Notes under the pieces: model-generated | Database searches by the model: none | What the model saw: only the letters and a program-made list of their open reading frames with translations | What the model was told of the DNA's origin: nothing | Program-made: the position numbers and the translations under genes | Shown here: positions 1 through 64,000 of the stretch, in pieces | Layout of the letters: each line of letters starts with the position of its first letter | Numbering within the stretch: the stretch's first letter is position 1 | DNA from: an uncultured Bacteroidia bacterium | Lineage (GTDB): Bacteria > Bacteroidota > Bacteroidia > Bacteroidales > UBA932 | Assembly: GCA_902789245.1 (NCBI GenBank) | Contig: CADAND010000001.1 | Coordinates: 186,001 to 250,000 of the forward strand | Direction of reading: 5' to 3' | DNA: 64,000 nt

Positions 1-70
1 TCCCGCGCGTCCACGCTCTCCAGCTATTAGCCGGATCCTTCGTCAAGCCCGCTTGCGACCGGGCAACAGC

Positions 71-101
71 AAAGCGACCTGCCCATCCGGCAGGCCGCTT
101 T
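71..101. terminator. Intrinsic-terminator-like hairpin
   Basis: Inverted repeat with arms AAAGCG-CCTGCC and GGCAGG-CGCTTT around a short CATCC loop, followed by only a short T-rich stretch. It lies between the left window edge and the end of the CoA-transferase gene, so it may serve a gene to the left or act in both directions. Bases 1-70 show nothing I can assign. Confidence 0.5.
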
Positions 102-104
102 GTC

Positions 105-131
105 GTCATTCCCGACCTGATCGGGAATCTC
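105..131. repeat. 27-bp GTCAT...ATCTC palindrome, copy 1
   Basis: Arms ATTCCCGA and TCGGGAAT around a CC-TG centre, flanked by GTC and CTC. The last base directly abuts the stop codon (132-134) of the minus-strand CoA-transferase gene. Same family as copies at 4589, 34768, 47347, 51662, 52240 and 63312. Confidence 0.8.
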
Positions 132-1433
132 CTAGATGCTGAAATTGTGATAGTGCGGACCGAAGCGCTCGAACGCGGCGCGGTCCAGCATTTCCCGGTC
201 GTCCGGGTGTGCGATGCCGATCATCAGCTTGGCGCGCTCCTGCAGACTCTTGCCGTAGAGGTCCACGGCGCCGTACTCGGTCACGATCCAGTGTGCGTCC
301 GCGCGGGGCGTGACCACGCCGGCGCCCGGATTAAGCTCCGCGACGATCTTGTTCTTGCCCTTGACCGTACGCGATGCGAACGCGGTGATGCTCTTGCCGC
401 CTGCGGACATCGTGGCGCCCTTGACGAACTCGACCTGGCCGCCGGTGCCGCTGAAGATGCGCGTGCCGATGGAGTCGGCGCTGATCTGGCCGGTGAAGTC
501 CACCTCCGTGGCGGAGTTGATGGCCTTCATGTGCGGGTTCTGGGCGATGACCCAGGGGTCGTTGGTATATTTGATGTCGCGCATCAGCACATTCGGGTTG
601 TGGTCGATGAAGGAATAGACCTCCTGCGATCCGAGCAGGAAGGAGGCCACGACCTTGCCGGTGTCGATCTTCTTGTTGGCGCCGTCGATCACGCCCGCCT
701 TGATCAGGCGGAGCAGGCCGTCGGCGAACATCTCCGTGTGCAGGCCCAGGTGCTTGTGTCCGCCGAGCTGCGCCGCGAGGGCGTTCGGCAGGGCGCCGAT
801 GCCCATCTGGATGCAGTCGCCGTCCTCCACGAGCGCCGCACAGTTCTTGCCGATCAGCACTTCGGTGGGCGTGGGCTCGGCGAACGCGGCCGTCACCAGC
901 GGCGTGTCGTCCTGCACGAGGTAGTCGAACTGGTCCACGGACAGCAGGTCGCCGTAGGCAAACGGCACGTTGGGGTTCACCACGCCGATCACGACCTTCG
1001 CGCTTTCGACGGCCGCCACGGAGCAGTCCACGGAGGTGCCGAGGCTGACGCGTCCCTGTTCGTCCGGCAGCGACACGTTCACGAGGGCGGCGCCGAGGGG
1101 GATGTAGCCCTCGCGGTAGAGCTTCTGGCTCTCGCCCAGGTGCACGGGCAGGTAGTCGGCATAGCCGGCGTTCACGTTGGCGCGCACGTTCGGCCCGACG
1201 AAGAATCCCTGCTCGAAGAAGATCCCTTCGTAGCGCGGCTCGCTGTACGGGGCGGGACCCTCCGTATGGAAATGGTGGAAGTGCAGATCGCACACGTCCC
1301 CGGCGTCCGCCCGGCGGCAGAGGGCCTGGATGAGGCAGTGCGGCACGCTGGCGACACTGCTCAGATGGACATGACAATGGGATGGGATGTGACTGACCGC
1401 TTCGTCGGCGGAAACGTATTGGATCGGCTTCAT
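132..1433 (-). CDS. Acetyl-CoA hydrolase/transferase family CoA-transferase (4-hydroxybutyrate type)
   Basis: A 433-residue member of the acetyl-CoA hydrolase/transferase family, close to 4-hydroxybutyrate or butyrate:acetate CoA-transferases that move CoA between acyl-CoA and acetate in the cytoplasm. The C-terminal half carries GIGALPNA and the LGLHTEMFADG motif; Glu234 matches the glutamate that forms the covalent CoA intermediate in the family. It also has the late glycine-rich GTGGQVEF and ELNPGAGVVTPR segments. The start at 1433 is the ATG giving MKPIQYVSADEAV; longer readings run through the divergent promoter region. The acyl substrate cannot be told from sequence. It is transcribed away from mazG, with overlapping -7 boxes. 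Confidence 0.85.
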   Translation of the reverse strand: MKPIQYVSADEAVSHIPSHCHVHLSSVASVPHCLIQALCRRADAGDVCDLHFHHFHTEGPAPYSEPRYEGIFFEQGFFVGPNVRANVNAGYADYLPVHLGESQKLYREGYIPLGAALVNVSLPDEQGRVSLGTSVDCSVAAVESAKVVIGVVNPNVPFAYGDLLSVDQFDYLVQDDTPLVTAAFAEPTPTEVLIGKNCAALVEDGDCIQMGIGALPNALAAQLGGHKHLGLHTEMFADGLLRLIKAGVIDGANKKIDTGKVVASFLLGSQEVYSFIDHNPNVLMRDIKYTNDPWVIAQNPHMKAINSATEVDFTGQISADSIGTRIFSGTGGQVEFVKGATMSAGGKSITAFASRTVKGKNKIVAELNPGAGVVTPRADAHWIVTEYGAVDLYGKSLQERAKLMIGIAHPDDREMLDRAAFERFGPHYHNFSI

Positions 1434-1448
1434 TTCGAAGATTATTGT

Positions 1449-1457
1449 TATTTTTGC
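1449..1457 (+). promoter_or_regulatory. -7 box for mazG
   Basis: TATTTTTGC matches the Bacteroidota TAnnTTTGC -7 box and lies 25 bp upstream of the mazG ATG at 1482. It interlocks with the oppositely oriented box at 1462-1470. Confidence 0.6.
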
Positions 1458-1461
1458 AAGC

Positions 1462-1470
1462 GCAAATGTA
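1462..1470 (-). promoter_or_regulatory. -7 box for the CoA-transferase gene
   Basis: On the minus strand TACATTTGC, about 29 bp upstream of the ATG at 1433. Start sites for the two genes would fall inside each other's box. Confidence 0.5.
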
Positions 1471-1481
1471 GCAAATTTTCC

Positions 1482-2273
1482 ATGCATACCAAAGAAGAAA
1501 AACTCGCCGCCTTCGGGCGGCTGCTCGATACGATGGACGCCCTGCGGGAGAAGTGCCCCTGGAATGCCGCACAGACCATGGAGTCCATCCGCCCGATGAC
1601 GGAGGAGGAAGTCTATGAGCTCAGCGACGCCATCCTGAAGGGGGACCGCCCCGGTACGGCCAAGGAGATCGGCGACCTGCTCTACCACCTTGTGTTCTAC
1701 GCGCGCATCGCGCAGGAGGAGGGGAGTTTCGACATCGCCGACTCGCTCGACAAGGTCGTGGACAAGATGGTCTTCCGCCACCCGCACGTCTTCGGCCCGG
1801 AGGCCGGCAAGCCCACCTCCGCCAAGGAGATCGCCGACACCTGGGAGCTCGTCAAGGCCAAGGAGAAAGACGGCAACAAGACCGTCCTTTCCGGCATCCC
1901 CGACGCGATGCCGGCCCTCCTCAAGGCCCTCTCGATGCAGGAGAAGGCCCGCGGCTGCGGCTTCGACTGGGAGCAGCCGGCGGATGTCTGGGACAAGGTC
2001 CGCGAGGAGTTGGGCGAGGCGCGCGAGGCCTGCGACGAGCAGGACCCCCGCCACATGGAGGAGGAATTCGGCGATCTGCTCTTCGCCGTCATCAACGCGG
2101 CGCGCCTCTACAGCGTCGATCCCGAGGCCGCCCTCAGCGGCACGTGCTCCAAGTTCCGCCGCCGCTTCACCTACCTCGAAGAGCAAACCCTCAAGAAAGG
2201 CCGCAAACTCACCGACCTCACCCTTGCCGAGATGGACGCCATCTGGGATGAAGGTAAATCCAAAGGACTATGA
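1482..2273 (+). CDS. mazG: Nucleoside triphosphate pyrophosphohydrolase MazG
   Basis: 263 residues, normal for MazG, which hydrolyses (d)NTPs to NMP and pyrophosphate and acts as a house-cleaning enzyme. Two MazG repeats are visible. The first has the acidic EEVYEL and EIGDLLYHLVFYARI segments; the second has EELGEA and EEEFGDLLFAVINAAR. These acidic EExxE / ExxD patterns bind Mg2+. The start is the ATG just after the TATTTTTGC promoter box, giving MHTKEEKLAAFGRLLDTMD, the expected MazG N-terminus; upstream in-frame sequence is antisense to the CoA-transferase gene. Confidence 0.93.
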   Translation: MHTKEEKLAAFGRLLDTMDALREKCPWNAAQTMESIRPMTEEEVYELSDAILKGDRPGTAKEIGDLLYHLVFYARIAQEEGSFDIADSLDKVVDKMVFRHPHVFGPEAGKPTSAKEIADTWELVKAKEKDGNKTVLSGIPDAMPALLKALSMQEKARGCGFDWEQPADVWDKVREELGEAREACDEQDPRHMEEEFGDLLFAVINAARLYSVDPEAALSGTCSKFRRRFTYLEEQTLKKGRKLTDLTLAEMDAIWDEGKSKGL

Positions 2274-2310
2274 TAGGCCGGCACCGGCCAAAAATCTCAG
2301 ATTATTTGAT

Positions 2311-2319
2311 TATCTTTGC
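2311..2319 (+). promoter_or_regulatory. -7 box upstream of the GNAT-like gene
   Basis: TATCTTTGC, a perfect TAnnTTTGC box, 19 bp before the ATG at 2338, in the short gap after mazG. Confidence 0.6.
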
Positions 2320-2337
2320 AAGTTATTTGTAACGAAG

Positions 2338-3456
2338 ATGTCCAGCTACCAGATACGTGAGGTTGAGTCCCGCAGGGACCTGATGCGGTTTGTCCGTTTC
2401 CCGGACGAGCTGTACCGGGACTGTCCGCAGTACGTCCCGGCGCTGCACGGCGACCAGGTCCGCTCCCTGACCAGTGTCGCGCCGCTCAAATACTGCAGCC
2501 ACAAACTCTGGCTGGCCCTCGACGGCGACCGGGTCGTCGGCCGCATTTCCGGGATGATCAACCCCCGTTACAACGAGCGCTACGGCACGAAGCGCGCCCG
2601 CTTCGGCTGGTTCGACTGCATCCGCGACTTCGAGGTGGCCCGCCTGCTGATCGGCACCGCCGAGGCCTGGGCCAAAGAGCAGGGGATGGACGAAATCCAC
2701 GGTCCGCTCTACTACAACACCTTCGGCAAGCAGGGCATGCTGGTGGAAGGCTACGATCACATCCCGCCTTTTAACTGCCTCTACAACTTCCCGTACTACA
2801 ACGACTTCGTCCAACAGCTCGGCTATGAGAAGGAGTGCGACTGGATCCAGTACAAGGTGGTGGCGAACCACGGCGTCCCCGAGAAGGCCCGCCGCGTGTC
2901 CAAGCTGGTGAAGGAGCGCTACAATCTCCACTTCGGCAGCATCGAGAAGCTCAAGCGCGACAAGGCGCTGGTGCAAAAGTTCTTCCAGGTGTACAACGAC
3001 AGCTTCGCCTCGTCCGTGATGAACTATGTCCCCCTGACGCCGGACGAGATTGACGAAGAGGCCGCCAGCGTGCTGCCCTACGTCTCCGACAAGGTCAGCT
3101 GCATCCTGCTGGACGAGCATGACGAGATCGTCGCCTTCGGTATCGCCTTCCCGACCATTTCCAAGGCCCTCCAGAAGGCGAAAGGCAAGCTCTTCCCCTT
3201 CGGCTGGTGGTACCTCTGGCGGGCGATGCACGACTACGAAGTGACGGACCTGATGGTCAACGGTGCCGCCCCGGACTGGCAGAACAAGGGCGTCTCGTCC
3301 GTATATTACGAGGAGATGGCGGACAAGGCCATCAAGGTGGGCAACCGCTGGGCCATCTCCAACCCGCAGATAGAAACCAACAGCGCGGTCAACATCTGGA
3401 ACAGCTACGAACGCGAGCCGTTCATGCGCCGCCGCTGCTACCTCAAGAAGATTTGA
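2338..3456 (+). CDS. GNAT-fold acyltransferase-like protein
   Basis: A 372-residue cytoplasmic protein of a family common in Bacteroidota and usually annotated as GNAT-like N-acetyltransferase. The N-terminus (FVRFPDELYRDCPQYVPAL) is the characteristic opening. The C-terminal segment with VTDLMVNGAAPDWQNKGVSS and ISNPQIETNSAVNIWNSY resembles the acetyl-CoA-binding part of a GNAT fold (substrates-pass-through-generations pattern, then a paired-residue motif). The substrate is unknown. The ATG follows a clean promoter box. The gene ends four bases before the prfA start and may be co-transcribed with it. Confidence 0.7.
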   Translation: MSSYQIREVESRRDLMRFVRFPDELYRDCPQYVPALHGDQVRSLTSVAPLKYCSHKLWLALDGDRVVGRISGMINPRYNERYGTKRARFGWFDCIRDFEVARLLIGTAEAWAKEQGMDEIHGPLYYNTFGKQGMLVEGYDHIPPFNCLYNFPYYNDFVQQLGYEKECDWIQYKVVANHGVPEKARRVSKLVKERYNLHFGSIEKLKRDKALVQKFFQVYNDSFASSVMNYVPLTPDEIDEEAASVLPYVSDKVSCILLDEHDEIVAFGIAFPTISKALQKAKGKLFPFGWWYLWRAMHDYEVTDLMVNGAAPDWQNKGVSSVYYEEMADKAIKVGNRWAISNPQIETNSAVNIWNSYEREPFMRRRCYLKKI

Positions 3457-3460
3457 TCCC

Positions 3461-4552
3461 ATGGCAGACAACAATACCTTACTAGACAAAGTCCTTTCCC
3501 TCGAGGGGAAATTCAAGTCGCTCCAGGAGCAGCTTTCGAGCCCCGAAGCGATGGCGGACATGAAGAAATACGTTCAGCTGAACAAGGACTACAAAGAATT
3601 GGAGCCGATCATCAAGACCGGCAAGCAATACGAAAAGATGGTGGAGGATCTCGCCTCCGCCAAGGACATCCTCGTCAACGAGAAAGACGAGGAACTGCGC
3701 GAAATGGCGCGGATGGAGATTGCGGAGATCGAGCCGAAGATCCCCGAGATGGAGCAGCAGATCAAGCTCCTGCTCATCCCGGCCGATCCGGACGACGGCA
3801 AGAACGCGATGGTCGAAATCCGCGGCGGCACCGGCGGCGACGAGGCGGCGATTTTTGCCGGCGACCTTTTCCGCATGTACCAGCATTTCGCGGAGAGGCG
3901 CGGCTGGAAGGTCGAGGTCACCGACCAGGCGCCCGGCACCTCCGGCGGCTTCAAGCAGATCGTCTTCAAGCTCTCCGGAAGCGACGGCGTGTACGGCGTG
4001 ATGAAATACGAATCCGGCGTGCACCGCGTCCAGCGCGTGCCGCAGACCGAGACCCAGGGCCGTATCCAGACGTCCGCCGCCTCCGTGGCGGTTTTCCCGG
4101 AAGCGGGCGAATTCGACGTGGACCTGAACTGGGACGACATCCGTCTCGACCTCTTCTGCGCGTCCGGCCCGGGCGGCCAGGGCGTCAACACGACCTACTC
4201 CGCCGTGCGCCTCACGCACATCCCCACCGGCCTGGTCGTCCAGTGCCAGGAGGAGCGCTCCCAGCTGAAGAACAAGGACCGCGCTTTCGAAGAGCTCCGT
4301 ACCCGTCTCTACAACCTGGAGCACCAGAAGTACCTGGACGGTATCGCCGCGAAGCGCAAGACCATGGTCTCCACGGGCGACCGTTCCGCCAAGATCCGCA
4401 CCTACAACTACCCGCAGGGCCGCGTCACGGACCACCGCATCAACTGGAGCATGTACAACCTGCCCGTCTTTATGGACGGGGATATCCAGGAGTGCATCGA
4501 CCAGCTGCAGATCGCCGAGAACGCCGAGCGCCTCAAAGAAGCGGGAGATTAA
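3461..4552 (+). CDS. prfA: Peptide chain release factor 1
   Basis: 363 residues, standard RF1 length. It recognises UAA and UAG and triggers peptidyl-tRNA hydrolysis on the ribosome. Visible features are the N-terminal helical domain, the PQT tripeptide (residues 194-196, the PxT motif specifying RF1 rather than RF2), and the universal GGQ at 238-240 within GPGGQGVNT. No frameshift site is expected or seen. It starts four bases after the GNAT-like gene and is followed at once by a strong terminator. Confidence 0.97.
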   Translation: MADNNTLLDKVLSLEGKFKSLQEQLSSPEAMADMKKYVQLNKDYKELEPIIKTGKQYEKMVEDLASAKDILVNEKDEELREMARMEIAEIEPKIPEMEQQIKLLLIPADPDDGKNAMVEIRGGTGGDEAAIFAGDLFRMYQHFAERRGWKVEVTDQAPGTSGGFKQIVFKLSGSDGVYGVMKYESGVHRVQRVPQTETQGRIQTSAASVAVFPEAGEFDVDLNWDDIRLDLFCASGPGGQGVNTTYSAVRLTHIPTGLVVQCQEERSQLKNKDRAFEELRTRLYNLEHQKYLDGIAAKRKTMVSTGDRSAKIRTYNYPQGRVTDHRINWSMYNLPVFMDGDIQECIDQLQIAENAERLKEAGD

Positions 4553-4557
4553 GACAG

Positions 4558-4586
4558 AAAAGCCCAGCCGGTCGGCTGGGCTTTTA
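4558..4586 (+). terminator. Intrinsic terminator after prfA
   Basis: Ten-base-pair stem AGCCCAGCCG / CGGCTGGGCT with a GT loop and a following TTTT, starting six bases after the prfA stop. Confidence 0.85.
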
Positions 4587-4588
4587 TC

Positions 4589-4618
4589 GTCATTCGCCGG
4601 CTCCGACCGGCGAATCTT
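4589..4618. repeat. 30-bp GTCAT...ATCT palindrome, copy 2
   Basis: Arms ATTCGCCGG and CCGGCGAAT around CTCCGA. Its last base overlaps the fabF stop codon (4618-4620, minus strand). The same 30-bp sequence, apart from the last base, recurs at 51662. Confidence 0.8.
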
Positions 4619-5865
4619 TATTCGTATTTGCGGAACGCGAGGCAGGCGTTGTGCCCGCCGAAGCCGAAGGAGTCGGAAAGGCCGAGATTCACGTCGGTCT
4701 TGACGGCTTTGTTGGGCGTGTAGTCCAGGTCGCACTCGGGATCCGGTGCGTCCAGGTGGACCGTCGGAGGCACGATGCCTTCCTGCAGGGCCAGCACCGT
4801 GGCGATGGCCTCGACAGCGCCCGTGGCGCCGAACATGTGGCCGTGCATCGACTTGGTGCTGCTGATGTGGGCCTTGTAGGCGAAGTCGCCCAGCGCAATC
4901 TTGTAAGCCTTGGTCTCGGCCACGTCGTTGAGGAGCGTGCCCGTGCCGTGGGCGTTGATATAGACATTGTCCTTGGCGGGATCGAATCCGGACTCCTCCA
5001 GCGCGAGGCGGATACATTCGGCCTGGGTGGTGCCGTCCGGGCGCGGGGCCGTGGCGTGGTGGGCGTCGCAGGTGCTGCCGTAGCCCGTGACCTCGGCATA
5101 GATGTGGGCGCCGCGGGCCTTGGCGTGCTCCATCTCCTCGAGGATGACGACGGCGGAACCGTCGGCCATCACGAAGCCGCTGCGGTTGGCGTTGAACGGC
5201 AGGGAGGCGTACTGCGGATCCGTGGCGCGGGTCAGCGCCTTGGCGTTCGCGAAGCCGGCGATGCCGATCGGAATGGTGCAGCGGTCGGTGCCGCCCGCGA
5301 TGATGGCGTCGGCGTAGCCGTGCTTGATGGCGCGGAACGCCTCGCCGATGGAGTGCGTGGAGGTGGCGCAGGCCGTTACGATGTCGATGCAGGAGCCCTG
5401 GGCGCCGAACTTGATGGCGATCTGGCCGCCGGCCATGTCGGAGATCATCGTCGGGACGAAGTTGGGGGAGACCCACTGGCCGGACTGGTCCTCGAAGAAC
5501 TTCTCCAGCTCGCGCTGGATGGTCGTGAAGCCGCCGATACCGGAGCCGACATAGGTGCCCAGGCGGCTCGGGTCGATGTTCTCGCCGCTCACCAGGCCGG
5601 AATCCCGCATCGCCTGCCAGGCGGAAGCCATCGCATAGACGGTGAAAGGATCCTGCTTGCGGATGAACGGCTTGTCCATCCCGTATTCTTCCGGATTGAA
5701 ATTCCGGATCATGCCGCCGATCTTGACGGCCAGGTTGTCTGTCGGGAACTCTGTGATATGATCAATTCCGCACACGCCGTTGACAAGGTTGTTCCAAAAA
5801 GTCTTGACATCGTTTCCGATGCAAGAGAGGACGCCGAGTCCGGTCACAACTACTCGTTTCTCCAT
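4618..5865 (-). CDS. fabF: 3-oxoacyl-ACP synthase II (beta-ketoacyl-ACP synthase)
   Basis: 415 residues with the complete condensing-enzyme triad: Cys166 in VTACATSTHSIG, His306 in NAHGTGTLLND and His343 in KSMHGHMFGATG, with the KSM lysine preceding. It elongates acyl-ACP with malonyl-ACP in fatty-acid synthesis. The start MEKRVVVTGLG is the standard FabF N-terminus. It stands alone, without acpP or fabG beside it, and is divergent from the LytTR gene, with a minus-strand -7 box at 5888-5896. Confidence 0.95.
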   Translation of the reverse strand: MEKRVVVTGLGVLSCIGNDVKTFWNNLVNGVCGIDHITEFPTDNLAVKIGGMIRNFNPEEYGMDKPFIRKQDPFTVYAMASAWQAMRDSGLVSGENIDPSRLGTYVGSGIGGFTTIQRELEKFFEDQSGQWVSPNFVPTMISDMAGGQIAIKFGAQGSCIDIVTACATSTHSIGEAFRAIKHGYADAIIAGGTDRCTIPIGIAGFANAKALTRATDPQYASLPFNANRSGFVMADGSAVVILEEMEHAKARGAHIYAEVTGYGSTCDAHHATAPRPDGTTQAECIRLALEESGFDPAKDNVYINAHGTGTLLNDVAETKAYKIALGDFAYKAHISSTKSMHGHMFGATGAVEAIATVLALQEGIVPPTVHLDAPDPECDLDYTPNKAVKTDVNLGLSDSFGFGGHNACLAFRKYE

Positions 5866-5887
5866 AAAAGAATCAGTTTTATCCGGC

Positions 5888-5896
5888 GCAAAGGTA
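5888..5896 (-). promoter_or_regulatory. -7 box for fabF
   Basis: Minus strand TACCTTTGC, 22 bp upstream of the fabF ATG. Confidence 0.6.
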
Positions 5897-5908
5897 GTAA
5901 ATAATTCT

Positions 5909-5917
5909 TATATTTGC
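5909..5917 (+). promoter_or_regulatory. -7 box for the LytTR operon
   Basis: TATATTTGC, 23 bp before the ATG at 5941. An in-frame TTG lies within this box and so cannot be the start codon. Confidence 0.6.
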
Positions 5918-5940
5918 AGTTCACTGGACTGAGGAAGACG

Positions 5941-6819
5941 ATGATCGCACTGAATGACAGGTTGCCCCGCTATCTGCTCGAGAAGGAGCAGATTTGGACC
6001 ACCGTGGTCTATACGGCCCTGTTCTCCCTGATCTTCATCCTGGTCAGCATCCCCTTTTCCACCACCGCCTGGTTCGCCCTCGGGCAGAGCGAGGCCTTCC
6101 TCTTCACGCTGGCCTTCGTGCTGCTCGCCGCCCTGCTCATCATCCTGAGCCGTGCGCTGATGCACCGCTGCCGCGACCTCCAGGGCTTCACCCTGCTGGG
6201 TTACATCGCCTGGAACGTGGCGGAAGTGGCCGCCGTGGCGCTGCTCTACACGGTTTTCACGCGCCAGGGAGTGGAAGCGGGCATCATCGACGACGGCCGC
6301 GAAAGCGGCGAGATCTTCCTCAGCGCCCTGGTTTACTCGGCGGTGTGCCTGTGCGTCCCGTTCGCGTTCTGCGCCCTGCACTTCGCCCTGCAGGACCGGG
6401 ACAATACCATCCGCCTGATGAACTACGGCAACGTGGTCTCCGACAAGCCCGCCAAGCCCTATACGGACCAGCGTATCACTCTGTTCGACAACAACGGCGT
6501 GCTCAAGTTCTCCATCAGTTCGGACAACCTTTACTTCATCGAGTCCGACGACAACTACATCAAGGCCTGGTACATGGACAGCGCCGGGGAGATGAAGCAG
6601 TACATGCTGCGCTGCCGGCTCAAGACGGTGGAGGACAGCTTCGCGGACAGCGAGCTGGTCCGCTGCCACCGCAAGTACATCGTCAACATCCGCAAGATCT
6701 CGATCCTGAAGTCCGAGAAAGAGGGCTACAAGGTCGACTTCGATATCGATTCCATCGAGCCCATTCCCATTTCAAAAACCTACGAGCAGGCCGTCCTGGC
6801 CCGCTTCAATTCGCGATAG
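5941..6819 (+). CDS. Membrane-anchored LytTR-family transcriptional regulator
   Basis: 292 residues. The first half holds about four hydrophobic segments (near residues 20-45, 50-70, 80-105 and 125-150), so the N-terminus lies in the inner membrane. The C-terminal third is a LytTR DNA-binding domain: DNLYFIESDDNYIKAWY, then LKTVEDSFADSELVRCHRKY, INIRKI-type strand and PISKTYEQAVLARF. It has no receiver domain and no adjacent histidine kinase, so it is not a classical LytSR pair. It is the first gene of a likely three-gene operon with the DUF4293 protein and a nucleoside phosphorylase. The signal sensed is unknown. Confidence 0.85.
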   Translation: MIALNDRLPRYLLEKEQIWTTVVYTALFSLIFILVSIPFSTTAWFALGQSEAFLFTLAFVLLAALLIILSRALMHRCRDLQGFTLLGYIAWNVAEVAAVALLYTVFTRQGVEAGIIDDGRESGEIFLSALVYSAVCLCVPFAFCALHFALQDRDNTIRLMNYGNVVSDKPAKPYTDQRITLFDNNGVLKFSISSDNLYFIESDDNYIKAWYMDSAGEMKQYMLRCRLKTVEDSFADSELVRCHRKYIVNIRKISILKSEKEGYKVDFDIDSIEPIPISKTYEQAVLARFNSR

Positions 6820-6822
6820 ATT

Positions 6823-7227
6823 ATGTGGCAAAGAGTTCAAACCCTGTATCTTCTCCTGGCGACGGGCCTCGTCGCCTCCCTGCTTTTCTGCACCAAGGCG
6901 GGTGACACCCCGTATATGGAATACTGGCCCTACGCCGTGCTCATCGTCCTGACGACCTTCCTGCAGGTGATGGCCCTGACGACCTACAAGCACCGCATCT
7001 TCCAGATGCGCACGGCCGTGCTGGCCGCCATCATCCTGGTCGGCCTGCAGGGCTGGCTGGTCGTCGATTTCATCCGCACGCACAACGACCCTGTCTTCCA
7101 CGTGACCGCGGTCTTCCCGATCGTCGCCACGATCCTCGACTTCCTCGCCGCCCGCGGCATCCTTGCCGACGAGCTGCTGGTGCGCAGCGCCGACCGCCTC
7201 CGTGCCGCCAAGCGCAAGAAGAAATAA
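6823..7227 (+). CDS. DUF4293-family membrane protein
   Basis: 134 residues with the family's typical opening MWQRVQTLYLLLA and four predicted membrane helices (about residues 6-25, 35-55, 63-82, 90-110), ending in a basic tail KRKKK. DUF4293 proteins are small inner-membrane proteins of Bacteroidota with no known function. The ATG lies three bases after the LytTR stop, so the two are very likely co-transcribed. Confidence 0.8.
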   Translation: MWQRVQTLYLLLATGLVASLLFCTKAGDTPYMEYWPYAVLIVLTTFLQVMALTTYKHRIFQMRTAVLAAIILVGLQGWLVVDFIRTHNDPVFHVTAVFPIVATILDFLAARGILADELLVRSADRLRAAKRKKK

Positions 7228-7244
7228 TATCCAACTGCATAATT

Positions 7245-8114
7245 ATGAGAATCCCTGAATCTGAACTGATTATCAATAGCGACGGCTCCGCGTTCCACCT
7301 CCACATCCGTCCGGAGCAGCTGGCCGACAATGTCGTGCTCGTCGGCGACCCCGGCCGCGTGGCCATGGCAGCATCCCACCTCGATTCCATCGAGGCGGAA
7401 GGCGCATCGCGCGAGTTCGTGTGGGCCACGGGCTTCCGCCGCGGCGTGCGTTTCACGATCCTGTCCACCGGCATCGGTGCGGACAACATCGACATCGTGA
7501 TGACGGAGCTGGATGCCCTCGCCAACATTGACTTCACGACCCGCGAGGTCAAGCCGGAGCACCGCACGCTGAACATCCTGCGCATCGGCACCTGCGGCGC
7601 CATCCAGCCGGACATTCCCATCGGAGCCTTCATCTTCTCGCACATCTCCATCGGCTGCGACGGCCTGCTCAACTGGTATGCGGATCGCGACAAGGTGTGC
7701 CTGTCCGATTTTGAGGAGGCGTTCAAGAAGCACGCCCACTGGACCAGGCATCTCCCGGATCCGTATTTCGTGCGCACCAGCCAGAATATGATCGACCGTT
7801 TCGCGGACTGCACCGTGAAGGGCATGACTGTCTGTGCCGGCGGTTTCTACGGCCCGCAGGGACGTGTCGTCCGCGAGGGGCTCGCGCTGCCCGGCATGCT
7901 CGAGGATTTCGAGAGCTTCGAGTTCCAGGGCTACAGGATCACGAATTTCGAGATGGAAGGCTCCGCCCTCGCCGGCATGGCCGCCATGCTCGGCCATAAT
8001 GCCGGCACGGTCTGCTGCGCCATCGCGAATCGCTACCACCAGGGTGCGAATCCCGACTACAAGTCGCTGGTCGAGCAACTCATAGAACTGTCGATGGCCA
8101 GGCTGTCGGCGTAA
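7245..8114 (+). CDS. Nucleoside phosphorylase (uridine phosphorylase-like)
   Basis: 289 residues of the PNP/UDP phosphorylase superfamily, which cleaves nucleosides with phosphate to base and ribose-1-phosphate. The diagnostic NVVLVGDPGRV phosphate-binding segment is at residues 28-38, GTCGAIQPDIPIGAF is the central glycine-rich loop, and ITNFEMEGSALAGMA holds the Met-Glu pair that binds the ribose. These point to the trimeric/hexameric NP-I family and suggest uridine as substrate, though this cannot be fixed from sequence. It is the last gene of the LytTR operon (18-bp gap) and ends head-to-head with the hydrolase gene stop at 8115. Confidence 0.85.
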   Translation: MRIPESELIINSDGSAFHLHIRPEQLADNVVLVGDPGRVAMAASHLDSIEAEGASREFVWATGFRRGVRFTILSTGIGADNIDIVMTELDALANIDFTTREVKPEHRTLNILRIGTCGAIQPDIPIGAFIFSHISIGCDGLLNWYADRDKVCLSDFEEAFKKHAHWTRHLPDPYFVRTSQNMIDRFADCTVKGMTVCAGGFYGPQGRVVREGLALPGMLEDFESFEFQGYRITNFEMEGSALAGMAAMLGHNAGTVCCAIANRYHQGANPDYKSLVEQLIELSMARLSA

Positions 8115-9086
8115 TTATTTCATTCGATACAGATCCAGGGCTGAGTACTTGCGCCAGCCATGATCGGGGATGCCCTCGTCCGAGAGGAGGGTGTCCATGG
8201 GGCGGTATATGCCCTTGACGACGTTGTCCTCCAGGAAGCGGATTTCCTCCGGGAAGAGGTGCGCCATCGAGATGGAGATCTCGTGGCCAAGGTCGCGGAA
8301 GCGGTAGATCTGGAGATTGCAGCCTGCGCTCTCCAGCTTCTTCGCCAGGGCGTTGCTTCCCGCGAACTGGATGCCCGGCAGACCGATGGACTTGTAGGGG
8401 ACGATGCGGTCGGCCGTGCCGTGCAGCAGCAGGATGGGGCAGGGCTTCTGCGGGAAGCGGATGTTCCCTTCCATGGAGAAGATGGCGCCCGAGAAGGCCA
8501 TCACGCCGCCGTAGTTGAACCAGGCGGGCAGCACCTGCGCATCGGGCATGGAGTTGACGATTTCCCATTCGGCCTGCAGGGCCGTCATGGCGCCCGCCGA
8601 GGAGCCGCTGACGATGATCCGGTTCGGATCGATGCCCAGCTCGGCTGCGTGGTCGATCAGGTAGTTGGTGGCGGCGAAGAGGTCGTCCACGGCCGCCTGG
8701 ATGGCTTCCCGCAGGATGGTCAGGCCGGACGGGCTGACCCGGAAAGTCTTGCCCTTCAGCCCCAGACGGTAGTCGATGGCGGCCACGTGGTAGCCGGCGT
8801 CGGCCAGCCGGCGGAACCAGACGCGGTCGTCCGGGTGGTTGCGGACGCCGGAGACGAAGGCGCCGCCGAACACGTGGACGATCACCGGTTTGCGCAGCGT
8901 GTCGGCGCAGGGGCCGGCACCGGGCGCGGCGGTATAGAAGTCCAGCAGCAGGTCACAGGTGTCGCGCTGCGCGTAGAGCAGGGTCTGGTCCGGCTGGGGG
9001 ATGCCGGGTCTTTCAATGACGGGACGCGTTTGCGCGTACGTCAGACAGCTGCAGAGTAGCAATGAGATGGGGATCAAGTGTTTCAT
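8115..9086 (-). CDS. Secreted alpha/beta hydrolase (esterase/lipase type)
   Basis: 323 residues. A signal peptide of about 18 residues ends in CLTYAQ, so the enzyme is exported. It has the alpha/beta-hydrolase pattern: HVFGGAF oxyanion region (residues 71-77), nucleophile elbow GSSAG with Ser163, an Asp in HGTADRIVPY and a His in DLGHE. It resembles BD-FAE-type carboxylesterases; a carbohydrate acetyl- or feruloyl-esterase role is possible but not shown. The start ATG overlaps the stop of the upstream Clp-N gene by one base (TGATG), indicating translational coupling. Confidence 0.85.
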   Translation of the reverse strand: MKHLIPISLLLCSCLTYAQTRPVIERPGIPQPDQTLLYAQRDTCDLLLDFYTAAPGAGPCADTLRKPVIVHVFGGAFVSGVRNHPDDRVWFRRLADAGYHVAAIDYRLGLKGKTFRVSPSGLTILREAIQAAVDDLFAATNYLIDHAAELGIDPNRIIVSGSSAGAMTALQAEWEIVNSMPDAQVLPAWFNYGGVMAFSGAIFSMEGNIRFPQKPCPILLLHGTADRIVPYKSIGLPGIQFAGSNALAKKLESAGCNLQIYRFRDLGHEISISMAHLFPEEIRFLEDNVVKGIYRPMDTLLSDEGIPDHGWRKYSALDLYRMK

Positions 9087-9640
9087 CAGCTGTAGAGGTT
9101 TGTTTCAGAATTTGCGTTAGTATACAGATGGGTAAGTTGTTCTCCGAGCGGTCCCAGCAGATCTTCCAGGCGGGGCAGGATGATCTCTTCGTGGGGGAGG
9201 ATGTAGTTCTGTTCCCGCATCAGCGCGAACAGGCGTTCGTAGTCGAAATTGCGCCCGCGGAGCAGCTCCGCGGCGGTGCTCTTCTCGTGGCGGATCAGGG
9301 CCAGCAGCAGGTGGACCGGGAAAATCTCGCGACCGCCCTGCTTGAGCGCTTCGTAGGCGGCGCCGCCCACCAGGGCCGCGGCGCTGCGCGTCGGGCGGAT
9401 CCGCCCCTGGTCCGGCCAGGGGACCGGCTGCTCGCCGAGCACCTGTGCGTCGATGTCCTGCTTGAAGCGGTCCAGATCCACACCGCAGGCACTCAGGATG
9501 CGGCATGCGTCGTTGTCCCGATGGCGCAGCAGACCGAGCACGACGTGGTCTGCGCCGACGCCGTAGCTGCCGGTGCGCGCGGCCTCGTCGCGGGCATAGC
9601 GAAGGATGGTCTGAAGGTCTGTCGAAAACTTGATTTCCAT
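9086..9640 (-). CDS. Stand-alone Clp N-terminal domain protein
   Basis: 184 residues with two Clp-N repeats and no AAA ATPase module. Repeat 1 is in TDLQTILRYARDEAAR and GADHVVLGLLRH; repeat 2 is in AYEALKQGGREIFPVHLLLALI. In ClpA/B/C this domain binds adaptors and substrates, so a free copy may be an adaptor or a chaperone decoy. It is the first gene of a two-gene operon with the secreted hydrolase and is divergent from gyrA. Confidence 0.8.
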   Translation of the reverse strand: MEIKFSTDLQTILRYARDEAARTGSYGVGADHVVLGLLRHRDNDACRILSACGVDLDRFKQDIDAQVLGEQPVPWPDQGRIRPTRSAAALVGGAAYEALKQGGREIFPVHLLLALIRHEKSTAAELLRGRNFDYERLFALMREQNYILPHEEIILPRLEDLLGPLGEQLTHLYTNANSETNLYS

Positions 9641-9655
9641 CGGGGTAATTTATGG

Positions 9656-9664
9656 ACAAAAATA
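9656..9664 (-). promoter_or_regulatory. -7 box for the Clp-N operon
   Basis: Minus strand TATTTTTGT, 15 bp upstream of the ATG at 9640. Confidence 0.5.
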
Positions 9665-9687
9665 GCAATTTAATCGGAAATTTTTGT

Positions 9688-9696
9688 TATTTTTGC
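9688..9696 (+). promoter_or_regulatory. -7 box for gyrA
   Basis: TATTTTTGC, 25 bp upstream of the gyrA ATG. Confidence 0.6.
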
Positions 9697-9721
9697 ATGT
9701 TTAGATCTATAGTGTATTTTT

Positions 9722-12265
9722 ATGGACGAGGTAAAGAATCCTGAAGAAATTCAGGAAGAAGTGAAAGGTATTATCGAACCGGTCGAAATCGACCACGAGA
9801 TGCGCACCGCCTACATCGACTATTCGATGTCCGTGATTGTGTCCCGTGCCCTCCCGGATGCCCGGGACGGTCTGAAGCCGGTGCAGCGCCGTGTGCTCTT
9901 CGGCATGGACGGACTGGGCTTGAACTACGGCGGACAGACCAAGAAGTCGGCCCGTATCGTGGGTGAGGTGCTCGGTAAGTTCCACCCGCACGGCGACTCC
10001 AGCGTGTACGACGCCATGGCGCGTCTGGCGCAGCCTTGGAACCAGCGCTACCCGCTGGTCTTCGGCCAGGGAAACTTCGGTTCGATGGACGGCGACCCCG
10101 TGGCCGCCATGCGATATACGGAAGCCAAGCTCGAGAAAATGGCGGAGGATGTCCTGGCCGATCTGGACAAGGACACCGTCGATATGACGCTCAACTTCGA
10201 CGACTCCCTCCAGGAGCCGACCGTGCTGCCGACCAAGCTCCCGCTCCTGCTGCTCAACGGCTCGGCGGGTATCGCCGTCGGTATGGCCACGAACATGGCC
10301 CCGCACAACCTCTCCGAGGTCTGCGACGCCATCTGCGCGTACATCGACAACCCCGACATCACCACCGAGGAGCTCATGGAGCACATCCAGGGCCCCGACT
10401 TCCCGACGGGCGGCATCATCATGGGCCGCCAGGGCATCATTGACGCCTACAACACCGGCCGCGGCCGCGTGGTGATCCGCGCCAAGACTGAGATCGAGGA
10501 GGGAGACAACGGCCGCGAGACCATCGTCGTGACGGAGGTTCCGTACATGGTCAACAAGGCCGACATGCTCGCCCGCATCAGCGAAATGGTGCATGAAAAG
10601 AAGATTGAGGGCATCTCGGACATCCGGGAGCTGACCAACCGCGAAGGCATCCGCATCGAATTCCAGGTGAAGAAGGAAGCCAACGCGAACGTCGTGCTCA
10701 ACACCCTCTTTAAATACACGGCGCTGCAGAGCAGCTTCTCCATCAACAACGTGGCCCTCGTGGGCGGCCGTCCCCGGACGCTCACCCTCAAGGACATGCT
10801 GGCCAACTTCATCGACTTCCGCCACGAAGTGGTGGTCCGCCGCACGAAGTTCGAGCTGGACAAGGCCCTCAAGCGTGCCCACATCCTCGAAGGCCTGCTC
10901 AAGGCCATCGACGTGATCGACGAGATCATCGCCATCATCCGGGCCTCCCGCAGCGTGGACGACGCCAAGAGCACCCTCATGGCCACCTTCGGATTCGACG
11001 AGATCCAGGCCTCGGCCATCGTGGAGATGCGTCTGCGCCAGCTCACCGGCCTGGAGAAGGAGAAACTGCAGGCGGAGTACGACGAGCTCGAGCGCTTCAT
11101 CGCCCGCTGCCACGAGATCCTCGCCAGCGATGCCGAGCAGCTCGCCATCGTCAAGGCGGAGACCCAGGACCTGAAGGCCCGCTACGGTGATCCCCGCCGC
11201 ACGGAAATCACCCTTTCCGACGACGAATTCAACCCTGAAGATTTCTACGCCGATGAGGACGTCGTCATCACGATTTCCCACCTCGGCTACATCAAGCGCA
11301 CCGCCCTCACGGAGTTCCGTACCCAGGCGCGCGGCGGCGTGGGCAAGAAGGCCAGCGCCACGCGTGACGAGGATTTCATCGAGCACATCTACGTGGCCAA
11401 CATGCATTCCACGATGCTCTTCTTCACCGACAAGGGCATGTGCTACCGCCTCAAGGTCTACGAGCTGCCGGAAGGCACGCGCACGTCCAAGGGCCGCGCG
11501 GTGCAGAACCTCCTCTCCATCGATCCGGAGGACAGCATCCGCACCTATCTCAACGTCCGCTCCATCGAGAATCCGGAGTACACGGACAACCATTTCGTGA
11601 TCCTCATCACGAAGCGCGGCGTTGTGAAGAAGACCAACCTGACGGAATATTCCAACAAACGCAGCCGCAACAAGGGCATCATCGCCATCGGCATCCGCGA
11701 AGGGGACGAACTCCTCGACGCGCTGCTGACCGACGGCGCCCACGAGATCATGATCGCCGCCCGCAAGGGCCGTTGCTGCCGCTTCAACGAAGAAGAAGTC
11801 CGAGCCATCGGACGCAGCGGATCGGGTGTCCGCGGAATCAATATAGACGAGGACGACGAGGTGATCGGAGCCATCTCGGCCAACCCGAACGCAGAGGATG
11901 CAGCAGCCCATACCGTGCTGGTAGTCAGCGAGAACGGTTACGGCAAGCGGTCCGACCCTGACGAGTACCGCCTGACTTCTCGCGGTGCCAAGGGTGTCAA
12001 GACCATCAACATCACTGATAAGACTGGCCCGCTTGTTGCAATCAAGAGCGTGACGGAAGAGAATGATCTGATGATCATCACGAAGTCCGGCCTGACCATC
12101 AGAATGGCTGCATCCGACATCCGGGTCGCCGGCAGGGCTACCCAGGGTGTGAGACTGATCAACATCCGGGAGGGAGATGCGATCGCCGCGGTGTCACCGG
12201 TCGCCAAGGCGGAGGAAGAACTCCCGGAGGAGAATCCGGAAGCGGACACGGAAGTGACCGAATAA
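9722..12265 (+). CDS. gyrA: DNA gyrase subunit A
   Basis: 847 residues, full length. Type IIA topoisomerase breakage-reunion subunit that introduces negative supercoils together with GyrB. The active-site tyrosine is Tyr132 (RYTEAKL). The quinolone region reads [17 protein letters not shown] with Ser93 and Asp97 at the positions of E. coli Ser83 and Asp87, so no classical resistance substitution is present. The C-terminal beta-pinwheel has six blade-like repeats, with QARGGVGKK as the GyrA-box equivalent. The tail is acidic. gyrB is not in the window. A TPR protein follows 38 bp downstream. Confidence 0.98.
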
Positions 12266-12303
12266 AGTGAGACTAGTTTAAATTATTAATAACGAATAAC
12301 CCA

Positions 12304-13617
12304 ATGAAAAAGTTTGTAGCAATCCTCGCACTCGCTGCCACCATGTTCGCAGTGAATGCCCAGGCGCAGAACAAAGAAGTAGCTGCCGCCAAGGCCGCCC
12401 TTGAGAAGGCCCAGGCAGCTGCCGAGAATCCGAAACAGAACACCAAGCTCGCCACCTGGCTGAAGTATGGCGAGGCCCTGGTGAAGGCTTATGCCGCCCC
12501 CTCCGGCGCCGCCTGGGTGGGCATGTCCATGCAGGAATTCCAGATGCTTGCCAACGAGCGCGCCCAGAGCGAGAGCCAGGTCGTCGTCGGTGGCGAGCAG
12601 ATGACCAAGCGCGTCTTCGCCAACAAGAACATTTACTTCAACCCGGCTGGCCAGGTTGCCATCATCGAGGTCACCCAGCCCGTCGTGGCCGACCCGCTTG
12701 ACAAGGCCCTCAACGCCTACGCCAAGGCCGCCGAGCTCGATCCCAAGGGCACCAAGACCAAGGACATCAACGCCGCTCTGGAGGACATCGCCTCCAAGTA
12801 CACGGACGATGCTTACAGCGCCTACAATCTGGGCAACCTGAAGGCCGCTTCCGAACTTTTCGAGAAGGCTGCCAAGGCTTCCGCCACCGCTCCGCTGAGC
12901 GTCGTGGACACCGCCGCCCTCTACAACGCCGGTTTCGTGGCCTGGGCCGCCCAGGACTGGAACCGCGCCCGCACCTTCCTCGAGCAGTGCGAGAAGTACG
13001 GTTACTGCGAGAAGGGTGAGGTCTATGCCAAGCTCGCCGACGTGGCCACCGGCCTCGGCGACGCCGCCGCCTCCAAGAATTACCTCGAGACCGGTATGAC
13101 CAAGTTCCCGGAGAACCAGAGCGTGCTGATCGGCCTGATCAACTACTACCTCACCAGCGGCGACGACACCGCCCGCCTGTTCGAGCTCTTCGAGGACGCC
13201 AAGAAGAACGAGCCGGACAACGCCTCCCTCTACTATGTGGAAGGCAACGCCCGCAAGAAACTCGGCCAGACCGAGGAGGCCCTCGCCGCCTACGACAAGG
13301 CCACGGAGGTCAACCCGAACTACGAGTGGGGCTACATCGGCAAGGGTATCGCCCTCTACGACCTGGCTGTCGAGCTGCAGGACAAGGCCAACAACGAGAT
13401 GGACAACGACAAGTACATGGCGTTGATGGGTGAATTCGAGAAGGCCCTCAAGGGCTGCATCGAGCCGTTCGAGAAGGCTTTCGAGATGGTCAAGGATGAT
13501 GAGATCAAAGCCAACCTGGCCGAGTACCTCAAGAACGCCTGCTTCCGCTTCCGCAACGAGAGCGCCGAGTTCCAGGCGAAGTACGACAAGTACAACGCCG
13601 CTGCCAGCCAGCGCTAA
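12304..13617 (+). CDS. Exported tetratricopeptide-repeat protein
   Basis: 437 residues, with a clear signal peptide (MKKFVAILALAATMFAVNAQA, cleavage near residue 21-23). The mature part is Ala/Lys/Glu-rich and contains several TPR-like helical pairs, for example ALYNAGFVAWAAQDWNRAR and ASLYYVEGNARKKLGQTEEA. TPR domains mediate protein-protein contacts, so a periplasmic or outer-membrane scaffolding role is plausible. It lies directly behind gyrA and may share its transcript. Confidence 0.8.
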   Translation: MKKFVAILALAATMFAVNAQAQNKEVAAAKAALEKAQAAAENPKQNTKLATWLKYGEALVKAYAAPSGAAWVGMSMQEFQMLANERAQSESQVVVGGEQMTKRVFANKNIYFNPAGQVAIIEVTQPVVADPLDKALNAYAKAAELDPKGTKTKDINAALEDIASKYTDDAYSAYNLGNLKAASELFEKAAKASATAPLSVVDTAALYNAGFVAWAAQDWNRARTFLEQCEKYGYCEKGEVYAKLADVATGLGDAAASKNYLETGMTKFPENQSVLIGLINYYLTSGDDTARLFELFEDAKKNEPDNASLYYVEGNARKKLGQTEEALAAYDKATEVNPNYEWGYIGKGIALYDLAVELQDKANNEMDNDKYMALMGEFEKALKGCIEPFEKAFEMVKDDEIKANLAEYLKNACFRFRNESAEFQAKYDKYNAAASQR

Positions 13618-13629
13618 TCTGCAAGAGGA

Positions 13630-14748
13630 TTAATCTTCGATCCCGCACGTGTCTTTGACACGTTCCCAGGTCGAGATCATATTATCAAAATCTGAAGGAG
13701 TGAGCCAATCGTTTCGACGGTTGGCCCATTCTTTTATAAAGATGGTGGCGTAGCTGTCCGGGAGGAGCCTCTCCGGCAGCGTGCACCACAGGAAGCGGAG
13801 CTCCGGTTCCAGCATCCGCTTCTCGCCCATGATCGGGTCGTGGGTGAAGCGGAGCGTGGCGGCCAGGCCCAGCCGCGAATTGATGATGCTCATGTTGGAA
13901 ATGGCGTTGCCCAGCGAATAGATCACCGGCACGCCCTTGATGTGCGTGGTGTCCTGCACCACATGCGGGTGGGAGCCCACGATGGCGTCCACGCCCTGCG
14001 AGACCAGCCAGTTGGCCCAGGACACCTCCGTGGCGTCCGGGTTGAGCATGTATTCCGTGCCCCAGTGGGGCAGGGCGACCACGAAGTCTGCGCCGCGCTC
14101 GCGGGCGCTCCGGATGGCCTTGCCGATCTCCTCCTTGTTCATGCGGTTGGCCCTGGGCCATGCCGCATCGGCGCCGGTGTTGGTGCCGTAGGTGAAGTTG
14201 ACCAGCGCGATCGTCACACCGTGGCGCGTGAGCATCAGGGGGTAGGTCTCCTCCAGCTCCTTCGCGTTGCGGGCGGCGCCGGTCTGGCGCACACCGAGCG
14301 AGTCGCGGATCTGCTCATATACGTCCAGGGTGCGCTGCAGACCGCGTGCGCCGCGGTCGAGTACATGGTTGTTGCCCGTCAGGAAAACGTCGATCCCGCA
14401 GTCTTCCGCCAGATACCAGGCATAGTAGTCCGGCGTCGAGAACACCGGGTAGCCGGTGTAGGGTTCGCCGCCCAGCGGAAACTCCAGGTTGGCCACCGCG
14501 ATGTCCGCCGCGCGCAGCGCCGGCGAGATCTTCGCCAGGAAGGTGCGGTGGTCGCGCTCCAGCTGCTTGGCGTGCATCATCACGTCGCCGATCACGATCA
14601 CGCTCACGGTGTCGGGCGCGGTGAGCATCGCTTTCGGGAACGGGATTTGATATTGATTGCTGAAACGGGGATAATCGCGGCGCTGGGCCCGTGCGCTGAA
14701 GGCGCACAGAAGCGTCAGAAGCAGGAGGATGAAGCGGGTCGTTTTCAT
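13630..14748 (-). CDS. CapA-family (PGA_cap) metallophosphatase-like exported protein
   Basis: 372 residues from the ATG giving MKTTRFILLLLTLLCAFSA, a signal peptide. The mature domain follows the CapA/PGA_cap calcineurin-like pattern: VIVIGDVMMH near residue 55, VANLEFPLGG, LTGNNHVLDRG, LPHWGTEY and IVGSHPHVVQ, which hold metal-binding Asp, Asn and His residues. The founding members take part in poly-gamma-glutamate capsule export; in Bacteroidota the role is unclear. An upstream TTG reading would start inside the promoter box at 14757. It converges on the TPR gene and is divergent from the SPOR lipoprotein gene. Confidence 0.85.
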   Translation of the reverse strand: MKTTRFILLLLTLLCAFSARAQRRDYPRFSNQYQIPFPKAMLTAPDTVSVIVIGDVMMHAKQLERDHRTFLAKISPALRAADIAVANLEFPLGGEPYTGYPVFSTPDYYAWYLAEDCGIDVFLTGNNHVLDRGARGLQRTLDVYEQIRDSLGVRQTGAARNAKELEETYPLMLTRHGVTIALVNFTYGTNTGADAAWPRANRMNKEEIGKAIRSARERGADFVVALPHWGTEYMLNPDATEVSWANWLVSQGVDAIVGSHPHVVQDTTHIKGVPVIYSLGNAISNMSIINSRLGLAATLRFTHDPIMGEKRMLEPELRFLWCTLPERLLPDSYATIFIKEWANRRNDWLTPSDFDNMISTWERVKDTCGIED

Positions 14749-14756
14749 AAAATTGT

Positions 14757-14765
14757 GCAAATATA
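14757..14765 (-). promoter_or_regulatory. -7 box for the CapA-like gene
   Basis: Minus strand TATATTTGC, 8 bp upstream of the chosen ATG at 14748, so the transcript leader would be very short. Confidence 0.5.
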
Positions 14766-14775
14766 AGACTTTTTG

Positions 14776-14783
14776 TATTTTTG
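14776..14783 (+). promoter_or_regulatory. -7 box for the SPOR-leuS operon
   Basis: TATTTTTG, 10 bp upstream of the ATG at 14794. The leader must be very short. Confidence 0.5.
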
Positions 14784-14793
14784 TAGTTTAAAT

Positions 14794-15399
14794 ATGAGAA
14801 AAGCTATCATCATCGTGGCGTTTGCCGTTACAGCCAGCCTGGTGCACGGGTGCGACTTCTTCCGCATCCTGGCCGGCCGGCCCACCTCCCGTGAGATCGA
14901 GGAGAAGCGTAAGGCGATCCTGCTGCTGGACGCCATGCTTCCGCAGAACCAGTCGGACACCGTCCGGCTGGACACCCTGGCGGAGCCTGCCGCCGGGACG
15001 CCCGCACCGTCGGAAGTCCAGCCGGCCAGCGAGCCTGCGAAGGAGCCCGCCAAAGAGCCTGCCAGGGAGCCTGCCGCGAAGCAGGAAGTCAGGCAGCAGA
15101 GCGCTCCTGCGGGCGGCATCCGCGTCGAGACGCGGAGTGCCAGCGCATTCGCCGACCCCAAACCGGCCTATCGTTACTATGTCCTGATCGGCACCTTCGG
15201 AAGCCGCGACAACGCCGTCCGGCTGTCCGGCATGGCGGGGGAGGCCGGCTATCCGGTCACGCTCCTGCCGTTCGCCAACGGCATGACGACCGTGGCGGTC
15301 TGCCCGACCAATGATTTCGGCGACGTGTGCGCCGCGCTGGAGAAGCTTCGCAAAGAGTCCTTCTGCCCGAAGGACGCCTGCATCCTCAAGATCGAGTAG
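14794..15399 (+). CDS. SPOR-domain lipoprotein
   Basis: 201 residues. The N-terminus is a lipoprotein signal ending in LVHGC (Cys20), with an unusual His at -2. Next comes a low-complexity linker of proline, alanine and glutamate (EPAKEPAKEPAREPAAK). The C-terminal 75 residues (YYVLIGTFGSRDNAVRLSGM onward) form a SPOR domain, which binds denuded septal peptidoglycan, so a cell-division or envelope role is likely. First gene of an operon: the M28-TonB fusion starts three bases after its stop, then leuS and two yitT genes follow. Confidence 0.85.
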   Translation: MRKAIIIVAFAVTASLVHGCDFFRILAGRPTSREIEEKRKAILLLDAMLPQNQSDTVRLDTLAEPAAGTPAPSEVQPASEPAKEPAKEPAREPAAKQEVRQQSAPAGGIRVETRSASAFADPKPAYRYYVLIGTFGSRDNAVRLSGMAGEAGYPVTLLPFANGMTTVAVCPTNDFGDVCAALEKLRKESFCPKDACILKIE

Positions 15400-15401
15400 C
15401 C

Positions 15402-16721
15402 ATGAGACGGATCCTGACCGCCCTGTCGCTCTTCCTGCCCCTGCTCGCCGCCGCCCAGCTCCGCCCGTCCTACGGGGCGCTGGAGGACAGCGAAGCCGTG
15501 GCCGCGATGAAGGAGCATGTCGGCTACCTCGCTTCCGCCGCCCTTGAAGGCCGCAAAGCCGGCTCGGAAGGGGAGCGCGAAGCGGCTGCCTACGTGTCCG
15601 AGGTCCTGGAATCCTACGGCCTGGACCTGCTCAACGGCCGGGACGGCGACATCTTCGGCCTGAAGCGGGAGAACGGCGACACGCTCACCTCCCGCAACGT
15701 TCTCGCCTGCATCCCCGGTTACGACGCGGCCCTGCGCGAGCACTACATCGTGATCGGCGCCCGCCTCGATAACCTCGGCATGATGTCCTACAGCGTGGAC
15801 GGAGCCGCCCGCGAGCGCATCTACTACGGCGCCAACGGCAACGCCTCCGGCCTCTCCATGCTGCTTGAGCTTGCCCGGATGCTTTCCCGCAGCAGCGTGC
15901 TGCTCAAGCGCTCCGTGATCATCGCCGCCTTCGGCTCCTCGCTGGAGACGGGCGCGGGCGCCTGGTATTTCCTGAACCGCTCCTTCCCCCAGCCGGAGCG
16001 GATCGACGCGATGATCAACCTCGACATGCTCGGCACGGGCACGAACGGCTTCTACGCCTACACGGCGTCCAACCCCGACCTGAACGTCCTCTTGGAGCAG
16101 GTCAACGCCACCCTGCAGCCCGTCCGTCCGAGCCTGGTCTCGATGGAGCCCGTGAACTCCGACCACCGCATCTTCTACGACAAGGAGATCCCCGCCGTCC
16201 TCTTCACGACGGGCCGCTACCCCGAATACAACACCGACCGTGACACCGCCTCCATCCTCGAATACGACGGCATGGAGCGCGAGCTCGAATACCTCTACAA
16301 CTTCTCCGTCGCCCTGGTGAACGGGCGCCAGCCCGAGTTCCGCCCGGACGCTTCGAAGGACATCGTCGCCGCCGGCGACGTGGTTTCCTTCTTCGACTGC
16401 GACGTCAAGCCCACCTTCTTCCGGTCCAACGACCCCGCCGACTTCCTGCAGCGCTGGGTCTACACCTACCTGCGCTATCCGCAGAGTGCGGTGGACGAGG
16501 GCGTGCAGGGACGCGTGCTCGTGGACTTCGTCATTGACGAGAAGGGCAAGGTCGGGCAGGTGAAGGTCGCCCGCGGCGTGGACCCCCGCCTGGACGACGA
16601 AGCCGTGCGCGTGATCGCCGCGTCGCCCGACTGGAAGCCGGGGCAGGTGCGCGGCAAAAAAGTGAAGACCGCCCTGTCGGTCTATGTAGAATTCAGATTG
16701 GAGAGAAAGAAGAAAAGATAG
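15402..16721 (+). CDS. Degenerate M28 peptidase domain fused to a TonB C-terminal domain
   Basis: 439 residues: signal peptide (about 1-19), an M28 aminopeptidase-like domain (about 30-310) and a TonB_C domain (about 345-435, [21 protein letters not shown] onward). The M28 fold is recognisable from [35 protein letters not shown] and [20 protein letters not shown]. Three of the usual five zinc ligands look lost. The His of the GAHYDHLG-type motif is Arg121, the Asp pair before NASG is Asn-Gly (145-146), and the catalytic Glu-Glu pair is Ser-Ser near 179-180. Asp208 and His255 remain. I infer a non-catalytic envelope protein. Confidence 0.75.
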
Positions 16722-16722
16722 T

Positions 16723-19454
<2,732 letters not shown>

Positions 19455-19458
<4 letters not shown>

Positions 19459-20378
19459 CGCGCAAGGCTGTTCTCCATACCGTCTGGGAGTACATCATCC
19501 TAACCGTCGCGTGCTTCGTCTTCGCGATGGCCTGGGAGTGCTTCATGATCCCCAACGGGATGTCGGCCGGCGGCCTGATGGGTCTGTCGACCATCATCCA
19601 GTATGCGACCGCCGGTGTGGTGCCGGCCCAATATACCTACTTCGCCATCAATGCGTTGCTGATTGTCGTCGCTGTATGGGCGATGGGAATCGGCTTCGGC
19701 TTCAAGACCATCTGGTGCATCGTCTTCTCCAGCGTCGCGATGCACATCGTGGCCGGCCTGCCGGTCATGCACGCGATCCCCGGCTCCTTCTTTTATATGG
19801 AGGAGCGCCTGCTGATCCCGGTCGTGGCCGGCGTGTTCGAATCGGTGGGCCTGGGGCTCGTGCTCCGCCACGGCGGCAGCACGGGCGGCACGGACATCAT
19901 CGCCCTGATGGTCAACAAATACTGGCCCGTCTCGCTCGGGTCCGTCTTCCTGGCTTCCGACGTGGTGGTCTGCGCCCTGCTGCTCTTCCTTCCGGAGAAG
20001 AACTTCTCCGACATGTGCTACGGCCTCACGGAGGTGGTCATCTTCTCGATGGTCATCGACCTGGTCGTGGGCGGCAAGCGCTCCTCCTACCAGTTGCTGG
20101 TCTTCTCGGAGCACTACGACAAGATCGCCGACCACATCATCAACAAGATGGACCGCGGCGTGACGGTGCTCAAGGCCCAGGGCTGGTTCACCAAGGCCGA
20201 CAAGAACGTGCTGCTGATCCTGATCAACCAGACGCAGCTCTCCGGCCTCTCGCAGGTTATCAAGGAGATTGACCCGCGTGCCTTCATGTCCATCTCCCCG
20301 ACCCACAACGTCTATGGCGAGGGCTTCGAAGAGATCAAGACGGGCGTCCATCTGAAAAAGAAACATAAACATGAATAA
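19455..20378 (+). CDS. YitT-family membrane protein, copy 1
   Basis: 307 residues. Five to six hydrophobic segments (residues about 10-170) with the family signature [17 protein letters not shown] form the YitT_membrane part, and the C-terminal soluble DUF2179 domain (about 225-295, [20 protein letters not shown]) completes it. Function is unknown, with transport suspected. The ATG overlaps the leuS stop by four bases and the end overlaps the second yitT gene by eight, so translation is coupled. It is a paralogue of the next gene. Confidence 0.85.
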
Positions 20379-21303
20379 CAAGCAATTCTGGGTCGGGGTG
20401 AAGGAATACTTCCTGATCACCCTCGGCGTGACGATGTACGTGATGGGATGGATCATCTTCCTGATCCCGAACAACATGATCGGCGGCGGCGTGACGGGCC
20501 TCGGCTCCATCGTCCAGTACGCGACCAACGGCGTCATCAAGATCGGTTACACCTATTTCGTCGTCAACGCGGGCCTGCTCGTCGCGGCCCTCTTCACGCT
20601 GGGGCGCAGCTTCGGCGCCAAGTCCATCTACGCCATCCTGCTGACCTCCGTCCTGCTCAACGCTGCGCAGGGCATCTTCCCGGACCAGATCATCCAGACC
20701 CTCGCGCTGGACAACGGCAAGCTGATGTGCACCATCATGGGCGGCATCATGGTCGGTATCGGCATCGGCCTGTCGATGTCGCAGGGCGGCAGCACGGGCG
20801 GCACGGACATCATCGCCCTGATCGTCAACAAGTACCGCAACGTCTCCCCGGGCCGCATGATCCTCATCCTGGACGCCGTCATCATCCTGTCCTCGCTCCT
20901 GGTGCCCTCCTACATGGCGGACGGCACGCTGATGAGCTGGCCGGACAAGATCACGACCGTCGTCTACGGTTTCATCCTGATCACGATCGTGAGCACGGTG
21001 CTGGACCTCTACCTGACCGGCTCCCGGCAGTCGGTGCAGATCTTTGTGCTCTCGCCGAAGTTCGCCGAGATCGCGGATGCGATTACCAACGAGCTGCATC
21101 GCGGCGTGACCGTCTTCAACGGCAAGGGCTGGTACACCAAGCACGACACGGAAGTGGTGATGGTCATCACCCGCAAGGCGGACCTGAATGTCTTCCTGAA
21201 GTGCATCAACTCCATCGATCCGAACGCTTTCATTTCCGTTTCATCGGTTACGGGCGTGTATGGACAGGGATTTGATAAATTCAAATCGGGCAATAAGAAA
21301 TAA
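20371..21303 (+). CDS. YitT-family membrane protein, copy 2
   Basis: 310 residues with the same architecture as its upstream neighbour: membrane part with [19 protein letters not shown] and C-terminal DUF2179 (LHRGVTVFNGKGWYTKHDTE). The two proteins are clearly similar but not near-identical, so the duplication is old. Last gene of the SPOR-leuS operon, followed by a strong terminator. The two products may form a heteromer, which is inference. Confidence 0.85.
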   Translation: MNNKQFWVGVKEYFLITLGVTMYVMGWIIFLIPNNMIGGGVTGLGSIVQYATNGVIKIGYTYFVVNAGLLVAALFTLGRSFGAKSIYAILLTSVLLNAAQGIFPDQIIQTLALDNGKLMCTIMGGIMVGIGIGLSMSQGGSTGGTDIIALIVNKYRNVSPGRMILILDAVIILSSLLVPSYMADGTLMSWPDKITTVVYGFILITIVSTVLDLYLTGSRQSVQIFVLSPKFAEIADAITNELHRGVTVFNGKGWYTKHDTEVVMVITRKADLNVFLKCINSIDPNAFISVSSVTGVYGQGFDKFKSGNKK

Positions 21304-21335
21304 TTTCAAATCAAAAATCACAATATTTTCGATTA

Positions 21336-21373
21336 CCCCCGGACTGCCCCCTGGAAAGTCCGGGGCTTTTTTT
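21336..21373 (+). terminator. Intrinsic terminator after the yitT pair
   Basis: Stem CCCCGGACT / AGTCCGGGG with an 11-base loop followed by a run of T. It ends inside the next gene's promoter region. Confidence 0.85.
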
Positions 21374-21380
21374 ACTTTTG
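21373..21380 (+). promoter_or_regulatory. -7 box for the AraC-type gene
   Basis: TACTTTTG, 19 bp upstream of the ATG at 21400, sharing bases with the T-run of the preceding terminator. Confidence 0.45.
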
Positions 21381-21399
21381 TGCCCACAGTTATTGACCG

Positions 21400-22401
21400 A
21401 TGAAAAACAAGCCCTTTCTCTCATTCTACCGGATTGTGTGCGGCATTTCCTTCCTTTGTCTGTTGCTACCGCCTGCCATCCGTTCACTGCGGACCGGCTC
21501 CTTCGCCGGTCCGGCCTGGATCGCCGGCGCGATGCTCTCAGCCGGCGCCGTCCTGCTCCTCCTTCCCATCTTCGACGAGTATGTCCGCCCTTCCGTGCGC
21601 TATGCCGTCGCGATCCTGTGCATTTGCGTGTACTGCACGCTGGCGGACGTGCCGCTGCGCATTTGGCTGCTGGCCGTCTTGATCGTGTTCGGGACCAGCT
21701 TGCTCTTCCGATGCAGGACGCGCTATGCGCAGCTGCAGCCGCTCTTCCACAACATGGCTGTCTGGTACGGCGTCGAGAACCAGGCCCGCAACAGCTACGC
21801 CCTGGCGCTCTTCATGCTGATCGCCATGCTGCCCGGGCCCGGAGCGCCGGCCTGGGTCGGCTGGGCAGTGCTGCCGCTGAGCCTGGCGCTTTATGTCCTG
21901 CTGCTGATCCGGGTTTTCACCGGCCGGACCTGCTTCCTGCGTCCCGTGCGGGAACTGGAGATCAAGGAACTGATCCGGGGCAACCTCCGCACCGCGCCGA
22001 TCCAGGCGGGGGAGAAGACGGAAGAAATGGCGCGGATGTCGCGCCTGTACGCCCGTGTGGTCACGCTGATGGAGCAGAAGCGCCCCTTCCTGGACGAAGG
22101 ATTCGGCCTGGACGACCTAGCCGGCGCGGTTTTCACGAACCGCGGCTACCTGTCGCGGACCATCAACATCCTGTCCGGCCGCAACTTCAGCCAGTTTGTC
22201 AATTATTTCCGCGTGCGCTACGGCGCGGAGCTGCTCCGCAAGGACCCCAACCTGCGCCTGATCAGCGTCGCACAGATGTGTGGTTTCCATTCGAGTCCGT
22301 CGTTCAACGCGGCCTTCAAGGTGAACATGGGCGAGACGCCCTCGGTCTACCAGGAGCGCTTGAGAAATGAGAAATTCGAAAAAGAGCTGAAGTCCGGATA
22401 G
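21400..22401 (+). CDS. AraC-family regulator with an N-terminal membrane domain
   Basis: 333 residues. The N-terminal half has about six hydrophobic helices (roughly residues 10-27, 38-57, 66-80, 84-102, 128-145, 152-173). The C-terminal 110 residues form an AraC/XylS two-HTH domain: LDDLAGAVFTNRGYLSRTIN then LISVAQMCGFHSSPSFNAAF and a final GETPSVYQER. Membrane-anchored AraC regulators are frequent in Bacteroidota; ligand and targets are not deducible. It is flanked by a terminator on its left and converges on the RluA-type gene. Confidence 0.85.
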   Translation: MKNKPFLSFYRIVCGISFLCLLLPPAIRSLRTGSFAGPAWIAGAMLSAGAVLLLLPIFDEYVRPSVRYAVAILCICVYCTLADVPLRIWLLAVLIVFGTSLLFRCRTRYAQLQPLFHNMAVWYGVENQARNSYALALFMLIAMLPGPGAPAWVGWAVLPLSLALYVLLLIRVFTGRTCFLRPVRELEIKELIRGNLRTAPIQAGEKTEEMARMSRLYARVVTLMEQKRPFLDEGFGLDDLAGAVFTNRGYLSRTINILSGRNFSQFVNYFRVRYGAELLRKDPNLRLISVAQMCGFHSSPSFNAAFKVNMGETPSVYQERLRNEKFEKELKSG

Positions 22402-22405
22402 GATC

Positions 22406-23128
22406 TCACACGCCCTTCCAGTCTGCCGGCACCGGCGCCGTGAGCTCCATCTCCTCCTTCCGGACGGGATGCACGAAGCGGATGTGACGGGCGAGCAGGC
22501 AGATGCCTCCGTCAGGGTTGGAGCGCGGTGCGCCGTACTTCAGGTCGCCCTTGATGGGGCAGCCCAGATGGGCGAGCTGGCAGCGGATCTGGTGGTGACG
22601 GCCGGTCAGCAGCTCCACCTCCACGAGGTGATAGCGGTCTGTGCTGCGGAGGTACCGGTAGTTGAGTTTCGCGAGTTTGGCTTCGGGGTAACGGGCGGGC
22701 TTCGCGGCGCTGCCGTCCGCCACGATGTAGGATTTGTTCTGCTGCTCGTTGCGGTTCATCCAGCCCTCCAGGTGTCCCTCCGGCGGTTCCGGCTTCGCGC
22801 AGCACAGCGCCCAGTAGGTCTTGTGCACGCTCCCGTCGCGGAAGGCGGCCGTCAGCCGCTCCAGTGCCTTGGAGGTCTTGGCCAGCAGGCAGATGCCGCT
22901 CACCGGGCGGTCCAACCGGTGGGGGAGGCCCAGGAAGACCTTGCCGGGCTTGGCGTCCCGCTGCGCGATGAATGCCTTGTAGGCCTCCGTCAGCGGCTCG
23001 TCGCCCGTCTTGTCCCCCTGCGTGATCTCGCCCACGCGTTTGCACACCACCAGCAGGTGGTTGTCCTCATAGAGGATCCGCCCCTGCAGATCCTCGAACT
23101 CGGCTTTGCTCAGTTCCCGGTATTCCAT
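22406..23128 (-). CDS. RluA-family RNA pseudouridine synthase
   Basis: 240 residues. It has the RluA catalytic motif HRLDRPVSGICLLAKT, whose Asp attacks the uridine, and the late RxHQIR motif as TGRHHQIRCQLAHLGCPI. There is no S4 domain, unlike the second synthase at 36224. The start is the ATG giving MEYRELSKAEFED, just after a minus-strand TATCTTTGC box. The rRNA or tRNA target position is not predictable. Confidence 0.88.
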   Translation of the reverse strand: MEYRELSKAEFEDLQGRILYEDNHLLVVCKRVGEITQGDKTGDEPLTEAYKAFIAQRDAKPGKVFLGLPHRLDRPVSGICLLAKTSKALERLTAAFRDGSVHKTYWALCCAKPEPPEGHLEGWMNRNEQQNKSYIVADGSAAKPARYPEAKLAKLNYRYLRSTDRYHLVEVELLTGRHHQIRCQLAHLGCPIKGDLKYGAPRSNPDGGICLLARHIRFVHPVRKEEMELTAPVPADWKGV

Positions 23129-23131
23129 ACC

Positions 23132-23140
23132 GCAAAGATA
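23132..23140 (-). promoter_or_regulatory. -7 box for the RluA-type gene
   Basis: Minus strand TATCTTTGC, 3 bp upstream of the ATG at 23128. The transcript would be nearly leaderless if this ATG is right. Confidence 0.5.
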
Positions 23141-23342
23141 GCATTTTCCTCGCATCCTGCTGCTTTGCCTCTTTCGTCATTCATCGGCTTTCACTTTTCC
23201 GTCATTCGCCGGCCCCGCCCCTTCGTCATTCGCCGGAGGCGACAGGGCTGCGCCCGTCCAAGCAAATAAAGCTTGTCCGGCCGCACGCCTCCCGCACCGG
23301 TAACTGCTGTTTAATCTTTTCAATCTGCCCCTTGTTCAAAAA

Positions 23343-23400
23343 CATCTGCGGACCCGACCTTGATTTGGCGCCACTGCAGGTCATGTCAGGTCCGCAGGTG
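23343..23400. repeat. 58-bp inverted-repeat element, copy 1
   Basis: Ends CATCTGCGGACC and GGTCCGCAGGTG are near-perfect inverted repeats; the interior is not conserved with copy 2. Confidence 0.7.
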
Positions 23401-23415
23401 CTGGCCTCAGGTCGC

Positions 23416-23473
23416 CATCTGCGGACCCCACCGCCATTCTGCGCTATCCAGTGGCACATCGACTCCGCAGATG
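23416..23473. repeat. 58-bp inverted-repeat element, copy 2
   Basis: Ends CATCTGCGGACC and ACTCCGCAGATG, the same length and same ends as copy 1, 73 bp downstream in the same orientation. Confidence 0.7.
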
Positions 23474-23534
23474 ATTTTGATTAAGGGGAGTTTGGGCAAG
23501 AATTTGGGGGTGGGGAAGAATGAGAATACTTTCT

Positions 23535-23570
23535 GAAAGTAACCAGGGCCCAAAGTCTCCGGTTACTTTG
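23535..23570. repeat. GAAAGTAACC hairpin, copy 1
   Basis: Arms AAAGTAACC and GGTTACTTT separated by 16 bases. The other copies are at 26230 and 26356. Confidence 0.7.
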
Positions 23571-23631
23571 GCAGTTTATTGATTGATAGTCATTTATGAA
23601 AAACGGGCGTTCTGTCGGGTGAGGCAGTTTT

Positions 23632-23663
23632 GAGGCGGTGAGCGCCCAATCCCGCGACAATTC
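23632..23663. repeat. 32-bp dispersed repeat shared with 55009-55040
   Basis: Begins GAGGCGGTGAGCGCCCAA and ends CCCGCGACAATTC, with a single mismatch to the copy that flanks the structured block at 54591-55015. Confidence 0.75.
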
Positions 23664-23730
23664 CAGCCCAAATGGGGAAATGCTGTAAGGTGGAAGTGAA
23701 ATTGATCTGATCCGGCAATCCGTCCGCGCC

Positions 23731-23777
23731 CGTTTGCCTGTGCTGTCCGGAGGTGTGCGCGGGGCGTGCGGGGGTTG
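23731..23777. repeat. Imperfect repeat shared with 60991-61037
   Basis: Starts CGTTTGCCTGTGCTGTC and continues GC-rich. The second copy starts CGTTGGCCTGTGCTGTC and stays similar for about 45 bp. Confidence 0.5.
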
Positions 23778-23923
23778 GTTACCGTAGCCCCTGCTGCCTC
23801 CGGCGGAGAAGGGAAATATGACATTTTGTCAGAAAATGGGCGGTGGCAAAGGATTTGATGATACCCGTCTCGGCCTGCCGGAGTTGGCAGGTGACTGAAG
23901 TGAAATTTTAAAAGTACAATATT

Positions 23924-25837
<1,914 letters not shown>

Positions 25838-25855
25838 TCCTCCCACCCACTTTCG

Positions 25856-25966
25856 CTGTGAGCTGTAAGTGGTTAATGGAAAGAAAAATAATGAAATATA
25901 CTCCCCCGAAAATCGAGGGAGTATATTTTTATATCTTAATAATGTTCAATTAAATACAACTCACAA
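25856..25966. repeat. 111-bp inverted-dimer element, copy A1
   Basis: Outer ends CTGTGAGCTGTAAGTGG and ACAACTCACAAG. Central hairpin TATACTCCC...GGGAGTATA (25897-25925) is followed by ATTTTTAT, so it can act as an intrinsic terminator for dnaK. Confidence 0.85.
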
Positions 25967-26004
25967 GCAAATTGATTCGGCAAGCCTCCGAGCCAGTTGA
26001 AATC

Positions 26005-26115
26005 CTGTGAGCCATAAGTGGCTGAAGGATTGAAAATTAATGAAATGTACTCCCCCGATTTTCGAGGGAGTATATTTTTATATTTTGCTAACACTCAATC
26101 GCTTACAGCTCACAG
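26005..26115. repeat. 111-bp inverted-dimer element, copy A2
   Basis: Outer ends CTGTGAGCCATAAGTGG and TTACAGCTCACAG; core GTACTCCC...GGGAGTAT followed by ATTTTTATATTTT. Same length and orientation-symmetric structure as A1, 149 bp away. Confidence 0.85.
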
Positions 26116-26167
26116 GTCAAATCCGTTAAACAATTAATTGGGGTAAACTTATTTCAGGACGACACGG

Positions 26168-26180
26168 TTACAGCTCACTG
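26168..26180. repeat. Solo end of the 111-bp element
   Basis: TTACAGCTCACTG matches the right end of the family, with no core or partner end nearby. It is a probable decayed or partial copy. Confidence 0.45.
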
Positions 26181-26229
26181 GAAAAGAGGGGGCTGTTTTT
26201 ATGTAAGTTAGTGTTAATTAGTAAATTAT

Positions 26230-26265
26230 GAAAGTAACCAGGTACTCTGGTACCCAGTTACTTTC
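26230..26265. repeat. GAAAGTAACC hairpin, copy 2
   Basis: GAAAGTAAC and GTTACTTTC arms with an inner GGTAC...GTACC stem; almost the whole 36 bp is palindromic. Confidence 0.75.
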
Positions 26266-26355
26266 GGAAAGTGTTGGTTTTGTGAAAGTTGCTGAAAACG
26301 GGAGAAAAGGCAGATTGACGTGTTTTTGACAAGTAGTTGAGGAATAGGTAATTAT

Positions 26356-26390
26356 GAAAGTAACCGGGTCCTGAGGGAACCGGTTACTTT
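26356..26390. repeat. GAAAGTAACC hairpin, copy 3
   Basis: Arms AAAGTAACCGG and CCGGTTACTTT. It lies 41 bp downstream of the nitroreductase stop (minus strand). Confidence 0.75.
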
Positions 26391-26430
26391 GGTAAGTTGC
26401 TGATGGTGAAATGATTGCAAAAAACAGCGA

Positions 26431-26958
26431 CTATTTGATGATGCGGTAGTAGTCGGGTTTGCGGGGCTTGACGGTAGGGGGGAAGGAGGCGGGGTAGCCG
26501 AGGGCGAGGGCGCCGATGCCGACCAGGCCGTCGGGGAGCCCGAGCTCGCGCATCAGGGCCTTGCCCTCCGGGGTGGCGAACATCTCCCGCTCGCGGTTGA
26601 TCCAGCAGGAGCCCAGCCCGACGGCATGCGCCGCCAGCATCATGTTGCCCAGTACCAGCGAGCCGTCGGCCGTGGAATTCGCCCACTCGGCGGGGTCGCT
26701 GCCGAACACCAGCACGATGGTCGGTGCGCCGTAGAAGGGATGCTCGCGGCCCCAGACCGCGGCGTTCATCGCATCGAGGCGCGCCACCAGCTCCGGCCGC
26801 TGCACCGCCACGATCCAGGGGTCCTGCCGGCCCATGCCGGTCGGCGCCCAGGTGCCGGCCTCCAGCACGGCCTGCAATTCTTCGTCAGTGATCTGCTCCG
26901 GCTTGTAGCGCCGGATGCTTCTGCGCTCGCGGAGCGCTTTGAGTACTTCGTTGTCCAT
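26431..26958 (-). CDS. Nitroreductase-family FMN oxidoreductase
   Basis: 175 residues, a small member of the nitroreductase family, FMN-dependent NAD(P)H oxidoreductases that work as homodimers. It shows RRSIRRYKPEQITDEEL at the N-terminus (FMN phosphate-binding arginines), APTGMGRQDPW, and AHAVGLGSCWINRERE in the second half. The physiological substrate is unknown. The start is the ATG giving MDNEVLKALRERR, just after a minus-strand TATCTTTGC box. It is divergent from the AAA ATPase-sirtuin pair. Confidence 0.88.
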   Translation of the reverse strand: MDNEVLKALRERRSIRRYKPEQITDEELQAVLEAGTWAPTGMGRQDPWIVAVQRPELVARLDAMNAAVWGREHPFYGAPTIVLVFGSDPAEWANSTADGSLVLGNMMLAAHAVGLGSCWINREREMFATPEGKALMRELGLPDGLVGIGALALGYPASFPPTVKPRKPDYYRIIK

Positions 26959-26961
26959 GCG

Positions 26962-26970
26962 GCAAAGATA
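26962..26970 (-). promoter_or_regulatory. -7 box for the nitroreductase gene
   Basis: Minus strand TATCTTTGC, 3 bp upstream of the ATG at 26958. Confidence 0.5.
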
Positions 26971-27008
26971 GCAAAAAATAACTTTTTGCATATAACAAAT
27001 TTGTTTTA

Positions 27009-27017
27009 TACATTTGC
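27009..27017 (+). promoter_or_regulatory. -7 box for the ATPase-sirtuin pair
   Basis: TACATTTGC, 3 bp upstream of the ATG at 27021. Confidence 0.5.
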
Positions 27018-27020
27018 GTC

Positions 27021-28178
27021 ATGGAGACTATCTTTCAGTACAATAAGTTCGTCATCGGCAAGCAGTTCCTCGGCCGCAGCGTCGAGGTGCGCGCCTTCGC
27101 CAACCTGCTCGCGCAGGGGGAGAACGTCGTCATCTACGAGCCCCCGAAAACCGGTCGCAAGTCGCTGGTCCAGCAAGGATTCTACACGATGAAATCCTCC
27201 GGCGCCCGGTTCGTCGCCGCACAGCTCAGCCTGCTGAGCGTCCGGACGCAGGCCGACTTCGCCCTGCGCCTGGCCGGCAGCGTGCTGAACACCCTCGGCA
27301 GCAACCCCGCCGAGCTGTCCCGCGTCGCCCAGGAGCTGCTCCCGGACACGCATTTCGTCTTCGACGCGAACCGTTTCAGCGCTTCCGGCGAGCCGCTTTC
27401 GCTCAGCGGCGCCCTGGACCGGAGCGACCTGCTGGCCGCCTACCTGCTCCCGTACCGTATCGGGCAGCAGACCGGCGTGAAGCGCATCGTCGTCATCGAC
27501 GAGTTCCAGAACGTCATGCAGACCGAGGACGGCGACCTCCTCTGCCAGCTGCTGGAAGAAGTCTTCAAGACCCTGCCGGAGGAGCTTGCCGGCGGCGCTT
27601 CCTATGTCTTCCTGGGCTCGCAGGTCAACGCGATGCACGAAATCTTCGGCGTCAAGCGCTGGTTCTGGCGCCAGGCCGAGCGCATCCGCCTCTCCTCCGT
27701 CGACACCCGCGACATCATCGACCACGTCGTGAAGGGCTTCCTCGCCACGGGCAAGGTCATCGACCGCGACCTGCTCCTGGGCGTGTGCCGCCTCTTCCGC
27801 AACAACGTCTGGTACATCAACCATTTCTGCGCGATCTGCGACTCCCTTTCGCGCGGGTACATCATGGAGCAGATCCTCAAGGAGGGCCTGGACAGCCTGG
27901 TCGCCATCCACGAGCCGGCCTTCGTGGCCACGATGAACGACCTGACCACCTTCCAGGTCAGCCTGCTGCGCGCCATCCTGGACGGCCATAACCGCTTCAG
28001 CAGCGCCGAGGTCATCCGCCAGTACGGCCTGAACTCCTCCGCCAACGTGCGGCGCCTCAAGGACGCCCTCTGCAAGAAGGAGATCGTGACCTTCGACGAA
28101 GACGAGACGCCCCTCGTGCTCGATCCGCTCTTCGAATACTGGGTACGCAAGGAATACTTCAACATGTCCGTAGCATGA
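27021..28178 (+). CDS. AAA/STAND-type ATPase with a variant P-loop
   Basis: 385 residues, resembling the archaeal-type ATPase / STAND NTPase group. The P-loop position reads YEPPKTGRKSLV (around residue 38), where TGRKS replaces the usual TGKTS, and the Walker B is RIVVIDEFQNV. A winged-helix-like C-terminus (FQVSLLRAILDGHNRFSSAEVI, LNSSANVRRLKDAL) is typical of the family. The role is unknown. Its stop overlaps the sirtuin start by four bases (ATGA), so the two products are probably functionally linked. Confidence 0.75.
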   Translation: METIFQYNKFVIGKQFLGRSVEVRAFANLLAQGENVVIYEPPKTGRKSLVQQGFYTMKSSGARFVAAQLSLLSVRTQADFALRLAGSVLNTLGSNPAELSRVAQELLPDTHFVFDANRFSASGEPLSLSGALDRSDLLAAYLLPYRIGQQTGVKRIVVIDEFQNVMQTEDGDLLCQLLEEVFKTLPEELAGGASYVFLGSQVNAMHEIFGVKRWFWRQAERIRLSSVDTRDIIDHVVKGFLATGKVIDRDLLLGVCRLFRNNVWYINHFCAICDSLSRGYIMEQILKEGLDSLVAIHEPAFVATMNDLTTFQVSLLRAILDGHNRFSSAEVIRQYGLNSSANVRRLKDALCKKEIVTFDEDETPLVLDPLFEYWVRKEYFNMSVA

Positions 28179-28879
28179 AAAAGAGAATAGCCGTACTGAC
28201 CGGTGCCGGCGTCAGCGCCGAGAGCGGTCTGGGAACCTACCGCGACAACGGCGGGCTCTGGGACAACTACGACCCGATGGTCGTCGCGTCCGCCGAGGGC
28301 TGGTCCCGCGATCCGGGCCTCGTGCTGGACTTCTACAACATGCAGCGCGAAAAGCTGCGCGACGTGCAGCCCAACGAGGCGCACCGCCTGATCGCCGCGC
28401 TGGAGAAGGACTACACCGTCGACGTGATCACGCAGAACGTGGACAACCTCCACGAGCGTGCGGGCTCCACCCACGTCGTGCACCTGCACGGCGAGGCCAC
28501 GAAAGTCCGCCCGGAGAACACCTGCAACGACTATGACGGATACTCCGAGAAATACGTCGTCGACGTTGGCTACGACGCCGTCCGCCTGGGCGACAAGGCG
28601 CCGAACGGCGCGCAGTACCGCCCGCACATCGTCTTTTTCGGCGAAGCCGTGCCGAAGATCGAGCGCGCGGTCGAGCTCGTCGCGGCCGCCGACATCGTCC
28701 TGATCGTGGGCACTTCCCTGCAGGTGTACCCCGCCGCGGGGCTCTACCGCTACGCCCGTCCCGAGGCTCCGATCTACCTGATCGACCCCGCCGACGTGAC
28801 GCTCCGCGACCCCCGCGTCCACCACATTAAGGCGGTGGCCACCAAAGGAATGCAAGAATTTGTTGGAATGTTAAAATAA
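28175..28879 (+). CDS. Sir2-family NAD-dependent protein deacylase without the zinc cysteines
   Basis: 234 residues. NAD-binding motifs TGAGVSAESGLGTYRDNGG (residues 9-27) and TQNVDNLHERAG (86-97) are intact, with catalytic His105 in HLHGEA. The usual zinc-binding CxxC pairs are missing: between 106 and 145 only one Cys (NTCNDY) is seen. The segment FYNMQREKL resembles the YxxR desuccinylase motif of CobB, but Gln occupies the Arg position, so acyl preference is uncertain. It is translationally coupled to the upstream ATPase. Confidence 0.88.
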   Translation: MKKRIAVLTGAGVSAESGLGTYRDNGGLWDNYDPMVVASAEGWSRDPGLVLDFYNMQREKLRDVQPNEAHRLIAALEKDYTVDVITQNVDNLHERAGSTHVVHLHGEATKVRPENTCNDYDGYSEKYVVDVGYDAVRLGDKAPNGAQYRPHIVFFGEAVPKIERAVELVAAADIVLIVGTSLQVYPAAGLYRYARPEAPIYLIDPADVTLRDPRVHHIKAVATKGMQEFVGMLK

Positions 28880-28884
28880 ATTGC

Positions 28885-28893
28885 TAACTTTGC
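28885..28893 (+). promoter_or_regulatory. -7 box for rpsU
   Basis: TAACTTTGC, 31 bp before the rpsU ATG. Confidence 0.6.
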
Positions 28894-28906
28894 ACCCCAT
28901 TTAGAA

Positions 28907-28916
28907 AAAGGAGGTG
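28907..28916 (+). promoter_or_regulatory. Strong Shine-Dalgarno sequence of rpsU
   Basis: AAAGGAGGTG, eight bases before the ATG, is nearly fully complementary to the 16S rRNA 3' end. No other start in the window has a comparable site. Bacteroidia ribosomes normally hide the anti-SD behind bS21, so a strong SD on the bS21 gene itself fits autoregulation. Confidence 0.8.
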
Positions 28917-28924
28917 TAAAAGCA

Positions 28925-29116
28925 ATGATCATCGTTCCCGTAAAAGAAGGCGAAAACATCGAGCGCGCGTTGAAGAAATTCAAGCGGAAGTTCGAGAAGA
29001 CCGGTGCCGTCCGTGAGATGCGCGCCCGCAAGAACTTCCAGAAGCCGTCGGAGGTCCGCCGCATTGCGAAGCAGAAGGCTATCTACGTCCAGCATCTGCG
29101 TCTGGAGGAGGAGTAA
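28925..29116 (+). CDS. rpsU: 30S ribosomal protein bS21
   Basis: 63 residues, normal bS21: MIIVPVKEGENIERALKKFK, then the basic RRKFEK-type helix and C-terminal KQKAIYVQHLRLEEE. In Bacteroidia bS21 (with bS18 and bS6) masks the 16S anti-Shine-Dalgarno on the 30S platform, which explains SD-independent initiation in the group. Here its own mRNA carries a strong SD, consistent with translation rising when bS21 is limiting. It is monocistronic in appearance; rplU follows after a 108-bp gap. Confidence 0.95.
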   Translation: MIIVPVKEGENIERALKKFKRKFEKTGAVREMRARKNFQKPSEVRRIAKQKAIYVQHLRLEEE

Positions 29117-29224
29117 TCCTGCCACCTTTATTTATTTTGAAATATTTGATGACCGCTAAGCCAGGTATCAAGAGCTGCCCCGCGGCAGACGCTTACGGCC
29201 GAAACTTTTAATAAAGTTTTATTT
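29117..29224 (+). promoter_or_regulatory. Possible structured leader of rplU
   Basis: 108-bp gap. CCGCTAAGC near 29152 can pair with GCTTACGG near 29190 with one bulge, enclosing a CTGCC-CCGC-GGCAG hairpin, and an A/T-rich stretch leads into the ATG. This fits a ribosomal-protein leader for autoregulation, but I cannot match it to a known leader family. Confidence 0.35.
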
Positions 29225-29536
29225 ATGTACGCAATCGTAGACATTGCAGGCCAGCAGTTTAAAGTGGAAGCTGGCAACGAGATCTTTGTGCAGCGGCTCG
29301 CCGATGCCAAAGGTGCTGATGTGGAGTTCTCCAAGGTTCTTCTCGTCGCTGATGGCGCGAAGGTCAAGGTGGGTGCTCCGTACGTGAAGGGCGCCGTGGT
29401 CAAGGCCACCGTCCTCGAAGATGACGCCAAGGCCGACAAGGTGCTGGTCTTCAAGAAGATCCGCCGCAAGGGCTTCCAGAAGCTCAACGGTCACCGTCAG
29501 AAACTGTCCAAGATTAAGATCAACGAAATCGCTTAA
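29225..29536 (+). CDS. rplU: 50S ribosomal protein bL21
   Basis: 103 residues. The N-terminus [18 protein letters not shown] and the end [22 protein letters not shown] are the standard bL21 features. It binds 23S rRNA in the 50S subunit. rpmA follows after five bases, the universal rplU-rpmA pair. Confidence 0.97.
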
Positions 29537-29541
29537 GAGTT

Positions 29542-29802
29542 ATGGCACACAAAAAAGGTCAATCCAGTTCTAAGAACGGTCGTGAGTCGCAGAGCAAGCG
29601 CCTGGGTCTCAAGAAATTCGGCGGCGAAGTCGTGAAAGCCGGCAATATCATCGTCCGCCAGCGCGGCACGGTCCACAATCCGGACCGCAACGTCGGAATG
29701 GGTAAGGATCACACCCTGTACGCCCTCGTGGACGGCACGGTGAAGTTCACCCGCAAGCGCGAGAACAAATCCTACGTGTCGGTGGTCCCGTTCGAGAACT
29801 AA
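29542..29802 (+). CDS. rpmA: 50S ribosomal protein bL27
   Basis: 86 residues, starting [20 protein letters not shown], the flexible N-terminal tail that reaches the peptidyl-transferase centre, without the cleavable extension seen in Firmicutes. The body [17 protein letters not shown] and [11 protein letters not shown] is typical. A terminator follows. Confidence 0.97.
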
Positions 29803-29822
29803 TCCGGGACTGAAGTCGAACC

Positions 29823-29864
29823 AAAGGACCTGCATTCCGGAATGAGTGTGGGTCCTTTCATTTT
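29823..29864 (+). terminator. Intrinsic terminator after rpmA
   Basis: Arms AAAGGACC and GGTCCTTT, with an inner CATTCCGGAATG palindrome, then CATTTT. It sits directly before serS. Confidence 0.7.
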
Positions 29865-29876
29865 AAGAAAAAGTAT

Positions 29877-31148
29877 ATGTTGACGCTCAAGATGCTTCGC
29901 GATGATCCGAAAGCGGTCATCGAGAAATTGAAAATCAAGAATTTCGACGCGCAGCCTATCGTTGATAAGGTGCTGGAGCTCGACGCCCGCCGCCGCAGCC
30001 TCCAGACCGAGAGCGACGCGCTGCTCGCCCAGCAGAAGCAGAAGGCCGCCGAGATCGGCAACCTGATGAAGCAGGGACTCCGCGACGCCGCCGAGGCCGC
30101 CAAGGCCGAGGTCGCCGAGCTGAAGGCCCGTTCCGCCGAGCTCCTCGCCAAGATGGACGAGGCGGCGTCCGAGCTGGACAGCCAGCTCGTCCTGATGCCC
30201 AACACCCCCTGCGCCCTGGTCAAGCCGGGCAAGGGAGCCGAGGACAACGAGGTCGTCAAGATGGGCGGCCCCGAGGTGAACCTTCCCGAAGGCGCCCTGC
30301 CGCACTGGGAGCTCGCCAAGAAATACGACATCATCGATTTCGACCTGGGCGTCAAGATCACCGGCGCCGGTTTCCCGGTCTACAAAGGCAAGGGAGCCAA
30401 GCTGCAGCGCGCCCTGATCAACTTCTTCCTTGACCAGAACACCGCGGCCGGCTACAAGGAGGTCGAACCTCCCGTGATGGTCAACCGCGACTCCGGTTTC
30501 GGCACCGGCCAGCTCCCCGACAAGGAGGGCCAGATGTACCACGCCGAAGTGGACGATTTCTACATGGTCCCGACGGCCGAAGTGCCCGTGACCAACATCT
30601 TCCGCGACGTCATCCTCGCAGAGAACGAGATCCCGCAGCGCCTGACGGCCTACACGCCGTGCTTCCGCCGCGAGGCCGGCTCCTACGGCAAGGATGTCCG
30701 CGGCCTGAACCGCCTGCACCAGTTCGACAAAGTCGAAATCGTGCGCGTGGAGAAGCCCGAGAACTCCTACGCAGCCCTCGACGAGATGGTCGCGCACGTG
30801 GAGTCGCTCGTCAACAAGCTCGGCCTCAAATACCGCATCCTGCGGCTTTGCGGCGGCGACATGAGCTTCACCTCCGCCATCACCTACGACTTCGAACTGT
30901 GGTCCGCCGCCCAGGGCCGCTGGCTGGAGATCTCCTCCGTCTCGAACTTCGAGACCTATCAGTCCAACCGCCTGCACCTGCGCTACCGCGACGCCGAGGG
31001 CAAGACCCAGCTCGCGCACACGCTCAACGGCAGCTCCCTCGCGCTTCCGCGCGTCGTGGCCGCCCTCCTCGAGGACAACCAGACCCCGGACGGCATCGTG
31101 ATCCCCGAGATCCTCCGTCCCTACACAGGCTTCGACAAAATTGACTAA
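29877..31148 (+). CDS. serS: Seryl-tRNA synthetase
   Basis: 423 residues, class II synthetase. The N-terminal arm (about residues 30-105) is the tRNA-binding antiparallel coiled coil. The catalytic core shows motif 2 as FRREAGSYGKDVRGLNRLHQFDK and motif 3 as NGSSLALPRVVAALLEDNQ. It charges tRNA-Ser and tRNA-Sec. It overlaps the TTG start of ruvC by eight bases. Confidence 0.96.
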   Translation: MLTLKMLRDDPKAVIEKLKIKNFDAQPIVDKVLELDARRRSLQTESDALLAQQKQKAAEIGNLMKQGLRDAAEAAKAEVAELKARSAELLAKMDEAASELDSQLVLMPNTPCALVKPGKGAEDNEVVKMGGPEVNLPEGALPHWELAKKYDIIDFDLGVKITGAGFPVYKGKGAKLQRALINFFLDQNTAAGYKEVEPPVMVNRDSGFGTGQLPDKEGQMYHAEVDDFYMVPTAEVPVTNIFRDVILAENEIPQRLTAYTPCFRREAGSYGKDVRGLNRLHQFDKVEIVRVEKPENSYAALDEMVAHVESLVNKLGLKYRILRLCGGDMSFTSAITYDFELWSAAQGRWLEISSVSNFETYQSNRLHLRYRDAEGKTQLAHTLNGSSLALPRVVAALLEDNQTPDGIVIPEILRPYTGFDKID

Positions 31149-31701
31149 GGAAAGAGTCATCCTCGGCATCGACCCCGGAACCAACATACTCGGTTACGGG
31201 GTCGTGCGCGTGGATGCCGCCGGCAAACCCTCCTTCGTGGACATGGGCGTGCTGGACCTGCGCAAGATCGACTCTCCCTACGATAAACTGGAGGTCATCC
31301 ACGAGAAGGTGGGGGCCCTCTGCGACCTCCATCACCCCGACGACCTCGCGATCGAGTCGCCCTTCTACGCCAAGAACGCCCAGGTGCCCTTCAAGCTGGG
31401 CCGGGCGCAGGGCGCGGCGATGATTGCGGCCCTGCATCGCGGGGCGAAAATCTACGAGTATGCCCCCAGTAAAGCCAAGATGGCCATCTGCGGCAACGGA
31501 GCTGCTTCCAAAGAGCAAGTTTCTTTGATCGTGCAGCGCACGCTTGGCATTAAAATTGCAAACAAATACCTCGATGCGACAGATGCACTTGCTCTCGCGA
31601 TGTGCCACTTCTACCAGCTGTCCAGTCCGCTTACCGGCGCACAGGGCGGCACTTCCTGGGAGAAGTTTGTTGCATCCAATCCGGAGCGTATAAAAAAGTG
31701 A
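31141..31701 (+). CDS. ruvC: Crossover junction endodeoxyribonuclease RuvC
   Basis: 186 residues from a TTG start at 31141 that overlaps the serS stop; there is no nearer ATG, and the normal RuvC N-terminus (VILGIDPGT) comes at residue 7. Acidic active-site residues are Asp11 (GIDPGT), Glu72 (AIESPFYAKN), Asp145 and Asp148 (DATDALALAMCH). It resolves Holliday junctions with RuvAB. ruvA and ruvB are not in the window. The coupling with serS suggests shared transcription. Confidence 0.93.
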   Translation: MTKERVILGIDPGTNILGYGVVRVDAAGKPSFVDMGVLDLRKIDSPYDKLEVIHEKVGALCDLHHPDDLAIESPFYAKNAQVPFKLGRAQGAAMIAALHRGAKIYEYAPSKAKMAICGNGAASKEQVSLIVQRTLGIKIANKYLDATDALALAMCHFYQLSSPLTGAQGGTSWEKFVASNPERIKK

Positions 31702-31705
31702 TTGA

Positions 31706-34702
31706 ATGAAAAAAGCGAGAATTTTCCTGATGGTGGGGCTCATGCTGCTGGGTTTCAGCGGCTTCGCCCAGAACCAGAACGCCGTGACGGGCAACCTGAT
31801 CGACGAAACTACCGGCGAGGCCCTCGGCTTCGCGACAGTCTCTCTCACGCGTGACGGCCAGTCCAAACCGGCCAAGTACACCCTTTCTGACGACAAGGGC
31901 GCTTTCTCCATGACTTCCGTGCGCAACGGCACCTACGCCGTTGTCGTCGAGTTGATGGGTTACGAGCCCTACTCCGCGCAGATCAAGATCGAGAACAACA
32001 GCTCTGTCGACCTCGGCAAGATCAAGATGAAGGTCGACCGCGAGCAGCTCGAGGCTGCGGAGGTCTCCGCGATCGGCAACCCGGTCATCGTCAAGAAGGA
32101 CACGATCGAGTACAACGCGGGTTCCTTCCTCTCCACGGACAACGACAACCTCGTGGACCTGCTCAAGAAGATGCCTGGCATCGAGGTCGCCGACAACGGT
32201 ACGATCTCCGTCAACGGCCAGTCCGTCAGCAAGATCACGGTGCAGGGCAAGACCTTCTTCCTGGACGACCCGCAGGTCGCCTCGCAGAACATCCCCGCCA
32301 AGCTCGTGAAGAAGCTGAAGGTCATCCGCAAGAAGTCCGAGCAGGCCGAGTTCACCGGCATCGATGACGGCCAGGAAGAGACCGTGATCGACCTCTCCCT
32401 GACGGAAGGTTCCAACCTGAACGGCCTCGTCGGCCGCGTCACCGCAGGTGCCGGACACGACATCCCGAGCAAGCAGAATCCGCTCAACGACTGGCGCTTC
32501 TCCGGCAACGCCTTCCTCGGCAACTTCTCCGGCAAGACCCAGATCTCCCTCATCCTCAATGCCAACAACGCCAACGTCCAGGGTGCCACGAACTTCTCCG
32601 GCAACATGATGGGCGGCATGATGGGCGGCGGCATGGGTGGCATGATGGGCGGCGGCGGTGGCATCACCACCTCCTACATGGCCGGCCTCAACGCCGCGGC
32701 CGATCTCTTCGACGACCGCATGGAAATCGGCGGTAACTACAACTTCAACAAGAGCAACAGCATCTCCGAGCAGACGTCCTCGACCATCAACTACCTCTCC
32801 GGTATGAACCAGATGGTGGACAGCTACAGCAACAACATCAACAACAACGACGGCCACAACTTCGGCCTCCGTCTGGAGCACAAGTTCTCGGACAATACGT
32901 CCATCGTCTTCGAGCCGCGCGTCCGCTTCGGTACCGGCAACTACTCGCAGAAGAGCGAGAGCACGACCTACCAGGACAAGGCCCTCACCGGCGACTACGC
33001 GAAGGTCAACTCCGCCACCACCGACAACAGCGGTGACAACAAGAACATCAGCACCAGCGGCTTCCTGCTCTTCCGCCAGCGTCTCGGCCTCCCGGGCCGT
33101 ACCCTCACGGTGAACACCAACTTCAACCTGTCCGACAACAAGATGGACGCGTTGAACCACAACAGCACCGTGTACTACGGATTTGTGGGTGCAGCCCCCA
33201 ACGAGGTGTACCAGAACGCGAAGCAGGACCAGCAGAGCTACTCGGTCAACACGCGTGCCACGTACACCGAGCCGCTCGGCAACTACTTCTATATCGAAGC
33301 GAACTACTCCTTCAACTGGAGCAAGTCCATCTCCGAGAAGAACACCTACGACCTGCTGAAGGGCGGTGTGCTCGATGCCATGTACTCCAACCAGATCACG
33401 AACCTGAACCGTCGCCACGAGATCGGTGCCAACGTCCTCTACCAGGATGACCGGATGCATCTCCAGGCCGGTTTCACCGCGATGCCGCAGTACACCTACA
33501 ACGGGACCACGGTTTACGACGCCGCCTCCAAGACCAACAAGCTGCAGGAGTATGAGGACAACCGTTGGAACTTCTCTCCGACCGTCATGATGACCTTCGA
33601 CCTGAACGACGATTCCAACCTGCGCTTCTTCTACCGCGGTCAGTCCAGCCAGCCGTCCACCCAGCAGTTGATGCCGGTGCCGGACAACACCAACCCGCTG
33701 CGCGTCACCTTCGGTAACCCGACGCTGACCCCGTACTTCACCCACAACATCAACGGTGAGTATCGCTACAGCAACCGCGCGAACTTCTCGTCCTTCAACG
33801 TCCGCTTCAACGGCGGCTTCACGCAGAACCAGATTTCCAACGTGGTGATCACGGGCAACAACGGCGGTCAGTACACGATTCCGTTCAACTCCCCGACCAC
33901 GGGCAACGCCGGCATGAACCTCTTCAACAACGTCCCGCTGGACAAGAAGGGTATCTTCTCCCTCAACAACAACACGGGCCTGAACTGGCGTCAGTCCTTC
34001 GCCTACGAAGGCGTGGGCGTGGATATGAGCAAGTACCAGACCGACGGCTTCTACGCCTTCATGAACTGGTTCATCGACCAGTTCAACGACCCGGCCTACT
34101 ACAAGGCCCACATCGTGGAGAACTACACCGACAACCTCAGCCTCAACGAGCGTCTGCGCATCACCTACCGTGGCGTGCAGTTCCAGGCCACGATCGGTGC
34201 CAGCACCAACATGAACCAGACCTGGTACACCCAGAAGGGCGACGCTGCGGCGCAGTCCACCAAGGCTTCCCGCAACTCCCAGACCTGGAGCAACGCGGCT
34301 ACCGCCGAGTTCACCTGGAACTGGCTGCTGACCGGCATCTCCGTGACGGCCAACGCCAACTACCGCTGGTACAACGGCTACACCACGCCGGTGGATCCGC
34401 AGTGCATCATCAACATGACCGTGGCCAAGTCCTTCGGTCCCGTTAATGTCTCCCTCTACGTGGCTGACCTCCTCGGCCAGTCCCGCGCCCTCCGGGTCAC
34501 GGATCAGGCTTCCCAGCACGTCGAGTCCGTCAGCAACACGCTCGGACGCTACATCATCGTCTCCCTGTCCTACAACTTCGGCACCGTCGGCGGTCGCCGT
34601 GGCGGCGGCATGCGAGGTGGCATGGGCCGCGGCATGGGCGGCGGCATGCGTGGCGGCATGGGCGGCGGTATGATGGGTGGCGGCATGCCCCCGATGAGAT
34701 AA
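31706..34702 (+). CDS. Outer-membrane beta-barrel protein with carboxypeptidase-regulatory domain and Gly/Met-rich segments
   Basis: 998 residues. Signal peptide about 1-22 (ending GFAQ); a carboxypeptidase-D regulatory-like beta-sandwich (about 27-105, VTGNLIDETTGEALGFATVS); a plug-like region (VDLLKKMPGIEVADNGTISV, about 150-215); then a long barrel with alternating aromatic strands to the C-terminus. This is the TonB-dependent-receptor-like OMP_b-brl_3 type. Odd features are a Met/Gly-rich insert at about 297-315 (MMGGMMGGGMGG-like) and a C-terminal tail of about 35 residues of Gly, Met and Arg. The substrate is unknown. It starts four bases after ruvC. Confidence 0.85.
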   Translation: MKKARIFLMVGLMLLGFSGFAQNQNAVTGNLIDETTGEALGFATVSLTRDGQSKPAKYTLSDDKGAFSMTSVRNGTYAVVVELMGYEPYSAQIKIENNSSVDLGKIKMKVDREQLEAAEVSAIGNPVIVKKDTIEYNAGSFLSTDNDNLVDLLKKMPGIEVADNGTISVNGQSVSKITVQGKTFFLDDPQVASQNIPAKLVKKLKVIRKKSEQAEFTGIDDGQEETVIDLSLTEGSNLNGLVGRVTAGAGHDIPSKQNPLNDWRFSGNAFLGNFSGKTQISLILNANNANVQGATNFSGNMMGGMMGGGMGGMMGGGGGITTSYMAGLNAAADLFDDRMEIGGNYNFNKSNSISEQTSSTINYLSGMNQMVDSYSNNINNNDGHNFGLRLEHKFSDNTSIVFEPRVRFGTGNYSQKSESTTYQDKALTGDYAKVNSATTDNSGDNKNISTSGFLLFRQRLGLPGRTLTVNTNFNLSDNKMDALNHNSTVYYGFVGAAPNEVYQNAKQDQQSYSVNTRATYTEPLGNYFYIEANYSFNWSKSISEKNTYDLLKGGVLDAMYSNQITNLNRRHEIGANVLYQDDRMHLQAGFTAMPQYTYNGTTVYDAASKTNKLQEYEDNRWNFSPTVMMTFDLNDDSNLRFFYRGQSSQPSTQQLMPVPDNTNPLRVTFGNPTLTPYFTHNINGEYRYSNRANFSSFNVRFNGGFTQNQISNVVITGNNGGQYTIPFNSPTTGNAGMNLFNNVPLDKKGIFSLNNNTGLNWRQSFAYEGVGVDMSKYQTDGFYAFMNWFIDQFNDPAYYKAHIVENYTDNLSLNERLRITYRGVQFQATIGASTNMNQTWYTQKGDAAAQSTKASRNSQTWSNAATAEFTWNWLLTGISVTANANYRWYNGYTTPVDPQCIINMTVAKSFGPVNVSLYVADLLGQSRALRVTDQASQHVESVSNTLGRYIIVSLSYNFGTVGGRRGGGMRGGMGRGMGGGMRGGMGGGMMGGGMPPMR

Positions 34703-34723
34703 TCGCCAACGCTCTGATATTCG

Positions 34724-34755
34724 AAAAGCAGTCTGCTTCCCGCAGGCTGCTTTTT
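34724..34755 (+). terminator. Intrinsic terminator after the large OMP gene
   Basis: Arms AAAGCAG-CTGC and GCAG-CTGCTTT with CTTCC-type loop, followed by TTTT. Confidence 0.8.
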
Positions 34756-34767
34756 GTTTCTCCCATA

Positions 34768-34794
34768 GTCATTCCGGGCTTGACCCGGAATCTC
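34768..34794. repeat. 27-bp GTCAT...ATCTC palindrome, copy 3
   Basis: Arms ATTCCGGG and CCCGGAAT with CTTGA-type centre, between the OMP terminator and the promoter of the LysE operon. Confidence 0.8.
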
Positions 34795-34806
34795 TGATTT
34801 TTTGAC

Positions 34807-34814
34807 TATCTTTG
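34807..34814 (+). promoter_or_regulatory. -7 box for the LysE-PASTA-RluD-lnt operon
   Basis: TATCTTTG, eight bases before the ATG at 34823. Confidence 0.5.
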
Positions 34815-34822
34815 TGAGTTAT

Positions 34823-35434
34823 ATGGTCCTTTCGGTCTTCAAAGCCCTGCTGGTCGGCGTGATCGCCGCCATCCCCATCGGTCCCATCCTCGTGATGGTG
34901 ATCCAGCGCACGACGTGCTACGGCCGCCGCTGCGGCTGGATGGTGGGCATGGGCGCTGCCACGGTGGACATGCTCTACGCCGCCATCGGCCTGATGGCCG
35001 TGCAGATGCTGAAGGATTTCATCGAGGGGAACGCCCGCTGGATCATGCTCATCGGCGGCCTGCTGGTCGGCCTGATCGGCGTCGGGATGCTTCGCCGCCG
35101 TGTGGCGGTGACCCGCGAGGACGGCGGCGGGCGCATGAACCCCTGGACCTGCTACTGGCAGGGCGTCGGCACGACGCTCTCCAACCCGCTCGCCATCGGT
35201 GTGATGATGGCGCTGATGGCGCTGTTCGGCCTCGGCTCGGCCGGAGTGCTCTTCGCCCCCTGCGTGGGGCTGGGGGAGTGCATCTACTGGTGCGTGGTCA
35301 CCTGGGTGCTGTCCCGCTACCTGCGCCTCGACATGCAGGCGCTTCGGATGATGAACCTCGTCGCCGGCGTCGTGGTGTGCGTTTTCGCCGTGTTCCTGGT
35401 GGCCCGCGGCGCAATGATGATAATAGGAAGCTAA
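34823..35434 (+). CDS. LysE-family membrane transporter
   Basis: 203 residues from the ATG giving MVLSVFKALLVGVIAAIPIG. It has six hydrophobic helices and the LysE/RhtB opening IPIGPILVMVIQRT, plus TTLSNPLAIGVMMALMALFG. Family members export amino acids such as lysine, threonine or homoserine; the substrate here is unknown. First gene of an operon with the PASTA protein (four-base gap), the RluD synthase and lnt. Confidence 0.85.
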   Translation: MVLSVFKALLVGVIAAIPIGPILVMVIQRTTCYGRRCGWMVGMGAATVDMLYAAIGLMAVQMLKDFIEGNARWIMLIGGLLVGLIGVGMLRRRVAVTREDGGGRMNPWTCYWQGVGTTLSNPLAIGVMMALMALFGLGSAGVLFAPCVGLGECIYWCVVTWVLSRYLRLDMQALRMMNLVAGVVVCVFAVFLVARGAMMIIGS

Positions 35435-35438
35435 AGAT

Positions 35439-36227
35439 ATGACTATCAAGCAAATTTGGGACAATTGGATTGTCCGGAATCTCATCCTGGCCGTGGCCGC
35501 CGTCCTGGTGTTCGTCACGCTGGTGAGCATTTTTCTGAGCCTCGGCACCCAGCACGGCAAGGAGATCGAGGTCCCCGACTTCACGAACCTGACCTGGTCC
35601 GAGGCCCGCAAGGTCGCATCCGACCGGGGCGTGCGCGTGATCCTCGCCGACTCCGTCTATGTCAAGCGCCTCAAGCCGGGCGTCGTCTATCTGCAGACCC
35701 CTGAGCCCGGCGCCCACGTCAAGCGCGGCCGCCGCGTGCGCCTGACCACCAACACCCTGGTGCCGAAAGAGGTCGAAATGCCCTCCCTGGTGGGCTATTC
35801 CATGCGCCAGGCCAAGGCCGAGCTGGCCCGCCACGGCCTCACGCTCGGCCGCCTGATCTACACCCGCGACATCGCCACCAACAGCGTGCTGCACCAGCAG
35901 CGCGGCGGCGTGGACATCAAGCCGGGCACGGTCCTCGCCAGCGGCACCACGATCAACCTCGTCCTGGGCCTGAACCCCAGCGACAACATGACCTACGTCC
36001 CCAAGCTCATCGGCAAGCAGTACCTGCCCGCCGTGGACCAGACCCTCGAGAGCTCGCTCAACGTGGGCAAGCTCCGCTTCGACGAGACCGTCAGGACCTA
36101 CGCCGACTCCGTCAGCGCCTTCGTGTACCAGCAGCGTCCGGCCGCCTCCGAGAAGGTGCGCATGGGCACCGAGGTCACGCTCTCCCTGACGACCGATCCC
36201 GCCAAAGTCCCCGCCGCGAAGAAATGA
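35439..36227 (+). CDS. Membrane-anchored PASTA-domain protein
   Basis: 262 residues. An N-terminal membrane helix (about 14-36) is followed by three PASTA domains: EVPDFTNLTWSEARKVA (about 43-108), EMPSLVGYSMRQAKAEL (about 111-180) and YVPKLIGKQYLPAVDQ (about 186-255). PASTA domains bind peptidoglycan fragments, so a periplasmic sensing or scaffolding role is likely. There is no kinase or transpeptidase domain, a common arrangement in Bacteroidota. It overlaps the next gene by four bases. Confidence 0.88.
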   Translation: MTIKQIWDNWIVRNLILAVAAVLVFVTLVSIFLSLGTQHGKEIEVPDFTNLTWSEARKVASDRGVRVILADSVYVKRLKPGVVYLQTPEPGAHVKRGRRVRLTTNTLVPKEVEMPSLVGYSMRQAKAELARHGLTLGRLIYTRDIATNSVLHQQRGGVDIKPGTVLASGTTINLVLGLNPSDNMTYVPKLIGKQYLPAVDQTLESSLNVGKLRFDETVRTYADSVSAFVYQQRPAASEKVRMGTEVTLSLTTDPAKVPAAKK

Positions 36228-37249
36228 CGCCGCAGGAGCCGCAGGAGATGTTCGAGCACTTCCGCCTGGAAGTGGATCCGGGGCAGGCGCCCGTGCGGAT
36301 CGACAAATACATGTCCACCCACCTCGAGGACACTTCCCGCAACCGCATCCAGCAGGCCTTCAAGGAAGGCTACGTGCGGGTGGGGGAGACGCCCGTCAAG
36401 GCCAACTACATCGTCCGGCCCGGCGACGTGATCCGCTTCGTGATGCCCTACCGGCGCCGCGGGCTGGAGATCATCCCGCAGGAAATCCCTTTGAACATCG
36501 TCCACGAGGACGACGACGTGCTCGTGGTCAACAAGCCCGCCGGCATGGTGGTCCATCCCGGCCACGGCCACTACGAGGGCACGCTCATCAACGCCCTGGC
36601 GCACCACCTGGGCATCAGCCAGGACGCCGACGCACTCGACGAGCGCATGGGCATCCTGGTGCACCGCATCGACAAGGACACTAGCGGCCTGCTGGCCGTG
36701 GCGAAGAACGACGAGGCGCAGCTCAAGCTCGCCAAGCAGTTCTTCGACCACAGCATCGAGCGCCGCTACAACGCCATCGTCTGGGGCGACATGCCCGAGG
36801 ATGAGGGCACGGTCGAGAGCTTCATCGGCCGCGACCCGTCGGACCGCCTGCGCTTCCGCTCCGTCGAGGACGAGGAGCACGGCAAGCGCGCCGTCACGCA
36901 CTGGAGGGTGCTGGAGCGCTTCGGTTTCGTGACCCTGGTCGAGTGCAAGCTCGAGACGGGCCGCACGCACCAGATCCGCGTCCACATGGCCCAGCTGGGC
37001 CATCCCATCTTCAACGACGAACGCTACGGCGGCGCGGAGATCCGCAAGGGGACCATCTACGCCAAGTACCGCCAGTTCATCCAGAACTGCTTCGCGCTCT
37101 GCCCCCGGCAGGCGCTCCACGCCCGCACGCTGGGCTTCGCGCACCCGCGCACCGGCGCCTGGCTGCAATTCGATTCCGACCTCCCCGAGGATATGACCGC
37201 CCTCCTGGACAAATGGCGCAAATACTGCGGTCAGATGCCTGAAGAATGA
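36224..37249 (+). CDS. RluA/RluD-family 23S rRNA pseudouridine synthase with S4 domain
   Basis: 341 residues. The S4 RNA-binding domain (about 22-80, VRIDKYMSTHLEDTSRNRIQ) precedes the catalytic domain with HRIDKDTSGLLAVAKN, whose Asp is catalytic, and TGRTHQIRVHMAQLGHPIFND. This matches RluD, which modifies helix 69 of 23S rRNA, though RluC-like specificity is possible. An internal ATG at 36248 is an alternative start. It overlaps both neighbours by four bases. Confidence 0.9.
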   Translation: MTPQEPQEMFEHFRLEVDPGQAPVRIDKYMSTHLEDTSRNRIQQAFKEGYVRVGETPVKANYIVRPGDVIRFVMPYRRRGLEIIPQEIPLNIVHEDDDVLVVNKPAGMVVHPGHGHYEGTLINALAHHLGISQDADALDERMGILVHRIDKDTSGLLAVAKNDEAQLKLAKQFFDHSIERRYNAIVWGDMPEDEGTVESFIGRDPSDRLRFRSVEDEEHGKRAVTHWRVLERFGFVTLVECKLETGRTHQIRVHMAQLGHPIFNDERYGGAEIRKGTIYAKYRQFIQNCFALCPRQALHARTLGFAHPRTGAWLQFDSDLPEDMTALLDKWRKYCGQMPEE

Positions 37250-38871
37250 GAAAAACGCAAGCCCTCCTCTGGCTGCTCTCGGCGCTGTCCGCGCTCCTGC
37301 TGAGCCTTCCCTGGCTGGTACCCCACACCGGCGCGCTGGCGCTGGTCGCCTTCGTGCCGCTGCTGATCGCGGACGCCGTCTCGGACCAGCTCCGTCTCCG
37401 CGCCCGCTGGATCTGGCCCGCCTTCACCTTCGTGGCGTGGAACGCCGCCACGACCTTCTGGGTGTGCAACGCCACGGTGGGCGGCGGCCTGTTCGCCATT
37501 TTCGGCAACGCCGTGCAGATGCTCGCGGTCTGGCTCCTCTTCCGCCTGGCGAAGAAGAAGATGGGCGGCGCGCTGCCCTACATCTTCCTCGCGGCCATGT
37601 GGATCGCCTGGGAGCGGCACTACTTCGACGTGGACATCTCCTGGCCCTGGCTCACGCTCGGCGGTGCTTTCGCGCGCAGCACGCGCACGGTCCAGTGGTA
37701 CGAGTACACCGGCATGCTCGGCGGCTCGCTCTGGGTCTGGGTGGCGAACCTCGGCATCTACGGCCTGCTCGTGGCCGTCTCCGACGGGCTCTGGCAGCGC
37801 TGGAACGGCCTCGCCCGCGCCTGTGCCTCGATTGGCATCGTTCTGGTCGTTGCCGGTCCGGTGGTGGCCTCCAAGCTGATCTGGGATGCGTATGAGGAGC
37901 GCTCCGAGGCCACGCTGGACGTGATCATCGGCCAGCCCAACTTCGACCCTTACGAGAAATTCCAATCCCTCACGCAGGCCCAGCAGACCGACATCCTGCT
38001 GGGACAGTTCGACGAACTGCTCGCGCACCGCACGGACAAGCCCGTGCTCCTGCTCGCGCCCGAAACCTTCACCGGCGACGTCATCCTGAACGAGCCGGAG
38101 CAGTCCGCCACCCTGCAGCGCGTCCGCGCCTTCCTGACGGAGCACCCCGGCGCGGAGATGCTCTTCGGCGCCAGCACCTACGACATCTACGACACCCACG
38201 CGGCGCCGACCCTGCTCGCCCGGCCGTACGGCGGGGGCTGGATCGTCTCGCACAACAGCGCCCTCATGGCCCGGCCGGAGGGCCCGGTCGAGGTCTATCA
38301 CAAGAGCAAGCTGGTGGTCGGCACGGAGCTGACCCCTTACCCCCGGATTTTCGTCCCGTTGGACAACTGGCTCTCCGCCCGGATGAACGTCGGTGGCCTG
38401 ATGGGCCGCTGCGTTGGACAGGACGGCGTGTCGCTGCTGCACTTCGGCCCGCAGCGCGTGCCCCTCGGTTGCGCCGTCTGCTATGAATCCGTCTATGGAG
38501 AATACTGCGCGCAATACGTGCGCGCCGGGGCCCGTGCCCTGACCGTCATCACCAACGACGCCTGGTGGGGCAATACCCCCGGCTACCGTCAGCACCTCAG
38601 CTACGCCGCGCTGCGCGCCATCGAGCTGCGGCGCGACATCGCCCGCTGCGGCAACACGGGCATCTCCGCCTTCATCGACCAGCGCGGCGAGATCCTCGAG
38701 ACCTCCGACTGGTGGACCCGCGAGACGCTGTCCGGCACGGTCAACCTCTCCTCGGAGCAGACGCTCTTCGTGAAGCACGGCGACATCGCCGGCCGCGTCT
38801 GTACGCTGGTTTTCCTGATTCTCGCCGCACTGCTCCTCGTCCGCCTCTTCGTGCCCGCGAAGCAATCTTAG
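37246..38871 (+). CDS. lnt: Apolipoprotein N-acyltransferase
   Basis: 541 residues. About six to seven N-terminal membrane helices, a periplasmic nitrilase-like domain (about 222-500) and a final helix (about 515-535). The Glu-Lys-Cys triad is present: Glu273 (LLAPETF), Lys353 (YHKSKLV) and Cys412 (GCAVCYES). It adds the third acyl chain to lipoproteins in the inner membrane. The end of the operon is followed directly by the repeat array that precedes the RAYT gene. Confidence 0.93.
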   Translation: MRKTQALLWLLSALSALLLSLPWLVPHTGALALVAFVPLLIADAVSDQLRLRARWIWPAFTFVAWNAATTFWVCNATVGGGLFAIFGNAVQMLAVWLLFRLAKKKMGGALPYIFLAAMWIAWERHYFDVDISWPWLTLGGAFARSTRTVQWYEYTGMLGGSLWVWVANLGIYGLLVAVSDGLWQRWNGLARACASIGIVLVVAGPVVASKLIWDAYEERSEATLDVIIGQPNFDPYEKFQSLTQAQQTDILLGQFDELLAHRTDKPVLLLAPETFTGDVILNEPEQSATLQRVRAFLTEHPGAEMLFGASTYDIYDTHAAPTLLARPYGGGWIVSHNSALMARPEGPVEVYHKSKLVVGTELTPYPRIFVPLDNWLSARMNVGGLMGRCVGQDGVSLLHFGPQRVPLGCAVCYESVYGEYCAQYVRAGARALTVITNDAWWGNTPGYRQHLSYAALRAIELRRDIARCGNTGISAFIDQRGEILETSDWWTRETLSGTVNLSSEQTLFVKHGDIAGRVCTLVFLILAALLLVRLFVPAKQS

Positions 38872-38881
38872 AACAGGCCTA

Positions 38882-38909
38882 CCTCCACAACGCCCCCGCA
38901 CGGCAAGCC
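38882..38909. repeat. 28-bp dispersed repeat shared with 51612-51639
   Basis: CCTCC, a variable base, CAACGCC, two variable bases, then CGCACGGCAAGCC. There are three mismatches between copies. Both copies lie just downstream of the end of a plus-strand gene. Confidence 0.55.
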
Positions 38910-38920
38910 ATCCGTTGTTC

Positions 38921-39083
38921 GCCGCCGGTAACTCATTTTCCCGCTTGCGAGGGGCGCTGGAGGGGTGTTTTGCCCCTGGCAACTCATTTTTCCGGTTGCG
39001 AGGGGCGCTGGAGGGGTGTTTCGCCCCCGGCGACTCATTTTTCCGATTGCGAGGGGCGGAAAGGGGTCTCAGCGCCCCTGGCA
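38921..39083 (+). repeat. 51-bp-period palindrome array B1 upstream of the RAYT gene
   Basis: Units begin at 38921, 38972, 39023 and a partial one at 39074, exactly 51 bp apart. A unit starts GCCCCTGGCAACTCATTT, continues TTCCGGTTGCGAGGGGC and then GCTGGAGGGGTGTTTT. GCCCC..GCAAC pairs with GTTGC..GGGGC to form a hairpin. Units differ at scattered sites. Confidence 0.88.
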
Positions 39084-39247
39084 CTGCTCAAATCATCCTA
39101 TTCTCCGCTCGATTCCGCGTTAAACGTACGTTTTTTATCGCGACACAGAATCGACAAAGCGCTCATTATCAGAATGAGAAGTATCTAATTCAAAATTAAA
39201 CGATTAATCGGGAAATAAAACGACTGAGAATCCGTATTATTGCCCAC
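39084..39247. other. AT-richer spacer upstream of the RAYT gene
   Basis: 164 bp without a gene; the base composition drops compared with lnt. No clear TAnnTTTG box is visible, so I cannot say how the RAYT gene is expressed. Confidence 0.4.
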
Positions 39248-40189
39248 ATGAACGACACTAAACTGAATCGTCCGCCTTCGTTCGGGGAACGGGAGCGGCA
39301 ATGTGAAGAACTCTTTCTCTCCCGAGGTCCCTTCTTCCACCTGTGTACTCCGGGAGATGACACGCTGATTCTATTTGAATCAGAAGAGGATTTTTGTTTT
39401 TCCATGAATCTGATCGCGCTGGTAGCGCATCTGACTCCGGGCGTCCGAATCATTACCTTCGAGGTGATGGGATCCCATATACATATTGTTGCGGAGGGGG
39501 CTGCCAGCAGCTTGAAGGATGGGTTCGGGCAAATCCGGAAGCGGCTGTACCGTTATTACCATTCAACCGGACGGGTTCGGAATCTGGATGATTTTCAGGC
39601 CAATATCATTCCGATCGGGGATCTGGCCTTCCTGCGGAACTCCATCGCGTATGTGAACAGGAACGGCTATCTCGTCCATCCGGAACATACTCCGTTCTCC
39701 TACCCTTGGGGCGCCAACCGTTTTTATTTCAATCCTGACGCCAAACGGCGGAACGACAGGTACTACCGCGATCTGACCTACGACGAGAAACGGCATCTGT
39801 TCCGGAGCAATTCCATTGAATATCCTGAAAGACATGCACTTGTGGATGGGTATATTTCTCCTGCCAGCTTCTGTGATTTGGAACTGGGAGAAGGATTGTT
39901 CCGGAATGCGCGGCACTATTTCTCGCTGGTATCCCGAAGCGTCGAAGGGTATCAGGACATAGCCAAACTGCTGGGGGATCAATTCTTCTGCACTGATGAC
40001 GAGCTGTTTACCATTGTCCGTCAAATCAGCAAAGACAAATATGGATCTTCTCGCCTGGACACCCTTCCTCCGGAGTGCAAGAAAGCACTGGCCAAAACGA
40101 TGTACTATGAATATAAAGCCAGTTCCCAGCAGATTCATCGCATGCTGAGAGTCCCCGAAAGCGATATTCGTTTGCTCCTGGGGAAATAA
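39248..40189 (+). CDS. REP-associated tyrosine transposase-like protein (RAYT, Y1 HUH family)
   Basis: 313 residues. The Y1-transposase pattern is clear: FEVMGSHIHIVAEG carries the HUH pair His77 and His79, and FLRNSIAYVNRNGYLVHPEH followed by PFSYPWGAN matches the RAYT helix whose Tyr (Tyr135 here) makes the covalent DNA link. The C-terminal region (LAKTMYYEYKASSQQIHRML) looks like the helix-turn-helix tail of RAYTs. At 313 residues it is longer than many RAYTs. Base composition and codon use are visibly AT-richer than all neighbours, suggesting acquisition. Palindrome arrays with 51-bp period flank it on both sides in the same orientation, as expected for a RAYT and its REP substrates. Confidence 0.82.
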   Translation: MNDTKLNRPPSFGERERQCEELFLSRGPFFHLCTPGDDTLILFESEEDFCFSMNLIALVAHLTPGVRIITFEVMGSHIHIVAEGAASSLKDGFGQIRKRLYRYYHSTGRVRNLDDFQANIIPIGDLAFLRNSIAYVNRNGYLVHPEHTPFSYPWGANRFYFNPDAKRRNDRYYRDLTYDEKRHLFRSNSIEYPERHALVDGYISPASFCDLELGEGLFRNARHYFSLVSRSVEGYQDIAKLLGDQFFCTDDELFTIVRQISKDKYGSSRLDTLPPECKKALAKTMYYEYKASSQQIHRMLRVPESDIRLLLGK

Positions 40190-40195
40190 CACGCT

Positions 40196-40333
40196 GCCAG
40201 GGGCAAAACGATGTGTTTTCGCCCCTGGCAACTCATTTTTCCGGTTGCGAGGGGCGCTGGAGGGGTTTTTTGCCCCTGGCGACCATTTTTCCCGGTCACC
40301 AGGGGCGGAAAGGGGCCCCAGCGCCCCTGCAGA
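40196..40333 (+). repeat. 51-bp-period palindrome array B2 downstream of the RAYT gene
   Basis: An inverted GCCAGGGGC (40196-40204) faces the first unit through an AAAAC/GTTTT stem; units start at 40221 and 40272 with a partial at 40323, again 51 bp apart. The second unit forms a near-perfect hairpin, GCCCCTGGCGACC against GGTCACCAGGGGC. Confidence 0.88.
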
Positions 40334-40341
40334 ATCCCCGT

Positions 40342-41010
40342 TTAGAGCTTCCAGTCGATCGGCGCCTGGCCGTGGGCGATGAGGTAGTCGTTGCAGCGGG
40401 AGAAGTGCCGGCAGCCGAAGAAGGCGCCGCGGGCGAGGGGCGAAGGGTGCGCCGCCTCGAGCACGAGGTGGCGCGAAGTGTCGATAAGCGGCGCCTTCCC
40501 GCGGGCGTAGTTGCCCCAGAGCAGGAAGACGACCCCCTCGCGCCGCTCGGAGACGGTGCGGATGACCGCGTCGGTGAAGGTCTGCCAGCCGATGCCGCCG
40601 TGCGAGGTGGGCTCGCCCGCCCGCACCGTCAGCACGGCGTTGAGCAGCAGCACGCCCTGCCGCGCCCAGGGCGTCAGGTCCGGGCTGCCGGACATCTGCA
40701 CGCCGAGGTCGGACTCGATTTCCTTGAAGATGTTCTTGAGCGAAGGCGGCGCCGGCACGCCCTGCGGCACGCTGAAACACAGGCCCATGGCCTGGCCGTA
40801 GCCGTGGTAGGGGTCCTGCCCCAGGATCACGACCTGGGTCCGGTCCAGCGGGCAGAGGTCGAAGGCCCGGAAGATCTCCCCGCCCGGCGGGAAAATGGTG
40901 CGCCCCGCCGCCTTCTCGGCATGCAGCTGCTGCGCCAGGGCGGCGAAATAGGGCTGGTCAAATTCGTGCTGGAGCGCTTCGCGCCAGGAGGCTTCGATTT
41001 TTACGGTCAT
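40342..41010 (-). CDS. ung: Uracil-DNA glycosylase, family 1
   Basis: 222 residues, standard length. The water-activating loop is GQDPYHGYGQA with Asp66, and the C-terminal HPSPL has catalytic His188; the Ser-Pro and Leu intercalation loops are in place. It removes uracil from DNA to start base-excision repair. It is divergent from coaD, and its stop lies nine bases beyond array B2. Confidence 0.96.
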   Translation of the reverse strand: MTVKIEASWREALQHEFDQPYFAALAQQLHAEKAAGRTIFPPGGEIFRAFDLCPLDRTQVVILGQDPYHGYGQAMGLCFSVPQGVPAPPSLKNIFKEIESDLGVQMSGSPDLTPWARQGVLLLNAVLTVRAGEPTSHGGIGWQTFTDAVIRTVSERREGVVFLLWGNYARGKAPLIDTSRHLVLEAAHPSPLARGAFFGCRHFSRCNDYLIAHGQAPIDWKL

Positions 41011-41013
41011 ACT

Positions 41014-41022
41014 CCAAATATA
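41014..41022 (-). promoter_or_regulatory. -7 box for ung
   Basis: Minus strand TATATTTGG, three bases upstream of the ATG at 41010. Confidence 0.45.
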
Positions 41023-41035
41023 CGCAATTTTTCCC

Positions 41036-41043
41036 TATATTTG
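41036..41043 (+). promoter_or_regulatory. -7 box for the coaD operon
   Basis: TATATTTG, six bases before the coaD ATG. Confidence 0.5.
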
Positions 41044-41049
41044 TTTGTT

Positions 41050-41523
41050 ATGAAAACAATAGCTCTCTTCCCGGGATCTTTCGACCCGTTCACTGCGGGC
41101 CATCTCAATATCCTCGGCCGTGCGCTGACGATGTTCGACGAAGTCGTCGTCGCCGTCGGTATCAACCAGGACAAGCGCGGCTTCTTCACCAACGAGCAGA
41201 AGATCGACATTATCCGCCAGGCCACGGCCCCGCTGGGCGAGCGCGTGCGCATCATCTCGTACGACTGCCTGACCATCGACATCTGCCGCCAGCTCGGCAT
41301 CCGCCATATCGTGCGGGGCATCCGCAACATGATGGACTTCGACAACGAGAAGGCCATCGCGGACGCCAACCGCCGCCTCGCCCCCGAGATCGAGACCATC
41401 ATCATCCCGACGGCGCAGGAATTCGCCCACATCTCCTCTTCCGCCGTGCGCGACCTTCTCCGCCACCACGGCGACACCAGTCAGTTCTTGCCCGAAGGGG
41501 TCGTCCTGCCCGAAGCCTTATGA
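41050..41523 (+). CDS. coaD: Phosphopantetheine adenylyltransferase
   Basis: 157 residues. The nucleotidyl-transferase motif TAGHLNIL (His18) follows FPGSFDPF, and RGIRNMMDFDNEKAIADANR and ISSSAVRDLL match the family. It catalyses the penultimate step of coenzyme A synthesis. Its stop overlaps the start of the thioredoxin-like gene by four bases (ATGA). Reading upstream of 41050 is antisense to ung. Confidence 0.96.
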   Translation: MKTIALFPGSFDPFTAGHLNILGRALTMFDEVVVAVGINQDKRGFFTNEQKIDIIRQATAPLGERVRIISYDCLTIDICRQLGIRHIVRGIRNMMDFDNEKAIADANRRLAPEIETIIIPTAQEFAHISSSAVRDLLRHHGDTSQFLPEGVVLPEAL

Positions 41524-42341
41524 GAAGATTCGTCCTGCTGCTCGCCCTGCTCTGCGGCCTGACCGCCCGTGCGCAAGCCCCCGCCGACTCGCTGGAGGCG
41601 GCCCGCTACGCCCCGCTGGACAGCCTGCTGACGCAGTTCTACGGCGCGCTGCTCTACGACGATATCGAGACGAAGAATGCCGAATTCGACAACCTGATCG
41701 CTTCCTGCACCGACTCGCTGATGCGCCAGCACGTGGCGCTCACTGTCTTCGACCACTACCGCTACAGCCGCGTGATGGGCGAGGAAGCCGTGGCCGTCCA
41801 CCTCTACGACGAGTGGATCGCCACGGGCAAGGTCCAGCCGCGCAGCGAGTTCGAGCTCTTCGAAGCGGAGCGCTTCTCGCTCGAGCACCGCAGCACCCTG
41901 ATCGGCATGCGCGCGCCGAAGCTGACCCTGCGCACGCCCTGCGGCGGCCGCCGCACCATCCCGGTGGACGACCGCGCCTGCGTGCTGATGTTCTACTCGC
42001 CGGAGTGCTCGAAATGCCGCCTGGAGGCCATCGCGCTGCCCTCCGTGCTCGACAAGGTGGAGTTCCCGATGAACTTCTACGCCATCGACGTGGACGCCGA
42101 CAAGCGGGCCTTCAAGGCCTTCCGCAAGTCGCTGAAAACCAAGAATAAGAAGGTCAAGATGATCCACCTCTGGGACCCGGAGTCGGAGACCACCCTGCTG
42201 CTCGACTACGGCGTCTTCTCCACGCCCAAGATCTTCGTGGTCTGGGAAGGAGAGATCCTCGGGCGGCGCCTGGAGATGGACAGCCTGCAGGAAATCATCC
42301 AATACATCAACATGCTCTATGGCCAGGAAAAAGAAGAGTAG
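41520..42341 (+). CDS. Exported thioredoxin-like protein
   Basis: 273 residues. A signal peptide of about 19 residues (ending ARAQ) is followed by an alpha-helical region (25-120) and a TlpA/AhpC-type thioredoxin domain (about 128-268). The redox motif is CSKC (Cys163, Cys166) in FYSPECSKCRLEA and the cis-Pro lies in FSTPKIFVV. The architecture resembles DUF5106-type TlpA proteins of Bacteroidota. It probably acts as a periplasmic disulfide reductase. Coupled to coaD; the next small gene overlaps its end by 23 bases. Confidence 0.83.
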   Translation: MRRFVLLLALLCGLTARAQAPADSLEAARYAPLDSLLTQFYGALLYDDIETKNAEFDNLIASCTDSLMRQHVALTVFDHYRYSRVMGEEAVAVHLYDEWIATGKVQPRSEFELFEAERFSLEHRSTLIGMRAPKLTLRTPCGGRRTIPVDDRACVLMFYSPECSKCRLEAIALPSVLDKVEFPMNFYAIDVDADKRAFKAFRKSLKTKNKKVKMIHLWDPESETTLLLDYGVFSTPKIFVVWEGEILGRRLEMDSLQEIIQYINMLYGQEKEE

Positions 42342-42561
42342 CAAGAAATTCGCCGGCGTCGATCCCGCCTACCTCGACAAGCAGCGCGCCTCGCTACGCC
42401 GCATCCACCGCAAGTCCGTGCTTTTCAACGAGCAGGAGCTCGCGGCCATCGACACGTATTGCAAGCGCTTCAAGGTCGGCTCGCGCTCCGCGCTGATCCG
42501 CCAGGCGGTGATGGAGCGCGTCCTGGAAGGGCTCGAGGAGAGCCATCCGAAGTTGTTCTAA
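42319..42561 (+). CDS. Small basic protein, probable ribbon-helix-helix type
   Basis: 80 residues. A Lys-rich start (MARKKKSSKKF) precedes a segment VLFNEQELAAIDTYCKRFKVGSRSALIRQAV that fits the strand-helix-helix of MetJ/Arc DNA-binding folds. There is no toxin gene beside it, so an antitoxin role is not supported. It overlaps the thioredoxin gene by 23 bases. Array B3 begins nine bases after its stop. Confidence 0.65.
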   Translation: MARKKKSSKKFAGVDPAYLDKQRASLRRIHRKSVLFNEQELAAIDTYCKRFKVGSRSALIRQAVMERVLEGLEESHPKLF

Positions 42562-42569
42562 AGAAATAC

Positions 42570-42705
42570 GCCAGGGGCGCTGAGGCCCCTTCCCGCCCCT
42601 GGTGACCGGAAAATCCAGTCGCCAGGGGCAAAACACCCCTCCGGCGCCCCTGGTGACCGAAAAAAACAGTTGCCAGGGGCGAAAACATATCGTTTTGCCC
42701 CTGGC
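42570..42705 (-). repeat. 51-bp-period palindrome array B3, inverted copy of B2
   Basis: GCCAGGGGC starts at 42570, 42621 and 42672 (51-bp steps) and ends with an inverted GCCCCTGGC at 42697-42705. Read on the minus strand it follows array B2 almost base by base, including the facing end unit. Confidence 0.88.
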
Positions 42706-42731
42706 AATAAAGGTTTGGTGACTCCGCCCGA

Positions 42732-45134
42732 CTAGAAGATGAAGTCGATGACGTCCTGGATGGTCTTGACGTAGTGGAACTCCAGGCCGCGGATGTAGAT
42801 CTCCTTGATGTCTTCGATGTCCTTGCGGTTGTCCTCCGAGATCACGATCGTGTGGACGCCGGCGCGCTTGGCCGCCAGGATCTTCTCCTTGATGCCGCCC
42901 ACCGGCAGCACGCGGCCGCGCAGGGTCATCTCGCCCGTCATCGCGATGCCGTGCTTGATTTTCTCTCCGCGCAGCGCGGACACCATCGAGCTCACCATCG
43001 TGATACCGGCCGAGGGGCCGTCCTTCGGTGTCGCGCCCTCGGGCACGTGCACGTGCAGGTCCTTCTCCCCGAAGGTCTTGGCGTCCATCTTGGCCATCTC
43101 CGGATGCGCCTTGATGTACTGGTAGGCGATGGTCGCCGACTCCTTCATCACGTCGCCCAGGTTGCCGGTCATGGTCATCACGCCCTTGCCGCCGCTCACC
43201 GAACTCTCCACGAAGAGGATCTCGCCGCCCATCTGGGTCCAGGCGAGGCCCGTGACCACGCCCGGGGCTTCGTTGCCCTTCTGCAGGTCGTGGAAGTTGG
43301 TCGGCAGGCCGAGGTACTCCTTCAGGTGCTCCTTCTTGATGACGGAGGGGTACTCCTGCTCCATCGCGATCTTCTTCGCGGTCACGCGGGCAATCTTCGC
43401 GATCTGCTTCTCCAGGCCGCGCACGCCCGACTCGTGGGTGTACTCGTCGATGATGGCAGCGAGGGCCGCGCGGTCGATCTTGAGCGCGTCCTTCTTGATG
43501 CCGTGCTCCTCCAGCTGCTTGGGCACGAGGAACTTCTTGGCGATCTCCATCTTCTCCTCGGCGAGGTAGCCCGTCACGTTGATGAGCTCCATGCGGTCCA
43601 GCAGGGCCGACTGGATGGGGGCGGTGCTGTTGGCCGTGGTGATGAAGAGGACGTTGCTCAGGTCGTAGTCCTGGTCCAGATAATTATCGTGGAAGGTGGC
43701 GTTCTGCTCGGGGTCGAGCGCCTCCAGCAGTGCGGAGGACGGGTCGCCCTTGAAGTCGGCCGCCAGCTTGTCCACTTCGTCCAGCACGATCACCGGGTTG
43801 GAGGTGCCGGCCCGGGCGATGCCGTTCAGGATACGGCCCGGGAGGGCGCCCACGTAGGTCTTGCGGTGGCCGCGCAGCTCGGCTTCGTCATGCATGCCGC
43901 CCAGGGCGATACGCACGTACTTGCGCCCGAGCGCCTTGGCGATGGACTTGCCCAGCGAGGTCTTGCCCACGCCCGGAGGGCCGTAGAGGCAGAGGATGGG
44001 GGACTTCATGTTCCCCTTCAGCTTGAGCACCGCGAGGTACTCGATGATGCGGTCCTTGACCGTGTCCAGCCCGTAGTGGTCCCCGTCGAGGACCTTCTGG
44101 GCATGTTTGAGGTCCAGGTTGTCCTGGCTCATTTCGCCCCAGGGGAGGTCGAGCATGAACTCCAGGTAGTTGTACTGGACGCTGTAGTCCGGCGAGGACG
44201 GGTTGTATTTCTCGAGCTTGGCAAGCTCCTTGTTGAAGGCCTCGCCGATCTCCTTGGGCCATTTCTTCTTGGCGGCGCGCTCGCGGAACTTGTCGAACTC
44301 CTCGGCGTCGTCCATGCCCAGCTCCTCCTGGATGGTCCGGAGCTGGTTGTTGAGGTAGTACTCGCGCTGCTGCTGGTCGATCTCGCTCTTGACCTTCTGG
44401 TTGATCTCCTGCTTGATCTTCATCAGCTCCACCTGGGAGTCCAGCACGGAGAGCAGCTTGAGGCCGCGCACGCGGACGTCGTCGTACTCCAGCAGCTGGA
44501 TCTTCGACTCGAAGTTCTCCACCTCGATGGTGGTAGCGATGAAGTTCACGAGGAACTTGAAATCGTCGATCGCCTTCAGCGCGCCGATGGTCTCGCGCGT
44601 GCCGATGTTGCTCGCGCGCAGCAGGTGGATCGCCTTGTCCTTCAGGGACTCGGCGATCGCCTTGATGTCCGTGCTGTGCTGGTCCTCCGTCAAGATGTCA
44701 GGGAGGTAGTGCACGCGTGCGGTGATATAAGGTTCGTAGCCGAGCACGGCGTCCATCGCCAGGCGCTTGAACGCCTGGAGGATGGCCGTGATCGTGCCGT
44801 CCGGCATCTCGAGGGTCTTCAGGACCTTGCACACCGAGCCGTAGTGGCTCAGGTCTTCCTCCTGCGGCTCTTCCACCATCACGTCGTTCTGCGGCACGGC
44901 GCCGATGAAGAAACCTTCCTTCTCGGCGTCCTGGATCAGGCGGACGGACTTCTCGCGTCCGATCGTGATCGGAAACACGGCGCCCGGGAAGAGCACCGCG
45001 TTGCGGAGCGCGAGCACCGGGAGGATCTCCGGGAGTTCGGACTCGTCTATCTTCAGCAGGCCTTCTCCCTGCATAACGGGAATGATGCTGACTTCTGCGC
45101 CAGCGGGGAGGGTGAATTCTTTATCTTGTCTCAT
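42732..45134 (-). CDS. lon: ATP-dependent protease Lon
   Basis: 800 residues. The N-terminal substrate domain begins with the [20 protein letters not shown] motif, the AAA domain carries Walker [12 protein letters not shown] and Walker [10 protein letters not shown], and the C-terminal protease domain has the catalytic Ser in [11 protein letters not shown] with the Lys further on. It degrades misfolded and regulatory proteins in the cytoplasm. It is divergent from the HU gene and its end lies 27 bp from array B3. Confidence 0.97.
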
Positions 45135-45180
45135 ACTATATTGTCAAAATGTCAGTAAAGTCGGTTTTCTGGAACCGTCT

Positions 45181-45189
45181 GCGAATATA
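45181..45189 (-). promoter_or_regulatory. Candidate -7 box for lon
   Basis: Minus strand TATATTCGC, a TTCG variant of the usual box, 46 bp upstream of the ATG. Confidence 0.35.
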
Positions 45190-45252
45190 GTCAATCTCCG
45201 TGCCATGTCCAAAAAACTGCAAATATCATTTTGAATAATAAAAAATTAACTC

Positions 45253-45261
45253 TATTTTTGC
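45253..45261 (+). promoter_or_regulatory. -7 box for the HU gene
   Basis: TATTTTTGC, 52 bp before the HU ATG. Confidence 0.6.
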
Positions 45262-45313
45262 ACTCCCAAAAATACGTTGAGGTTAGTTACTAAATAATTT
45301 AATATTCAAGACA

Positions 45314-45610
45314 ATGACTAAAGCAGAAATCGTGAATGAAGTGGCCAAGGCCACCGGCATCGAGAAGGTGACCGTCCAGACTGTCGTCGAGGCCACCATG
45401 GAGAGTATCAAGGCCTCTCTTATCAAGGACAACAACGTGTACCTGCGTGGATTCGGCTCCTTCATCAACAAGCAGCGCGCCCAGAAGGCCGCCCGCAATA
45501 TCACCCGCCAGACCACGATGACGATTCCGGCTCACTGCATTCCCGCCTTCAAGCCGGCCAAGTCCTTCGCCGCTGCGGTCAAGGAGAACGTCAAACCCAA
45601 ATCCAAATAA
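45314..45610 (+). CDS. HU/IHF-family DNA-binding protein
   Basis: 98 residues: MTKAEIVNEVAKATGI and the beta-arm region LRGFGSFINKQRAQKAARNI, with RQTTMTIPAHCIPAFKPAK replacing the usual GRNP tip pattern. A nucleoid protein that bends DNA. It heads a cluster with the tiny basic protein gene and rng, a gene order common in Bacteroidota. Confidence 0.93.
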   Translation: MTKAEIVNEVAKATGIEKVTVQTVVEATMESIKASLIKDNNVYLRGFGSFINKQRAQKAARNITRQTTMTIPAHCIPAFKPAKSFAAAVKENVKPKSK

Positions 45611-45616
45611 TTTACT

Positions 45617-45706
45617 ATGCCTAACGGAAAGAAGCATAAGAGACATAAGATGGCGACGCACAAGCGTAAGAAGCGCTTGCGTCTGAACCGCCACAAGAAG
45701 AAATAA
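45617..45706 (+). CDS. 29-residue basic protein, AURKAIP1/COX24-like (bS22-type) candidate ribosomal protein
   Basis: Open frame of 29 codons starting MPNGKKHKRHKMATHKRKKR and ending in RHKKK: 17 of 29 residues are Lys, Arg or His by my count. The spacing of basic residues around HKMATHKRKKRLR resembles the COX24/AURKAIP1 C-terminal domain, found in mitochondrial mS38 and in the actinobacterial bS22. I infer a ribosome-bound peptide. It starts six bases after the HU stop and a terminator-like hairpin follows before rng. It is easily missed because of its size. Confidence 0.7.
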   Translation: MPNGKKHKRHKMATHKRKKRLRLNRHKKK

Positions 45707-45716
45707 TAAGTCGAGG

Positions 45717-45748
45717 AAAGCCTGACGGGAGATCCGGCGGGCTTTTTC
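45717..45748 (+). terminator. Terminator-like hairpin between the small basic gene and rng
   Basis: AAAGCC and GGCTTT arms with an inner CGG/CCG pair, then TTTTC. It may allow partial read-through into rng. Confidence 0.6.
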
Positions 45749-45769
45749 TTGATTTATAAGTTGCGAACA

Positions 45770-47329
45770 ATGGAAATCGCGAAGACTGAAAAAGACCTGG
45801 TGGTGGACGTAGCGCCCGCCGAGGTCCGGATCGCTCTGCTGGAGAATCACCGGCTGATAGAGCTGAACCGAGAATCGAACCAGGGTCAGAGCTATTCGGT
45901 AGGGGACGTCTTCCTTGGCAAGGTCAAGAAGATCCTCCCTGCGCTGAATGCCGCCTTCGTGGACATCGGCGACAGCAAAGAGGCTTTCATCCACTACCTC
46001 GACCTGGGGCTGTACTTCAGCGCTTTCGACACCTTCGTGCGCGAAAGCAATCCCAACCGGGAGCTCGACAAACTCTATGCGAGCATGAAGATCGGCCGTC
46101 CCCTCGCGAAGGAGGGCCGCATCGAGGATCACCTCAAGCCCGGGCAGATGATCATCTGCCAGATTACCAAGGAGCCGATCTCCACCAAGGGATCCCGGTT
46201 GACTGCGGAGATTTCATTGGCAGGACGCAACGTTGTACTGCTCCCCTTCGCCGAGAAGGTGAGCGTTTCCCAGAAAATCTCCTCCAAGGAGGAGAAAAAG
46301 AGACTTGAGACCCTCGTCAAGAGCATCCTCCCCAAGAACTACGGCGCGATCATCCGCACCGCTGCAGAGGGCAAGACGGCTGCCGTCCTGGTGGCCGAGC
46401 TGCGCCTGCTGATCGAGAAATGGGAGGGCTCCTGGCAGAAAGTGGCCGCATCCAAGGGGGTGAAACTCCTCTTCACCGAGTACTCCAAGACCACCACCGT
46501 GCTGCGCGATCTGCTCAACGATTCGTTCGCGAACATCCAGGTGAACGACCGCACCGTCTACGAAGAGACGCGCAAGTACATCTCCCTGATCTCTCCCGAG
46601 CAGGAGAAGATCGTCAAGCTCTACGAAGGCAAGGAACCCATCTTCGACCATTTCGAAGTGACCCGCCAGATCAAGAGCTCCTTCGGCAAGGTGGTACCGA
46701 TGAAGCAGGGTGCGTATCTCGTCATCGAGACCACCGAGGCGCTCAACGTGATCGACGTCAACAGCGGCATCCGGGCCAAGACCACCGACCAGGAGGAGAA
46801 TACCTTCGAGGTCAACAAGCTGGCCGCCGAGGAGATCGCCCGCCAGTTGCGGCTCCGCGATATGGGCGGCATCGTCATCGTCGACTTCATCGACATGGCC
46901 AAGCCCGAGCACCGCAACGACCTCTACAAGTACATGCGGGATCTCATGGAGAGTGACCGGGCCAAGCACAACGTGCTGCCCCTCACCAAGTTCGGGCTCA
47001 TGCAGCTCACGCGCCAGCGGATCCGCCCCGTGACGGAGATCAACACCACCGAAAAATGTCCCCTGTGCCACGGCACGGGCCACATCACCTCGACCGTGGT
47101 CATCGACGAGGAGATCGAGCGACACATCGCCGACCTCGCCGAGAAGGGACAGAAGACGATGACCGTCCGGGTCAGCCCCATCCTCGGGGCTTACCTGACA
47201 CGCGGCTGGAATTCTTTCCTCCGCAAGTGGAAACGGAAGTACAAGTGCAAGCTGGAGCTGGTCGAGATGACCGACCACAGCATCCTGCAGTATGAAATCG
47301 TTGATGAATTGGGAAAGGCGCTCGACTGA
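45770..47329 (+). CDS. rng: Ribonuclease E/G family endoribonuclease
   Basis: 519 residues, RNase G length. An S1 domain near the N-terminus (YSVGDVFLGKVKKILPALNAAFVDIGDSKEAF), DNase I-like catalytic region with NVIDVNSGIRAKT and GGIVIVDFIDMAKPEHRNDL, and the zinc-link CPLCHGTGH. It processes 16S rRNA 5' ends and takes part in mRNA decay. There is no extended C-terminal scaffold. Its stop codon lies within the loop of the terminator hairpin. Confidence 0.93.
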   Translation: MEIAKTEKDLVVDVAPAEVRIALLENHRLIELNRESNQGQSYSVGDVFLGKVKKILPALNAAFVDIGDSKEAFIHYLDLGLYFSAFDTFVRESNPNRELDKLYASMKIGRPLAKEGRIEDHLKPGQMIICQITKEPISTKGSRLTAEISLAGRNVVLLPFAEKVSVSQKISSKEEKKRLETLVKSILPKNYGAIIRTAAEGKTAAVLVAELRLLIEKWEGSWQKVAASKGVKLLFTEYSKTTTVLRDLLNDSFANIQVNDRTVYEETRKYISLISPEQEKIVKLYEGKEPIFDHFEVTRQIKSSFGKVVPMKQGAYLVIETTEALNVIDVNSGIRAKTTDQEENTFEVNKLAAEEIARQLRLRDMGGIVIVDFIDMAKPEHRNDLYKYMRDLMESDRAKHNVLPLTKFGLMQLTRQRIRPVTEINTTEKCPLCHGTGHITSTVVIDEEIERHIADLAEKGQKTMTVRVSPILGAYLTRGWNSFLRKWKRKYKCKLELVEMTDHSILQYEIVDELGKALD

Positions 47330-47340
47330 GCGCCTTTCTT
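47314..47340 (+). terminator. Terminator overlapping the rng stop codon
   Basis: AAAGGCGCTC and GAGCGCCTTT with a GACT loop; the TGA stop (47327-47329) bridges loop and stem. Confidence 0.8.
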
Positions 47341-47346
47341 GATATC

Positions 47347-47373
47347 GTCATGCCCGACCTGATCGGGCATCTC
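47347..47373. repeat. 27-bp GTCAT...ATCTC palindrome, copy 4
   Basis: Arms ATGCCCGA and TCGGGCAT: the arm change T to G is matched by A to C on the other side relative to copy 1. Overlaps the S4-protein stop codon (47372-47374) by two bases. Confidence 0.8.
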
Positions 47374-47764
47374 ATTCCTCTTCCAGCGCTTCCCACAATC
47401 CTTCCAGCTGCCGCCGGTCGCGCTTGGTCGGCCGTCCGGCGCCGCGGTCGCGCTGCAGCACGATGGTCTCGCGCGGCGCGTGGAGCTTCGCCCGTTCGCT
47501 CTCGGGCGTCAGGTCCTCGGCGAACTCGGGCACGAGCGCCGCGCCCATCCGCGCCTCTGTCACCTTCAGCACGCGATAGCTGAACAGCGCCGAGCCCTTG
47601 CGGATCTCCAGCACGTCGCCGGGCTTGACGGCCTTCGACGGCTTTGCGTTCACGCCTGCCAGCTTCACCTTGTTGCCGTTGCAGGCCTCCGTGGCGTCGC
47701 TCCGGGTCTTGAACACCCGGATCGCCCACAAATATTTATCGATTCTTACACTGTCCATATTCAT
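47372..47764 (-). CDS. S4-domain RNA-binding protein (Hsp15-like)
   Basis: 130 residues. The S4 domain is at the N-terminus (SVRIDKYLWAIRVFKTRSDA, with KVKLAGVNAKPSKAVKPGD), and the C-terminus is charged. It resembles Hsp15 (HslR), which rescues stalled 50S subunits carrying peptidyl-tRNA. A second ATG two codons in (47758) is an equally plausible start. The stop codon overlaps a dispersed palindrome. It lies downstream of the Zn-peptidase gene with a 131-bp structured gap between. Confidence 0.85.
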   Translation of the reverse strand: MNMDSVRIDKYLWAIRVFKTRSDATEACNGNKVKLAGVNAKPSKAVKPGDVLEIRKGSALFSYRVLKVTEARMGAALVPEFAEDLTPESERAKLHAPRETIVLQRDRGAGRPTKRDRRQLEGLWEALEEE

Positions 47765-47769
47765 TCCCG

Positions 47770-47893
47770 GACGGTCTTGCAGGTGCCCGACGCCGAAAGC
47801 TCAGCCGCAGCAGGATTCGTGGCGCCGAATCCGGTTCCCGCGGCAGCGGGAAGCGAGGATGGAAGCCGAGGCGCAGGCAGCCTGCAGACCGTC
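47770..47893. repeat. 124-bp multi-hairpin inverted repeat
   Basis: Outer arms GACGGTCTTGCAGG and CCTGCAGACCGTC (one bulge) enclose hairpins GGATTCG/CGAATCC (47813-47832), TTCCCGC/GCGGGAA (47835-47852) and GCAGGC/GCCTGC (47874-47886). It fills the gap between the Zn-peptidase and S4 genes. Confidence 0.6.
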
Positions 47894-47895
47894 TG

Positions 47896-48570
47896 CTAGC
47901 GACGATTGTTGGCCAAAGAAATATAGTAGAAGAGCGTGGCGAGGGAGCCGAGCGCGGCGATGACGTAGGTGTAGGCGGCCCACTTCAGGGCGTCCACCGC
48001 CATCGGCTTCGTGTCCACATCCACGACCCCCGACTGCTCGAGCCAGGCCACGGCGCGCTGGCTGGCGTTGATCTCGACCGGCAGCGTCACGACGCTGAAG
48101 AACGTCGTCGCCGCGAACAGGCCGATGCCGATCCACAACAGCGTCGGGAAGACGTTGATCAGCAGCACCCCGGCCAGCAGGACCCACTGGACGGTATTGT
48201 TCGCGAACGACACCACCGGCACGAGGGCGGAGCGGAGCTTCAGCGGCGCGTAGCCCCGGGCGTGCTGGATGGCGTGGCCGGTCTCATGCGCCGCCACGGC
48301 GCAGGCCGCGATCGACGCGCTCCCGTACACCCCTTCGCTGAGGTTGACGGTCTTGTCCTGCGGATTGTAATGGTCGGTCAGCCTGCCCTCCACCGACTGC
48401 ACGGTCACGTCCGTGATGCCGTTCTGCGTCAGCATCAGGCGCGCCACGTCGGCGCCGGTGAGCCCGTGTGGGGAGGGGATATTGCCGTATTTCTCGAATT
48501 TGCTGCTCAGCACGCGCTGGACGATGAATGAAGCCAGCATGATGGCGAGCATGAAAAACCAAATATTCAT
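47896..48570 (-). CDS. Membrane zinc metallopeptidase (YugP-like, Zn_peptidase_2)
   Basis: 224 residues. One N-terminal membrane helix, then the zinc motif HETGH (His95, Glu96, His99) in AVAAHETGHAIQHARGYAPL, followed by two or three hydrophobic segments (about 118-165 and 200-218). It belongs to the YugP family of neutral membrane metallopeptidases; substrates are unknown. It is divergent from the rubrerythrin gene. Confidence 0.88.
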   Translation of the reverse strand: MNIWFFMLAIMLASFIVQRVLSSKFEKYGNIPSPHGLTGADVARLMLTQNGITDVTVQSVEGRLTDHYNPQDKTVNLSEGVYGSASIAACAVAAHETGHAIQHARGYAPLKLRSALVPVVSFANNTVQWVLLAGVLLINVFPTLLWIGIGLFAATTFFSVVTLPVEINASQRAVAWLEQSGVVDVDTKPMAVDALKWAAYTYVIAALGSLATLFYYISLANNRR

Positions 48571-48599
48571 GGTGCGAAAGATTAATTGTTTTGCTATCT

Positions 48600-48608
48600 G
48601 CGAAGATA
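48600..48608 (-). promoter_or_regulatory. -7 box for the Zn-peptidase gene
   Basis: Minus strand TATCTTCGC, 29 bp upstream of the ATG. Confidence 0.4.
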
Positions 48609-48631
48609 ATCATAAATTGGAAAATGTTTCG

Positions 48632-48639
48632 TATCTTTC
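48632..48639 (+). promoter_or_regulatory. -7 box for the rubrerythrin gene
   Basis: TATCTTTC, a one-base variant of TAnnTTTG, 26 bp before the ATG. Confidence 0.4.
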
Positions 48640-48665
48640 GCCGAAACTAATAACTGTTATCCGTC

Positions 48666-49214
48666 ATGAAAAAGAAATTCAGATGTCTCGTATGTGGCTA
48701 TGTCTATGAGGGTGAGAATCCTCCTGCCGAGTGCCCGCAGTGCCACGCCAAGGGCGAAAAATTCGTTGAGGTCAAGAGCGAAGGTCTCCAGTGGGCCTGT
48801 GAGCACCACCTGGGCGACGGCGTCGTCGACGACGCCGAGATCATGGAGGGCCTGCACGATCACTTCAACGGCGAATGCTCCGAAGTGGGCATGTACCTCG
48901 CGATGAGCCGCCAGGCGGAGCGCGAGGGCTACCCGGAGATCGCTGACGCCTTCAAGCGTTACGCCTTCGAAGAGGCCGAGCACGCCGCCAAATTCGCCGA
49001 GCTCCTCGGCGAGGTGGTCTGGGACACCAAGACCAACCTCAAGAAGCGCGCGGAGGCCGAGTGCGGCGCCTGCGAGGGCAAGCTCGCCATCGCCACGCGC
49101 GCCAAGAAGCTGGGCTACGACGCCATCCACGACACCGTCCACGAGATGGCCAAGGACGAGGCCCGGCACGGAGCCGGCTTCCAGGGGCTCCTGAAACGCT
49201 ACTTCGGAGAATAA
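48666..49214 (+). CDS. Reverse-type rubrerythrin
   Basis: 182 residues. The rubredoxin-like iron site is at the N-terminus (Cys7, Cys10, Cys23, Cys26) and the ferritin-like diiron domain follows, with [30 protein letters not shown] and [13 protein letters not shown] providing the Glu and His ligands. This order is the reverse of classical rubrerythrin. It reduces peroxide at the expense of NAD(P)H in anaerobes and suggests an anaerobic host with oxidative-stress defence. A bidirectional terminator follows. Confidence 0.9.
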
Positions 49215-49216
49215 CT

Positions 49217-49247
49217 AAAAAAGGCGCTCAACCGAGCGCCTTTTTTA
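49217..49247. terminator. Bidirectional terminator between rubrerythrin and DJ-1 genes
   Basis: AAGGCGCTC and GAGCGCCTT stem with A-run before and T-run after; serves both convergent genes and includes the DJ-1 stop codon (49245-49247). Confidence 0.85.
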
Positions 49248-49820
49248 GTCCAGATACATCGCGTGCCGCACCTTCGCGGCCACCTCGTCGCCCTTCAGGC
49301 CGCGCAGGATCTCCAGCGCGAAGGCGACCGCATGGCCGGCGGAGCGGCCCGTCACGATGCGCCCGGCGCGTACGGCCGGCTGCGGCGTATGCACCCCGCC
49401 CAGCGCGATCAGCGCGTCCTCGAATCCATCGAAACAGGTGAACGGCTGCCCCTGCCACACGCCTTCCAGCTGGCTGAGTACCAGCCCTGGCGCAGCGCAG
49501 ATCGCCGCCACGGAGCCGCCCGCGGCATAGTGCGCGCGCATCAGCGCGATGAGCGGCGAGCAGGCGGCGAGGGCCTTGGACCCGGGCATGCCGCCCGGGA
49601 AAATCATCACGTCCTCCGCCGTCGTGCCGGCGTGGTTCGCGTCCAGCTCGGGCAGGAAGGCCTCGGCCGTGACCAGGATCCCGTGCGAGGATTCGACTTG
49701 CGGGTCGTCCGTCAGGGCGACCAGCCGCGTGGCCACGCCCCCGCGGCGCAGCACGTCGTTGGTGGCGAGGGCCTCGACATCCTCGAAGCCGTCCGCCAAA
49801 AAGATGTTCACTCCTTTCAT
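49245..49820 (-). CDS. DJ-1/PfpI-family protein
   Basis: 191 residues. DJ-1/ThiJ superfamily: GVNIFLADGFEDVEALA at the start with the conserved Glu, and the nucleophile elbow AAICAAPGLVLSQL with a reactive Cys (about residue 106). Family members act as deglycases, chaperones or stress proteins; the role is not fixed by sequence. The start is the ATG giving MKGVNIFLADGFED, close behind a minus-strand TATTTTTGT box. It is divergent from the barrel-protein gene. Confidence 0.87.
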   Translation of the reverse strand: MKGVNIFLADGFEDVEALATNDVLRRGGVATRLVALTDDPQVESSHGILVTAEAFLPELDANHAGTTAEDVMIFPGGMPGSKALAACSPLIALMRAHYAAGGSVAAICAAPGLVLSQLEGVWQGQPFTCFDGFEDALIALGGVHTPQPAVRAGRIVTGRSAGHAVAFALEILRGLKGDEVAAKVRHAMYLD

Positions 49821-49826
49821 AATACC

Positions 49827-49835
49827 ACAAAAATA
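49827..49835 (-). promoter_or_regulatory. -7 box for the DJ-1 gene
   Basis: Minus strand TATTTTTGT, six bases upstream of the ATG. Confidence 0.45.
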
Positions 49836-49867
49836 AGCAAAAAAGCCCGATTCTCGAAAAAGATGCT

Positions 49868-49876
49868 TATCTTTGA
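49868..49876 (+). promoter_or_regulatory. -7 box for the barrel-protein gene
   Basis: TATCTTTGA, 28 bp before the ATG at 49905. Confidence 0.5.
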
Positions 49877-49904
49877 CTCTCGCATAATTATAAGGAAAAT
49901 AACC

Positions 49905-50666
49905 ATGAAGAAATTCATCTCCCTTTGTGTCGCGGCGGCCCTCATCCTGCCGGTTCACGCCGGCGCGCAGGTGTTCAACCATCTTTCCCTCGGCATCGGC
50001 GGCGGCACGGACGGCCTCGGCCTCCAGCTCGCAGCGCCCCTCGGCAGCCACGTCGACCTCATCGCCGGCTACGGCCTCGGCCTCGGCCTGATCCAGGTCA
50101 AAGCCGGCACGCTCAGCCTCCCCAGCCAGCCCGGCAGCTCCACGTCCTCCAATGTCAGCGTACCCCTTCAGTTCGGCTTCGGCATGAACGAAGGCCGCCT
50201 GCTTTTCAATATCTACCCCGGCAAGAGCGGCTTCCACTTCACCGTGGGCGCCTACCTGGGCTCCTCCCGTTTCGTGAGCGCCAAGCTCACGGGCCTGCCC
50301 GCCGTCTACAACACGGCCGGCATCGACGTGGACGACTATCTCGTCAAAGCGAATAACGGCGAACTGCCGCTCTCGCTCTGCGCCAACGGCATCGGCGCCC
50401 ACGCCTTCGCCGTCAAGCCCTACGTCGGACTCGGCTACGGCCGCGCCATCCCGAAGAAGGCCGTCAGCTTCAGCGTCGACCTCGGTGCCCAGTACCAGGG
50501 CAAGCCCACCGTCTGGGCCAAGGGAGAAGGCCTTACCGGCCGCATCCAGGAAGTGCAGATCACCGAGAAGCAGCTCTCCGAGATCCGCCAGGTCACCGAC
50601 GAGGTCGGCAAGTACATGCTCTTCTGGCCCACGCTCACCTTCCACCTTTACGTCAAGCTCTTCTAA
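49905..50666 (+). CDS. Exported outer-membrane beta-barrel-like protein
   Basis: 253 residues. Signal peptide about 1-21 (ending HAGAQ). The rest alternates glycine and hydrophobic residues in short strands (LGIGGGTDGLGLQLAAPLGS, VDLIAGYGLGLGLIQV, PYVGLGYGRAI) and ends in FHLYVKLF with a terminal Phe, as in barrel proteins inserted by BamA. No family name can be given. It is followed 11 bp later by a lipoprotein gene. Confidence 0.65.
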   Translation: MKKFISLCVAAALILPVHAGAQVFNHLSLGIGGGTDGLGLQLAAPLGSHVDLIAGYGLGLGLIQVKAGTLSLPSQPGSSTSSNVSVPLQFGFGMNEGRLLFNIYPGKSGFHFTVGAYLGSSRFVSAKLTGLPAVYNTAGIDVDDYLVKANNGELPLSLCANGIGAHAFAVKPYVGLGYGRAIPKKAVSFSVDLGAQYQGKPTVWAKGEGLTGRIQEVQITEKQLSEIRQVTDEVGKYMLFWPTLTFHLYVKLF

Positions 50667-50677
50667 TAACTGACTAT

Positions 50678-51511
50678 ATGAAAAAGATTTTATTCGCCCT
50701 CGTGGCCCTGCTCCCTCTTCTCGTCTCCTGTGGCAAGGAAGACAGGGGCGACAATTCCTTCAAAGATCCTCACTTCCTTCCATACGCCGGCAAGCTCATC
50801 ATGAACAGCTACGTCCCGGCCGCCAGCTCCGTGACCAAGGCTACCGACCAGGTCGGCATCCTCGAGTCCATCGAGTTCACCGAGAGCGGTCTCTACGTGG
50901 TCGGTACCCTGGTGGACGGCAAGCTGGAGTTCCTTACCGGCAGCTACCAGGTCAACGGCGATACCTACGACCTCGACGGTTTCGGTACGGTCAAGCTCAC
51001 CGTGACCCGCGCCAGCCTGACCGGCGTGATCATCCGTTACCTCAGCGGCCTCATCGAGACCCTCACCGCGGAGTTCATGCACGCCACCGGCACCAACGTC
51101 GCCTACCGCGGCTGGACGATCGACAGGACCCGCGTCACCATCAACGGCTTCCACACCCCGGCCAGCGCCGACTTCAAGGGCTGCAACTTCGAGGAGATGG
51201 CCAAGTTCCTCAATGACAATGGCCACAAGGGCAGCCTCCTGCCTCCCGGCAGCCTGAAGTCCGTGTCCATCACCGGCACCAACTCGATCATCTTCGCCTA
51301 TTCCGACGGCACGGCCGACGTCGCTGAGTACAGCTTCAGCGGCTCGAACATCAACTTCTCCTGGCAGAGCGGCAGCCGCCTCATGGAGGTCGAGAACGGC
51401 AAGGCCACCATCGATTATCTCGACGGCAAGTGCATCCTGAAGATCGAGGCCGCCTTGAAGGGCTCCACCACCTCCGGCGTCGTCACCTTCGTCCTCTCCC
51501 CGATGGACTAA
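50678..51511 (+). CDS. Hypothetical lipoprotein
   Basis: 277 residues. A clear lipobox LVSC with Cys18 follows a hydrophobic stretch, then a polar GKEDRGDNS linker that suits outer-membrane sorting in Bacteroidota. The remainder is rich in beta-strand-like sequence and ends FVLSPMD. I recognise no family; similar lipoproteins with a DUF-type beta-sandwich are common in the phylum. Probably co-transcribed with the barrel protein. Confidence 0.65.
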   Translation: MKKILFALVALLPLLVSCGKEDRGDNSFKDPHFLPYAGKLIMNSYVPAASSVTKATDQVGILESIEFTESGLYVVGTLVDGKLEFLTGSYQVNGDTYDLDGFGTVKLTVTRASLTGVIIRYLSGLIETLTAEFMHATGTNVAYRGWTIDRTRVTINGFHTPASADFKGCNFEEMAKFLNDNGHKGSLLPPGSLKSVSITGTNSIIFAYSDGTADVAEYSFSGSNINFSWQSGSRLMEVENGKATIDYLDGKCILKIEAALKGSTTSGVVTFVLSPMD

Positions 51512-51611
51512 TTCCTCCCAGCCCCTCCCTGCCCTCCCGGCTTGCCTTCCCCCGCGGGCGGCCAGAAATTATTTTTCGTGCAGTTGCTCGAAAAACCAAT
51601 TTCTGCTCCGC

Positions 51612-51639
51612 CCTCCGCAACGCCAACGCACGGCAAGCC
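51612..51639. repeat. 28-bp dispersed repeat shared with 38882-38909
   Basis: See the partner copy; three mismatches in 28 bases. Confidence 0.55.
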
Positions 51640-51661
51640 TCGTTAGCAACAGTCAGTTAAC

Positions 51662-51691
51662 GTCATTCGCCGGCTCCGACCGGCGAATCTC
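51662..51691. repeat. 30-bp GTCAT...ATCTC palindrome, copy 5
   Basis: Arms ATTCGCCGG and CCGGCGAAT around CTCCGA, identical to copy 2 at 4589 except for the last base; followed by CGTTTTTTT, so it could also terminate transcription rightward. Confidence 0.85.
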
Positions 51692-51700
51692 GTTTTTTTG

Positions 51701-51812
51701 CTGTGAGCCGTAACTGATTAATAGACAGTGAATTATACAATTATACTCCCCCGAAAACTGGGGGAGTATAATTATGTAACAACCTAATACATAGCCACTT
51801 ACCGCTCACAAG
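51701..51812. repeat. 111-bp inverted-dimer element, copy A3
   Basis: Outer ends CTGTGAGCCGTAACTG and CACTTACCGCTCACAAG; core TTATACTCCCCC...GGGGGAGTATAA around GAAAACT (112 bp in total). Confidence 0.85.
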
Positions 51813-51853
51813 CAGGCAGGTGAGTCGGGGCGGTTGGGGTGGGGGATGAAGGA

Positions 51854-52907
51854 TTATTCTTCGTCCGGGAGAGTAGGGGCGGCGTTGGGGTTGATGTACG
51901 GATCGGCGTCGTTGCGGACGACCGTCGTCTCCAGCAGCAGGGTGTCCCGTTCGGTCGGACCGAGCTCGAACCCCGGCCTTCAGGTGGAACGTCAGTTTCT
52001 CCTCGATTTCTTTCTGGAAGTCAGCCGGCTTCTTCGGGCTGCTGAGCTGCCCGTCGCCGGGCACGAGACGGATCGCCGCGGCGCCCTTGATGCAGCTGTA
52101 CAACAGGAACGGGCCGATCTCGCGGCGGATCTCCAGCGCGGTGGTCAGCGGGATGCGGTCCACCCGCAGCTGCGGCAGATCCACCAGCCGCTCGGACCCC
52201 GGCGCGTCGCCCTTCCTGTCGTTCGCCGAAGCCCCCGGCGTCATTCCGGGCTCGACCCGGAACCTCTTATAATCAATCCAATCCAGCGCATCCACCAGCG
52301 TCAGCGCCGTGTCGAACTCGTCCGGATGCACCTCCTCGCCCCAGCCGCACAGGCAGAAATCCATCGGCGACGACTCGCCGATCTCCAGAATCTCCACATC
52401 GCCGCAGGCGGCGTGCGGCGTCCCCGCGGGGATGAGCAGGCACTGCCCCGCGTGCGGCGCCACGGCGTTTAATACTTCTTCGATGCTGTTATCCAGGCAC
52501 TTGGCGTACACCTCCGCGGCGTCGGTGTCGCGCCGGAAGCCCACCAGCAGGCGGGCGTCCGCCCCGGCGCGCAGCACGTACCACACTTTTTCCTTCCCCA
52601 GGAAATCATAGCGCTGGGCGGCCGTCTCGTCGTCCGGGTGCACCCGGAGCGGCATCCGGCCGTGCACGCGCAGATGCCGCACGCACACCGGGAACTGCCG
52701 GCCGTAATACTCATATACATTATCCCCGACCACGCGGTCGAGGTACGTGTCCATCACCTCGGCGAGGCTGTTGCCCGCCAGCCAGCCCTCGCGGACCAGC
52801 GAATCGCGATAGCCCAGGTCGGCGAGCTTGAATTCCTCGCTGCCCCAGGGATAGTCGTCCTGCAGCGTGCAGAACTTGAACGGATATAATTTCTTCTCTT
52901 CTTCCAT
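51854..52907 (-). pseudogene. manA: Class I mannose-6-phosphate isomerase with a C-terminal frameshift
   Basis: The first about 310 codons encode a type I phosphomannose isomerase (cupin): PWGSEEFKLADLGYR, LRVHGRMPLRVHPDDETAAQ with metal-binding residues, and IPAGTPHAACGDVEILEIGE. It interconverts mannose-6-P and fructose-6-P. At the GGGG run (plus-strand CCCC 51971-51974) the frame breaks. The uncorrected frame becomes an Arg/Pro-rich tail running to 51741 through a repeat element. Removing one G gives FELGPTERDTLLLETT and a stop at 51854-51856, a sensible 350-residue protein. A palindrome lies in frame at 52240-52266. Real inactivation and assembly error are both possible. The start follows a TAACTTTGC box. 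Confidence 0.72.
52240..52266. repeat. 27-bp GTCAT...CCTC palindrome, copy 6, inside manA
   Basis: Arms ATTCCGGG and CCCGGAAC. It is read in frame on the minus strand as RFRVEPGMT, interrupting ManA between DWIDYK and ERLVDLPQLRV. Confidence 0.75.
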
Positions 52908-52912
52908 ACGCT

Positions 52913-52921
52913 GCAAAGTTA
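52913..52921 (-). promoter_or_regulatory. -7 box for manA
   Basis: Minus strand TAACTTTGC, five bases upstream of the chosen ATG at 52907; a longer TTG reading would begin inside it. Confidence 0.5.
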
Positions 52922-52932
52922 CGAAAAAAGCT

Positions 52933-52941
52933 TATCTTTGC
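52933..52941 (+). promoter_or_regulatory. -7 box for metY
   Basis: TATCTTTGC, 23 bp before the ATG at 52965. Confidence 0.6.
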
Positions 52942-52964
52942 ATTTACGGTTAGTAATTTAGCAA

Positions 52965-54254
52965 ATGAAACAGAAGCTTCACCCCTCCACCCTCTGCGTC
53001 CAGGCCGGCTATGAGCCCGCCAACGGCGAACCTCGGCAGATGCCGATCATCCAGAGTACGACCTTCAAATACACCACCTCCGACGAGATGGGCCGCCTCT
53101 TCGACCTCGAAGCGTCCGGCTACTTCTACACCCGCCTCCAGAACCCGACCAACGACCGGGTAGCGGCGCGTCTGGCGGCGCTCGAAGGCGGCGTGGCGGG
53201 CATGCTGACCTCCTCCGGCCAGGCGGCCAACTTCTTCGCCTGCTTCAACATCTGCGAGGCCGGCGACCACATGATCACCACCTCCGCCATCTACGGCGGC
53301 ACCTACAACCTCTTCGGCGTCACCTTCCCGAAGATGGGCATCGAAGTCACCTTCATTGACCAGAACGCCTCCGACGAGGAGATCGAGGCGGCCTTCCGGC
53401 CCAACACCAAGCTCCTCTTCGGCGAGACGCTCACCAACCCCGGCGTGCGCGTGCTCGACATCGAGCGCATGGCGCGCATCGCCCACAAGCACGGCGTGCC
53501 CCTCATCGTGGACAACACCTTCCCGACGCCGGTGCACCTCCGCCCGATCGAGTGGGGCGCCGACATCGTCACCCACTCCACCACCAAGTACCTCGACGGC
53601 CACGGCACCACGGTCGGCGGCGCCATCATCGACAGCGGCAACTTCGACTGGGAGGCGCACGCGGAGAAATTCCCCGGCCTGACGACCCCGGACGAGTCCT
53701 ACCACGGCCTCACCTATACGAAGAAATTCGGCAAGCTGGCCTACATCACCAAGGCCACCAGCCAGCTGATGCGCGACCTCGGTTCCATCCAGAGCCCGCA
53801 GAACGCCTTCTACTTGAACCTCGGCATCCAGACCCTCGCCGTCCGCGTGAAGCACATCTGCGAGAGCGCCCGGCAGGTCGCGGAATTCCTCCACGGACAT
53901 CCGTCCGTGAAATGGATCCAGTACCCCGGTCTCCCGTCCGATCCCGACTACGCCCTCGCGCAGAAATACATGCCTGACGGCACCTGCGGCGTGATGGCGC
54001 TCGGCCTCAAGGGCGGCCGCGACGCCGCGATCCGCTTCATGGACTCCCTGCGGCTGGTCACCATCGAGACCCACGTCGCCGACTGCTACACCTGCATCCT
54101 GCACCCGGCCTCTCACACCCACCGCCAGCTCTCCGACGCCCAGCTCCACGAAGCCGGCATCGACCCCGATCTCATGCGCCTGAGCATCGGCCTGGAGGAC
54201 CCCCGGGACATCATCGAGGATCTCAAGCAGGCCCTCGCCGCCGCCGGGCTCTAG
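52965..54254 (+). CDS. metY: O-acetylhomoserine sulfhydrylase (Cys/Met metabolism PLP enzyme)
   Basis: 429 residues, the length of O-acetylhomoserine aminocarboxypropyltransferases. The PLP lysine lies in THSTTKYLDGHGTTVGG, preceded by VDNTFPTPVHLRPIEWGAD; SGQAANFFACFNI and LRLSIGLEDPRDIIEDL-type C-terminal sequences match the family. It makes homocysteine from O-acetylhomoserine and sulfide. Cystathionine gamma-synthase or lyase activity cannot be excluded. It is divergent from manA, and element A4 begins 38 bp after its stop. Confidence 0.87.
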   Translation: MKQKLHPSTLCVQAGYEPANGEPRQMPIIQSTTFKYTTSDEMGRLFDLEASGYFYTRLQNPTNDRVAARLAALEGGVAGMLTSSGQAANFFACFNICEAGDHMITTSAIYGGTYNLFGVTFPKMGIEVTFIDQNASDEEIEAAFRPNTKLLFGETLTNPGVRVLDIERMARIAHKHGVPLIVDNTFPTPVHLRPIEWGADIVTHSTTKYLDGHGTTVGGAIIDSGNFDWEAHAEKFPGLTTPDESYHGLTYTKKFGKLAYITKATSQLMRDLGSIQSPQNAFYLNLGIQTLAVRVKHICESARQVAEFLHGHPSVKWIQYPGLPSDPDYALAQKYMPDGTCGVMALGLKGGRDAAIRFMDSLRLVTIETHVADCYTCILHPASHTHRQLSDAQLHEAGIDPDLMRLSIGLEDPRDIIEDLKQALAAAGL

Positions 54255-54292
54255 TCCCTCTGCCAGCCAACTCCCACAGACCCTTCCGTTTG

Positions 54293-54403
54293 CTGTGAGC
54301 TGTAAATAATGGATTGATAATTATTTGTCGATTTATACTCCCCCAAAATCCGGGGGAGTATAAATTTATAATCACCTAACCAACAGCCACTTCCAGCTCA
54401 CAG
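54293..54403. repeat. 111-bp inverted-dimer element, copy A4
   Basis: Outer ends CTGTGAGCTGTAAATAATGG and CCACTTCCAGCTCACAG; core TTTATACTCCCCC...GGGGGAGTATAAA. Confidence 0.85.
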
Positions 54404-54454
54404 AATTCCATTGTTGTTGGGGCGTTCGCTGTCTCCCGGAATACCCTGCAGACC

Positions 54455-54492
54455 GCAAGTAACGGTACAAATCTTCTTCGACCGTAACTTGC
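54455..54492. repeat. GCAAGTAACGGT hairpin, copy 1
   Basis: Perfect arms GCAAGTTACGGT-type: GCAAGTAACGGT against ACCGTAACTTGC (one mismatch), 14-base loop. Confidence 0.65.
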
Positions 54493-54508
54493 AAAATCGG
54501 CCTTTTTT

Positions 54509-54543
54509 GCAAGTAGCGGTACATTTTTCAGACCGTTACTCGC
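54509..54543. repeat. GCAAGTAACGGT hairpin, copy 2
   Basis: Arms GCAAGTAGCGGT and ACCGTTACTCGC with a TACATTTTTCAG-type loop; same orientation as copy 1. Confidence 0.6.
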
Positions 54544-54590
54544 ACTCGGATAGGGGATAGAGGTGGTAGTTTCCCTGGTCTGGGCTGTCG

Positions 54591-55015
54591 CCGCCTCCCA
54601 TTACGGTAGTCGGCGGTTCCAGCGGGTGATCAATGTGCTGGTCGTCCAACTATTTGAATTGGTAGTGCTTGGGGGCACCGCCGCCTCCCATTACGGTGGT
54701 CGGCGTCTGCAAGGCGGGCGGTTCGGAGAGCTCTGATGGCTCTCCGACTCGCCCGCTTGCTGCCCGGTCCAGCGGGCAGGAAAGGAAGAAATGTGCTTCT
54801 CGGCAACCTCTAGGTACGATTCCGACCCGAACGGACCCAGGCAACAGGCGTGGCGTCGCGAGCCGCTCCGACGAGCTCAGCGACGCCCCGTAGCCTGTAC
54901 GCGCCGAGCTTCGTAATGCGAGGCGCGGGTGCCCCTAATTACAGAGACTCGCCCTGCCTACTCCAGTAGCATACCTCTCCCGGCGCGAGCCGCCGACTAC
55001 CGTAATGGGAGGCGG
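54591..55015. other. 425-bp structured block with nested inverted CCGCC...GGCGG repeats
   Basis: Repeat F1 (54591-54616) begins CCGCCTCCCATTACGG and ends TCGGCGG; F2 (54681-54705) follows in the same orientation; F3 (54901-54926, GCGCC...GGCGC variant) and F4 (54990-55015) are inverted. Between them are hairpins TCGGAGAGC/GCTCTCCGA (54723-54747), CTGCCCG/CGGGCAG (54760-54779) and a long stem from ACAGGC (54844) to GCCTGT (54898) with inner GGCGTCGC/GCGACGCC. It could be a structured RNA or a mobile non-autonomous element. Only short unconvincing reading frames occur. Confidence 0.6.
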
Positions 55016-55040
55016 TGAGCGCCCAACCCCGCGACAATTC
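55009..55040. repeat. 32-bp dispersed repeat shared with 23632-23663
   Basis: One mismatch in 32 bases. Here it overlaps the end of the inverted repeat F4 by seven bases. Confidence 0.75.
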
Positions 55041-55069
55041 GGTGTCGGATGATGGCGTGCCCGTTTTTG

Positions 55070-55180
55070 TTGTGAGCTGGAAGTGGCTGGGTATGTGGAT
55101 TTTATGACTTTATACTCCCCCTGAAAATGAGGTAGTATAAATCAGCAAGCAATTATCTATTAATTACTTATAGCTCACAG
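55070..55180. repeat. 111-bp inverted-dimer element, copy A5
   Basis: Outer ends TTGTGAGCTGGAAGTGGC and ACTTATAGCTCACAG; the core TATACTCCCCC...GGTAGTATA has lost several base pairs, so this copy is the most decayed. Confidence 0.8.
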
Positions 55181-55208
55181 CGAAACGTGAGGGAGGGTAG
55201 GAGGGTGG

Positions 55209-56474
55209 TTAGCGCAGGGTGGAGGTGGCGCTGGAGGTGGGTTGCGTGCTGCAGGGGCGGGGGGCGGCGAGCAGGGAGACTGCGAAGCCGACGGCGGCGA
55301 CACCGAGGGCGGTCCAGAGGATGTCGGCGGGCTGGAGGACGACGGGGTAGGCCTGGAGGAAGAAGCCGCCGGGCATCTTGACGAGGCCGAAGTGCTGCTG
55401 CACGAGGGTGAGTGCCACGCCGACGAGGAGCCCGGCGGCGAGCCCGATCAGGGAGACCAGCCAACCCTCCCAGACAAAGATCCGTCGAACGAGGCGGTCG
55501 TTGGCGCCGAGGGCCCGCAGCGTCTCCATGTCGCCGCGCTTGGAGATGGACAACATCGACAGGGAGCCGAAGATGTTCGACGCGATAATTATCACTACAA
55601 ACAACAATATCAAATAGATAGCCAGCTTCTCGTAGCGCATCATCTTGTACAGAGCCGGCTGCTGCTGGACCCTATCTTGCACCAAGAAGTCCGGGCCTAA
55701 CAGCTCCTGCAGTTCCCGCAGGAACTTCTGCCCCGCCCGGTTGGCGGAGCCGGAACCCCGGCCGGCAGCAGTCGAAGCCAGCCGCAGCTCGATCCCGGAG
55801 ACTTCGTCGGTCAAGCCCAGCAGATGTTGCATCTGATCGATGGGGACAACGATCAGTTCCTCGTCGGTGGTGGCGTTGACGCTCAGCAGGGCGGCAGGGT
55901 GGAGCTTCACGCTGCCGAGGGCCGCCGCCGGCCCGGCCAGCGGGATACGTGCGCCCCGCCGCGGATAATACAAGGTAAGCGGATCGACAAAATGGGGGCG
56001 AATCCCCATTTCACGCGCCAGCGCGACACCGATTGCCGCCTGCGGCAGCGACCCGTCATGCAGCGCGAAGATGCCCTCCACGACGTGGTCCGCGAGCCGC
56101 GACTCCGCCTCGTACACCGCATCGACGCCCTTCGCGCGGGCCAGCTGCTGCCGTCCACCGTAGGCGACGAACACCTGCTCCTCGACCACGCTGCAGATCT
56201 GCTCCACGCGCGGATCCTCCAGCAGCGCGTCGAACGCCGGCCCGGACGGGACGAAGAACTTCCCGGTCGCGGGCGTCACGAGCACGTCCGGCGACAGGTC
56301 GGAGAGGCTCTGCTCGATGACGCGGTCAAAGCCGTTATAGACCGAGAGAATGAGAATGAGTGCGGCCGTGCCGACGGCCATCCCGATGGCACTCAGCGTC
56401 GAAATCGCGTGGATCACGCCCAGCGACTTCCGGGCCACCAGGTACCGCCGCGCGATATACAGCTCGGGCCGCAT
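55209..56474 (-). CDS. FtsX-family ABC transporter permease (LolC/LolE-like)
   Basis: 421 residues. The N-terminus YIARRYLVARKSLGVIHAIS and first membrane helix (about 20-45) match LolC/E permeases. A large periplasmic MacB-like domain (about 50-270) is followed by three helices (about 280-305, 325-355, 375-400). The complex extracts lipoproteins from the inner membrane for the Lol pathway. No LolD ATPase is adjacent. The C-terminal tail (PRPCSTQPTSSATSTLR) lacks the usual basic ending. Last gene of the tyrS-rbfA operon, nine bases after rbfA. Confidence 0.85.
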   Translation of the reverse strand: MRPELYIARRYLVARKSLGVIHAISTLSAIGMAVGTAALILILSVYNGFDRVIEQSLSDLSPDVLVTPATGKFFVPSGPAFDALLEDPRVEQICSVVEEQVFVAYGGRQQLARAKGVDAVYEAESRLADHVVEGIFALHDGSLPQAAIGVALAREMGIRPHFVDPLTLYYPRRGARIPLAGPAAALGSVKLHPAALLSVNATTDEELIVVPIDQMQHLLGLTDEVSGIELRLASTAAGRGSGSANRAGQKFLRELQELLGPDFLVQDRVQQQPALYKMMRYEKLAIYLILLFVVIIIASNIFGSLSMLSISKRGDMETLRALGANDRLVRRIFVWEGWLVSLIGLAAGLLVGVALTLVQQHFGLVKMPGGFFLQAYPVVLQPADILWTALGVAAVGFAVSLLAAPRPCSTQPTSSATSTLR

Positions 56475-56483
56475 AGGGGAGAA

Positions 56484-56831
56484 TTATTTCTTTAGGAGCT
56501 CCTCGATGTGCTCCGCGTAGTCCAGGGTCGTGTCCAGGTGGAAATCGATCTCCGGCACGATGCGCAGCTGGGAGCCGACCCGGCGGCCCAGCTCGCCGCG
56601 AAGGCTGCGCTTCTCCTCCTCGAGGAGGGCCATCACCTGCGGCGCGCGGTCGGAGGGGAAAATGCTCACGAAGGCCTTCGCGATGCTCAGGTCCGGGCTG
56701 ATGCGCACCTCGCTCACCGTCACCATCGCCCCGCCGAAGGCGGCCATGCCCCGGTTCCGGATGATCTCGGAGAGATCGCGCTGCACCTCGCGCGCGACCT
56801 TCAACTGTCTGGTACTGGCTGGTTTATCCAT
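56484..56831 (-). CDS. rbfA: Ribosome-binding factor A
   Basis: 115 residues. KH-fold RbfA features: [41 protein letters not shown] and the late [20 protein letters not shown]. It binds the 30S subunit and assists 16S 5'-end maturation. It overlaps the tyrS end by eight bases and precedes the lolE-like gene by nine. Confidence 0.92.
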
Positions 56832-58125
56832 TTACCTTGATGATAAAGTAATCCTTCTTGCCCTTCTGCGCCAGGATGTACTTCCCGTCGATGATATCGG
56901 CCTCGGACAGCTGATAATTGATGTCCGTGACCTTGTCCTTGTTGAGGCTGAAGCCGTTCTGCTGAATCATCTTGCGCGCCTCGCCCTTCGAAGGGAAGAT
57001 CTGCGTATTGACGGCCAGCGCGTCGAGGATGCCGAGCGGCAGCTCGCTGCGCTGGACCTCGAAGGTCGGCACGCCGTCGAAGACGGCCAGGAAGGTCCGC
57101 TCGTCCAGCGCGCGCAGGTCCTCGGAAGTGGACTTGCCGAAGAGCATCTGCGACGCCCGCACGGCGTTGTCGTACTCCGCCTGCCCGTGCACCATGACGG
57201 TGACCTCGCGGGCCAGCAGACGCTGCAGCTCGCGGCGCTCGGGCGCCTCGCGGTGCGCCGCGATCGCCGCCTCGATCGTAGCACGGTCCAGCATCGTGAA
57301 GATCTTGATGAAGCGCTCCGCGTCCTCGTCGCTGACGTTCAGCCAGAACTGGTAGAACTGGTACGGGGAAGTGCGCTCCGGATCAAGCCAGACGTTGCCC
57401 TTCTCGGTCTTGCCGAACTTCGTGCCGTCCGCCTTGCGGATCAGCGGGCAGGTCAGCGCGAAGGCCTCGCCGCCGTCCATGCGGCGGATGAGCTCCGTGC
57501 CCGTGGTGATGTTGCCCCACTGGTCGGAGCCGCCCAGCTGCAGGATGCAGCCGCGGTTCTTCCAGAGCCAGTAGAAATCATAGCCCTGCATCAGCTGGTA
57601 GCTGAATTCAGTAAAGGACATACCCTCGGAAGAATCGCGCGAAAGGCGCTTCTTCACGGAGTCCTTCGCCATCATATAATTGACGGTGATGTGCTTGCCG
57701 ATGTCGCGGATGAAGTTGATGAAGGTGTAGTCCTTCATCCAGTCGTAGTTGTTCACGAGCTCCGCCTTGTTGGGGGCGTCGGAGTCGAAATCGAGGAAAT
57801 GCGCCAGCTGCGCCTTGATGCCCGCCACGTTGTGGGCGAGCGTCTCCTCGTCGAGGAGATTGCGCTCCTGGCTCTTCATCGACGGGTCGCCGACCATGCC
57901 GGTGGCGCCGCCGATCAGCGCGAACGGCTTGTGGCCGCAGTTCTGGAAATGCTTCAGGATCATCACGCTCACCAGGTGGCCGATGTGCAGGGAGTCCGCC
58001 GTCGGGTCAATCCCGACGTACGCCGCCTGCGGGCCTTCCATCAATTTCTCTTCCGTTCCCGGCATGATATCCTGGATCATGCCGCGCCATTTCAGCTCTT
58101 CTACAAAATTCTTCATCGATTGCAT
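56824..58125 (-). CDS. tyrS: Tyrosyl-tRNA synthetase
   Basis: 433 residues. Class Ic synthetase with [17 protein letters not shown] (HIGH motif near residue 47), [29 protein letters not shown] and the KMSKS equivalent [11 protein letters not shown]-terminal S4 domain covers about 360-430 ([17 protein letters not shown]). The ATG at 58125 is used; an ATG three codons later is an alternative. It is first in the tyrS-rbfA-lolE operon and is divergent from tpiA. Confidence 0.96.
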
Positions 58126-58137
58126 ACTAAAAAGTCT

Positions 58138-58146
58138 GCAAATTTA
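58138..58146 (-). promoter_or_regulatory. -7 box for tyrS
   Basis: Minus strand TAAATTTGC, 12 bp upstream of the ATG. It abuts the tpiA box with one base between, forming the palindrome GCAAATTT-AGT-AAATTTGC. Confidence 0.6.
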
Positions 58147-58147
58147 G

Positions 58148-58156
58148 TAAATTTGC
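58148..58156 (+). promoter_or_regulatory. -7 box for tpiA
   Basis: TAAATTTGC, 26 bp before the ATG at 58183. Confidence 0.6.
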
Positions 58157-58182
58157 GGGTCGAAATCAATTTATCAACAAAT

Positions 58183-58938
58183 ATGAGAAAGAAAATCGTT
58201 GCAGGCAACTGGAAGATGAATACGACCAGACCTGATGGTATCGAACTGGCGAAGGCTGTGGCGGCCCGCGCCGCTGAAGTTCCGGCCGGTGTCGGCCTCA
58301 TCATCGCCCCGCCTTTCACCCACCTCTGCGGCTGCGGCAAGGCCCTCGAAGGCTCCAAGGTGGAACTCTCCGCCCAGAACTGCGCCGACCACGCCAAGGG
58401 CGCCTACACCGGCGAAATCTCCGTCGACATGCTGAAGGCCGTCGGCTGCCAGTGGACCATCCTCGGCCACTCCGAGCGTCGCCAGTACTACGGCGAGACC
58501 GACGAGAAGCTCGTCGAGAAAGTGAAGCTCGCCCTCGAGGCGGGTCTCGGTGTCATCCTCTGCGTCGGCGAGAACCTCGCCGAGCGCAAGGCCGGCAAGC
58601 ACCTCGCCATCTGCGCCTCCCAGACCGAGGCCGTCCTCAAGAACTTCACCGCTGAGGACATGAAGAAGATCGTCATCGCCTACGAGCCCGTCTGGGCCAT
58701 CGGCACCGGCGAGACCGCCACGCCTGCCCAGGCCGAGGAGATCCACGCCCACATCCGCAAAGTCCTCGCCGGCCTCTTCAACCAGGCCGTCGCCGACGAC
58801 ACCACGATCCTCTACGGCGGCTCCTGCAAGCCGTCCAACGCGAAGGAGCTCTTCGCCCAGCCCGACATCGACGGCGGCCTGATCGGCGGCGCCGCGCTCA
58901 AGGCGGACGACTTCATCCAGATTGCTCTCTCATTCTAA
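58183..58938 (+). CDS. tpiA: Triosephosphate isomerase
   Basis: 251 residues. All catalytic residues are present: Lys11 (GNWKMN), His96 (GHSERR) and Glu168 (AYEPVWAIGTG), with the mobile loop after the Glu and the phosphate-binding LYGGSCKPSNA and GLIGGAALK segments. It interconverts DHAP and glyceraldehyde-3-P in glycolysis. The last nine bases overlap the end of the convergent lipoprotein gene. Confidence 0.98.
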   Translation: MRKKIVAGNWKMNTTRPDGIELAKAVAARAAEVPAGVGLIIAPPFTHLCGCGKALEGSKVELSAQNCADHAKGAYTGEISVDMLKAVGCQWTILGHSERRQYYGETDEKLVEKVKLALEAGLGVILCVGENLAERKAGKHLAICASQTEAVLKNFTAEDMKKIVIAYEPVWAIGTGETATPAQAEEIHAHIRKVLAGLFNQAVADDTTILYGGSCKPSNAKELFAQPDIDGGLIGGAALKADDFIQIALSF

Positions 58939-59334
58939 GATGCGCACCGTCAGGCCGATACGGCCTGCGTCGCTCCATAGCCAGACCATATCACCCTCGA
59001 GTCGTACGACCTCGAGGGTGAGGTTTTTTCTGGTCAGCACCTCGCGCTCCGTAGTCCAGGTCAGGCTCGCCGTGAGGCGCTGCCCCAGCGTGGTGGGCAC
59101 GCGCGAGAACGTGGCCACGAAGAAGTCCGACATCGAGTCGGTGAACGCGCGGAACTCCCGCAGATCGCGGCTGAAGGCCAGCTGGCAGGTGTTCGGCTCG
59201 TAGCTGAAGGCGATGCTGCCGCCCACCAGCAGGCGCACGCCCTCGTTCTCGCAGAACGCGGCGCGCTGCCGCTCGTCCTGGCAGCCCGTGAGGGCCAGGA
59301 GGCTCAGCAGCAATATGACAGGCAGCCGTCTCAT
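58930..59334 (-). CDS. Small hypothetical lipoprotein
   Basis: 134 residues. Lipobox LTGC with Cys18 after a hydrophobic segment, then a polar mature region with no family I recognise. It is placed immediately downstream of the M6-type metalloprotease gene with a four-base ATGA overlap, so the two are translationally coupled, and it converges on tpiA with a nine-base overlap. Confidence 0.7.
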   Translation of the reverse strand: MRRLPVILLLSLLALTGCQDERQRAAFCENEGVRLLVGGSIAFSYEPNTCQLAFSRDLREFRAFTDSMSDFFVATFSRVPTTLGQRLTASLTWTTEREVLTRKNLTLEVVRLEGDMVWLWSDAGRIGLTVRILE

Positions 59335-60917
59335 TGTACGACAATCTCTTTATACAGCGTCTCCGACGTGCCGTCGAGGTGGTGGATCTTGGCGCGCAGC
59401 GTGCCGCTCCGCCGCAGCGTATAGCGCCCGTCGGCCTCCGGGGCGATCGGGGCGCCGTCCAGCGTCCACTCCACCGCCTCCACCTCCGTGGCGTTGAACA
59501 CCCGCAGGGGGATCTGGCTGCCCGGCGGGAAGCTCCCGTCCACGTTGCGCGTCGCGCCGCTCAGGTAAATATAAGGGAAGGTCCCGCCGCGCTGCACCTT
59601 CGTGGAGAAGATGCCGTCCGCGCTGTAGCGCTCGCGCGCGGAGACGACCAGCTGGACCGAGAAACGGTACAACGTCCCCGGCCGCAGGCCTTCCAGCGTG
59701 CAGCTGCCCGCGTCGGGCGGCAGCTCGAGGCTCCGCAGCCCGTCCAGGCCGTCTGCGCACCAGCACACGCAGATGCCTCCGGCCTGCAGGGCCGGGTCGG
59801 TCTTCCAGCGAAGCACGGCGGCGTCCTGATAGACAGAGAGTTCCAGCAGGGTGACGGGGCGCAGGACGGAGAAGTGCAGCTCGGCGCCGCCGGGGCGCAG
59901 GCCCGTCAGGGCCAGCCCGGGGGCGGCGCCGCTCCAGGCGCGGAAAGCTGCCGGCGTGTCCGAGCCGAAGGGCTCGTACCCGCCCGCCACCACCGGCCGC
60001 GCGCAGGGGTGCCCCGGGTTGTTGTTCACCAGGCCGTAGTCCCAGCGGTCGCGCGCCGAGAGCTCCCCGTCGTGGCCGGGGGAGAAGCCGGCCGGATTCT
60101 CCGACCGGTCCACGTGGAAGACGTGCAGCCCGTCCGCGCGCGCCTCGAAGAGGAAGAATTCGTCCTTCCGGTCGGTCAGCGCCTTCAGATACCGGCGCCC
60201 GCTGAGCAGCGGCGCCAGCTCGTACACCCCCGTCGAGAGCGTGTCGCAGCGCCCCAGGCCCAGCAGCTCGAACTCGATGGCCCCGAAGTCCGGCGGCACC
60301 GCCTTCCGGCAGCCTTCGTCCATCACGGACGTCCCCCCGAGCCCGGGGTCCGTCCCGCCGGACTGCTCGCCGTCGGTGTCGTAGAGGTCGGGCAGCCCGA
60401 GCACGTGCCCGAACTCATGGCAGAAGATGCCCAGCCGTCCCTCCGGCGCCACGGCGTATTTATCGATCCTGATATTCTTGATAATCAGCGGATTGCCACC
60501 GCCCGCCGAGAGCCGGCCCTGCTGCGGATAGAGATCCTCCGCCACCCCGCTCTCATGCTGCCCCGGGCCCGCGAACAGCAGCATCACATTGTCCACCGCC
60601 CCGTCCCCGTCGCTGTCATACTGCGCCCAGTCCGCCTGCCCCTGCAGCGCCGTGCAGGCCTCCCGCACCGCGTCGCCCAGCCGCACGTCGCGCCGGTCCG
60701 GATAATCCGCCCCGTACCACGCCACCTCGTGCCCCAGCTTCACATGCGGCCCCAGCGCGAACTCGAACGCCCGCTGCCCGTATTGCCTGTTGAAATAGGC
60801 CTCTGCCTCCTGCACTATCGCCACCTGCTCACTCCGCCCGGCAGCGAACCCCCGGTCCTCAAACTCCACCGGGATCACCACCATCCTGAAGATGGTTATT
60901 AGCGTTAGTGCAAACAT
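59331..60917 (-). CDS. M6-family (immune inhibitor A-like) secreted metalloprotease
   Basis: 528 residues from the ATG giving MFALTLITIFRMVVIPVEFE. The zinc motif HEFGHVLGLPDLYD (His167, Glu168, His171) and the preceding DSDGDGAVDNVMLLFAGPG match M6 peptidases. The later part (about 330-528) is beta-rich, with fibronectin-like stretches (AGGICVCWCADGLDG, TLYRFSVQLVV). The N-terminal hydrophobic segment is short for a signal peptide, so export is likely but not certain. First of a two-gene operon. Confidence 0.8.
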   Translation of the reverse strand: MFALTLITIFRMVVIPVEFEDRGFAAGRSEQVAIVQEAEAYFNRQYGQRAFEFALGPHVKLGHEVAWYGADYPDRRDVRLGDAVREACTALQGQADWAQYDSDGDGAVDNVMLLFAGPGQHESGVAEDLYPQQGRLSAGGGNPLIIKNIRIDKYAVAPEGRLGIFCHEFGHVLGLPDLYDTDGEQSGGTDPGLGGTSVMDEGCRKAVPPDFGAIEFELLGLGRCDTLSTGVYELAPLLSGRRYLKALTDRKDEFFLFEARADGLHVFHVDRSENPAGFSPGHDGELSARDRWDYGLVNNNPGHPCARPVVAGGYEPFGSDTPAAFRAWSGAAPGLALTGLRPGGAELHFSVLRPVTLLELSVYQDAAVLRWKTDPALQAGGICVCWCADGLDGLRSLELPPDAGSCTLEGLRPGTLYRFSVQLVVSARERYSADGIFSTKVQRGGTFPYIYLSGATRNVDGSFPPGSQIPLRVFNATEVEAVEWTLDGAPIAPEADGRYTLRRSGTLRAKIHHLDGTSETLYKEIVVQ

Positions 60918-60990
60918 AACCCGAAGATACACACAATCCCGGAAATATCCAAGCCGCAGCCGGCGCGTAGGGTTTGCGTGCGCCTGCGCA

Positions 60991-61037
60991 CGTTGGCCTG
61001 TGCTGTCGGGGGCCGTGCGTGGGGGTGCGTCGGGTCG
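60991..61037. repeat. Imperfect repeat shared with 23731-23777
   Basis: See partner entry; similarity is highest over CCTGTGCTGTC and the following G-rich part. Confidence 0.5.
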
Positions 61038-61153
61038 GCTGCGGCGATAGCGTGGATAGCCATAGCCAGGCGGAGATGCCCGGGAGCGAGGAGCGAACGG
61101 GTATCTTCGGCTGGCTGGCGATATAATATGTTTGTTGTTATCAATAAAATGAT

Positions 61154-61162
61154 TACCTTTGC
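61154..61162 (+). promoter_or_regulatory. -7 box for rplY-pth
   Basis: TACCTTTGC, 84 bp before the rplY ATG, leaving a leader with an AAAACC-GAAA-GGTTTT hairpin. Confidence 0.55.
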
Positions 61163-61246
61163 CGAGCATTTCGAAAACCGAAAAGGTTTTGGTGCAATGG
61201 GATCTAGCTTTACGTTAGATTGAGTAACACATTTTAAATTAAAGTA

Positions 61247-61828
61247 ATGCAACATTTTGAACTGAAAGGCACGACCCGCAAGGTCGGCAACAAAGCCGTC
61301 ATCAAGGCATTCCGCCGCGAAGGCCTCGTCCCCTGCAACCTCTACGGCCTCGGCATGGAGAACGTCCTCTTCACCGTCAACGCCAAAGAACTCAAAGCCC
61401 TCACCGACACCCCGAAGTCCTACATCGTGGACCTCGTCCTCGACGGTGCCAAGAAGGCCCAGACCGCCGTTCTTCACGAACTGCAGTGGCACCCGGTCAC
61501 GGACGCCTGCCTCCACGTCGACTTCCTCGCCGTCGATGAGAAGAAACCCATCGCCATCAGCGTTCCCCTCGTGATCGCCGGCCACGCCAAGGGTGTGCAG
61601 CAGGGTGGTAAGTTCTACCAGAACGCCCGCAGCATCAAGGTCTGCGCCGCCATGAAGGACCTCCCCGATGAGGTCACCGTCGACATCACCGACCTCGGTC
61701 TCGACAAGCGCATCAAGGCTGGCGACATCCAGCTGAAGAACGTCGCCGTCGTCTCCGACAAGGACACGATCATCTGCGGCGTCAAGACCACGCGCAATGT
61801 CACTGCTGCGGCTGCTACGGAGGAGTAA
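61247..61828 (+). CDS. rplY: 50S ribosomal protein bL25, long (Ctc) form
   Basis: 193 residues: the 5S-rRNA-binding L25 domain (about 1-95) plus the C-terminal TL5/Ctc beta domain (about 95-185, FLAVDEKKPIAISVPLVIAG). The tail is Ala-rich and ends ATEE. The pth reading frame overlaps its end. Confidence 0.94.
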   Translation: MQHFELKGTTRKVGNKAVIKAFRREGLVPCNLYGLGMENVLFTVNAKELKALTDTPKSYIVDLVLDGAKKAQTAVLHELQWHPVTDACLHVDFLAVDEKKPIAISVPLVIAGHAKGVQQGGKFYQNARSIKVCAAMKDLPDEVTVDITDLGLDKRIKAGDIQLKNVAVVSDKDTIICGVKTTRNVTAAAATEE

Positions 61829-62459
61829 ACCCGACCCCGCCGTGTCAGAGAAGTCTTACCTGGTCGTCGGACTCGGCAACATCGGTGCCGAATACGCCGC
61901 CACGAGACACAACATCGGCTTTATGATATTGGATGCCTGGGCTCAGGCATCCAATGTCGTTTTCGAGCCCGGCCGCTACGGCGACATGACGCTCGTCCGC
62001 GACAAAGGGCGCGAGTTTCATCTTTTGAAGCCCTCCACTTACATGAACCTCTCCGGCAACGCCGTCCGCTACTGGCAGCAGAAGCTCGGCGTCGAGCTGG
62101 ACCACATTCTGATTATCTGCGACGACATCAACCTCCCCTTCGGGACATTGCGCCTTCGCGCCTCCGGCTCCGACGGCGGCCACAACGGCCTGAAGAACAT
62201 CACCGAGCTCCTGGAGAGCCAGCAGTGGGCGCGCCTGCGCATCGGCGTCGGCCACGACTTTGCCCAGGGGCAGCAGATCGACTTCGTGCTGAGCGACTTC
62301 TCCGACGAGCAGAAAAAGGAGATTCCCGAGCTGGCGAAGAAGATCGTCGCGGGCGCCCGCACCTGGGCTTTCGTGGGCATCGGCCCGGCCATGAACCAGC
62401 TCAACGTCCGGCCGAAAATGGCGGACGATTCTCAAAAAACGCCCAAATCAGGCCTGTAA
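61797..62459 (+). CDS. pth: Peptidyl-tRNA hydrolase
   Basis: 220 residues from ATG 61797, which overlaps rplY by 32 bases. An in-frame GTG at 61842, 14 bases after the rplY stop and behind GGAGG at 61818-61823, would give the usual short N-terminus before YLVVGLGNIGAEY, and I consider it at least as likely. Catalytic features are the His of TRHNIGF, the Asn of KPSTYMNLSG, and DDINLPFGTLRLRASGSDGGHNGLKN. It recycles peptidyl-tRNAs released from stalled ribosomes. Confidence 0.93.
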   Translation: MSLLRLLRRSKPDPAVSEKSYLVVGLGNIGAEYAATRHNIGFMILDAWAQASNVVFEPGRYGDMTLVRDKGREFHLLKPSTYMNLSGNAVRYWQQKLGVELDHILIICDDINLPFGTLRLRASGSDGGHNGLKNITELLESQQWARLRIGVGHDFAQGQQIDFVLSDFSDEQKKEIPELAKKIVAGARTWAFVGIGPAMNQLNVRPKMADDSQKTPKSGL

Positions 62460-62515
62460 AAGACCGATTTTCGCTTTTTCGCCGCAAAAATTTTTGTGGT
62501 TTTGTTTTTTTTGTC

Positions 62516-62523
62516 TATCTTGC
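62516..62523 (+). promoter_or_regulatory. Candidate -7 box for the H1-like gene
   Basis: TATCTTGC, one T short of the consensus, preceded by several TTTG motifs at the -33 distance; 51 bp before the ATG. Confidence 0.4.
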
Positions 62524-62574
62524 ACCACAAGAACACAAGACATTCATTCACAAACCAATAAAACTAATAGTACA

Positions 62575-62751
62575 ATGAAAGCACTTTTGGAAAAAATCTA
62601 TGCAGAGGCCCAGGCCTTCGGTAAGGACGCCGCTCTCCAGCTGAACAAGGGTAACAAGGCCGCCGGCGCTCGCGCCCGCAAGGCTGCCCTCGAGCTCATG
62701 AAGGACCTGAAGGAGTTCCGCAAAGTCTCCGTTGCTGAGGCGAAGAAATAA
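62575..62751 (+). CDS. Histone H1-like small basic protein
   Basis: 58 residues. MKALLEKIYAEAQAFGKDAA followed by Lys/Ala-rich sequence (NKGNKAAGARARKAALELMK) matches the Hc1/H1-like family frequent in Bacteroidota. It is probably a nucleoid protein. The start is the first ATG after an A/T-rich leader. Two hairpins follow. Confidence 0.8.
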   Translation: MKALLEKIYAEAQAFGKDAALQLNKGNKAAGARARKAALELMKDLKEFRKVSVAEAKK

Positions 62752-62775
62752 TTTTTCGTTTTTCATGCAACGTTC

Positions 62776-62815
62776 CTAAAACCTCCTGCATCTATGTTGT
62801 AGGTTTAGGTTTTAG
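62776..62815 (+). terminator. CTAAAACCT hairpin after the H1-like gene
   Basis: Arms CTAAAACCT and AGGTTTTAG enclose a 22-base loop that can pair further (CCTGCA-like with TGTAGG). It lacks a T-run. Confidence 0.5.
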
Positions 62816-62823
62816 TACACGTC

Positions 62824-62861
62824 TAAGAGTCGGCGAGCCGCGAGGTTGCCGGCTCTTTTGC
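62824..62861 (+). terminator. Intrinsic terminator after the H1-like gene
   Basis: AAGAG-CGGC and GCCG-CTCTT stem followed by TTTTGC. Confidence 0.7.
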
Positions 62862-62941
62862 ATTTCCCCCAGTCGCTTTGCTCCGAGCTGCCACGATGAA
62901 CCGGGCGGTTGCAAAAGAGCTAATCGGTGCCCTCCTTTTGG

Positions 62942-63052
62942 CTGTGAGCTGTAACTAGTTGATTGGTAATAATATGTAAAAATATACTCCCCCAAAATTC
63001 GGGGGAGTATAAAATAGTAACTAATTGACAGATAGTAGTTTGCTGCTCACAG
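62942..63052. repeat. 111-bp inverted-dimer element, copy A6
   Basis: Outer ends CTGTGAGCTGTAACTAG and TGCTGCTCACAG; core ATATACTCCCCC...GGGGGAGTATA. It ends ten bases beyond the rfbD stop codon. Confidence 0.85.
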
Positions 63053-63062
63053 TATTTCTGTG

Positions 63063-64000
63063 TTAGAGCAGAGCGGAGAGGCAGCGGCGGAGAGAGTCGG
63101 TCCAGTAGGGGATCGAGAGGCCGAAGGTCTCCTTGATCTTCGTCTTGTCGAGGACCGAGTAGGCCGGGCGGCGCACCGGGCTGGGGAACTCGGAGGAGTG
63201 GCACGGCTGGATGTCGCAGGCGGCATTCCCAGCCATCTTCGCGATCACCTTCGTGAAATCATACCAGCTGCAAACCCCCTCATTACTAAAATGATAGATG
63301 CCGCTTGTCCCGTCATCCCCGACCTGATCGGGGATCTCATGCCTGACGGACAATTCCGCGCGCGGGCGTTGTGGAGCCGAACCCTGGACCCCAGGCGCGC
63401 AGGCCTTCAGAATGGTGACGATAGCGTTTGCCAAATCGCCGGCGTAAGTCGGCGTGCCGGTCTGGTCGAAGACCACCTTCAACTGCGGACGCGTGGCCGT
63501 GAGATTCAACATCGTCCGGACAAAATTCTTCCCGAACTCACTGTACAGCCACGCCGTCCGGATGATCACATGCTTGCAGCCCGAAGCAATAATCTTCTGC
63601 TCGCCGTGCAACTTCGTCAGCCCGTAAACCCCGGTCGGCGTCCCGGTCTGATCCTCACGGCAAGGTGTATTGTACGGCTCCGTGCCGAACACATAATCCG
63701 TACTGATATGCACCAGCAGCCCGCCGACCTCCTTCATGGACTTCGCCAAATTCTCAGGCGCGGTGGCATTCAACCTCTCCACCAGATCAAACCTCTCCGG
63801 ATCCTCCGCCCCATCCACATTCGTCCAGGCCGCACAATTGACGATTGCACCAATCTGACGCTCCCGCACGATCGCCCGGATCGCCTCCAAATCGGTGATA
63901 TCCAGGCGGGTAGTCGAAGTGTCAACCCCCTCGCCGCCGAGCTTCTTCAGCATCGCAATAGACTCCTCGGAGGCCTCGACAACATCTGTGAAGACGAACG
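63063..64000 (-). CDS. rfbD: dTDP-4-dehydrorhamnose reductase, 5' end beyond the window
   Basis: Partial: 312 codons are inside the window and the frame stays open to base 64000 (FVFTDVVEASEES upstream of the first internal Met), so the N-terminus with the NAD(P)-binding GxxGxxG is cut off by the window edge. Visible SDR features are DITDLEAIRAIVRE, NCAAWTNVDGAEDP, HISTDYVFG, the YGLTKLHGE catalytic Tyr and Lys, and FDQTGTPTYAGDLA. It makes dTDP-L-rhamnose for surface polysaccharide. An in-frame insert of about 30 residues between VTIL and GIYHFSNEG contains the dispersed palindrome. Confidence 0.9.
   Translation of the reverse strand, partial: FVFTDVVEASEESIAMLKKLGGEGVDTSTTRLDITDLEAIRAIVRERQIGAIVNCAAWTNVDGAEDPERFDLVERLNATAPENLAKSMKEVGGLLVHISTDYVFGTEPYNTPCREDQTGTPTGVYGLTKLHGEQKIIASGCKHVIIRTAWLYSEFGKNFVRTMLNLTATRPQLKVVFDQTGTPTYAGDLANAIVTILKACAPGVQGSAPQRPRAELSVRHEIPDQVGDDGTSGIYHFSNEGVCSWYDFTKVIAKMAGNAACDIQPCHSSEFPSPVRRPAYSVLDKTKIKETFGLSIPYWTDSLRRCLSALL
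63312..63338. repeat. 27-bp GTCAT...ATCTC palindrome, copy 7, inside rfbD
   Basis: Arms ATCCCCGA and TCGGGGAT, covarying with the other copies. It is read in frame on the minus strand as HEIPDQVGDDG within RfbD. Confidence 0.8.

Follow-up and report, generated by a model that had tools for sequence, protein, structure and literature searches.

How REP sequences spread, and how a REP-associated tyrosine transposase (RAYT) recognizes the REPs that belong to it, is to our knowledge poorly understood. The question is raised by a locus in the 64,000-nt stretch of DNA analysed here (the window), which comes from an uncultured Bacteroidia bacterium. A first-pass annotation had recognized a Y1/HUH protein (His77-x-His79, Tyr135) between two arrays of hairpins, the arrangement of RAYT genes with their REP substrates. 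Is the gene a RAYT, and are these arrays its REPs? We conclude, with a probability of roughly 0.82, that the locus is a REPtron in which a RAYT (TnpA-REP) gene is accompanied by hairpin repeats of its own, that it represents a diverged branch known to date from no genus but that of the window, and that its protein would bind and cut single-stranded DNA and transfer units of it. The features of the locus are as follows:

38872–40341, no strand: the gene with both flanking arrays, the block missing in the relative G008 (end points approximate)
from about 38897, forward strand: a weaker, eroded unit left of array 1
38946–39083, forward strand: array 1, three hairpins at 51-nt pitch, two with "mid" loops and then an inverted-loop cap
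39248–40189, forward strand: RAYT-like HUH/Y1 transposase gene, 313 aa, with H77, H79 and Y135
40195–40332, forward strand: array 2, a 138-nt element of three hairpins (left cap, mid, right cap)
42569–42706, reverse strand: array 3, a gene-less 138-nt element with the hairpin order of array 2, between an 80-aa gene and lon

The neighbouring open reading frames are, we presume, lnt (37246–38871, forward strand) and udg (40342–41010, reverse strand). Tandem Repeats Finder reported a period of 51 at 38918–39058 (score 226) and at 40216–40315 (score 121), and the repeat copies begin at 38946, 38997 and 39048 in array 1 and at 40195, 40246 and 40297 in array 2. The unit consists of a hairpin (TGC.AGGGGC / GCCCCTGGCA) with a 16-nt loop, plus a 15-nt spacer; its pattern was matched five times in the window against 0.08 expected, while a looser pattern of the arms was not above chance there (30 matches against 27.5). 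Arrays 2 and 3 have the same loops, AAAACGATRTGTTTTC in the left cap, GCYGGAGGGGTKTTTT in the mid and GGRAAGGGGCCYCAGC in the right cap, and total 138 nt each. Folded as single-stranded DNA they reach −49.2 and −48.0 kcal/mol (z = −7.8 and −7.6), which none of 200 shuffles equalled; the left cap folds alone, and mid and right cap together make up a single long hairpin of inverted-pair type, as in REPINs. Array 1 folds less well (z = −2.8; 2 of 200 shuffles as good). Repeat finding, repeat starts and folding all bear out the placement of the gene between two hairpin arrays of period 51. Their description as same-orientation arrays holds for the direct 51-nt units and fails for the last hairpin of each array, which has a loop of inverted type; the third array, 2.2 kb away and absent from the Tandem Repeats Finder output for the window, had been overlooked. 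The gene region is AT-richer than its surroundings, as had been noticed, with a GC content of 0.44–0.54 in 39100–40299 against 0.56–0.71 in the other 300-nt intervals shown. Rfam gave no match in 38800–42800. At about 39197–39247, upstream of the gene, an element around TTAAACGATTAATCGGGAAATAAAACGGCT is followed by a TAnnTTTG-like box; by eye, both recur at L014, L043, L044 and L054, and they may serve the window's clade as a common operator and promoter.

Taken alone, the window protein has no match of note in Pfam or NCBIfam, and a PDB sequence search gave nothing useful; a Pfam Y1 search of its own genome returned two other genes, below the cut-off, and not the window gene. We assembled its family, dropping 7 of 104 ORF rows (L041, L048, L049, L068; under 270 aa) ahead of the period, hairpin-count, flank-sharing and tree analyses, which left 97 members. 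In their alignment, the window protein included, H77, H79 and Y135 are the sole invariant columns, which upholds the Y1/HUH assignment. The model NF047646 (REP-associated tyrosine transposase) matched 44 of the 97 members, though not the window protein, at E ≤ 0.01 (lowest E 4.3e-11), and Y1_Tnp matched 26 at the same threshold. A search of the PDB with the family profile found ISDra2 TnpA at E = 0.0033. The same protein was the top fold match of the predicted structure, a low-confidence model (E = 5e-4; TM 0.24 on the query, 0.49 on the target); we treat fold matches as supporting evidence because the model, built from five sequences, is poor (pLDDT 56). The model and profile matches support the reading as a RAYT and do not place the family outside the Y1 transposases.

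Family matches at E ≤ 0.001 occurred in 52 of 101 genomes, all within the window genus (52 of 61, against 0 of 40 from other genera), with up to 11 in one genome; of the nine genus genomes with no match, several are incomplete. When 393 genomes of the order were searched, scores above 200 bits occurred in the window genus alone, and the best profile match outside it, at 74.7 bits, spans the N-terminal half of the profile. No relative of the window protein was found in viral contigs. The nearest named loci come from MAGs labelled roe deer rumen, red deer, sheep omasum and Candidatus Cryptobacteroides faecihippi. The genus is probably Candidatus Cryptobacteroides, a name we give as probable because it rests on these labels, and the host bacterium probably came from an animal gut. 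Its own genome has eight family matches, which we read as seven genes; one member (L048/L049, G000 C22:12821–13614) is broken into two frames. Two of eight gene pairs gave a measurable dN/dS (0.045 for L032/L064, 0.066 for L070/L040), the other six being saturated at synonymous sites, and these values indicate purifying selection on the family gene in those two pairs. The members L014, L043, L044 and L051 follow the apparent ends of genes that, from their translated letters, we take to be response regulators of LytTR type, and L051 carries a further palindrome, TATCTATCGCAGC..GCTGCGATAGATA.

We compared the flanks of family members at 101 loci. The upstream and downstream flanks of the same gene shared at least 20 9-mers in 56 of 95 genes (those of the 97 with both flanks at least 150 nt long), against 32 of 8930 mismatched pairs; the remaining 39 genes fell below 20. 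Between most gene pairs of the family the palindromes are unlike, and the stem types of the genus include that of the window and a CCGGGCAC type. With 76 of the 97 genes used, at least one repeated 8-mer was shared by 3 of 3 pairs at 80% protein identity or more, 12 of 30 at 60–80%, 3 of 34 at 50–60%, 17 of 185 at 40–50%, 30 of 588 at 30–40% and 68 of 2010 below 30%. The palindromes turn over together with the protein, which is the coevolution by which RAYTs and their REPs are judged. A GT[AG]G tetranucleotide stood at the hairpin foot in 4 of 58 genes, with about 6 expected by chance, and a shared loop motif was weak (GGCC in 9 of 58 loops; in 300 shuffles it averaged 1.7 and never exceeded 6, but many 4-mers were compared).

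The pitch, by contrast with the stem sequence, is kept across the family, mostly if not always, and the 51-nt period is general to the gene family beyond the window locus. A significant tandem period was found in 88 of 192 flanks (up to 400 nt each) and in none of the 192 shuffled flanks: 63 at 49–53 nt (39 of them at 51), 8 at 100–104, 7 at 72–77 and 10 at other values, so that 71 of the 88 lie at 49–53 or 100–104 nt. Control segments, within genes or 800–1200 nt off, were periodic in 16 of 372 cases, 8 of them at 51–52. Hairpins in 193 flanks numbered 242 against 25 in shuffles, and neighbouring hairpins were spaced 49–53 nt apart in 37 of 111 cases against 0 of 1. The larger part of a midpoint-rooted tree (67 genes) holds 39 genes of the period-51 class, 10 of class 52, 13 with no period and 5 with another; the smaller part (30 genes) is mixed and contains all seven genes with a period near 74. 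Over the whole family 25 of the 97 genes have no period and 8 another one, a label that for L016 and L044 stems from repeats outside the hairpins, whose spacing is near 51 by eye. An exception to 51 and 102 near the window gene in the tree is a 121-nt repeat containing hairpin pairs, at L054 and on contig C73 of G058. A second pitch class of 72–77 nt occupies one tree part (L083, L087, L096, L106 and others), and G016 has at least seven clusters of the L083 type away from its gene. Beyond the family, 8 of 59 flanks were periodic at 30 RAYT loci of the phylum, those among the matches listed, with periods of 43, 49, 55, 56, 77, 80, 89 and 129; nine loci outside the genus were examined, and there L120 has 47/76, L122 44, L123 47/87, L125 53/60 and L117 72 nt. 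Because these loci show other periods, a pitch of about 51 is not universal in RAYTs. Yet it is half the value of E. coli K-12 rayT, which has a period of 101 nt (about 2 × 50.5) downstream, with a score of 83, and none upstream.

If the palindromes are REPs, copies should stand apart from the gene. A joined query of 14 elements against seven genomes gave 190 matches. Among the 150 of these that were listed none lay in a foreign genome, at least 11 of the 14 elements had clusters over 1.5 kb from their own gene (at least 34 such clusters), and the window's own element had at least one further cluster away from the gene. The covariance model of the hairpin that the first-pass annotation had proposed was built from the 87-nt two-hairpin unit, with at most 150 candidates scored per genome, so that its counts are lower bounds. 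It found at least 46 matches in the own genome, which manual merging reduced to 22 places, of which 3 lie in the window, 2 next to paralogues and 17 elsewhere. There were at least 13 matches in G058, at least 2 in G040 and at least 2 marginal ones (E 0.07–0.08) in G008, and none among the candidates scored in G015, G045, G023 and G016. The units thus occur elsewhere in the own genome, so that neither this search nor the protein-family search speaks against the first-pass annotation. By udg, G015 (93% identity) and G008 (90%) are nearest to the window genome, and their best family genes are just 34% and 35% identical to the window gene; those of G058 and G040 are 63% and 65% identical. Absence in G015 and G008 is not final, because these genomes are 77% and 81% complete.

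The 17 dispersed places include the sister-type palindromes GGGAGC and GGGCAC, which the wider model also catches; 14 of the 17 were inspected for this, the others being 86 or 91 nt long. We aligned 18 copies ungapped (3 window rows and 15 rows from 14 of the 17 places). Compensatory stem changes, which mostly separate two or three related palindrome types and whose weight is limited by the relatedness of the copies, occupy 29 cells against 14.6 in shuffles, with 0 of 500 shuffles as high, and 86% of cells are paired against 34–55% when the alignment is slid. Two further measures did not exceed the shuffles: pairs with a change in both partners numbered 8 against 6.6 (as high in 113 of 500 shuffles), and pair types 17 against 20.5 (as high in 498 of 500). 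Under crude ORF calling, 4 of the 17 places are clear of ORFs and 13 overlap them. Three islands of the own genome (L251, L254 and L257, on G000 C7, C1 and C3) are compound, joining a window-type and a CGGGCAC-type hairpin at a centre distance of 42 nt, and look as if two REP families travel together. Other short palindromes (ATTCGCCGGC..GGCGAAT, ATGCCCGACCTGATCGGGCAT) stand beside the repeat islands L241, L247, L249, L251 and L257. In G016, four dispersed 52-nt arrays of the L113 type (L198–L201) lie within a longer repeated context near 74-nt-type repeats, probably larger mobile or duplicated blocks.

How does this compare with known systems? With RAYT/TnpA-REP, as in E. coli rayT with its BIME-2, the family shares the HUH and tyrosine core, flanking palindromes, gene-specific dispersed repeats and coevolution, and with K-12 rayT a downstream period close to a multiple of its own. 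It differs in protein length (281–331 aa, median 306, against 165 aa by coordinates for E. coli rayT) and, unlike canonical REPs, no GTAG foot was found in it. BIMEs alternate in orientation, and RAYT–REP coevolution is described, in the available part of PMC2817692; the window family has direct 51-nt units as well as 102-nt pairs. In the portion of PMC6006769 at hand, TnpA-Y1 subclass 2.6 (RAYT group 5) is a Bacteroidetes group with a median HuH-Y distance of 82 and the motif YIH[QN]NP; "atypical secondary structures" border its genes and recur at other sites of the genome. Host phylum, flanking structures with genomic copies and the residue at +4 (N in 96 of 97 members) agree with ours; the H79–Y135 spacing (55–58 in 91 of 97) and the residue at +5 (P in 27 of 97) do not, and on distance and motif we do not assign the family to this subclass as described there. 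The first-pass annotation, which knew of no Bacteroidales example with a 51-bp tandem unit, is weaker on this point in that Bacteroidetes RAYTs with flanking structures had been described before; that portion of PMC6006769 showed nothing on this family or pitch. REPINs of Pseudomonas SBW25 have next-neighbour peaks at 71, 110 and 184 bp, and tandem clusters beside RAYTs are known (both from the accessible part of PMC3116915), whereas here the value is about 51 across unrelated palindromes. Among the open-licence papers listed we recognized no description of such a system in Cryptobacteroides or with a 51-bp unit. We read the family as a RAYT, but not of the canonical GTAG type, because the RAYT features tested were found except for the GTAG guide, the match to family models being mixed; it works like a RAYT and very likely is one.

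Alternatively, the arrays could be intergenic satellites or terminators of palindromic sequence that grow through replication slippage, the gene being a bystander. Arrays 2 and 3 do lie at convergent gene ends, and 38800–42800 holds 10 terminator-like matches against 4.2 (sd 2.4) in shuffles. Slippage, however, predicts neither gene-specific matching flanks, nor copies on other contigs, nor one pitch across unrelated sequences, and we consider it improbable as an account of the locus. The position between convergent genes, together with the purifying selection in the two measurable pairs, would also suit a domesticated host factor, a protein whose hairpin binding now serves the management of mRNA ends or of chromosome structure and whose mobility lies in the past. 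This is the least probable of the readings, as the catalytic residues are invariant in 97 of 97 members, the palindromes differ between most gene pairs, and 9 of 61 genus genomes, several of them incomplete, give no match.

An autonomous insertion sequence of IS200/IS605 type, in which gene and flanking hairpins move as one, would account for the Y1 core and for several family genes per genome. It would also suit the relative G008, where 16 nt stand in place of window 38851–40342, the lnt and udg stop codons abut, and a block of about 1.47 kb, the gene with both arrays, is missing; the site fits an insertion or a precise loss. No array remnant was found at this empty site, so that loss by recombination between the arrays, which the first-pass annotation had thought possible from the direct repeats, is not seen at the one site read. 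The IS200/IS605 TnpA proteins (IS608, ISDra2) likewise pair a Y1 nuclease core with hairpins near the ends, but these are single end hairpins, and here there are arrays. Moreover, hairpin elements occur without the gene, and in the one genome searched for copies the other family genes are 24–59% identical to the window gene, which therefore has no recent, near-identical copy there. We think an insertion sequence still less probable than slippage. Array 3 is also missing from a relative, G011: beside lon, 42 nt separate the aligned ends there, compared with 209 nt in the window. Between udg and lon, G004 has an unrelated repeat array (L136, about 2200–2560) with a period of about 72 by eye, and since another species has an unrelated array there, the region may attract arrays.

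For the REPtron we propose binding and cutting of single-stranded DNA and transfer of units by analogy with TnpA-REP, which cuts single-stranded REP at CT or CA and joins it, GTAG acting in the choice of cut site (according to the part of PMC8266576 available). The protein would bind its own hairpin in single-stranded DNA, for example on the lagging-strand template, Tyr135 would cut beside the hairpin, and single-stranded units would be transferred to other sites. The best account of the pitch is that it equals the size of the unit that can be transferred, either a hairpin with its spacer or a 102-nt pair. End-to-end joining at the enzyme's own cut site would yield head-to-tail arrays with a fixed period whatever the stem sequence: one hairpin with its spacer placed beside an existing unit would give direct arrays of fixed pitch, and 102-nt arrays, which occur as well, would result if a pair were transferred. 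Binding, cleavage, strand transfer, mobility, the position of the cut and a 51-nt pitch set by the enzyme are what we infer from the comparisons above.

A more tentative reading, to which we give somewhat less than even odds, is that the family forms a new subclass of REP transposases, known to date from one genus, whose sequence specificity is constantly rewritten while the hairpins stay about 51 nt apart, the enzyme measuring spacing like a ruler rather than following a guide of the GTAG type. If so, the genus would be a natural library of protein–hairpin pairs that reveals the rules of recognition. A single genus offers dozens of diverged enzyme–hairpin pairs in which the stems change and the pitch is mostly constant. 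Evolution has separated sequence from spacing, and therefore comparison and hairpin swaps between enzymes can test both how the enzymes recognize their hairpins and how BIME-like arrays arose. The 101 nt of E. coli also lead one to ask whether the figure of about 51 nt per hairpin reflects a common constraint or arose by coincidence.
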